Shown one piece after another: positions 1 to 33,318 of a stretch of DNA of 33,318 bases. Position 1 is the first letter of the stretch. Every line of letters starts with the position of its first letter. This DNA comes from a virus. The position numbers were made by a program, and so were the translations under genes. The stretch lies in the IMG/VR virus record IMGVR_UViG_3300046411_000147, positions 1 to 33,318 of that record, one strand, 5' to 3'. The notes under the pieces were generated by a model. That model ran no database searches, was not told the origin of the DNA, and saw only the letters and a program-made list of their open reading frames with translations.

Positions 1-17
1 AAATGAGTACCAAACAT
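1..17 (-). CDS. 15: Tail terminator/sheath stabiliser gp15, first codons only (cut by left window edge)
   Basis: Only the first five codons are visible: ATG followed by Phe, Gly, Thr, His, then the window ends. The ATG overlaps the TAA stop of the gp14 gene as TAATG, a typical translational-coupling junction. T4 gp15 begins Met-Phe-Gly, and gene 15 follows gene 14 in T4-like phages, so both position and first residues agree. In T4, gp15 caps the tail tube and sheath and joins the tail to the neck. The identification rests on synteny plus very few residues. Confidence 0.7.
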
Positions 18-889
18 TACGACATATCTCCAAATGGATTACCTTCACTAAAGTCTAGAAAGTCTGACTCAAAATCGTCAAAAGTTTTATTCTGATTATC
101 ACTCAATATATCATTTATTTGATTTATTGAAGTCGGTGTTGCCACGTGTTGACTTTGGTTACCAATAATACTTCTAGTTGTAGTCCATTCATGAAACAAT
201 CCATCAGTTGCGCCACTGTGAATTAGTTGTAAAGTATTACCAGAATCAGATGCAAATGCAACTTCTCCAATCATATTATAAGTATCGAATACTTGTGTGA
301 CAGTTTCACCTTGAATAAATCTACCACCACCTGAATCAAGTGATAAATTATATTTGAAAGAACCTTCTGTTTCAACATCTTGTATTGTGTCTACGCCAGT
401 ATCAAAGTCTTCACCACTGTACTCAAACAATTCACATTGTAATCTAAATGTTGGTAAATCTTTTAATTGATAAAATGGTGTTTCAGTTTCAACTCTACGT
501 ATTTCAAACATAGATTCAGACATTGGTAAATATATTAAATCACCTTCTCTTGGTCTAAAGTTTGCTACCTCTAATCGTTTACCAACTAATTGCACCCATC
601 TTTTTCTTGAAACAATAAATGTTGCTTGGTCCCTTAACTCTACACCAAACTTTGTAAATAAATCTCCTTCACCTTCAAACCCTTCTGCATTTTCAATATA
701 CATTTCTACTTTGTATGCATCTGAAAATCTAGATGGAACGTCATCTAAAAAGATTTTATCTTTGTTAACTATTTCTCTAGGTAAATAATAGACATCTTGT
801 CCAAACATCTGTAAAGATTCTATAACTAAATCCTCAAAGAGTTGTTGTTCTGAACGAACTTTCTGTTTAAAATACTGGTTTGTTGCCAT
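17..889 (-). CDS. 14: Neck protein gp14
   Basis: This 290-residue protein matches the head-completion/neck protein gp14 of T4-like phages, which works with gp13 to close the filled capsid and form the tail-docking site. The N-terminal half has the hallmarks I recognise from marine T4-like gp14: an early SEQQLFEDLVIE helix, DVYYLPR at about residues 32-38, an EMYIENAEGFEGEG stretch around 62-75, and PREGDLIYLP around 113-122. The Ser/Thr/Asn-rich C-terminus is more variable. T4 gp14 is 256 residues, so this is slightly longer. The start ATG lies 3 nt after the gp13 stop, with the purine-rich GGGTAGG around that stop as a possible ribosome site. The stop overlaps the gp15 start. Confidence 0.88.
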   Translation of the reverse strand: MATNQYFKQKVRSEQQLFEDLVIESLQMFGQDVYYLPREIVNKDKIFLDDVPSRFSDAYKVEMYIENAEGFEGEGDLFTKFGVELRDQATFIVSRKRWVQLVGKRLEVANFRPREGDLIYLPMSESMFEIRRVETETPFYQLKDLPTFRLQCELFEYSGEDFDTGVDTIQDVETEGSFKYNLSLDSGGGRFIQGETVTQVFDTYNMIGEVAFASDSGNTLQLIHSGATDGLFHEWTTTRSIIGNQSQHVATPTSINQINDILSDNQNKTFDDFESDFLDFSEGNPFGDMS

Positions 890-892
890 GAC

Positions 893-1666
893 CTACCCTA
901 CAAAGAAATTAGGTGGATTGTCATACTCGTTTCTTAGTTTTTCTATTTCTCTTTCTATTTCTTCTTTAGCATCATCAATCAATTGTCTACCATTTAACGT
1001 CACACCACCAGGGAGTGTCATACCTTCGAATTTACTTATATTTTCTCCCCATTGTTTTTTCAATATCGCAGTTACATAATTTTTCATGAATAAATTATTG
1101 TAAACACCACCAACACTTTCTGCTTCTTCAACAAACATTTCAAGCATGATGTAATCGCCAACCTTTATATCGCCACCATCACGTAAATCACCAGCGATAA
1201 ACAATGTACCACTGTGTCTACTAAATTGTATTTGAGGTTGACCAGTAAGTTTTAAATCAATCATAGAAAGATATTGTTGCATGTGTTCGTAATATGCTAA
1301 ATCACCTACACCTGTTGCCAAATCTGCAAGGTCATTTAATCGCATTTGATATTTGATATCAAAGAAGTTTACATTTGATGTTGAATCACCTATCATAAAA
1401 ACTTTTACAACATCTAGTATTCTATTTGCAACTGCTGGCAAAGCGGTGTTTAAATCAATACTTTTAGCATCAACCATTGCTTGAGTAATTAATACAGGTT
1501 GAAAAACTCTTAACTGACCATCTGCGGCATACTCACGAAATAACTGTAAACCATCATCAATTCTATCTTCGATTTGGTCATCGTCTACATTTATTTCTAT
1601 AACTGGATATCCAAGTCTACGTAGTACGTAGTCTCTAAAATCATTTCTGTTACTTATTTTTGCCAT
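893..1666 (-). CDS. 13: Neck protein gp13 (head completion)
   Basis: This 257-residue protein resembles gp13, the partner of gp14 in the T4 neck. The N-terminus carries the pattern typical of the family: RRLGYPVIEINVDDDQIEDR at about residues 16-35, followed by an acidic helix. The order gp13-gp14-gp15 is conserved with T4. T4 gp13 is 309 residues, so this is shorter. The C-terminus is a charged helix (DDAKEEIEREIEKLR). The ATG is 5 nt downstream of a late-promoter-like box (GATAAATA) and no Shine-Dalgarno sequence is visible, so the gene may be read from a leaderless late transcript as well as by read-through from the giant fibre gene, which ends 15 nt upstream. Confidence 0.83.
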   Translation of the reverse strand: MAKISNRNDFRDYVLRRLGYPVIEINVDDDQIEDRIDDGLQLFREYAADGQLRVFQPVLITQAMVDAKSIDLNTALPAVANRILDVVKVFMIGDSTSNVNFFDIKYQMRLNDLADLATGVGDLAYYEHMQQYLSMIDLKLTGQPQIQFSRHSGTLFIAGDLRDGGDIKVGDYIMLEMFVEEAESVGGVYNNLFMKNYVTAILKKQWGENISKFEGMTLPGGVTLNGRQLIDDAKEEIEREIEKLRNEYDNPPNFFVG

Positions 1667-1671
1667 ATTAC

Positions 1672-1679
1672 TATTTATC
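1672..1679 (-). promoter_or_regulatory. Late-promoter-like box GATAAATA upstream of gp13
   Basis: The minus strand reads GATAAATA, one mismatch from the T4 late-promoter box TATAAATA, in the 15-nt gap before gene 13. Exactly 5 nt (GTAAT) separate it from the ATG. If it occupies -13 to -6 as in T4, transcription would start on the A of the ATG. Confidence 0.5.
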
Positions 1680-1681
1680 TA

Positions 1682-4600
1682 TTAATTCAATAGAGTTCCT
1701 GAGTTATTGTATACGTTAATTCTGTAGTGTGTACCTTCTTGGCCATCTAACGTTGCGGCATTTAGACCACTACCATTTGAGTCAACTGTTTGTATTAGTG
1801 CCATTACATGATTTGCATTTAGTCCAAACTGACCACCAGAACTATCGTAAGTTAATCCTGCTTGACCAGTAGATAAATTATCTCTTGCAATCTTAATTAT
1901 GTCTGCAGAGTCTACATTTAAATTACCAACTGATAATGTACCAGATATATCTGCATTACCCGTGACACCTATACCAGTTGAAGTTGCATGGAGAATATTT
2001 CCAGTACCATTTAAGTGTAAAGCAAAAGTACCATCACCTTGAACTCGATTATACCAAATATTACTACCATTGTCAATTCTAAGTTGATAATCAGAATCAG
2101 TTGATATTTCAGTTCTTCTATTAAAGGTAGCACCAGCACCAAAGGTTGCATTACCTCTATCAGACATATCTAATGTCAATGCAGTAAATGTAGTGCCATC
2201 ACTAACACCTCTAAATTTAATATCATCATCTGAAATTACAGCATCTATATGTACAGCACCGGTGGCGTCGCCAAAGTTTGCAAACTGAGTACCACCATTG
2301 CTTAATTTAATATCTCCACCATCTGCATCAAGTGTTATATCACCACCTACATCTACAGTAAGGTTTCCTGCATGGATTAAATTACCACCAAGAGTTATTT
2401 GGTCGCTGAATATTGCCGCACCACCTGCAGACATATCAAGAGTAAGTGCATTAATCCCAGAACCACCATCATTACCTCTAAATATTATGTCCTTATCTTG
2501 TACAGCAGATTTTATTTGTAAATCAGAACTAGAATTTTCTATAACACCAATTTCTGTACCACCATCTTTAAATCTTATATCTCCACCATCAGCATCAAGG
2601 ATAATATCTCCTGCAACATCTAATGTTAAGTCACCACTAGATAAATCTATTTCTGTGCCATCTATCGTGATATCATCTACTTGTAATGCATTTGTGTTTA
2701 TTGAACTAGAAGCAAGATTACCTATTGTGGCCGAGTCTGCAGTCGCAGTCGTACTTGCCATAAGTCCAGTGACAGAGACACCAGTTGTGGTTGTTTCTAA
2801 CCTTTTAACATTATCTTCATATAATTCTACCGAACTATTGTCTCCCATGACAATATAGTTTTCATCGTGTGTTCCATTTTGAAGTGCAAAAGTATCTGCA
2901 CCAATATATAATCCACCCGTACCCGTATGTGTAAATTTAGTATTGTTTCCGTCATGTCTTATGTTTGCATCACCACCAGTTCCAAATTTTATAAAATGCT
3001 TATCACCGAATGTTAATGCTTTTTCAGACTTATCGTAAACTACTGCACCCGCAGAGTCAAGAGTTAAATCACCACCAACTGTTAACCCAGTAAGAGTACC
3101 AACACTTGTAATATTAGACTGTGCGGCACCTGTAACAGTAGCGGCAGTTCCTGATACATTACCAGTTACATTACCTGTAACATTACCTTCTAGAGTATCA
3201 AGTTTTAATGTACCTAAACTGTAAGAAGCATCTGCTTCATTAATACTACCACTTGGGTTTGAATCGTATTCATCTATTAGTTTCCATTTATCATCTGAAA
3301 CATCATAGTAAATACCAACATAAGTAAATCCTACACCTGAAGAACCAGTGTTTCTGTTTGAGAAGAAACCAGTATCGACATTAATTGGTCCAGCAGTACC
3401 TGCCCATCTTGCGCCCGAATCGTGACCCGTAGTTGATGCAAAGTTGATTGAAATGTTATCAGTTGAATGAATCATCTGAGCAGAACCAGTAATTGGTTGC
3501 TTAGTTAATACTGGTGAAGAGAATGTACTATCTGCGGCAAATGCTACTTCAAATGTATCTACGCCACCTGCACCTGTACCAACACCATCAATTCTAACAT
3601 AATAGTTTTGATTCGCAGTACCAGTAAAGAATCCTGAATAGAAGGCATCATCTAATCCTGTACCCGAAAAAGTTGTTCCTGCCTCACCGATTGCATTACC
3701 TTCATTCAATCTGAACATTGGTGTACCAGCAGTTAAGTCTGCAGACGATACAGAGGTTGTTGACCCTAGAACTGTTAAGTTTCCGTCAATCTGTAAATTA
3801 CTTCCTATGTGACCCGAAGTCACAACTCTTAATGAGTCAATTGTGTGTGCTTGTCTGTTAAGTAAAATTACACCCGTTGAAGCATTCGAACTTACACACC
3901 AACCTAAACATATTGGATAGTTTGGATATAGTGGTGTAGAATTTGATAATAAACCAGAACCTAGACCAACAAAGACTTTTTGACCTGCAGTTAAACCAGA
4001 AGTATCTAGTCCTGATAACTGACCAGAAGTCTGAATATATCCATACGAATTATTTGGTATTGCTACTGCAGTTAAACCTTGTGCATTGTATTTTGCAGTA
4101 TCAGTTGCATCTGCAAGTGCTACTGTTGGTACATCTACTGCACCGCCCGTGTAGTTACCAGAGAAGTATACTGGTTTACCTTTTGTGATTGTTGCACCAC
4201 TATTGTTATAAACTCTTTGATGTTCTTCAATACCTACTTCGTGAACTAAACCACTAACGTCACTATAGAAACCTATCGTTTTATTACTATCATCGTAGAA
4301 AAGTCTACCTTCTTTATGTGCAGGTACGTTTGTAACACCTGTTAATAATTCTAGTTGAGTTGCATTTACTGAATCTGCTTGTAATACACCTGTAGTTCTT
4401 AAGTTACCTATATCTGCAGAATCTATTGTTGCCTGACTCGCAGTAAGTTGTGTATTCGCTAAATTTGTAACTGTCGCAGAATCTACAAATAAATTATCGG
4501 TATTGATACTAGTCGATGCTATATTTGTTACTGTAGCAGAGTCACTTGTAATTGTACCTGAGTGTAATTTATTTGTTGCGGCAGAATCAAAAGTAGCATC

Positions 4601-7192
4601 TTTACCAGTCAATTGAGTTGTGACTGCTACATTTTTAAGTGTTGCCGAATCTGCAGTTAAGTCGCCAGCATGAAGCACGTTAGCGGCCGCAGAATCAAAT
4701 GAAGCATTGTCAATTGTTAATTGACTACTCGCTATATTTGTAACAGTTGCGGAATCACCTGTAATTACTTTAGCAGTTAATACAGAGTTTGCAATATTTG
4801 TTATTGTCGCACTATCACCAAAAGCAGAATCAAAGTTAATAAACTCAGTTGAAAATTGTCTGATATCAGAACTGTCTGCATTTAAAGTATTAATCGTTGC
4901 ACTATCAGATGTAATCTGTGAAGATGTAAACTGTGTATTTGCTAAATTTATAATTGTTGCAGAATCAATTGTTACTGCACTTGCATGTATTGTATTGTGA
5001 GCAGAACTATCAAAAGTTGCATTATCAACAGTTAATTGAGTACTTGCTAAATTTGTAATTGTTGCAGAATCATTCGCACTAGACTTATCTAATAATTGAT
5101 GCCATGCACCAGCATGAGCAAAGTAACCTTTACCTGTTCCATGTACGTGAGCAAACATTCCATGATGCGAATTTGCATCTGGTAAATCTCCTTCTGAACC
5201 AAAGACGTTAGCATAGTAAAGTTTACCTGTTGTAACTAAATCATTATTACCTAAAGCAATGCCACCAATCGTTGCAGAATCAATGAAGGCACTATCTGCA
5301 TTTATAAATTCTGTACTAAATTGTCGTATGTCAGAACTATCTGCATTAATTGTATTAATTGTGGCACTATCTGCCGTAACTTGCGATAAAGTTATTTGTG
5401 TTGTTGCTAAATTACCTATCGTTGCAGAATCTATATTTGCACTTGTACCTGTAATTGCCTTCGCAGTTAAAACTGAGTTTGCAATGTTTGTAATAGTTGC
5501 ACTATCTCCAACTTGACTTGTATTTGTAATTGCTTTTGCAGTAAGAACAGAATTTGCTATGTTTGTAATTGTTGCCGAATCTGTAAATAACTGGTCAACA
5601 TTTACGTTTGTACTTGCTATGTTTGTTATAGTCGCAGAGTCACCAGTTGCACTATCAAAGTTTATATTCTCAGTAGAGAAATGGTCTATGTCTGCACTAT
5701 CTACGTTTAATTTTGTAATAGTTGCACTATCTAAAGTTGCTTGACTTCCTGTTAACTGTGTATTAGCAATGTTCGTTATAGTTGCCGAGTCACCAGAAGA
5801 CATTGAAAAATTAGCGGCAGATAAATTTGTAACATGAGCAGAGTCTATGTTTGCATTTGCAACAGTTAACTGTGTAGTTGCTATATTCGTTATGGTCGCA
5901 GAATCACCAAATGCCGAGTCAAAGTTTATGAATTCTGTACTTATCTGTCTAACGTCTGAACTATCTACGTTTAAAGTATTAATGGTAGCAGAGTCTACAG
6001 TTATTTGACTTGCAGTTAATTGTGTGTTTGCTAGATTTGTGATTGTTGCACTATCACCGAATGCCGAATCAAAATTAATAAATTCAGTTGACAACTGCCT
6101 AATATCTGAACTGTCTGCATTTAAGTTGGTAATAGTAGCAGAATCAATTGTTGCTTGACTACCAGTAAACTGAGTGTTTGCTATGTTCGTAAATGTGGCA
6201 CTATCACCAGATGATGCTAACATATTGGTAATCGATAGATTACCTATTGTTGCAGAATCTATGTTTGCATTAGCACCAGTAATTAAGTTTGTACTTGTAA
6301 CGTTTACAGATGTTGTATTATTTGCAGTAATTGTATTAGCAGTATGTGTTGTTGATGCTAAACTAGTAATTGTACCTGAATCACCAACTAGTTGACCACC
6401 ACGAATTAAACCAAGTGTATAAAATGTTTCTGAAACAATTGTCCATCTATCATTTGTTTCGTCCCAGACAAATAGTTTATTATCAGAGTCACCACGTTCA
6501 ATTGCAATACCACCAGTTTCTGTTGGAACACCTGTAGCATTAGAGTTAATTCGAATTATATTATCTGCTAGATTAATTTCTTCTGTGTTAACAGTCGTTG
6601 TTGTACCTTGAACAGTTAAATCACCAGCAATTATAACGTTTTTATGAAATGTTTCATTTTCGTCTGTTCTTGCTATGTCTGAATCATTAAAAGTAAAAGT
6701 TGAAGTATTACTATCGTATGCAAGAATATCTGTATCACCATTTACTGTGATAAATTTTGGATTAGTTAATACTGTTCCACCATCACTATCTCTAACAACA
6801 AAGTTTCCATTTTCATCTTTAACTTTAAGAGAACCGATATTGATTGTTCCGCCACTTAAAAATAAGTCTTTCCATTTCTTTGTAGCAGACCCTAAATCTT
6901 GAGCAGAATCTAATCTTGGTACTAAATTACCAGAGATAGAATCGTTTGTAAAATTAATTTTAAATGAATCTGGAGAACCACTACTATCGTAAGTGACAAA
7001 CATATTACTGTCGCCCGTAAACTGAGCAACTTCGTAATTACCAGATGAAAGATTAAATGCTAGTATGGTACCCGATGCTTGTCCTGTAGTTGTAACACCA
7101 CCCAAGTTATTAATACCAAAACTACCAGCAGTTACAGTTTTTATCGGAGTACCGACTACTACTTTTTTTAACGTAATCTTATTTACTGCCAT
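1682..7192 (-). CDS. Giant repetitive tail-fibre protein (1836 residues)
   Basis: This is a very long beta-rich fibre protein with no enzymatic motif. The N-terminal about 260 residues form a module I recognise from marine phage fibres (GDLTVQGTTTTVNT, NLADNIIRINSN, then ETGGIAIERGDSDN and VWDETNDRW). Residues about 300-940 are a degenerate array built around DSATITN, NIANTQLT and STEFINFDSAFGDSA. This is interrupted near 660-705 by a His/Gly segment (HGMFAHVHGTGKGYFAHAG). The C-terminal third has further spike-like modules, including a tandem pair of roughly 75-residue units with LDADGGDI and ALTLDMS, and ends LDGQEGTHYR...SGTLLN. The gene starts 8 nt after a small adaptor-like gene, with AGGA as a possible ribosome site. 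Probable role is the long tail fibre; receptor and chaperone are unknown. Confidence 0.8.
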   Translation of the reverse strand: MAVNKITLKKVVVGTPIKTVTAGSFGINNLGGVTTTGQASGTILAFNLSSGNYEVAQFTGDSNMFVTYDSSGSPDSFKINFTNDSISGNLVPRLDSAQDLGSATKKWKDLFLSGGTINIGSLKVKDENGNFVVRDSDGGTVLTNPKFITVNGDTDILAYDSNTSTFTFNDSDIARTDENETFHKNVIIAGDLTVQGTTTTVNTEEINLADNIIRINSNATGVPTETGGIAIERGDSDNKLFVWDETNDRWTIVSETFYTLGLIRGGQLVGDSGTITSLASTTHTANTITANNTTSVNVTSTNLITGANANIDSATIGNLSITNMLASSGDSATFTNIANTQFTGSQATIDSATITNLNADSSDIRQLSTEFINFDSAFGDSATITNLANTQLTASQITVDSATINTLNVDSSDVRQISTEFINFDSAFGDSATITNIATTQLTVANANIDSAHVTNLSAANFSMSSGDSATITNIANTQLTGSQATLDSATITKLNVDSADIDHFSTENINFDSATGDSATITNIASTNVNVDQLFTDSATITNIANSVLTAKAITNTSQVGDSATITNIANSVLTAKAITGTSANIDSATIGNLATTQITLSQVTADSATINTINADSSDIRQFSTEFINADSAFIDSATIGGIALGNNDLVTTGKLYYANVFGSEGDLPDANSHHGMFAHVHGTGKGYFAHAGAWHQLLDKSSANDSATITNLASTQLTVDNATFDSSAHNTIHASAVTIDSATIINLANTQFTSSQITSDSATINTLNADSSDIRQFSTEFINFDSAFGDSATITNIANSVLTAKVITGDSATVTNIASSQLTIDNASFDSAAANVLHAGDLTADSATLKNVAVTTQLTGKDATFDSAATNKLHSGTITSDSATVTNIASTSINTDNLFVDSATVTNLANTQLTASQATIDSADIGNLRTTGVLQADSVNATQLELLTGVTNVPAHKEGRLFYDDSNKTIGFYSDVSGLVHEVGIEEHQRVYNNSGATITKGKPVYFSGNYTGGAVDVPTVALADATDTAKYNAQGLTAVAIPNNSYGYIQTSGQLSGLDTSGLTAGQKVFVGLGSGLLSNSTPLYPNYPICLGWCVSSNASTGVILLNRQAHTIDSLRVVTSGHIGSNLQIDGNLTVLGSTTSVSSADLTAGTPMFRLNEGNAIGEAGTTFSGTGLDDAFYSGFFTGTANQNYYVRIDGVGTGAGGVDTFEVAFAADSTFSSPVLTKQPITGSAQMIHSTDNISINFASTTGHDSGARWAGTAGPINVDTGFFSNRNTGSSGVGFTYVGIYYDVSDDKWKLIDEYDSNPSGSINEADASYSLGTLKLDTLEGNVTGNVTGNVSGTAATVTGAAQSNITSVGTLTGLTVGGDLTLDSAGAVVYDKSEKALTFGDKHFIKFGTGGDANIRHDGNNTKFTHTGTGGLYIGADTFALQNGTHDENYIVMGDNSSVELYEDNVKRLETTTTGVSVTGLMASTTATADSATIGNLASSSINTNALQVDDITIDGTEIDLSSGDLTLDVAGDIILDADGGDIRFKDGGTEIGVIENSSSDLQIKSAVQDKDIIFRGNDGGSGINALTLDMSAGGAAIFSDQITLGGNLIHAGNLTVDVGGDITLDADGGDIKLSNGGTQFANFGDATGAVHIDAVISDDDIKFRGVSDGTTFTALTLDMSDRGNATFGAGATFNRRTEISTDSDYQLRIDNGSNIWYNRVQGDGTFALHLNGTGNILHATSTGIGVTGNADISGTLSVGNLNVDSADIIKIARDNLSTGQAGLTYDSSGGQFGLNANHVMALIQTVDSNGSGLNAATLDGQEGTHYRINVYNNSGTLLN
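4370..6290 (-). repeat. Degenerate DSAT-type amino-acid repeat array in the giant fibre gene
   Basis: More than 20 copies of DSAT (mostly DSATITN or DSATIGN) occur within about 640 residues, alternating with linkers such as NIANTQLTASQ, NLNADSSDIRQ and STEFINFDSAFG. The STE-F/N-IN unit occurs five times. DNA repeats are imperfect: the Ser in DSAT is written TCT, TCC or AGT in neighbouring copies, so the array is conserved at protein level more than at DNA level. The boundaries are approximate. Confidence 0.8.
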
Positions 7193-7200
7193 TTAAAATC

Positions 7201-7575
7201 CTAATATGTTACAGACGGACTTATTTCTGCTTGTCCTTCTGCGACTCTTTGTACTATTGTTTTACCATCTGAATCTACAAAAGACACTTCACAATCCCAT
7301 ACATAACGTCCTCGAGTGTTTAAACCCTGCGATGAATCGCTAGAGAGACTTAATGTGACAATACCTGACGATGCAGGTGTTGGTATGATTGCATTGAATG
7401 TTACAGTATTTGGGTCATTGGCACTATCACCATGTCTACGTTTCATCTTTGCTTCTGCAGAATAGTTTGTTAAATCAAATGCAGTTCCGTCAGATTCTTT
7501 AACTAAATGTAGTTCTATTGCGGTGTCTGTCCCTTGTGGTATAACTATGTCTTCGTAATTTTGTGTGTGCGCCAT
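7201..7575 (-). CDS. Small beta-sandwich virion/fibre-adaptor-like protein
   Basis: This 124-residue protein has an all-beta pattern I associate with small baseplate-upper or fibre-attached proteins in marine phages: an early IPQGTDTAIELHL strand, then DGTAFDLTNYSAEAKMKR, a central GIVTLSLSSDSS strand, GRYVWDCEVSF, and a final VQRVAEGQAEISPSVTY. There are no catalytic motifs, signal peptide or membrane segment. It is followed after 8 nt by the giant fibre gene, which suggests co-expression and perhaps a role as adaptor or base of that fibre. A late-promoter-like box lies about 40 nt upstream. The family assignment is from sequence pattern only. Confidence 0.6.
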   Translation of the reverse strand: MAHTQNYEDIVIPQGTDTAIELHLVKESDGTAFDLTNYSAEAKMKRRHGDSANDPNTVTFNAIIPTPASSGIVTLSLSSDSSQGLNTRGRYVWDCEVSFVDSDGKTIVQRVAEGQAEISPSVTY

Positions 7576-7613
7576 GAATTAATCCATATAAGTAAAGTCT
7601 ATTGTATATGCTT

Positions 7614-7621
7614 TATTTATA
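7614..7621 (-). promoter_or_regulatory. T4-type late-promoter box TATAAATA
   Basis: The minus strand reads TATAAATA within the 70-bp gap, the longest in the window, between the oxygenase-like gene and the 124-residue adaptor-like gene. It matches the T4 late-promoter box exactly. The start codon is 38 nt downstream, leaving room for a normal leader of about 33 nt, unlike the boxes that abut an ATG elsewhere. I saw no convincing terminator hairpin in this gap. Confidence 0.6.
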
Positions 7622-7645
7622 TGAATTAAGATTTAAGACAAGTAT

Positions 7646-8314
7646 TTATTTAGATTTTATTTCTTCGATTACATCTTCTTGTAAACCAAGAGACATTTCT
7701 TCTCTATTAAAGACATAAGATACTGTTATGCGCCAGCAGTCAGTAGATGCAGTATGATAGACTAATTTATATGCTGGTTCTATGTATGCTCCAAAATAAC
7801 TTGCTTTACATTGCCAACCAGGTTTATCTTTAATAACAATCTCTTCTTTTGTTTCACCGTCAATATATTTAAAATATCCATTACCAGTTTCAGACCAAGT
7901 GAAAATCAAATTATATGCACTTGCATTTGCATTGTTATGCCAACTTATAAATCCACCAGGTGGGTACATAACACATAAAGCATTATGTTTAGTACACAAT
8001 TTTTCTTGCAATTCTGTATTAACTATGTTATACTGTTGTATTATCTCTTTTGGTAAATCTTTACCACGATTGCCATCTGCTTTAAAATTGTAGTAATATC
8101 CACTTTCTGGATATCCATCATGATTTCTACCCATGTTGATAATAGTGTTTTTATGTGAATCTCCAACAAAATGATTTCTATGCTTACTTCTGCCACCCAC
8201 TTTCCAATCTTTGTTGTTTCTATTCTCATAAAACCACAAAAAATTATTTAATGAATTTAAAACATCTGTGTTGTTTATAGGTATATCAAGCATATGATTT
8301 ATCTTTTTGTGCAT
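7646..8314 (-). CDS. 2OG-Fe(II) oxygenase-like protein
   Basis: This 222-residue protein resembles the 2-oxoglutarate/Fe(II)-dependent oxygenases common in marine T4-like phages. Visible hallmarks are YPPGGFISWHNNAN at residues 117-130, supplying His126 and Asn128 where the classical motif is HxD, the strand NLIFTWSETGNGYFKYID, and YHTASTDCWRITVSYVF with His187 as distal metal ligand and Arg195 placed for 2OG binding. Asn in place of Asp is a variation on the facial triad, so catalysis is not certain. The start is ambiguous: ATG at 8314 overlaps the glycosyltransferase gene by 29 nt, while ATG at 8293 (residue 8) gives a tight ATGCTTGA overlap and may be the true start. Substrate unknown; its neighbours suggest modification of a virion protein or surface sugar. 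Confidence 0.68.
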   Translation of the reverse strand: MHKKINHMLDIPINNTDVLNSLNNFLWFYENRNNKDWKVGGRSKHRNHFVGDSHKNTIINMGRNHDGYPESGYYYNFKADGNRGKDLPKEIIQQYNIVNTELQEKLCTKHNALCVMYPPGGFISWHNNANASAYNLIFTWSETGNGYFKYIDGETKEEIVIKDKPGWQCKASYFGAYIEPAYKLVYHTASTDCWRITVSYVFNREEMSLGLQEDVIEEIKSK

Positions 8315-9020
8315 ATGAAGAATAATGTCTTATCACAACAGGGTCTTTTGGAAAAGCATTAAAATATCTTTCATAATGTGGAAAATAATTCCAACGTAAA
8401 TTATCTTTAAAACTATCAACTTTTATGTTTTTGTATTTATCAACTTTATTCAACAAATACCATAATGTAGTTTGGTCAAAATCCCATAACTCTTGCCATG
8501 GATCCATAGGTAAAATTAATTCTTTAGAATATTGTTTTCGAAACAAGTCATTCCAATCATTCATAAAATCTTTAACAAGTGGATTTCTCATATCATAAAG
8601 ACAAACACCACCACAATAAGTATAATATTCTCTTACATTTTCGTATGTAAAAGAAGTAATTGCATAAACTTTTTTGTATTTTTCATCTAGTTTATGAAAC
8701 ATCATATCATTATTATTAAGTTCATCAAATACAGTTGCAATATCTTCGTGTTCTATTTCACTATCTGCATCAATATACATTGTAATGTCGTAAGGAGAGT
8801 TTGCCATGCCCCATAGTTTGGCACGATAATGGTCATCGCAGAAAATTAAATCATCTGCAATATCTTCACGTCCATCTAGAAATTTTTCTTCTGTAACTAA
8901 GCAACACTTTGCATCAGGATAGTAATCTTTGATTGATTCGATGCAATTGATTGCTAGTGAATAAAAATTAGGTTTTCTTGATGCTACTACTAAGTATCCT
9001 TTACTCGGTTTCTTTATCAT
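8286..9020 (-). CDS. GT-A type glycosyltransferase
   Basis: This 244-residue protein looks like a small nucleotide-sugar glycosyltransferase. It opens with a beta strand GYLVVASRKPNFY, followed by an alpha/beta pattern leading to MYIDADSEI at residues 81-89. The DAD at 84-86 fits the metal- and nucleotide-binding DxD motif of GT-A enzymes. Later segments (YYTYCGGVCLYDMRN, then WDFDQTTLWYLLN) resemble the acceptor side of GT8-like enzymes. It has no signal peptide or membrane segment, so it should act in the cytoplasm. The gene overlaps the upstream helical gene by 20 nt and the downstream oxygenase-like gene, so the two enzymes are probably co-translated. A fibre or another virion protein is a plausible acceptor by position, but that is inference. 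Confidence 0.72.
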   Translation of the reverse strand: MIKKPSKGYLVVASRKPNFYSLAINCIESIKDYYPDAKCCLVTEEKFLDGREDIADDLIFCDDHYRAKLWGMANSPYDITMYIDADSEIEHEDIATVFDELNNNDMMFHKLDEKYKKVYAITSFTYENVREYYTYCGGVCLYDMRNPLVKDFMNDWNDLFRKQYSKELILPMDPWQELWDFDQTTLWYLLNKVDKYKNIKVDSFKDNLRWNYFPHYERYFNAFPKDPVVIRHYSSYAQKDKSYA

Positions 9021-9444
9021 TCTCTAACTTATCTTGTATTATCATAATTGCATACAAGTTAACTTCTGGAATAGATTTTGCTCGTCTTAACCTACTTTTA
9101 AGAATTCTATTTTTTGATTCTTTTATGTCTTCTACTTCAAAAGTTTCAAGTTTATAATTAAAAAGTTGCTCTAATCTTTCTGCTTTTCTTTTGTTTATTT
9201 CAAGTTGTCTTTGTTGTTCTTGTTCTTTAAATTTTCTATTGACTCTTTCATCTGTATTTTTATCAATAAATTCTTTTGTTAACTCTTCTACACATTCATC
9301 AAACAAAGGGTCACCACGTTTTAACTTGTGAACTTGACGAACATCTTTAAAACCTTCTTTGTGTTCAGATATACAATTCAATAACTCTTTACTCGGTGTT
9401 TCCCAAAAAGCATCTTTTATCCAAGTTCTTTTAACATCTGCCAT
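9001..9444 (-). CDS. Charged helical protein of unknown function
   Basis: This 147-residue protein is not recognised. The middle (about residues 68-95) is very rich in Glu, Gln, Lys and Arg and should be a long helix or coiled coil (FKEQEQQRQLEINKRKAERL). A second charged segment around 105-125 has KESKNRILKSRLRRAK. The N-terminus has two Trp and an FWETPSKELLN segment. It starts after the 45-nt gap behind the tetrapeptide-repeat gene, with a strong GAAGGAG ribosome site at about 9453-9459, and ends inside the glycosyltransferase gene. A scaffold, chaperone or partner for the neighbouring enzymes or fibres would fit, but nothing in the sequence proves it. Confidence 0.65.
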   Translation of the reverse strand: MADVKRTWIKDAFWETPSKELLNCISEHKEGFKDVRQVHKLKRGDPLFDECVEELTKEFIDKNTDERVNRKFKEQEQQRQLEINKRKAERLEQLFNYKLETFEVEDIKESKNRILKSRLRRAKSIPEVNLYAIMIIQDKLENDKETE

Positions 9445-9462
9445 TATTTATTCTCCTTCTCA

Positions 9463-9472
9463 CTATTATATA
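9463..9472 (-). promoter_or_regulatory. Possible weak promoter box TATATAATAG
   Basis: In the 45-nt gap before the helical-protein gene the minus strand reads TATATAATAG, about 20 nt before the ATG and just upstream of the GAAGGAG ribosome site. It could be a sigma-70-type -10 box (TATAAT) or a late box lacking one A. I see no clear -35 partner, so this is tentative. Confidence 0.25.
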
Positions 9473-9489
9473 TCATTTACTTAAAAATG

Positions 9490-10872
9490 TCAAGCAGTTC
9501 TTACATATAGTGTATATGTTTCAATAGTTTCTGTCGCATTGTTAATTAATGCACCAAGAAAATTACCAGTAAACGTTGTTGTAAAATTTGTTGAAAAATC
9601 ACCAGTAAATGTTTGTGTAAAATCTTGTGTAAATGTACCAACAAAGTCTTGTGTAAAGTTATTTGCAAAGTTACCTGTAAAATCACCCACAAAATCTCCT
9701 GTAAAATCACCTACAAAGTTAGTTGTCGAGTTACGTGTAAAATCACCCACAAAATTAGTTGTTGAGTTACGTGTATAATTCAAAGAATTATAATTTGCAT
9801 TAATATCAAATGCTCCTGTTTCTAAACTAGGATTTCTACCAAGAAAATCACCTGTAAAATCACCAGTAAACGTTGATGCAAAATTACCTGTAAAATCACC
9901 AGTAAATGTTGTAGTTGAGTTACGTGTGAAGTTTTGAGTTGAGTTACGTGTAAATGTATTAGTAAAGTCACCAGTAAATGTTGTTTCAAAGTTACCAGTA
10001 AAATTACCAACAAAGTCTTGAGTAAAATTACCACCAAAGTCACCAACAAAATCTTGTGTATAATCTGTATTTGTTGTAGTGTTTTTAGTATCAACTGCGG
10101 CACCTTTTGCAACCCATGTGCCAGTATCAGTCGGCGCACCTTGAGTAGCACTTTTGATTAAGTATGTCCCTACACCAAGACTACCATTCATGATTCTTGT
10201 TTTTGCTCTTTGTCCAAACGTGTATTTGATTTCTGCATCTGACATTTCTTGAATACCTTGAAATGTTCCTGAACCACCACTACTTCTTTTTAATGCTACA
10301 GGTCTGATAGCAGTTGGTGCCGTCATTGCAGTTCTACGATAAAGATTGTATGTATTTACTGTTTCTGCATTACCACTTGAATTTACTTTAGTATCTGTAA
10401 ATAGTCCTGCAATCTTTTCTGTATAATCGCCACTCGGTGCAGACGTGGCAAGTTTGTACGTACCGGGATAATCGTTTGCAAATATTACTAAATTTAATCT
10501 ATCAACTAAAGCAGAAACTTCTGCATCTGTCATTTCGTGAAGTTCTGCACCACTATTACTGACAAACTCAATAGGATATCTAAAGTCACCACCATCTTCT
10601 GCGGCAGTACCTTCTGATTGATAAAGAGTTGTTGCAGTTGATGAAGTTGTTAAAGTTCCGTGTGACCCAATTGCTTCATTGAATCGAGTATCAGTAAAAG
10701 TACCGACTGTTGCTGGACTACCAGAACTTGCAGTTTTTAAACACCCAGGGTCTGTGTCTGCGGCAGTACTTAATTGTAGACCTGCTTGATAGGCAAAGTA
10801 TTGTTCTTCGGTAGTAGTGACTTGTTTTAAGTCACCATTTGTTCCTTCTAGTTTTAGTGATACATCGCCCAT
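9490..10872 (-). CDS. Tetrapeptide (F-T-G-D) repeat virion protein
   Basis: This 460-residue protein has a non-repetitive N-terminal part (about 1-268) and a repetitive C-terminal part. In the repeats an aromatic residue (F or Y, sometimes S) comes every fourth position, giving units such as FTGD, FVGD, FTGN, FTQD and FTRN. Residues 271-346 hold 19 units and residues 366-441 hold another 19, separated by a 19-residue non-repeat linker and out of phase with each other. The C-terminal ETYTLYVRTA echoes an internal NTYNLYRRTA at about 173-182. The N-terminal part repeats an EMTDAEV/EMSDAEI motif (113-119 and 209-215). The regular period suggests a compact beta-solenoid or stacked fibre shaft. 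It lies among fibre genes, downstream of a late-promoter box, with no Shine-Dalgarno sequence. Function is unknown. Confidence 0.75.
   Translation of the reverse strand: MGDVSLKLEGTNGDLKQVTTTEEQYFAYQAGLQLSTAADTDPGCLKTASSGSPATVGTFTDTRFNEAIGSHGTLTTSSTATTLYQSEGTAAEDGGDFRYPIEFVSNSGAELHEMTDAEVSALVDRLNLVIFANDYPGTYKLATSAPSGDYTEKIAGLFTDTKVNSSGNAETVNTYNLYRRTAMTAPTAIRPVALKRSSGGSGTFQGIQEMSDAEIKYTFGQRAKTRIMNGSLGVGTYLIKSATQGAPTDTGTWVAKGAAVDTKNTTTNTDYTQDFVGDFGGNFTQDFVGNFTGNFETTFTGDFTNTFTRNSTQNFTRNSTTTFTGDFTGNFASTFTGDFTGDFLGRNPSLETGAFDINANYNSLNYTRNSTTNFVGDFTRNSTTNFVGDFTGDFVGDFTGNFANNFTQDFVGTFTQDFTQTFTGDFSTNFTTTFTGNFLGALINNATETIETYTLYVRTA
9550..9777 (-). repeat. Tetrapeptide repeat block 2 (19 units, 12-bp period)
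   Basis: Codons 366-441 encode 19 consecutive four-residue units of the F-T-G-D type, for example repeated YTRN/STTN/FVGD sets. At DNA level this is an imperfect 12-bp periodicity that leaves other frames open, which explains several spurious ORFs here. Confidence 0.85.
9835..10062 (-). repeat. Tetrapeptide repeat block 1 (19 units, 12-bp period)
   Basis: Codons 271-346 encode 19 four-residue units with F, Y or S in the first position and mostly D or N in the fourth. Each fourth residue from Tyr271 to Phe343 fits. The block ends at DFLGR before the linker that separates it from block 2. Confidence 0.85.
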
Positions 10873-10879
10873 AATATAC

Positions 10880-10887
10880 TATTTATA
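10880..10887 (-). promoter_or_regulatory. T4-type late-promoter box TATAAATA upstream of the tetrapeptide-repeat gene
   Basis: An exact TATAAATA box on the minus strand lies in the 20-nt gap between the 105-residue gene and the tetrapeptide-repeat gene, 7 nt before the ATG (spacer GTATATT). In T4 geometry the transcript would begin about 2 nt upstream of the start codon. No Shine-Dalgarno sequence precedes this ATG. Confidence 0.62.
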
Positions 10888-10892
10888 TGACA

Positions 10893-11210
10893 TTACCCGT
10901 CTGAGTCAGGCATAATATAAGTCGAACAATGAGCAGGTCTAATAATCATACATTTTGCATCTGAATCCATTGCTTGAAATTCTGATATCATTCTTGCACT
11001 TTGATTTGTTGTTATTTCAAACATTAATTCTAAATTCTCATTTAAAGTCGATTTATCTGCAAGTTGTTCTGAATCTAGAACTGCACCATTACTATCAATA
11101 GCACCAGTTTCCCAAAGTGAACACATATGAAACATTATTTCTGGTTCTATATCAATTGTCGGTAATTTTACATCATTTGTTGGATTTGTCCCAGTTCTAT
11201 TAATTGCCAT
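10893..11210 (-). CDS. Small hypothetical protein in the fibre cluster
   Basis: This 105-residue protein is not recognised. It has a polar N-terminus (INRTGTNPTNDVKLP), a segment with FHMCSLWETG, and a C-terminal half with MISEFQAMDSDAKCMIIRPAH. It contains three Cys residues, unusual among these fibre genes, but no obvious metal-binding spacing. There is no signal peptide or membrane segment. The start is well supported by an AAGGAG ribosome site at 11216-11221, 5 nt from the ATG and overlapping the stop of the preceding fibre gene, so it is probably co-translated with that fibre. A fibre accessory role is inferred from position only. Confidence 0.6.
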   Translation of the reverse strand: MAINRTGTNPTNDVKLPTIDIEPEIMFHMCSLWETGAIDSNGAVLDSEQLADKSTLNENLELMFEITTNQSARMISEFQAMDSDAKCMIIRPAHCSTYIMPDSDG

Positions 11211-11219
11211 TATTTCTCC

Positions 11220-12905
11220 TTAATACATTTTCCATGCCATTATTCTTGCAAAACAATAAGTATGGCCTGGATATCCAGCATTAGCATACCTATATCTAAT
11301 TGTTTCATTTGAATAAAATCTTATTGCATAATAACCTGCTCCAGAGAGAATACCTTCTGCTTTAAAGATAGACGTACTCCAGTCTCCAATTGCATTTGCA
11401 GAACCGACAACATATTGACCATTTAAGTTAGTACTTTTTCCTATCCACATAGAACAATTATCTGCAGTATCACTTGCCACTCTTGCTAGTGTACACCATG
11501 CAGAAACCCAATAAGTACCAGACCCTATATAAATATAATTACCACTGTGACTAGTACCATTTGCACCTGCCCTAATAACAGTTGCAGTTGGGTGAGTAGT
11601 ACCACCACTAGGTGTCAAAGAAACAGAAAATGCACTACCACTTATTCTATCTTCTTTCCAAACATCTGGTGCCCTATTTGCATAAGTACTATTAGAAGTT
11701 GAAAGATAACCTACTGTAGAATTATTATATTGTTGAGCAAATACTTGTGTAAAAGTAGGAGTGGCAGAAATACCTACAGAAAAACTTGAACTACCACCCT
11801 GATTCGCAGTAAATGAAGCAGAACCAGTTAAGTTTGTTCCAGTAGACATACTAAGTGTACCATTTCCTACAGACGAAGATGTAATGTAATTAGCACCATT
11901 TGCCAACTGATTATTATTTGTGATATCATTGTTAAGTGTAATTGTAGTATTACCAGATTGATTTGCAGTAAAAGTACCACTTCCTGATATGTTAGTGCCA
12001 CCTTGAACTGTAAGTGTACCATTATTGATTACTGCCTCGGAACTTGCAGTACCAGTAACATGGCCATTCGCATCAATTGTTAAATCTTGAATAAAAGTAT
12101 TGCCAGAATTATTTACTGAACTTGCGCCAGTAACATCGTGGTCTATTTGTATTTTATTACCACCAATCCCAAGAGTTTTTAATGAACTACCACCAAGAAC
12201 TGACAAAGTATCATTCGCACTATCTACTGTAACACTAATTGAACCAGAACCACTATCTGTTGCAATATTTCTAAATACTGCAAGTGCATTTAATGATGCT
12301 TTGTTTTCATTAATTGCATCAACAAGATTTTTTGCAGTAGTATTTAAATTTGTATGCGGTCTTGCACCAATATCAGAATCAAGTTCGTTGATTGCACCAC
12401 GAAGAGTGGTTGCAGTTGTTGTCATTCTCGCTTCTCGATTTATATCTGAATCAAGTCTTTGAATATCTTGTGAAATAGCATTTAAGGCAGATACTACTGT
12501 CACTTGTTCAGCAACATCAAATCCACCACGCCTAGTGTCACTATCTCCACCAGCACTATCTAAACCAGATAAACTACCAAGAAGTTGACTAACATTTGTA
12601 TTTAATTTGTTTATGCTTACTGCAAAATTAGAGTCACGAATATCACTTGCTAGTGTCGATAACTGTCCTAAGTCTGAATCTAGTTCATTGATTGCATTTA
12701 CTATACTAGTCTTATTCGTAGTTGTCAAACTTGTTTTCGCACCCATGTTGCTATCAAGTTCGTTAATTGCACCTACTATATCAGAATCTACCGTTGTTGT
12801 CAACTTACCAGTTGCACCTACATCAAGTGACTGATTATTCATATTATCAACTAACTGAGTAAAGTTATCAGTTGTTGATGTTTTAATTGATGTATTTCTG
12901 CCCAT
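11220..12905 (-). CDS. Tail-fibre protein with variable tip (paralogue of the neighbouring fibre)
   Basis: This 561-residue fibre shares its stalk with the fibre gene just upstream. The shared N-terminus includes TTDNFTQ, LTTTVDSDIVGAINELDS (residues 35-52) and several later INELDSD units that should form trimeric coiled-coil segments. A second shared region runs from about 205 to 290 (TVDSAN, DHDVTGA, VNNSGNTFIQDLTIDANGHVT). After residue 290 the two differ: this one continues through Gly/Thr/Ser beta repeats to a tip of about 150 residues with NYIYIGSGTYWVSAWC, GYYAIRFYSNETIRYRYAN and a Cys near the end. The tip is probably the receptor-binding part, of a type I do not recognise. The ATG is 5 nt from a TATAAATA box and lacks a Shine-Dalgarno sequence. 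Confidence 0.78.
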   Translation of the reverse strand: MGRNTSIKTSTTDNFTQLVDNMNNQSLDVGATGKLTTTVDSDIVGAINELDSNMGAKTSLTTTNKTSIVNAINELDSDLGQLSTLASDIRDSNFAVSINKLNTNVSQLLGSLSGLDSAGGDSDTRRGGFDVAEQVTVVSALNAISQDIQRLDSDINREARMTTTATTLRGAINELDSDIGARPHTNLNTTAKNLVDAINENKASLNALAVFRNIATDSGSGSISVTVDSANDTLSVLGGSSLKTLGIGGNKIQIDHDVTGASSVNNSGNTFIQDLTIDANGHVTGTASSEAVINNGTLTVQGGTNISGSGTFTANQSGNTTITLNNDITNNNQLANGANYITSSSVGNGTLSMSTGTNLTGSASFTANQGGSSSFSVGISATPTFTQVFAQQYNNSTVGYLSTSNSTYANRAPDVWKEDRISGSAFSVSLTPSGGTTHPTATVIRAGANGTSHSGNYIYIGSGTYWVSAWCTLARVASDTADNCSMWIGKSTNLNGQYVVGSANAIGDWSTSIFKAEGILSGAGYYAIRFYSNETIRYRYANAGYPGHTYCFARIMAWKMY

Positions 12906-12910
12906 ATCTC

Positions 12911-12918
12911 TATTTATA
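12911..12918 (-). promoter_or_regulatory. T4-type late-promoter box TATAAATA upstream of a tail fibre
   Basis: An exact TATAAATA on the minus strand fills most of the 15-nt gap between the two paralogous fibre genes. The spacer to the ATG is 5 nt (GAGAT), which in T4 late-promoter geometry places the transcription start on the A of the start codon. Confidence 0.65.
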
Positions 12919-12920
12919 TT

Positions 12921-14333
12921 CTACGCGGTTCTTCTCCACATATATACAACTATATACGGTTGTAAATTGTTGTGAGCAGAACCACTACCTGTACTTGATG
13001 TTGTTTCTTCGGAACTGTTTAAAAGTACGTTATTACTCCCTTGGACAATAGGCGGCCCTCCTATTGAAGAACTATAACTACGACCTGTTTTTACTGTATG
13101 AGTGTGAGTGTGAGAAGGTAATTCTGATACTGTTAGTGTATGTGTTTTTGAACCACCCGTTTCGTTTAAAGTATCAAATTCAGTATCAGAAACGCTTTGA
13201 CTTACTAATACTCTACCTTCTCCATATCGAGACCAAGTTCCAAAACCCATTAAAGTTGCTGGACTTGTAGAAACACCCGCATTGATATAAATTGAACCCA
13301 CTGGATAAATCACGGAGAAAACTGCAGTTAAAGTTGTTTTTGCAGTATCTAATGCATTTAGTTGGGTTTGTAGTCCCGAAGAGTCAAAACTAATCGCATT
13401 AAATTGAGTTTGTATCGCAGAAGTCACTCCATTTAAGTGACCAAACTCAGTATTCGATACTGTTCCGTCATGAATTTTTTCTGCATTAATCGCCGCACCT
13501 GCAGATACATCGGTATTTGTAATAGCAACTGCACCACTTGAAACTGCAGTAACATGTCCCGCAGAATCCATAGTGACATCTTGAACAAATGTATTACCAC
13601 TATTATTAACATCTGTTGCACCAACTACTGTATGGTCAACAAGTAATCTATTACCTGACATAGTGGTTTGAATAATACCGTCTCCAACAATTGCGATTGA
13701 ACCATTTGCACTATCAACCGTGTCACTTCCAGTATCACCACTTATTGTTTGATATCTAAAGACATTACCAATATCTGTTTTCAATTGTGTAACTGCAGAA
13801 TCATGGTTTGAGTCAAGTGCATTTATTGCCCTTCTTATAGTCATACCAGTGAATCCAGAATCTAATGCAGAATCACCTATTTCTGCATCTAATTCATTTA
13901 TACCACCAACAATATTTTTAGATGTTGTTGTAAGTGTAGTTTTTGCACGAGAAGAACCTACGTCAGAATCTAATGTTCTAACATCTGCAGATAAAGAGTT
14001 TAATGCACCACCAACAGTGGTTCGTTCTGCACTATCATTAAAACCACCAAGTTTGTTTGCACTATCTGGTGTTAATCCGACTAATGAGGCATTACCAGCA
14101 GTATGTATTTCATTTATGGCCGCGGTTATATTCTTTGTGTTTGTATTTAAATTAGTATGAGGTCTGGCACCAATGTCTGAGTCTAACTCATTAATCGCAC
14201 CAACTAAATCAGAATCAACTGTAGTTGTTAATCTTGCAAGACCACCAACTTCTTTACCAATTGTGTTTGTATTATTAATAAACTGTGTAAAGTTATCAGT
14301 AGTAAGAGTTTTTGTAAAATTACTATCAGTCAT
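12921..14333 (-). CDS. Tail-collar-domain fibre, short-tail-fibre-like tip
   Basis: This 470-residue fibre has the same repeated stalk as its downstream paralogue (DNFTQ, LTTTVDSDLVGAINELDSDIG at residues 35-55, further INELD units) and the shared VNNSGNTFVQDVTMDSAGHVT block at 242-262. The tip (about 341-470) is a recognisable phage tail-collar type domain: YPVGSIYINAG, GFGTWSRYGEGRVLV, TGGSKTHTLTVSELPSHTHTHT and the ending AHNNLQPYIVVYMWRRTA. His408, His410 and His412 form the His-x-His cluster that binds metal in T4 gp12-like trimeric tips. It is probably a short tail fibre or adhesin. Its start overlaps the 71-residue gene by 8 nt (ATGACTGA). Confidence 0.8.
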   Translation of the reverse strand: MTDSNFTKTLTTDNFTQFINNTNTIGKEVGGLARLTTTVDSDLVGAINELDSDIGARPHTNLNTNTKNITAAINEIHTAGNASLVGLTPDSANKLGGFNDSAERTTVGGALNSLSADVRTLDSDVGSSRAKTTLTTTSKNIVGGINELDAEIGDSALDSGFTGMTIRRAINALDSNHDSAVTQLKTDIGNVFRYQTISGDTGSDTVDSANGSIAIVGDGIIQTTMSGNRLLVDHTVVGATDVNNSGNTFVQDVTMDSAGHVTAVSSGAVAITNTDVSAGAAINAEKIHDGTVSNTEFGHLNGVTSAIQTQFNAISFDSSGLQTQLNALDTAKTTLTAVFSVIYPVGSIYINAGVSTSPATLMGFGTWSRYGEGRVLVSQSVSDTEFDTLNETGGSKTHTLTVSELPSHTHTHTVKTGRSYSSSIGGPPIVQGSNNVLLNSSEETTSSTGSGSAHNNLQPYIVVYMWRRTA

Positions 14334-14541
14334 TTCTTTCTATTAATTTTGTTAACAGAACTTTAATTTCAGAAACATCTTTTTTGAGTTCTTGTATTTC
14401 TTGTTCTTGTTGTTTTTCCTTATTCTTTTTTAATCGTGCTTTTTGTATTTCAGTTGAGTTTGCATTTAAAATAGCGCCAGTCGTTCTGTCTCTCACAAGT
14501 CCAGAATTACCTTCAACTTGTATATACCTTTCTCTATTCAT
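14326..14541 (-). CDS. Small coiled-coil virion-associated protein
   Basis: This 71-residue protein begins with a short ordered segment containing GLVRDRTTGAILNANSTE, a VRDxxTGAI(I/L)N-type motif seen in small conserved proteins of T4-like phages. It continues as a strongly charged helix (ARLKKNKEKQQEQEIQELKK) with a heptad-like SEIKVLLTKLIE end that should form a coiled coil. Its ATG overlaps the stop of the giant DUF4815 gene (TAATG), and its own stop lies within the start of the next fibre gene. This sandwiching implies tightly coupled expression. It might be a clip or chaperone linking fibre and baseplate; that is inference. Confidence 0.7.
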   Translation of the reverse strand: MNRERYIQVEGNSGLVRDRTTGAILNANSTEIQKARLKKNKEKQQEQEIQELKKDVSEIKVLLTKLIERND

Positions 14542-17500
14542 TATGTAGAAACTGCTATAACTCTTAAATCTTTAAATAAAGGTGGTTTAGACGAGTTTGT
14601 TGACCTAAACACAATTTTTATTTGATACTGATTAAATGCTTCTATTTCATTAGGGTGAGCATTATATCTGTATTCTAAGAAATTAGATTCGTCTGCACCA
14701 ACAGGACTTTCTAATGGCATAAGTGTATATGGTTCTTCGTGTATATTTACACCTTCATTTGCAGTTCTAAAGTAAACTTCAAAATCTGCTTCTGCAGGTC
14801 TACGAGAATTAAATATTACTTTTAAATTCACTCCATCTTCTAGTAAAGTAATAGGTCTAGTTATATGCTTACTGATATGTGACCCACCTTGAGGTTCTGT
14901 TTCAGCAGTAAAAAACAACGGAACATTAAACCCTGTTGTGGCACCACTTGCTTGTTTATCAATTCTATTATGAATTGTAGTCAATGAACATCTTTGTGTA
15001 TCAATTACTGGCGAAACGTCTGCTCTAATTGTATCAATAGTTGCTCGTAATTCTACAGACTTATTACCGTGTCCTGTTCCTACACCTAACTCAACATCTT
15101 CATCTGAGTCGTGTGCTATCATTCTAGGAGCATCGAAGAAGTTCTCGTCACCTAGTCTAATATCATTTGAGAAATTATCATCTTTACTAAATCTTGTTTC
15201 TGAACCAGCAAGAGATTTACCTGTAGTAAACTTCGCACCTAAATTAAATGTAGTATCTTCTGGTAAAAGTGTGTCCATAGTCGGTACAACTATATCAAAT
15301 TCTATGTTTTTAGTACATGTAACATTATCACCACCTATATAACCAGATGCACTTGCATTTCCTGACTGAGGCGCATTGAATTGAAAACCATTACCATCTA
15401 CTGCAGTTACAGTATGTTTGGCGTGAAGACTTCCTTGGTTCAAAGTACCTGAAGAATCAATACCATTTTGTCCATTAGTAATACTGACACCTTCAATCAT
15501 GACAGTATCATTAACATGTAATCCATGGTCTGGCATTAATACATTTATGACTTTACTACTTGCAGTAGTTAGTATTGGGTTATTAATTAATTTTTGTTTT
15601 GGCACACTTGCATTTTCAAATGTTGCAGTACCACCAGCAGTCGTAAATTGTGCTTTAGATATTTTAAATGCCAAGTCTTGTGTTTGGTCTGGTTCCCATG
15701 TAGTACCATTTTGTGATTTAAATAAACTACCCATTGAAGGTTGTTTGTTAATTCTTTTCTCAGTACTACCTAGTTCAAATTCATAAGTTCTACCAACATA
15801 TGCATTATAACTTGTACAATCTGAAAGCAGTACAACTGCATATTCTGTGTCTGCATTTAAGAATATTGGTTCGTCAAAAACAAAATCTGTTGGTGCCGCA
15901 AGAGCATTTGCTTGAGTACCTGTCGCAGTATTTACACTTCCAGGATTAACAAATACAGATGACCCTGGGAAAATTTGTGATGAACTTGGGTGACCATTAA
16001 CCATTGGTCTTATTTGTAATTGTACAGGAATAGCATCGTCTTTAGTAGCAAAATAACATTGTACTTTAGTTATAAACATACCATTTGGCGCAGTTACCCT
16101 AAATGATTGTGCAAGTGGGTCATGCCATGTGACTGTGTCCCAACGTCTTGTCGCAGTAACAGTTAGTCTAGTTGAACGTATAGTTTCTTGTCTAGTATCT
16201 AATGTGCCTTTAGCAGTAAAGATTGCAGAAGCAACAGAAGTTGAAGATGGTTCATCATCAACAGAAATATCTAATAACTTAAATTCTCTTTCACCAACTC
16301 TAAATTTATTTGTATCAGAAGATGGTATTAAGAATGAACCTTCTACTTTACCTGAAGCATCAGTCACTAAAGTCGATGAAGTATTAGGGTGAGCATTTAA
16401 ATTTTGATACTGATTACCTCTATACTCTTGTCCACTAACATCTTTAAAAGTTTCTGCTTTTACAAAATTATCAAATGACACACCATCAAAGAATGGATAG
16501 TATCTAGTTGCAGGTCTTAAACCTTCTGCTCTAAAGAACACTAATCTTGGTCTCATGAAAGGTATAAATGTTAACGATACAGTTCTGTCACCTATTATTT
16601 CATTTATTGTTCCTGAACCAACAACTTGTCTTTGTGAGAAAGTTTCTGTAGTTCTAAGTAATGCTCCACCACCACCTAAATTTTGAGATTGTTGAGAAGT
16701 AAATCTTTCAGTTACACTTGTAGTTGTCGCAGTTTCAATACCTGCCCAGTTCCATACCCAGTTACCAAACCAAGGAGTTGTGTCTAAATTACCAACACCA
16801 CCGACAATACCATTAAGTCTAACACTATTCCATATCATTCTCAATGCTTGAGCATTTTGATTTCCTTGACCATTAACATCACCAATGTCAATAGTTGCTT
16901 CTTGATTAACAACTTTTGCAGGGTCATATTTAGTATCTGTCCATGTATCAGATGCAGGAGAAAGTCTGATTTGACCTTCATTACTTATTACTGCAAATGG
17001 GTTAATATTTTCTGTGCCAGAAATTTGTGTTTGTACTATAGCATCAGTTTCCGTATGTGTCAAGTAAACATTATCACCCTTTAATATAGTATTTGTAGAT
17101 TTACCAGAATCATATATTAAAGGTATGTTTTGTGTTGAAACGTGTGGGTGTAAAGTGTTTGTACTAGGGTCAACAGATGCACGATAATCTGGGTCTTGAG
17201 CATCAGATAAACCTCTATCGTTAAAGTTATCTACTAAGAAACCAGACTTAGTTCTGGCAGTACCACCAGAATCAGTAATTAATAAGTTTTCTGTTTGTGC
17301 TTCTAAAAATGATAGTGCAGTTGTTTCTTCTAATCCATCAATTCTTTCTTCAAGTCTAGCAATGTCTTGCATTCTAAATCTTTTATACTTAAGTGTTTTT
17401 ACACTAGCATCTGAATCTGATATACCATAACCATTCATATTTACTTCAAATAAATTTAAAGTATTTTCAGGTACAGGTGGCAGTTGTCTAGCAAAACCTG

Positions 17501-19784
17501 CCTGACCCGAAATAAGTTGTAATGTTCCATCAGTACTTGCAACAACTCTATCTGCTCTTGGTAAATAGTATTCAATATCTGTATTTACAATGTCACCTGT
17601 TGAAGGTAAATCGTGAGTATGAGTAAATGCACCTGCAGACGAACCACTATCAGATGCTTTTATACCTCTAAAGTCAACTACGTCTCTTAAATTTACAATT
17701 GTTCTTTGGTCTGGTCTGTAATCAGGAATGTCTTCATATTCTACTTGACCAGTATATGAATTTACTGAGAAGAAGTCACCTGTTGCACCATGTGTAAAGT
17801 GTTTGTATTTAACATAAACATTACCACTTGGTGCAGTTGCACTTGATTTTAAAATAATTCTACCAGTTTGATAAAATGCTGGTCTTTGTCCATTATCTAA
17901 ATCAAAGTTTGCACTTATATCAGCACCACTTGAACTACCATCTTTTATTTCTTCAATTGTGTAAATGTCTGGGTGGTCTAGTTTTACATAAACTAATTGT
18001 CCTGCAGTTCCATCAGCAATACCATTTGTAATAGGCGCTCTAGTGACAGTTGATTCTGCAAGTGTTTTTGTTCTTGATGAACCATTGCTTTTGTTTACTT
18101 TTGCATAAATTGTGTGTGCTCCATCTGGCAATGCAGAAATAGTTAATGACTGTGACCCTACTGACCCAAAAGTTGGATTAGCAACTCTGTCACCACTTGA
18201 ATCTGTAGTAACAATCCAATCAGCAGTATTTACAAAAGTCTCTCCACTTAATGCAGTTAACGTAACAGTTCCTGAACTTACTGTACCAGCGAAGACTCTC
18301 TGTACCTCAAAGTTAATATCAGATAAAGTTTTTGGCCTTACTCTAGGTGTAGGGAATACTATTGCACTATTATTACCTTCTTTTAATACTGCTTGAGAAC
18401 CTGTCAGTAATATTTTCAAAAAGTCTGTCGTGCCTGTACCAATTGTTCTTGTGCTTCTAAAGTTTTCTCCAGAGTTCATTTTTATATCGTAAAGATATGC
18501 TCTGAAATTAGCACCATCTTTTGTTATTGAACGAACTCTTACGGTACCAATAATACTAGCACCTGGATTAGTTGTTGATGTTGATAAATTTACTCGTGAA
18601 CCATCAACAGGAATAAGACCTTCAATAGTATCACAAGTAACAAATGAACCATAATTTACACCAACAGTTTCATTATTAATTGTAGTTGTTGTTCTTGGTT
18701 TTGGTACAACAAGTTTTGTTGGTTTTTCTTTATTGCAACGATATCCATTTATGTATGCAGTTCCTGAAGATACGTTTGCAATTAAATTTGTAGATGCTCC
18801 TGCCGAATCTGCTTCTAAACTCAATCTAAATGGATTAACAATGTAATTACCTGACTCTTCTCTTGTTCTCAAAGCAAGAACATCACCTATTTTATTATAG
18901 TCATCTGTACCTGTTACTTGTTCTACTATCTCACCAGCAACTACGTCACAATAGAAAACAAAGTTTTGTGTTCCTGTAACATCTGAACTTCTTGTAAGTG
19001 TTAAATTAATTCTATATCGGTCTGCACCTGGGGCAGTGGTATTTGGTACTGCACCTTGATTATCATACAATGCGGCATCGTCTGCAAACGTGACTATATC
19101 TTCTGTAACTACAAAACCAACTACTTCTGTTGGAAACTTAGAATACTTTCTTAATAAAATAGATTGGTTTTTAGCAAAAACAAAATGTCCTCTTACAAAG
19201 AAATCACCAGCACCATTACTGACTAATGTACCTTGTCCTGTTGACGGGTTAGCAGTAGTGTTTGTTGACTGAACTGTTAGAGTTGTTGCACCAGAAGTAA
19301 TGTTTTCTCCTGGAGTAAATCTTACAGGTGTAGTACCTGATAAATTACTAGGACTTTCGGTATATTGCACAAAAAGAGTTGCAGGGTCACCAGTTGCCGA
19401 TACACTTGCAGATAATTCTGCTAAAGAAGTGTCTGTAACTGCTTGTGCAACTCGAACAACTCGTGCTTTAATACTTGATGTAGCACCAGTAAATTCTAAT
19501 CCAACAAGTGAAGTAACTTGGTCATCTGTAATAGTGCTTGATAATTTAACAAATTCATATGAGTTATCAATTGTTGGACCACCAGGGTTAACTGCGGCAC
19601 CATCTTTAAATACATGTCTACCAAGTCTTGCAAGTTCTTCTTGAGTTATAGTTTGTGCTTGTGTAAGTTCTCTTGCTTGGACTGCCCTACCAGAATTGAA
19701 TAATATTCTATGATAATTATCACTATCTGCGAAGTCATCTTTATAGGTAACTCCGAATGTATTTTTAGTAAATGTTGTTGCCAT
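14541..19784 (-). CDS. Giant DUF4815 baseplate/tail structural protein (1747 residues)
   Basis: The N-terminus carries the pattern I associate with DUF4815 phage proteins: NYHRILFNSGRAVQARELTQ at residues 23-42, then a QEELARLGRHVFKDGAAVNPGG segment ending near 70. The following about 1650 residues are mostly beta-rich modules, including a GLRPATRYYPFFDGVSF segment and QSFRVTAPNGMFITKVQCYF, both common in large marine phage baseplate or fibre proteins. The C-terminal region (DLRVIAVST end) looks compact. In the T4 layout this place holds the large wedge and pin genes gp7 to gp10, so it may take over some of their roles. It begins 4 nt after gp8 and ends on the start codon of the small coiled-coil gene. 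No enzymatic motif is visible. Confidence 0.8.
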   Translation of the reverse strand: MATTFTKNTFGVTYKDDFADSDNYHRILFNSGRAVQARELTQAQTITQEELARLGRHVFKDGAAVNPGGPTIDNSYEFVKLSSTITDDQVTSLVGLEFTGATSSIKARVVRVAQAVTDTSLAELSASVSATGDPATLFVQYTESPSNLSGTTPVRFTPGENITSGATTLTVQSTNTTANPSTGQGTLVSNGAGDFFVRGHFVFAKNQSILLRKYSKFPTEVVGFVVTEDIVTFADDAALYDNQGAVPNTTAPGADRYRINLTLTRSSDVTGTQNFVFYCDVVAGEIVEQVTGTDDYNKIGDVLALRTREESGNYIVNPFRLSLEADSAGASTNLIANVSSGTAYINGYRCNKEKPTKLVVPKPRTTTTINNETVGVNYGSFVTCDTIEGLIPVDGSRVNLSTSTTNPGASIIGTVRVRSITKDGANFRAYLYDIKMNSGENFRSTRTIGTGTTDFLKILLTGSQAVLKEGNNSAIVFPTPRVRPKTLSDINFEVQRVFAGTVSSGTVTLTALSGETFVNTADWIVTTDSSGDRVANPTFGSVGSQSLTISALPDGAHTIYAKVNKSNGSSRTKTLAESTVTRAPITNGIADGTAGQLVYVKLDHPDIYTIEEIKDGSSSGADISANFDLDNGQRPAFYQTGRIILKSSATAPSGNVYVKYKHFTHGATGDFFSVNSYTGQVEYEDIPDYRPDQRTIVNLRDVVDFRGIKASDSGSSAGAFTHTHDLPSTGDIVNTDIEYYLPRADRVVASTDGTLQLISGQAGFARQLPPVPENTLNLFEVNMNGYGISDSDASVKTLKYKRFRMQDIARLEERIDGLEETTALSFLEAQTENLLITDSGGTARTKSGFLVDNFNDRGLSDAQDPDYRASVDPSTNTLHPHVSTQNIPLIYDSGKSTNTILKGDNVYLTHTETDAIVQTQISGTENINPFAVISNEGQIRLSPASDTWTDTKYDPAKVVNQEATIDIGDVNGQGNQNAQALRMIWNSVRLNGIVGGVGNLDTTPWFGNWVWNWAGIETATTTSVTERFTSQQSQNLGGGGALLRTTETFSQRQVVGSGTINEIIGDRTVSLTFIPFMRPRLVFFRAEGLRPATRYYPFFDGVSFDNFVKAETFKDVSGQEYRGNQYQNLNAHPNTSSTLVTDASGKVEGSFLIPSSDTNKFRVGEREFKLLDISVDDEPSSTSVASAIFTAKGTLDTRQETIRSTRLTVTATRRWDTVTWHDPLAQSFRVTAPNGMFITKVQCYFATKDDAIPVQLQIRPMVNGHPSSSQIFPGSSVFVNPGSVNTATGTQANALAAPTDFVFDEPIFLNADTEYAVVLLSDCTSYNAYVGRTYEFELGSTEKRINKQPSMGSLFKSQNGTTWEPDQTQDLAFKISKAQFTTAGGTATFENASVPKQKLINNPILTTASSKVINVLMPDHGLHVNDTVMIEGVSITNGQNGIDSSGTLNQGSLHAKHTVTAVDGNGFQFNAPQSGNASASGYIGGDNVTCTKNIEFDIVVPTMDTLLPEDTTFNLGAKFTTGKSLAGSETRFSKDDNFSNDIRLGDENFFDAPRMIAHDSDEDVELGVGTGHGNKSVELRATIDTIRADVSPVIDTQRCSLTTIHNRIDKQASGATTGFNVPLFFTAETEPQGGSHISKHITRPITLLEDGVNLKVIFNSRRPAEADFEVYFRTANEGVNIHEEPYTLMPLESPVGADESNFLEYRYNAHPNEIEAFNQYQIKIVFRSTNSSKPPLFKDLRVIAVST

Positions 19785-19788
19785 AGTA

Positions 19789-21255
19789 TTATACCTGTAT
19801 TACGATTTTAATATCTTCTGTTTGTTCTGCAGACCTTGTAATCGCCGCACGATTATCAATATACAGTAAATCACCAGTAAATGGATTCACTTCTGCTTTT
19901 ATAAATGCGGCAGTACCACTATCATATCCAGATGATGCTTCTATGTTACCGCCACCTGTTCCATCTGATTCTGTTAATGCCTCACCAGCAATAAAGTTTG
20001 CAAATCCTGTTGAGTCATTTTGATGATAGAACAATGCAGTTCCACTACCTGAACCCGAATCTTTATCTACGATTGCTCTTGCGCCTGATGTGCCACCAAC
20101 AATTGTTTTATCTTCTGTAAAATTATTAGAAAGCGATGCTAACTGTAATCCTCTTACTGCTCTACCTGTAGATGCAGTAAAGAGTGTACCACCACCAGAA
20201 TCTGAATCACCAGAATAATGTCTACCTTGAACCATTAACTGTCTAAATACATTTCCTGATGAATCAACTTTTGGATTCTTTAATAATCCTACTTGTCTAA
20301 AATCTTGTCCAATAATAAAGTCAAGACTTTCTTCACCTGTCGGTTTAGCATTAAACATCAATGATGATGATTTTAAATCGTCTGTTGGGTCATGTCCAAG
20401 TCCCAATGGAGGTGAAAGTATTGGTCTAATCTGTGCTTTTGCAGATACAGTACCACCACCAGTAATTTTAACACTTGCATAGTTATAATTTTGTCCCATG
20501 TTTGCAAGTTTAAAAGTGTTGTCTGAACTATCTGTAACTTTTACATCAACAATTTGATTGTTACTCAAAACCGCAGTTGCTTGTGCGCCAGTACCATCAC
20601 CTTCAATTGTTAATGTTGGTGTACTAGTGTAATTACCCGGTGTAATAATATCATAACCTACAACTTGACCTTTAATCGCCGCATCTTGCACACCTTTTTG
20701 TTCTTGGTCAGAAACAGGAGAGTTTGTATCTATTCCTTCAACTAATTTTACAGGTATAAAGTTTGCAGATTGAAACTTACTTGCATCTAATGAACTAATT
20801 GAATACAAAAACTTCCATACATATCCATCAGTTCCTCTAAATGGAGTACCATTTGTACCACCACTAGGTTCTACTGTTGATACTTGCACTACACCAGTCG
20901 CACTTTTACCTTGACGAAGACACATGTATACTTGTTGATTATTGTTTAGTACGTAATAAGTATTTGTTGGATATCCTATTGATGCATCATCGTATGCATC
21001 GTATACTGAACCAGATGTCCAGTTTGCTCTAGGAACAACTCTTGAAACATCACCAATTAATTTTACTGATTGCATAGAATTTCTAAACTTTATTTCGTCC
21101 GCTAAATTTCTTAGTGGAGTTGGTGGTGTATCTGTCGTATTCCACTGTTCAGAACGACCAATCGCCGCATAGTAATTATTATTTGCATCACTATCGTTTA
21201 TTTTAATCAAATCCGCAACTAATTGTTTTAGCGGGTCTGTTACTATTGCTACCAT
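19789..21255 (-). CDS. 8: Baseplate wedge protein gp8
   Basis: This 488-residue protein is a clear gp8 homologue. The four landmarks I recall from T4 gp8 occur in order: GRSEQW (33-38; T4 GRSEPW), VVPRANW (73-79; T4 VIPRRDW), GTDGYVWKFLYSI (141-153; T4 GDGYVWEYLFEI), and YIDNRAAITRSAEQTEDI near the C-terminus (T4 MENRPPIIMAMDQTEEI). T4 gp8 is 334 residues, so about 150 are extra. Most lie between 200 and 450, with TPGNYTSTPTLTIEGDGTGA and GTSGARAIVDKDSGSGSG beta-repeat modules that may be exposed. In T4, gp8 dimers sit in the wedge and bind gp7 and gp10. A good AAGGAG site at 21264-21269 supports the start. Confidence 0.93.
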   Translation of the reverse strand: MVAIVTDPLKQLVADLIKINDSDANNNYYAAIGRSEQWNTTDTPPTPLRNLADEIKFRNSMQSVKLIGDVSRVVPRANWTSGSVYDAYDDASIGYPTNTYYVLNNNQQVYMCLRQGKSATGVVQVSTVEPSGGTNGTPFRGTDGYVWKFLYSISSLDASKFQSANFIPVKLVEGIDTNSPVSDQEQKGVQDAAIKGQVVGYDIITPGNYTSTPTLTIEGDGTGAQATAVLSNNQIVDVKVTDSSDNTFKLANMGQNYNYASVKITGGGTVSAKAQIRPILSPPLGLGHDPTDDLKSSSLMFNAKPTGEESLDFIIGQDFRQVGLLKNPKVDSSGNVFRQLMVQGRHYSGDSDSGGGTLFTASTGRAVRGLQLASLSNNFTEDKTIVGGTSGARAIVDKDSGSGSGTALFYHQNDSTGFANFIAGEALTESDGTGGGNIEASSGYDSGTAAFIKAEVNPFTGDLLYIDNRAAITRSAEQTEDIKIVIQV

Positions 21256-21267
21256 TTTTTATTCTCC

Positions 21268-22272
21268 TTATGCTACTGCGCCACCATATGTGCTAAGTAT
21301 TTGCCAGTTTGTACCTTCCCAGATTAAAACTGCAGATTCGTTTTGTTCTAATGTTAATGTTGTTCCTGGTCCAAAGTTTGCAGGTGTAAGTGTTACTGTA
21401 CCTGCTCCTGAAACTACAAGTGTTTTCATTTGTCCGACTGAGGCACCATCTGCCAATGAATTTGCTTTAGCAGTTCCCGATGTAAATTCTGTAAATGGAA
21501 CTGTATTTGATATTGCACCAGTAGTACTTTTAGTTTCTTGAGTTAATATTTGTGGACTATTTAATTTAACACCACCTGTACCTTTTGCAGTTAATTGAAC
21601 ATCAATATTTGTATCTGTACCAAGTGCTTCAACAATAGGACCATTATTAGTTGCATTATTTTTAATACCTATGTGGTTTACTGCACTTGAAGTCTTTGTT
21701 AAAACCAATGCTTCGTTACCTGCAGAATCATTAAATACACCCGCTCCGCTTAATCCTGTTACTGTGGAAGCATTTAATGTTGGTGTTGTAAGTGACTTAT
21801 TGGTTAGTGTTTGTGTATGTGCATTAAATGTCACTTCATCATCACCAGTTAGTAAAGGTAATGTAATTGTTCTGTCTGCGGCCAATTCTGATACTCCAAC
21901 AACATACTGGTGATTCGCACTTGTATCATTAATTTGTGGTGTTGTTAAAACAGGACTTGTAAGTGTTTTGTTTGTTAATGTAGCAGTACTTGAATCTAGT
22001 AATACATGACCACTAGCATTTGGAAATACTATTTGTCTGTCAGCGCCAGGGTCGTCTGCTATTATTGTAGTTTCATTTGCATCTGCAGTTGTACCTTCAA
22101 AGATGATTGTGCCATCACCAAATGTAATTTTAGAAGTTAATGCAGTTGAATCACCACCTAAGATTGTATAAATCTCAGAAAAGTTTGAATTTATCTTGGT
22201 AGCGGCAGAACGAAGAGTATCACCCGTACCATCGTTTGCAGTCGTTCCATTTGCGATTACTAATTTTGCCAT
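21268..22272 (-). CDS. Baseplate fibre-linker protein with gp9/gp10-type N-terminus
   Basis: This 334-residue protein starts with NGTTANDGTGDTLRSAATKI continuing to NSNFSEIY (residues 8-35). T4 gp10 has the same pattern (DDGTGDYLRKGGIKIN, NFDELY) and gp9 a related one, where it forms the baseplate-proximal attachment segment. The rest is beta-rich with repeated TLTNKTLTSPVLTTP and TLTNKSLTTPTLNAS units, typical of trimeric phage spikes, and a C-terminal domain ending NWQILSTYGG. I expect a trimeric protein joining a fibre or spike to the wedge. It lies between the gp7-position gene and gp8. Unlike several neighbours it has both a late-promoter box and an AGGA ribosome site before the ATG. Confidence 0.75.
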   Translation of the reverse strand: MAKLVIANGTTANDGTGDTLRSAATKINSNFSEIYTILGGDSTALTSKITFGDGTIIFEGTTADANETTIIADDPGADRQIVFPNASGHVLLDSSTATLTNKTLTSPVLTTPQINDTSANHQYVVGVSELAADRTITLPLLTGDDEVTFNAHTQTLTNKSLTTPTLNASTVTGLSGAGVFNDSAGNEALVLTKTSSAVNHIGIKNNATNNGPIVEALGTDTNIDVQLTAKGTGGVKLNSPQILTQETKSTTGAISNTVPFTEFTSGTAKANSLADGASVGQMKTLVVSGAGTVTLTPANFGPGTTLTLEQNESAVLIWEGTNWQILSTYGGAVA

Positions 22273-22293
22273 AATTTCTTTTTCCTATGTCTC

Positions 22294-22301
22294 TATTTAT
22301 A
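22294..22301 (-). promoter_or_regulatory. T4-type late-promoter box TATAAATA with normal leader
   Basis: An exact TATAAATA on the minus strand lies in the 39-nt gap before the fibre-linker gene. The distance to the ATG is 21 nt and AGGA lies in between, so a transcript from here would have a short leader of about 16 nt with a ribosome site. Confidence 0.65.
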
Positions 22302-22311
22302 CAAATTATTC

Positions 22312-23349
22312 CTAACTTATGTGTGCAGGATTACTTAATTTTGAATAATATACATCACTATCTGCACTAAAAAACTCAAATCTATCTTGGTCCATAGTTT
22401 CAGAAGTAAATGCATTACTAAAGTCTATGTTTACACTATTCGCAAGACCAGTAGAATCTGCATCAAATGTTGGTGATGTTCTTAATTCTGCGGCACGTAG
22501 TGTTTCATATTGTTTTTGAATATCAACAATACTTGTGCTACCAATAGATGTAAGTAAACCATCATCAATAATAACTCTTTTAAATATACCGTCACTATCT
22601 CCACTATCTCTTGCGATACCAGTTACCTCAGGTAAAAATTGTGTTACTTCATCAAAACCAAATGCAGTTGCACCTACCACATCAATCTGTCCTAAGTCTG
22701 AGTCAACAAAACTAATTGGTGCAAGTATGTCATTCTGTACGACTCCTTCTAATCTTACCGCAGACCCGACAAACATTCCTGCAGGGTGAACAAATAATTT
22801 GTATGGTCTTTGCCATCTTTTAAATGGTAATTCACTTGTAATACGTAATGCGAACTGTTGAAACAATTCAGCATTTGTGATAAATTTTCTTGATTCTGCA
22901 CCAATATCATGACCTGCTACACCAACTCTAAAAACTTGTTCTTTTGTATATTCTAAGTCTATATCAACTTCAAAGAACATACGAAAAAATTGTTCGATTG
23001 AAAACTTTGTACCTTTTGCACGATACAAGTTATTAGAAAATTTTGCGGCAGTTCTTTTATCTGCAAATCCTTCAAAGTAAGATTGTCCTAATAATAACTC
23101 GTCTTCAATATAAGTTAATAAAGATTCATCTACCTGATTAATATCTCTTGTGTAAAATAAATCATTTACTAATCTACTTGGTGAACCATCACTATCTTCA
23201 AAATGATAGTATTGTTCTAAAAACGAGACTAACTTTGGATAGTCTGTTTTAAAATGTTCTGGAACAACTTTATCAACCTCTCGTCCAGTAACTTGAGATA
23301 TTTCTCTTCTACCATCGTCTCTTAGTGTATCGTCTACTTTATGTGTCAT
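22312..23349 (-). CDS. Baseplate wedge protein in the gp7 position
   Basis: This 345-residue protein follows gp6 by 1 nt, the place of gene 7 in T4. Its N-terminal half has VPEHFKTDYPKLVSFLEQYY (about 29-48), a long helical region with AKFSNNLYRAKGTKFSIEQF, and then PFKRWQRPYKLFVHPAGMF (195-213), all patterns I know from wedge proteins of marine T4-like phages. T4 gp7 is 1032 residues, so if this is the gp7 counterpart it is much shorter, and the missing parts may be replaced by the DUF4815 giant. The C-terminus ends with a Tyr-rich segment (SDVYYSKLSNPAHIS). Structural role is likely; identity as gp7 is inferred from order. Confidence 0.6.
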   Translation of the reverse strand: MTHKVDDTLRDDGRREISQVTGREVDKVVPEHFKTDYPKLVSFLEQYYHFEDSDGSPSRLVNDLFYTRDINQVDESLLTYIEDELLLGQSYFEGFADKRTAAKFSNNLYRAKGTKFSIEQFFRMFFEVDIDLEYTKEQVFRVGVAGHDIGAESRKFITNAELFQQFALRITSELPFKRWQRPYKLFVHPAGMFVGSAVRLEGVVQNDILAPISFVDSDLGQIDVVGATAFGFDEVTQFLPEVTGIARDSGDSDGIFKRVIIDDGLLTSIGSTSIVDIQKQYETLRAAELRTSPTFDADSTGLANSVNIDFSNAFTSETMDQDRFEFFSADSDVYYSKLSNPAHIS

Positions 23350-23350
23350 C

Positions 23351-25198
23351 TTAGTTTAATACGTTTGTATCTACTTCTACTACTTCTACAAGTGATTTAC
23401 CTATGTCATGATTAAGCACATCTTGTCTTAAAGGCGTAACAAATGATTGATTATCTGGCACTACAGAAACTTTTATAAATGAATCACCACTAGGTATTGC
23501 ATCTATTTGCAAACCTACGATTGAGACAATATCTTCTGCATAAGAACCAACATTATCTACTTCAACTTCTGTATTTACTGTGTCAAATACCTCAAGTATA
23601 TTTGAACTTAATCGATTTCTAATAATACATGTCTTACCATTAAAAGTAAAAGGTGTTGAAGTTACTCTAAAGTTTTCATCATCTGCTCGTGCAATACTTT
23701 GTGGATATCTTAATGTATGGTTTTGAATTGCAGTTAATGTTGGTGTAAATCGTCTTTGCATTTTTACATCCATTCTAGATGATAGAATAGCAGGACTTAC
23801 TGCATCAATTAATGTTAATAGATTACTTCGTCTAAATGATTGTTTAAATTTACCAGTGTTATCTGCAAAGTATTGTGATACTGTACTTTGTACATTATTT
23901 TTAATTGTGTTTTCTGTAAGAGTTGTTAAGTTCGGGTTAAATTGAAAGAAAACGTTTGTTTCAATAAATGAAATAACTGGGTCAGTATATTTTATATCAA
24001 AAGATGCAACAGATAAATCTTTAAATAAACTTACAATACTGTCTTTTGTTGCTTGTTTGATTGCTTCACCTGAGACAGTATCATTTTCTATTGCACTACT
24101 AAACAGCAATGACAAAAATATTACGCCAAATTCTGGTTCAAGTGCATCTTCACCACCAAATGATGAAATATCATTTAATAATGAACCAAAGTTTCTTTGT
24201 ACTAGAGTTGCATAATCTTCTGCGGTAACTGCTCTATTTTGAGTTGCATATTGAAATGGTGCAGTCGTTCTGATAGATTCTTCTGTTTCTTTTTCAGAAC
24301 CACCGAATGAATTAGATACTGTTGATACTTGTAGTGCAAAATTCTCATTGTTTACTGTCACTTGACTTTGAGGTGTAAATACTTTGGCACCATTTGCATC
24401 TGCACCAGCAACAGATAAGTATTCAACTGTAACTTTGTTACCAGCAACAGGTGACCTACCAAGAACTGTTTTGTTACCAAAAGTAATTTCATAGTCACCT
24501 TTAGGTGTTTCTTTTAATATATAAACTGTTGAGTTAGATGTTAACGATGTTGCTTTTCTTAAATCAGTAAATGTTGTAAACGAAGAACTTGATGGAGTTT
24601 CAAAACTTCGAACAATAGCAGTATCAATATCAATAGTTTGGTCTGGAATAATATATGCGGCATTTTCTGTTTGCGCCGTGATATTAAATGTTTTTGTTGT
24701 TGATGTACCTTCAAAGATTTTTATATCCGCAACATTGTCTGCAGTTGTAAATGAGTAACTACCAGCACCGTCATCTGTTGCAACTATTTCTTCTTGAGTT
24801 TGAAAAACATATGTTGTACCATCTACTACTGCATTAAATTTCACACCACTCGCCAATGAAACTGTAGTTGGTCTGTTTGTCAAACTTTCTAAATTTAAAG
24901 ATAAATTAACAATACCTTGTGATGCATTCATTGAATCTGGTATATAACCAATACCTTCTGCAAGTGATACAAGTGAACTACGAAGTTGAGCAGTTCCTAA
25001 ATATGATTCATTTAGTGCAAAGTTGGCAATTAGTCCATTATAGTGTGTATTGTATGCAAGAACATCTAAAACACTTGACAAACCAGATGCTTCAAAGTTA
25101 TAATCTGTAAATTCGTCTTGTTGTGAAAGAAAGACTTTTAAATTATTTTTTATTGCAGTAAAGTCTAATGCAGTTGATTTAATTGTTGTTTGTCCCAT
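23351..25198 (-). CDS. 6: Baseplate wedge protein gp6
   Basis: This 615-residue protein is a clear gp6 homologue (T4 gp6 is 660 residues). The N-terminus has the family hallmarks: DFTAIKNNLKVFLSQQDEF, then YNFEASGLSSVLDVLAYNTH and ANFALNESYLGTAQLRSSL within the first 80 residues. The middle has the Baseplate_J-like region with APFQYATQNRAVTAEDYATL around 310-330. In T4, gp6 forms the inner baseplate ring that joins the six wedges around the hub and helps trigger sheath contraction. The ATG lies 1 nt after the gp25 stop and its own stop lies 1 nt before the next gene, so translation is probably coupled through gp25-gp6-gp7-position protein. Confidence 0.94.
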   Translation of the reverse strand: MGQTTIKSTALDFTAIKNNLKVFLSQQDEFTDYNFEASGLSSVLDVLAYNTHYNGLIANFALNESYLGTAQLRSSLVSLAEGIGYIPDSMNASQGIVNLSLNLESLTNRPTTVSLASGVKFNAVVDGTTYVFQTQEEIVATDDGAGSYSFTTADNVADIKIFEGTSTTKTFNITAQTENAAYIIPDQTIDIDTAIVRSFETPSSSSFTTFTDLRKATSLTSNSTVYILKETPKGDYEITFGNKTVLGRSPVAGNKVTVEYLSVAGADANGAKVFTPQSQVTVNNENFALQVSTVSNSFGGSEKETEESIRTTAPFQYATQNRAVTAEDYATLVQRNFGSLLNDISSFGGEDALEPEFGVIFLSLLFSSAIENDTVSGEAIKQATKDSIVSLFKDLSVASFDIKYTDPVISFIETNVFFQFNPNLTTLTENTIKNNVQSTVSQYFADNTGKFKQSFRRSNLLTLIDAVSPAILSSRMDVKMQRRFTPTLTAIQNHTLRYPQSIARADDENFRVTSTPFTFNGKTCIIRNRLSSNILEVFDTVNTEVEVDNVGSYAEDIVSIVGLQIDAIPSGDSFIKVSVVPDNQSFVTPLRQDVLNHDIGKSLVEVVEVDTNVLN

Positions 25199-25199
25199 G

Positions 25200-25652
25200 T
25201 TATCTTAACCTGTTTATTGTTGTTTCGAAAACAACTGTTTCTTGTGTATTAATTACTTTAAATTCTACTGTCACACCCAATCTATTTCTATCTGGTTCTA
25301 GAGCAACTATAACATTCAAAACTTTAACTCTTGGTTCAAATCTTTCAATTGTTGCTATAATGTTATTGCGAATAATAGTAGAACCGTCTCTGTCTGCTAA
25401 TTCGAATAGTTGACCTTGTAAGTCTCCTCCAAAAGTTGCAAGAAAAGGTTTTTCTAATCTATTTGTAAGTAATAAAGTTTTGATTGCTTGTTTTACTGCG
25501 GCAGTTGATTGTTTTTTAAATATATCACCAGAAGTTGTTGTTACTTTAAAAGATAAATCAATATCTTTAAAGTCAACATTCCTACTCGTAGCAATACTAG
25601 TGGTGTTTAAATCACCCTGGTCTTCTCTAGAGTATGCTCTTCTTGTTGCCAT
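25200..25652 (-). CDS. 25: Baseplate wedge protein gp25
   Basis: This 150-residue protein belongs to the GPW/gp25 family of baseplate proteins, shared by T4, P2 and contractile injection systems. Evidence is the family-typical order: IDLSFKVTTTSGDIFKKQ, a helix with VKQAIKTLLLTNRLEKPF, the GGDLQGQLFEL segment, and the signature FEPRV at 105-109 followed by a beta strand. gp25 helps initiate sheath assembly at the baseplate. Gene 25 lies directly before gene 6 here, whereas in T4 it is elsewhere. The ATG is 5 nt after a TATAAATA box and has no Shine-Dalgarno sequence. The N-terminus has a basic RRAYSRE segment. Confidence 0.93.
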   Translation of the reverse strand: MATRRAYSREDQGDLNTTSIATSRNVDFKDIDLSFKVTTTSGDIFKKQSTAAVKQAIKTLLLTNRLEKPFLATFGGDLQGQLFELADRDGSTIIRNNIIATIERFEPRVKVLNVIVALEPDRNRLGVTVEFKVINTQETVVFETTINRLR

Positions 25653-25657
25653 ATGTC

Positions 25658-25665
25658 TATTTATA
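25658..25665 (-). promoter_or_regulatory. T4-type late-promoter box TATAAATA upstream of gp25
   Basis: An exact TATAAATA on the minus strand lies in the 38-nt gap before gp25, with a 5-nt spacer (GACAT) to the ATG. In T4 geometry (-13 to -6) the transcript would start on the A of the start codon. It probably starts the wedge operon gp25-gp6-gp7-position protein. Confidence 0.68.
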
Positions 25666-25690
25666 CTAATCTTGTTTAATTTTTAATAAC

Positions 25691-26290
25691 TTATGTTAGA
25701 AATTCTTGTTTTATTTCTACTAATTCGTCTCTAGACTGTAATGAATTGTTAAAAAACGTTTTTACATCATTTTTAAAGTTTACTTCAAACGTTTGGTCTA
25801 CTACTGGCATCAATACACCTATTGATGCAGTAAGAGTTCCATCTGGATTATAAGTATCGTAATCTAAACGTAATTCATCATAGTTTGTATAATCTTTCCA
25901 ATATTCTGCTATGTCAAATGTTTTTTCAAAATCTATTATTCCATCTTTACCAATCACTTGATAGTATACCAATTCACCTTTACTTTTTGCAAGAGTATCG
26001 TCAACAAGTGTTTCTGATGGACCTGCACGATAGATACCTTCACTTACGATTAAACGAACATCATTAAATAGTTCAGTATTACCTTGAATTACTCGCATCA
26101 TTTCTGCTTGTAAATACAATTGTCTTGCAATTTGTTTTCTTTCATCATTGCTACCGACATGATTAAATGCAGTTCTATCTCCATATGCACCAAGAAACTT
26201 AGCAATTGTTACTCCTGGTCCTAGTTTAGTTGCAGAACTAACATTGTCTACTCCGTTAGGATTAAATACTGGGTCAACTACTACTATCAT
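25691..26290 (-). CDS. Conserved-type structural protein of unknown function between spike and gp25
   Basis: This 199-residue protein is not recognised. It starts IVVVDPVFNPNG, has a helical part (ERKQIARQLYLQAEMMRVIQ at about 50-69), then an acidic region rich in Asp and Tyr (DELRLDYDTYNPDGTL) and a C-terminal EVNFKNDVKTFFNN...ELVEIKQEF. It has no signal peptide, membrane segment or catalytic motif. Its start overlaps the needle gene by 4 nt (ATGA), and it is the last gene before the gp25 late promoter, so it belongs to the hub-spike operon. Position suggests a baseplate or needle-associated virion protein. Low similarity to anything I recall. Confidence 0.6.
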   Translation of the reverse strand: MIVVVDPVFNPNGVDNVSSATKLGPGVTIAKFLGAYGDRTAFNHVGSNDERKQIARQLYLQAEMMRVIQGNTELFNDVRLIVSEGIYRAGPSETLVDDTLAKSKGELVYYQVIGKDGIIDFEKTFDIAEYWKDYTNYDELRLDYDTYNPDGTLTASIGVLMPVVDQTFEVNFKNDVKTFFNNSLQSRDELVEIKQEFLT

Positions 26291-27780
26291 TTTGGTGTAA
26301 ACCTCTTACCTCTATTCTCTATTGCATTACCAATTGGTGTATAACCAAATCTAGAAGTTGGTTCTTTACCAACAGTTCTACCTATTTTATCTGGTGTTGT
26401 TCTATATGCAGTATCACTTACTCGTCCTTCTGCGATTAATTGTCCAAGTAAGTTTTCTCTAGTACCTCTTCTAGTTAATCTTTCTCTAAGAGTGCCTCTC
26501 AATCTTGAACGTATTTCTTGTGTTGTTGGGTGTTTATCAAAAATACCTTTATAGTCATCTGATAAGTCTAATCTGTTTTTTAGTTTATCACCTTCATCGA
26601 TTACTACGTCACGTATTGCAAAATCACCCATACTACCGTATGCGGCAACAATACTTGGAATTGGTGGTGGTCCAATTGGTGTTTTGATTTCTTGATTCAG
26701 AACAATTTCTGGTGCACCACCAGGTGGGACACTACCTCCACTACTTGTTACATTTTCTGCATAGTTTTGCGATTCTGTTACACCAGAAGTTTCTGCAAAC
26801 TTAGATTTTTCTGCCGTCCATGCAGTTCTTGAGAACATCGCCTCAGTTGCTTGACCATGAAACGAACCATAGAATGCGGCACCACTAGTAAATGGTGCTG
26901 GACCTTCATTACCCTGAAATACTTGACCTGTAAAGTCAACTTGTTTACCACCAATAGAACCTTTCATACCAAAGATTGATACTTGTTTAACACCTGTCGC
27001 ATTAAAGACTTCACTTGTCATTGCTAGTGAAGATTTTGCAGATACAAACATATCTTGTTCTGTTGCGATTTCAATGTCACCCTGTACCCAATTGTTTTGA
27101 TTACCCTTGACATATTGATGATTATCTGCTAACATAATGTCAGTATGATTACCAATAGTCTTAGTGGATTTAGTACCTTTTGTGACATACTCTGAGTTTT
27201 TTGTAACAAAAGTACGATGATTCTCCGAAATACCTTCAATCATATTACCAGCAACTTGTACATTATAATTACCACCAACATCAACGTTATAGTCACCTGT
27301 GACTACTAAATTAAGATTACCTTTGTAGACTAGATTACCAGCACCTTCGACTATAGTTGTTTGGTCACCACCTGTGACTTCGATTCTGTTATTTGTTGAA
27401 GAAACGACAACACTCCCGTCTGCTCTCATTTCCACACCAGCGCCAGTTCGATGTTTAATTAAAATTCTTTCACCACCTGGTGTGTCATCGTATTCAACAA
27501 CATGACCAGATGTAGTCTCGTCTACTTGATTAAAAGGAAACTCTGAAGGTCTTTGGTCTGCAATGTTAAGTGATACACCAATATCTCCACCACTCGTATA
27601 GAGATTATTGATTTTAATTCCTCTTGCCGCATGATTTATTGATGACCCAAAATTGTATTCTCTTTTTGGAAACTCACCAGTTGGGTCTTGAAAACCTTTC
27701 TGTGGTACTCCAAGACTTTCTTCTAAACCAGTGCCTAGTTTTTGAGTTCTTAATTTAAAATTATCTTTTTTAGTTGTCAT
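26287..27780 (-). CDS. gp5-like beta-helical spike (needle) protein without lysozyme domain
   Basis: This 497-residue protein corresponds to the C-terminal part of T4 gp5, the membrane-piercing needle. Residues 30-40 read FQDPTGEFPKR, matching the FSDPTGQYPRR linker that follows the OB fold in T4 gp5. Residues about 105-260 have the short regular strands of the triple beta-helix, with repeating units such as NLNLVVTGDYNVDVGGNYNV. The last 200 residues are less regular: a Pro-rich segment (GPPPIPSIV) at about 368-376 and a basic region with RSRLRGTLRERLTRRGTREN. No lysozyme motif is present. It lies between the PP-loop gene and a 199-residue unknown, in the hub operon. It probably assembles on the OB-fold protein. 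Confidence 0.78.
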   Translation of the reverse strand: MTTKKDNFKLRTQKLGTGLEESLGVPQKGFQDPTGEFPKREYNFGSSINHAARGIKINNLYTSGGDIGVSLNIADQRPSEFPFNQVDETTSGHVVEYDDTPGGERILIKHRTGAGVEMRADGSVVVSSTNNRIEVTGGDQTTIVEGAGNLVYKGNLNLVVTGDYNVDVGGNYNVQVAGNMIEGISENHRTFVTKNSEYVTKGTKSTKTIGNHTDIMLADNHQYVKGNQNNWVQGDIEIATEQDMFVSAKSSLAMTSEVFNATGVKQVSIFGMKGSIGGKQVDFTGQVFQGNEGPAPFTSGAAFYGSFHGQATEAMFSRTAWTAEKSKFAETSGVTESQNYAENVTSSGGSVPPGGAPEIVLNQEIKTPIGPPPIPSIVAAYGSMGDFAIRDVVIDEGDKLKNRLDLSDDYKGIFDKHPTTQEIRSRLRGTLRERLTRRGTRENLLGQLIAEGRVSDTAYRTTPDKIGRTVGKEPTSRFGYTPIGNAIENRGKRFTPK

Positions 27781-27784
27781 TTAA

Positions 27785-28489
27785 TTACCCTATTGCATCG
27801 TATTGACCAAATGCCCAATATTTTTCTTCACACCAGTAACATATCTTGCATGGTTTCTCATGATAGTCAGTAACTTCTGCACTTCCTAAACATGACCTAG
27901 TCAATGGAAACAATGTCTCTAGCAAAAATTCATCCTCATATAATTGAGCAGTAAATCTTTTATCAACATCTTTGAATGGTGAATACTCTGGTATGTCTTG
28001 TATTCCAATTCGTTCTAAGTCTTGAGTATCATAGTTTCTTGGTGCTTCTCGTGTTCCAACAAACTTTGCTAACTCTTTGTTTATAGTGATTGCTTCTTCT
28101 GGTGCTGGTAAATTTACACCATTTGTAAAGAAAACAATGTCATATTGTCTTGTTAATTTAAGTGCCCATTTATCAAATACTTTTCTATATGGTGGTGATA
28201 TTTCATCATACTGGTGTTTTTCAAACTTAACTTTTGGAAACGTTTTTGCAACTTCGTGAATAATGTTTTGAGCAACAATAAATCTATCTGGTTTATCATT
28301 AAAAGTGTATGGTACAATACTAAAGTTTAAATTTCTTTCTGATATTTCTTTTGCAAGTAAATGTAACAATAATGCCGTGTCAGCACCACCTGATAGTTTT
28401 ACACCAATAGTGCCTTTATCACTTTTTAATGATTGTAAAAATTGTTCTGATAACAAGTCTACTGTGCCATATTCATTTGCATAAATCAT
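27785..28489 (-). CDS. PP-loop ATP-pyrophosphatase, distantly QueC-like
   Basis: This 234-residue protein has the N-type ATP-pyrophosphatase signature: KLSGGADTALLLHLLAK at 31-47, an SGGxD(S/T) PP-loop that binds the pyrophosphate of ATP. The C-terminal Cys200, Cys214, Cys217 and Cys220 (RSC...KPCKICYWC) have the spacing of the structural zinc site of QueC/ExsB 7-cyano-7-deazaguanine synthases. Length is also close to QueC. However, other QueC hallmarks I would expect (the segment after the first strand and the PGRN and YPDCR motifs) are absent, and FFTNGVNLPAPEEAI replaces them. It is therefore a PP-loop enzyme of uncertain substrate; deazaguanine, tRNA or peptide adenylation are all open. 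It overlaps the amidase gene by 4 nt and is only 4 nt from the needle gene. Confidence 0.78.
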   Translation of the reverse strand: MIYANEYGTVDLLSEQFLQSLKSDKGTIGVKLSGGADTALLLHLLAKEISERNLNFSIVPYTFNDKPDRFIVAQNIIHEVAKTFPKVKFEKHQYDEISPPYRKVFDKWALKLTRQYDIVFFTNGVNLPAPEEAITINKELAKFVGTREAPRNYDTQDLERIGIQDIPEYSPFKDVDKRFTAQLYEDEFLLETLFPLTRSCLGSAEVTDYHEKPCKICYWCEEKYWAFGQYDAIG

Positions 28490-30438
28490 TTTGGTACCTG
28501 TAATATTTTTAATACTATATTAAGAAGGTCTTTTGTTGGGTCAACTGGTCCTTCGTTTAGTGGGTCTCCTATACCATTTAATTGTTTTCTAAATACTGTC
28601 TCGACATATTCTTGCACGTCAAAGTAAGGGTCTGTTTCTTCTGCATCTAAGTCGTTGTGCCCGAAAACATTACCACCTGGATATTTAATGTAAAATGCTT
28701 CTAAAAATCTTTCAAGTGTTGTATACTGTTCTCTTGTAAATGAAGATGATGACCTATTACCAAGTGCATCTACATCACCAGTAGCAACATTTATACCACC
28801 AACAAGTACAATACCAAGAGAATGATTATTATGACCATTTGCAGACGTATGGTCACCAACTCTATCTGGTGGTCTACCTCTTTGCAATCTTCCGTCTCTT
28901 CGTATAACATAATGATAACCAATACCATCATGTCCTAATTTTGATTGTATATTATTTATTTCTATTGCGCCTATGTCTTTATCAGTTGCAGTTTCAGTCG
29001 CATGAATTACCACTTCTGATAGTGGTCTTGTAATTGCGTGTATTTCTGAATTTAATTCTTCAACAGAAGATACGAAAGTAAACACTTCATCTCCACTGTT
29101 TCTACCTGACCACTTTGTAATCTCTTCACCAATGGGTTTTGGTAATGAATAAAATTGTTCATCTAGTATCATTTGACCAGCAATTGTTGTGTTTAATGAT
29201 TTTATTTCTTTATCTGCTCTATCAATTGTGTTTGTTGTATTTTCTATTTCATCTTTTGATATACCTGATTTTTCTGCTTCGTCTTTTACTTTGTTTTTAA
29301 AGTCTAAAGGACTTGTAAAAGATTTTACTTTGTCTACAATACCTTTCATAAAACCACCAATATCTGCATTTCCAAGTATTGACTTAATTGCATTTGCATC
29401 ACCTTCTGGTGTTTTCTTTGCTACGTCTTCTGTAATATCTTTTAATACTGCACTTTCTACTGCACCACCAGTAATACCTTTTACTTTATTTTCTGTGTTT
29501 AATGTTATTTTTTCTGTAATGTTTTGTAATACACCATCTAAACCTGTGGCAATTGTTGCTATTACAGTTGCTATGGCATCTGTTGCTTTATCAACAAGTT
29601 CACCTATATCTCCTGCTAAGTCTTTAATTTTACCAACAAAACCTGCAACACTAGGAAAAGATGCAAGTTTAAGTTTAGTAACTTTTGCCTTTGCTTGAAG
29701 TGCCTCTACACCTGTTTGATTTTGAACGTTACCCAAAACGTCTTCTGGATTAGTTGTAGTTTTTAAATCAGGTATGCCAGATATTAATTTAGTTACTGCC
29801 TCTACCGCAGTACCAGCATCAAGATTTTGAGTAACACTTGCTATTTCACTTAGTTCTTGAGAAGATGCAATACCACTGGCAGCATCTGCAATTGATGATG
29901 CTTTAGCACTTGCTTTTGCAACTGCACCATCAATACCTTCTGCTATACTTGTTGGACTACCACCACCTGCAATATTTAAATTAAGTTTAGGTAGAGATAA
30001 TTTTAAAGCAGGAGCACCTGTTATGTCACCTAATATTGTAGAAATAGGTTGAGCAGTTGTTCCACCAGTTTTCGTTGCACTAACATTAAACGATGAATTA
30101 AAACCAGAATCAGAACCACCAAAATTAGTTGTCAAACTACCAGCAGAATATGGCAATGTGATTGTTCCAGGGTCATTAATGCCAGTAATACTAGGTAAGT
30201 TTTCAGTAATAAGAGCAACGCCTTCACCTTGTATGACATCACCTTTTGCATTTTGTACTATATCTAAAGGTTTTATACCACCAATTTCTGTTAAATCTCT
30301 ACCAATAGTTGTATCTAATTTAGCACGAAGTTGGTCACTTGCTTTTGGCAAGTTTACTTTAATGTACTCTTGCTCTATATCTTCTCTTTTTAATCTTTTT
30401 AATTGAGAATTAATTCGTGATTTAATTTCTCTACCCAC
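28486..30438 (-). CDS. Baseplate-hub-associated N-acetylmuramoyl-L-alanine amidase
   Basis: This protein of about 650 residues ends in an Amidase_2 (AmpD/T7 lysozyme-like) domain at about 473-620. His480 (VIHATE), His595 (GHND) and Asp604 (ETDPYFD) match the zinc ligands of AmpD, and GIGYHYVIRRDGRLQRGRP is a textbook family motif. The AmpD lysine two residues before the Asp ligand is Glu602 here, which could alter catalysis. Residues 1-470 are not recognised; they include Gly/Ser-rich stretches and Ala/Ile-rich helices (about 265-310). The first possible starts are TTG at 30441 and GTG at 30438; the GTG sits 7 nt from AAGGAG and is preferred. No signal peptide: the enzyme probably travels in the baseplate and cuts peptidoglycan on infection. 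It overlaps the OB-fold gene and the PP-loop gene. Confidence 0.82.
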   Translation of the reverse strand: MGREIKSRINSQLKRLKREDIEQEYIKVNLPKASDQLRAKLDTTIGRDLTEIGGIKPLDIVQNAKGDVIQGEGVALITENLPSITGINDPGTITLPYSAGSLTTNFGGSDSGFNSSFNVSATKTGGTTAQPISTILGDITGAPALKLSLPKLNLNIAGGGSPTSIAEGIDGAVAKASAKASSIADAASGIASSQELSEIASVTQNLDAGTAVEAVTKLISGIPDLKTTTNPEDVLGNVQNQTGVEALQAKAKVTKLKLASFPSVAGFVGKIKDLAGDIGELVDKATDAIATVIATIATGLDGVLQNITEKITLNTENKVKGITGGAVESAVLKDITEDVAKKTPEGDANAIKSILGNADIGGFMKGIVDKVKSFTSPLDFKNKVKDEAEKSGISKDEIENTTNTIDRADKEIKSLNTTIAGQMILDEQFYSLPKPIGEEITKWSGRNSGDEVFTFVSSVEELNSEIHAITRPLSEVVIHATETATDKDIGAIEINNIQSKLGHDGIGYHYVIRRDGRLQRGRPPDRVGDHTSANGHNNHSLGIVLVGGINVATGDVDALGNRSSSSFTREQYTTLERFLEAFYIKYPGGNVFGHNDLDAEETDPYFDVQEYVETVFRKQLNGIGDPLNEGPVDPTKDLLNIVLKILQVPK

Positions 30439-31315
30439 CAATACTCTCCTTGATTTCTAGTGCCTTTGCTTCTACTTCATCTTTAAAACCAGATGCATTG
30501 TTTTCTAAATAGTATTTAGTCACAATTTCTGGTAAAGAATTTTTACCTTCTAAACTGTCAGTTTGTAATATTTTTATATTAGCATTTTGTTTTTCACCTC
30601 TTAGTTCAAAAACAACAAACTCTAATTGTGTTGTAAACTTTTTAAATGCCGAACTAAATGCAATTAAGTTTGAAAATCTTTGTTTAGAAAAATCTGCAAG
30701 TCCAGTTTTACCAGTGACCATTCTAGATGAAATAAATAAACCAGAAGTAATTGCAATTGCTTGATTTTCTGTATAACCTAAATTTAATAAAAATTGTACT
30801 GAGTGTTTTACTCTTTTATCTCTGGTTGTTTTAGAAAACTTTCGTGGATTACTTTGTGTATTATCATTTTCTATGCCTTTATCTATTGGTGTAACTATGT
30901 TTGACAGTATCGAAAACAAACCTTCTGGTTTACTGTCATCACCAATGTCTTCTAATCTTTGATTGTTTTGAGTTAATGTCGCAAACTCTAAATGTGGCAA
31001 AGAACCTAAAACAATTGGAGTTTGTGAGTGATTACCATCCATAAAAAAACCAAAGACTAATGAATTTGGTTGCAACTTTGGTGATTTACCTATACCAGAA
31101 ATACCACCTTCTGTTGTTGGAAGAACACATTGCGCCCAGGGTAAGTCTTGTTGTGGCAATTCGTATATTTCGTCTGAGTGTAAACCATGAATTCTTATCT
31201 TTACACGACCTTCAAATCCAAATGGTGGTGATGCATCAATAACTGTCGCAATAAACCAACGAACATTATCTCCATAATATTCATAAGGCACTGGATTTAA
31301 AAATTTCTCGTTCAT
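30431..31315 (-). CDS. 5: gp5-like OB-fold hub protein with degenerate lysozyme-like domain
   Basis: Residues 17-108 match the N-terminal OB fold of T4 gp5: NVRWFIATVID, GRVKIRIHGLHSDE, DLPWAQCVLPTTEGGISGIG, then FGFFMDGNHSQTPIVLGSLP. Residues about 165-282 resemble the tail lysozyme domain PF18013: LLNLGYTENQAIAITSGL, GLADFSKQRF and QLEFVVFELRGE align with the family's GNLxxES, GIAQW and Q-L-F-ELxxE positions. But the catalytic Glu is Ser196, and GIAQW reads GLADF, so the domain looks inactive and structural. In T4, gp5 sits on the hub trimer (gp27) and carries the needle. Here the gene follows the gp27-like gene with an ATGA overlap. The TAG stop lies inside the start of the amidase gene. 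Confidence 0.78.
   Translation of the reverse strand: MNEKFLNPVPYEYYGDNVRWFIATVIDASPPFGFEGRVKIRIHGLHSDEIYELPQQDLPWAQCVLPTTEGGISGIGKSPKLQPNSLVFGFFMDGNHSQTPIVLGSLPHLEFATLTQNNQRLEDIGDDSKPEGLFSILSNIVTPIDKGIENDNTQSNPRKFSKTTRDKRVKHSVQFLLNLGYTENQAIAITSGLFISSRMVTGKTGLADFSKQRFSNLIAFSSAFKKFTTQLEFVVFELRGEKQNANIKILQTDSLEGKNSLPEIVTKYYLENNASGFKDEVEAKALEIKESIGG
30446..30451 (-). promoter_or_regulatory. Shine-Dalgarno AAGGAG that selects a non-ATG start
   Basis: AAGGAG on the minus strand lies within the end of the OB-fold gene, 7 nt before GTG (30438) and 4 nt before TTG (30441). There is no ATG in this frame before about residue 364, so the amidase must start at one of these; spacing favours GTG. Confidence 0.7.
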
Positions 31316-32673
31316 GGTTCTCTTTCTAATTTACAAACGTTCATTGTAACGTCATGTTGTGTGCCTCTAAATGTGTGTCGTAAGTCATAAATTAAATGCT
31401 TACCAGATTTATTTTTATCAAGCATATCATCTGCATTTGATTGTTTACCAACTTCTAAATTATCATTGACAACATTTAAATTTACTGTATCGCCTACTGC
31501 CGCTTTACCAAGAAAGAATGCAGTACCAGGAACTGTAATAGACATCATGTTTTTAACTAGTAAATCTCTAATTGAATTAGACTCTAATTTTTTAAGATGT
31601 TTTGCTTCTTCAAATTCATCGTGATATGATTTAAACTTACCGTAAGTTCCTGTAGAAACTACTTGATGAATATGTTGTGCTTCATAATCACCAATAAATT
31701 TATCTTTTAATTTTAATTTATTATCAAAAACATTTTGATTTCTTCTTATAATTATATCTTGTTTGTCTAAATTATCAATTGTTCTTTGTACGTCATAGTG
31801 TTGTTGTGTTATTTGACCAGTATTTAAATTAGTTATACCTTGTGATGCGCCGACAGTTCCATTTGTTACCATATGAAGAGTATCACCCATTTCACCTAAA
31901 CCTAATGCTTTAATAGTAAATCCTTGTTCGAATTCACTTTTATCTTCTGCAACGTTTACGTTTGATGGATTATAAGTATAAGGTAATTTATCATTAAATG
32001 GCACTTGACGATACATAACATCTAGATTACCCATTCTTAAATTTTCATCATGTATTGTTGCCCATAAATAAAAAGGAGAACCTGTCTGTGTTGTTGCTCT
32101 TGACAATAACCATTTAATTGCATTTATAGGTGAAAGATTAGGTATAATTACACGTATATCATCTTGAATCGCATCAACTTTTTTACTTCTAAATCCAAAC
32201 AAAAGTTGATATGAGATATCAACACTTTTATTTAATCGTGTCAAACAAATTCCTTTGACAATATCATCAATACGTCCACGATAAGCACTACGAAGTCTTT
32301 GTGCCGATGAAATAAAACCATGTTCATCGATAATATCAAACACATATATACTAGACTTATCATTACCTTTTAGTTGTCTGACTATATTTGTCATGATGAA
32401 AGTCTTTTCAAACACAGGGTCAGTTTCTTTACCTAGTCCTGCCATTTCTAATCTAATACGTTCTGTACCATTAAAATTAATTAATTCATACAAAGACTTA
32501 TCATCTACAATCGCAATCGTACCAGATAAAGATGGTTCTTCAATACTTTCGTAGATGTTTATTTCTGCAACTTGATTTTTAACATCAAAAAATTTATTCT
32601 CAAAACCACCAAATCTATCTGCCGTAATATGCGCCTTAGTTAACTTAAATTGTTGACTCTTTGAGTTTGCCAT
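31312..32673 (-). CDS. 27: Baseplate hub protein, gp27-like
   Basis: This 453-residue protein has the features of the tail-hub (gp27/VgrG/gpD-like) fold: an N-terminal barrel with VAEINIYESIEEPSLSGTIA followed by IVDDKSLYELI and GTERIRLEMAG, a second domain with SPINAIKWLLSRA and FYLWATIHDENLRM, and a C-terminal barrel with SITVPGTAFFLGKAAVGDTV and SGKHLIYDLRHTFRG. T4 gp27 is 391 residues. In T4, trimeric gp27 forms the hub that joins the tail tube to gp5. The gene lies between gp53 (1-nt gap, TAA then C then ATG) and the OB-fold gene (4-nt ATGA overlap), which fits. No ribosome site is evident, so coupling to gp53 is likely. Confidence 0.72.
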   Translation of the reverse strand: MANSKSQQFKLTKAHITADRFGGFENKFFDVKNQVAEINIYESIEEPSLSGTIAIVDDKSLYELINFNGTERIRLEMAGLGKETDPVFEKTFIMTNIVRQLKGNDKSSIYVFDIIDEHGFISSAQRLRSAYRGRIDDIVKGICLTRLNKSVDISYQLLFGFRSKKVDAIQDDIRVIIPNLSPINAIKWLLSRATTQTGSPFYLWATIHDENLRMGNLDVMYRQVPFNDKLPYTYNPSNVNVAEDKSEFEQGFTIKALGLGEMGDTLHMVTNGTVGASQGITNLNTGQITQQHYDVQRTIDNLDKQDIIIRRNQNVFDNKLKLKDKFIGDYEAQHIHQVVSTGTYGKFKSYHDEFEEAKHLKKLESNSIRDLLVKNMMSITVPGTAFFLGKAAVGDTVNLNVVNDNLEVGKQSNADDMLDKNKSGKHLIYDLRHTFRGTQHDVTMNVCKLEREP

Positions 32674-32674
32674 G

Positions 32675-33318
32675 TTATGACTTCAATGCTTTATTAAAAT
32701 CTGATACTACTTTGTCTATACTGTCTGGTCTAATAACAATAATTGTTTTTAGTTCATCGTTTCTACTTTCAAGTCTATCACGATAAGTAACAGGTATTAA
32801 ACCAGATGTATTTACTGTTCCAGATTCTGGATAAGGGTCAATATCAACTTGTTTACCATCTGTATTTTTATAATGATGTACTGCATTGTATTGTTCACCT
32901 TCACTTACTATTACAAGAGAAATTACATCGCCACTTGTGTTAGTAAACTGCAATTGTTCACCAACAGAAAACTTGGTCCCACTTGTAATCTTTATAAACA
33001 ATTGTCCTAAATCTAAATTTCTTTTTACAATTGTTCCAACAGTTGTCGATGATGCACCAGTAACAGATTGTCCAACAGGAAATGTTACTGCAATATCCTC
33101 ATTTGCACCACCAATTGTAGTTCTATTAGTAAACGTGATAAATCTGTTTGGATACTTTGATGCCGCGGTTGCTAATAAATCACCTGTGTCTACTGGCCAA
33201 CCACTAAGTCTTAAGTGGTCATTCATCAAATAAAATGTCCAATAATAATCTGTCGTGCCATATAACTTGTGTGATAATGAGTCTGCTCTATCACCAGAAA
33301 GTATTGTGTATTTGTTTA
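32675..33318 (-). CDS. 53: Baseplate wedge protein gp53, 5' end cut by window edge
   Basis: The reading frame stays open from the TAA stop at 32675 to the right window edge, giving at least 213 residues; the true start lies outside. The visible N-terminal part reads KYTILSGDRADSLSHKLYG, then TTDYYWTFYLMND and LRLSGWPVD. This LysM-like pattern with a YYW motif and WP is what I expect in gp53 of T4-like phages. The later part (SDFNKALKS end) is less conserved. T4 gp53 is about 196 residues and joins neighbouring wedges through gp6. A short-ORF start at 33229 (TTG then ATG) is only an internal codon. Gene 53 next to the hub and gp5 genes agrees with T4-like order. Confidence 0.82.
   Translation of the reverse strand, partial: NKYTILSGDRADSLSHKLYGTTDYYWTFYLMNDHLRLSGWPVDTGDLLATAASKYPNRFITFTNRTTIGGANEDIAVTFPVGQSVTGASSTTVGTIVKRNLDLGQLFIKITSGTKFSVGEQLQFTNTSGDVISLVIVSEGEQYNAVHHYKNTDGKQVDIDPYPESGTVNTSGLIPVTYRDRLESRNDELKTIIVIRPDSIDKVVSDFNKALKS

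Follow-up and report, generated by a model that had tools for sequence, protein, structure and literature searches.

Mirror-paired tetrapeptide blocks suggest a very long antiparallel beta-hairpin in a putative phage fiber protein

Introduction

What kind of fold keeps two blocks of a tetrapeptide repeat at exactly the same length? The question is raised by a 460-aa protein encoded on the minus strand (9490-10872) of virus record IMGVR_UViG_3300046411_000147, which we analyzed as a single window of 33,318 nucleotides. The usual interpretations of a protein repeat are a solenoid, a coiled coil or a disordered spacer. Here we propose that this putative phage fiber is very probably one very long antiparallel beta-hairpin, whose tip is formed by a loop or globular domain.

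Results

The array is made of two blocks of 19 tetrapeptide units (Table 1), in which F, Y or S occupies every fourth position from residue 271 to 343 and again from 366 to 438, on either side of a linker of 19 residues; these counts, first given in a preliminary description of the gene, are exact. Position 1 holds F in 16, S in 2 and Y in 1 of the 19 units of each block, position 2 is T/V/A, position 3 is Gly in 10/19 units of block 1 and 9/19 of block 2, and position 4 is D/N in 14/19 and 15/19, respectively. The original label of a strict F-T-G-D repeat is accordingly right for the aromatic/Ser phase and overstated for the whole motif. In 20,000 shuffles of the array region, the longest F/Y/S run was 11 units, compared with 19 in the real sequence. 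Codons within the repeat are mixed (GGT/GGA, TTT/TTC, AAT/AAC), and the similarity of block 1 to block 2 is 0.46 in register and 0.34-0.58 at other shifts. Because codons vary and aligning the blocks in register brings no gain in similarity over other shifts, the equal blocks do not reflect a recent tandem duplication, and this origin was dropped.

Table 1. Coordinates of the array gene, its parts and the three genes that follow it in the window
Feature	Coordinates	Strand	Length or residues	Basis
Gene of the putative tetrapeptide hairpin-fiber protein	9490..10872	(-)	460 aa	
N-terminal modules A, B and C (module C predicted to be completed by the C-terminal strand)	10063..10872	(-)	residues 1-270	AF2; module shuffles
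Block 1, proposed outgoing arm	9835..10062	(-)	19 tetrapeptides, residues 271-346	repeat count; mirror pairing
Linker at the proposed tip, NPSLETGAFDINANYNSLN	9778..9834	(-)	residues 347-365	repeat count; phase-break listing
Block 2, proposed returning arm	9550..9777	(-)	19 tetrapeptides, residues 366-441	repeat count; mirror pairing
C-terminal strand ...ETIETYTLYVRTA, predicted strand 2 of the module C hairpin	9493..9549	(-)		pLDDT 92-97 (441-460); kept in relatives
Protein that is chaperone-like by size and position only	9001..9444	(-)	147 aa	follows array gene in 50/53 testable loci
Probable GT-A glycosyltransferase (GT)	8286..9020	(-)	244 aa	invariant DxD; follows in 45/47 testable loci
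Possible iron/2OG-type oxygenase	7646..8314	(-)	222 aa	invariant WHNN...YH...R; follows in 37/37 testable loci

As first supposed, the protein matches no named repeat family: it hits no Pfam family and no PHROG profile (tail-fiber families included) at E 0.1, a PDB sequence search returned chance matches only, and six larger relatives or paralogues gave nothing above chance level in Pfam and PHROGs. Among 50,697 annotated phage records, a homologue was found only in Phage C48C1 (Kyanoviridae), while uncultivated virus contigs yielded relatives on 21 contigs with the whole-protein query and on 199 with an N-terminal profile; the same profile found none in 84,980 prokaryote genomes. A prokaryote scan with the oxygenase-like protein recovered one Sphingobacteriales MAG contig (L266/L267, JAAXIF010000028.1), which carries the array gene, the downstream cassette and T4-like structural genes and is most likely a misbinned phage. 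Matches of a giant array to the S-RIM2 "structural protein" involve a different, TGN-rich region (GNVTGNVTGDLTGN) and were rejected. Five loci (L012, L014, L018, L019, L021) hold two array genes in tandem, each with an ETYTLYVR-like end strand, the upstream copy having different or longer N-terminal modules. In the L034/L035 arrays, NYAGPT hexapeptides make up the outgoing arm and NYLGEASGAV decapeptides the returning one, and nearly identical stretches of tetrapeptides (YTQDFVGTFETTFTG / YEQDFVGTFETTFTG) lie on either flank.

Common to the relatives are ~270 N-terminal residues and a short C-terminal strand, typically ETYTLYVR-A. In alignments with them, the window protein carries the family N-module ending GTW..KGTATDTR, and the strand [ED]TYTLYVR lies within its residues 448-460. 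The N-terminal region comprises three modules, of which B and C resemble each other (0/1000 shuffles as good), as do A and B (1/1000); A-C alone is not significant. An AlphaFold2 (AF2) monomer model built with 43 relatives reached pLDDT of ~82-98 for residues 1-270 and 92-97 for 441-460, and left the array at low confidence (31-49). It predicts a strand-turn-strand in each module (54-64/76-85 in A, 150-163/169-180 in B, 253-280/429-458 in C), and in the module C hairpin strand 253-280 lies opposite strand 429-458, with the array in between. In this model the array thus interrupts the predicted module C beta-hairpin at its tip, so that both array ends would sit side by side and the chain would have to go out and return. 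A disordered prediction, which the preliminary description had named as evidence against a new repeat fold, therefore applies in part: the modules and the hairpin base are modeled confidently and the array is not. A single-sequence AF2 model was useless (pLDDT 33), with strands broken at G-N/G-D, and Foldseek searches against PDB and BFVD, both handicapped by the unmodeled array, returned no significant structural match.

To list phase breaks we used a small HMM of tetrapeptide units trained on 81 distinct arrays, in which ~80% of array residues are in phase. The break patterns read alike from both ends: 75/19/76 in the window family, 263/8/265 (L124), 56/2/228/7/228/2/56 (L123), 23/3/415/8/416/3/24 (L138) and 23/3/246/1/14/8/13/2/247/3/24 (L135), with the longest equal arms, of 724 and 723 residues, in L089. 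Of the 555 breaks in 68 non-redundant arrays, 214 are mirrored to within 3 residues; shuffling the segments gives 89 ± 12 (maximum 118) and placing breaks at random 65 ± 9 (maximum 90; 500 trials each). Arrays whose inserts are one-sided or whose break lengths are uneven (L061, L024) score zero in this raw test and so entered the count as failures. At the middle of the array, relatives have either a short loop or a globular domain of ~100-165 residues, and the linker may vanish. The idea that equal unit numbers betray a length-controlled fold is borne out by these mirrored breaks and by arms that stay equal at the greatest lengths found. Freely varying unit numbers, which had been named as evidence to the contrary, are seen in part: units range from a few to hundreds, but the equality of the way out and the way back is kept in many relatives.

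Facing residues carry a pairing signal of their own. Their mutual information peaks at the mirror register and drops sharply away from it: for position 1 against position 1, compared antiparallel at the unit level, z is ~125 with zero shift, drops to 54 and 33 when the arms are displaced by a single unit in either direction and is at most 8.4 at farther shifts, whereas parallel controls give z of at most 4; single arrays reach z up to 29. In the pairing table, whose absolute enrichments are slightly optimistic owing to per-array offsets of -1 to -3 residues, position 1 is enriched (observed/expected) in Y:Y (491/314), F:R (144/44), R:F (202/64) and F:S (60/22) and depleted in F:F (27/92) and R:R (0/31), while position 3 is enriched in G:R (241/159), R:G (275/182), R:S (89/34) and S:R (108/41) and depleted in G:G (63/194) and R:R (58/150). 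The choice of offsets leaves the sharp shift peak, the parallel control and the held-out test unaffected. For the latter, each table came from half of the arrays, and any array used to train one table was scored with the other; of all registers, the best lay no more than 6 residues from the base-anchored register in 35/66 arrays, where ~4.7 were expected. Short length, one-sided inserts or a different repeat dialect mark many of the 31/66 arrays in which the base-anchored register was not best. Complementarity of this kind, with Gly opposite non-Gly and R never opposite R at position 1, cannot be produced by DNA copying.

The window protein was left out of the pairing table, and its clade has nearly all Phe at position 1, so that Gly/non-Gly at position 3 carries its pairing test. 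In the mirror register, where unit i faces unit 19-i, 17/18 facing pairs at position 3 are Gly:non-Gly (P = 64/400,000, 1.6e-4), and the registers next to it stay at chance level. In the same register, the two closest relatives that carry a different linker show 16/18 (L030) and 17/18 (L032). The register read from the residues, i+j = 709, is matched independently by the AF2 strand limits, which give 709-711. A close relative with 36 units and no linker (L029) is an exception, with 10/17 base-anchored and 13/16 at another register. Across the family, the primary sequences point very strongly to antiparallel pairing of the two arms.

As the preliminary description had proposed, the array gene of this marine phage sits among fiber and tail genes. 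Upstream lie fiber genes at 12921-14333 (Gp10 C-terminal domain) and 11220-12905 and a small gene; downstream follow the 147-aa protein, the GT, the 222-aa protein and then an L-shaped-fiber-assembly family protein. This gene order suggests that the window protein is a virion fiber presenting a tip. The DxD of the GT is invariant in 22 members, 12 of which give a weak Pfam GT2 match (best 0.0019). In the oxygenase-like protein, H-N-N, H and R are invariant, H-x-N thereby replacing the H-x-D of 2OG-Fe(II) oxygenases; the protein has no match in Pfam, NCBIfam or PDB families, and PF13640 has no match in the window. The genes that follow the array were scored at loci whose contigs reach far enough beyond it (Table 1). 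In the reverse direction, an array ORF lies upstream in 73/74 GT loci and 73/76 oxygenase-like loci, counted among the closest 80 of about 300 reciprocal loci, which overlap with the first locus set. Among the misses are L115/L201, with a diverged array member, L260, with a different aromatic repeat, and L264, which has the enzymes and no array. Only C48C1, out of the 50,697 phage records, has each of the three genes (array, GT and oxygenase-like). The linkage between array and cassette is therefore strong across the loci examined, rather than proven for whole families.

L260:1-4755 encodes a 1,584-aa ORF in an aromatic repeat dialect (YEGDFILDIL, QDETNPTTNP) ahead of the chaperone-GT-oxygenase cassette. 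In the window itself, positions 1682-7192 (-) encode a 1,836-aa protein that repeats units of the DSATITN(I/L)A type. Its gene takes the place that SWTG_00067 has in S-RIM2 and adjoins the genes of the head-tail adaptor Ad2 (893-1666) and of the head closure protein Hc2 (17-889). Phage C48C1 (OQ984149.1) has oxygenase-like paralogues at 18267-18920 and 40130-40804, one beside a tail-tube gene and one between DnaB-helicase and NifU-like genes.

Discussion

The repeat, its insertion point in the model, the mirror symmetry, the pairing code and the gene linkage are computational results; from them we infer that the two arms, once paired, make up a real beta ribbon. In the proposed fiber, three N-terminal modules, each with its own hairpin, would form the base, and the loop of the module C hairpin would be expanded into the tetrapeptide array. 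Block 1 would leave the base and reach a tip, made of the 19-residue linker in the window protein and of a short loop or globular domain in relatives, and block 2 would return beside it in register, ending in the ETYTLYVR strand that closes module C. Along such a strand, one face would present large residues (F/Y/S/R) at position 1 in alternation with small or variable ones (G/R/T/S) at position 3, which would account for the period of four. Position 1 would face position 1 as Y:Y, F:R or F:S, and position 3 would set Gly against non-Gly (R, T, Q, A) or R against S, so that an aromatic pair (or aromatic-Arg/Ser) followed by a Gly:larger pair may balance the bulk across the ribbon at every step. 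A recognized stabilizing pattern in beta sheets, termed "aromatic rescue of glycine", has aromatic residues close to Gly. Any change of length on one arm would have to be matched on the other, hence the equal blocks. At 3.3 Å per residue, the textbook value for strand rise, the arms would be ~25 nm long here and ~240 nm in the largest relative.

The arms may pair between chains and not only within one, either as an antiparallel dimer or as a trimer of hairpins forming a six-stranded shaft, and we regard this as having slightly less than an even chance. Many known phage fibers are trimers, a lone two-stranded ribbon would leave its aromatic face exposed, and the mirror statistics fit pairing within a chain and between chains equally well. 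Yet both array ends are predicted to be anchored side by side in one module C hairpin, which makes an intramolecular core natural, and a trimer of hairpins is compatible with the single hairpin rather than opposed to it. In addition to the hairpin, we tentatively consider that the GT and the oxygenase-like protein glycosylate and hydroxylate the array, as happens in collagen. The constancy with which the array gene precedes both (45/47 and 37/37 loci, and 73/74 and 73/76 in reverse) speaks for such a role, but the enzyme identities rest on motifs, oxygenase-like paralogues sit beside other genes (tail-tube; DnaB helicase/NifU-like), and the enzymes also occur in L264, where an array is lacking.

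The fold first suggested for this gene, a pair of parallel shafts built as beta-solenoids or stacked turns with 19 units apiece, now appears highly improbable. The strict short period, the two equal blocks and the strand breaks at G-N/G-D in the single-sequence AF2 model (pLDDT 33) would suit such shafts, but they are absent from the model built with relatives, the pairing is antiparallel and mirror-registered with a nil parallel signal, and the linker lies at the array midpoint, where it may vanish or become a domain; the blocks behave instead like a single antiparallel hairpin, one block leading out and the other back. A low-complexity spacer that grew by slippage, with blocks equal by chance or tandem duplication, is hardly credible: array confidence in AF2 is low, unit numbers differ widely among relatives and the L071 blocks are alike when read in the same direction, but the window blocks lack in-register duplication, the complementarity (Gly against non-Gly, R never opposite R) goes beyond copying, and breaks are mirrored over >1,400 residues.

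The antiparallel hairpin would mean that two halves of one chain are complementary residue by residue over hundreds of positions, in a way visible from sequence alone. It makes a beta-strand pairing code directly testable and supplies a rule, taken from nature, by which very long hairpins could be designed, it would explain giant "hypothetical" genes of Kyanoviridae-like marine phages, and it marks the tip domains of array proteins as candidate host-recognition parts. Our literature searches found no description of such arrays, and we could not find an earlier account of mirror-paired hairpin arms as a fiber construction. We lean, with some reserve, toward a new class of virion fiber that joins a single-chain self-complementary hairpin of up to ~1,650 residues (~240 nm), a pairing code that fixes register, length and tip position, interchangeable tips, and dedicated glycosylating, perhaps hydroxylating enzymes.

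Comparison with known systems

Pentapeptide repeats, which form a quadrilateral beta-helix, share with the window protein a short strict period, aromatic or aliphatic residues in phase and a beta-rich character. They follow a five-residue A(D/N)LXX motif, whereas the window protein has a period of four, no Pfam match and mirror pairing instead of a solenoid. The repeat motif of T4 gp5 consists of VxGxxxxx octapeptides. This protein adopts a triple-stranded beta-helix fold (PMC4576200). Points shared with our protein are a place in the phage tail (putative for ours), a short repeat unit and a Gly two positions beyond a hydrophobic residue. In gp5, three chains are helically wound with a period of eight, while here the halves of one array are mirror-paired with a period of four, the arms run up to hundreds of residues and the PDB holds no sequence relative. 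Mycobacteriophage Tweety gp54 is likewise a phage protein with a variable number of tetrapeptide repeats, which have an invariant Ala-Ala and near-identical DNA (PMC2884959); its Ala-Ala occupies positions 1-2 with no aromatic phase, in contrast to F/Y/S followed by T/V/A in the window protein. Collagen, with its lysyl hydroxylases and glycosyltransferases, offers an analogy only, as a short-period fiber with possibly linked modifying enzymes; it is a triple helix of period three, and homology is not claimed. The closest counterpart is C48C1 CDS0201 (WJE88074.1, Kyanoviridae, 3,347 aa). Although it is annotated as hypothetical, has several globular inserts and finds its best mirror register away from the base-anchored one, its N-modules are 37% identical to those of the window protein, its C-terminus reads TETYTLYVRVA, and its hundreds of tetrapeptides are followed by the same genes.
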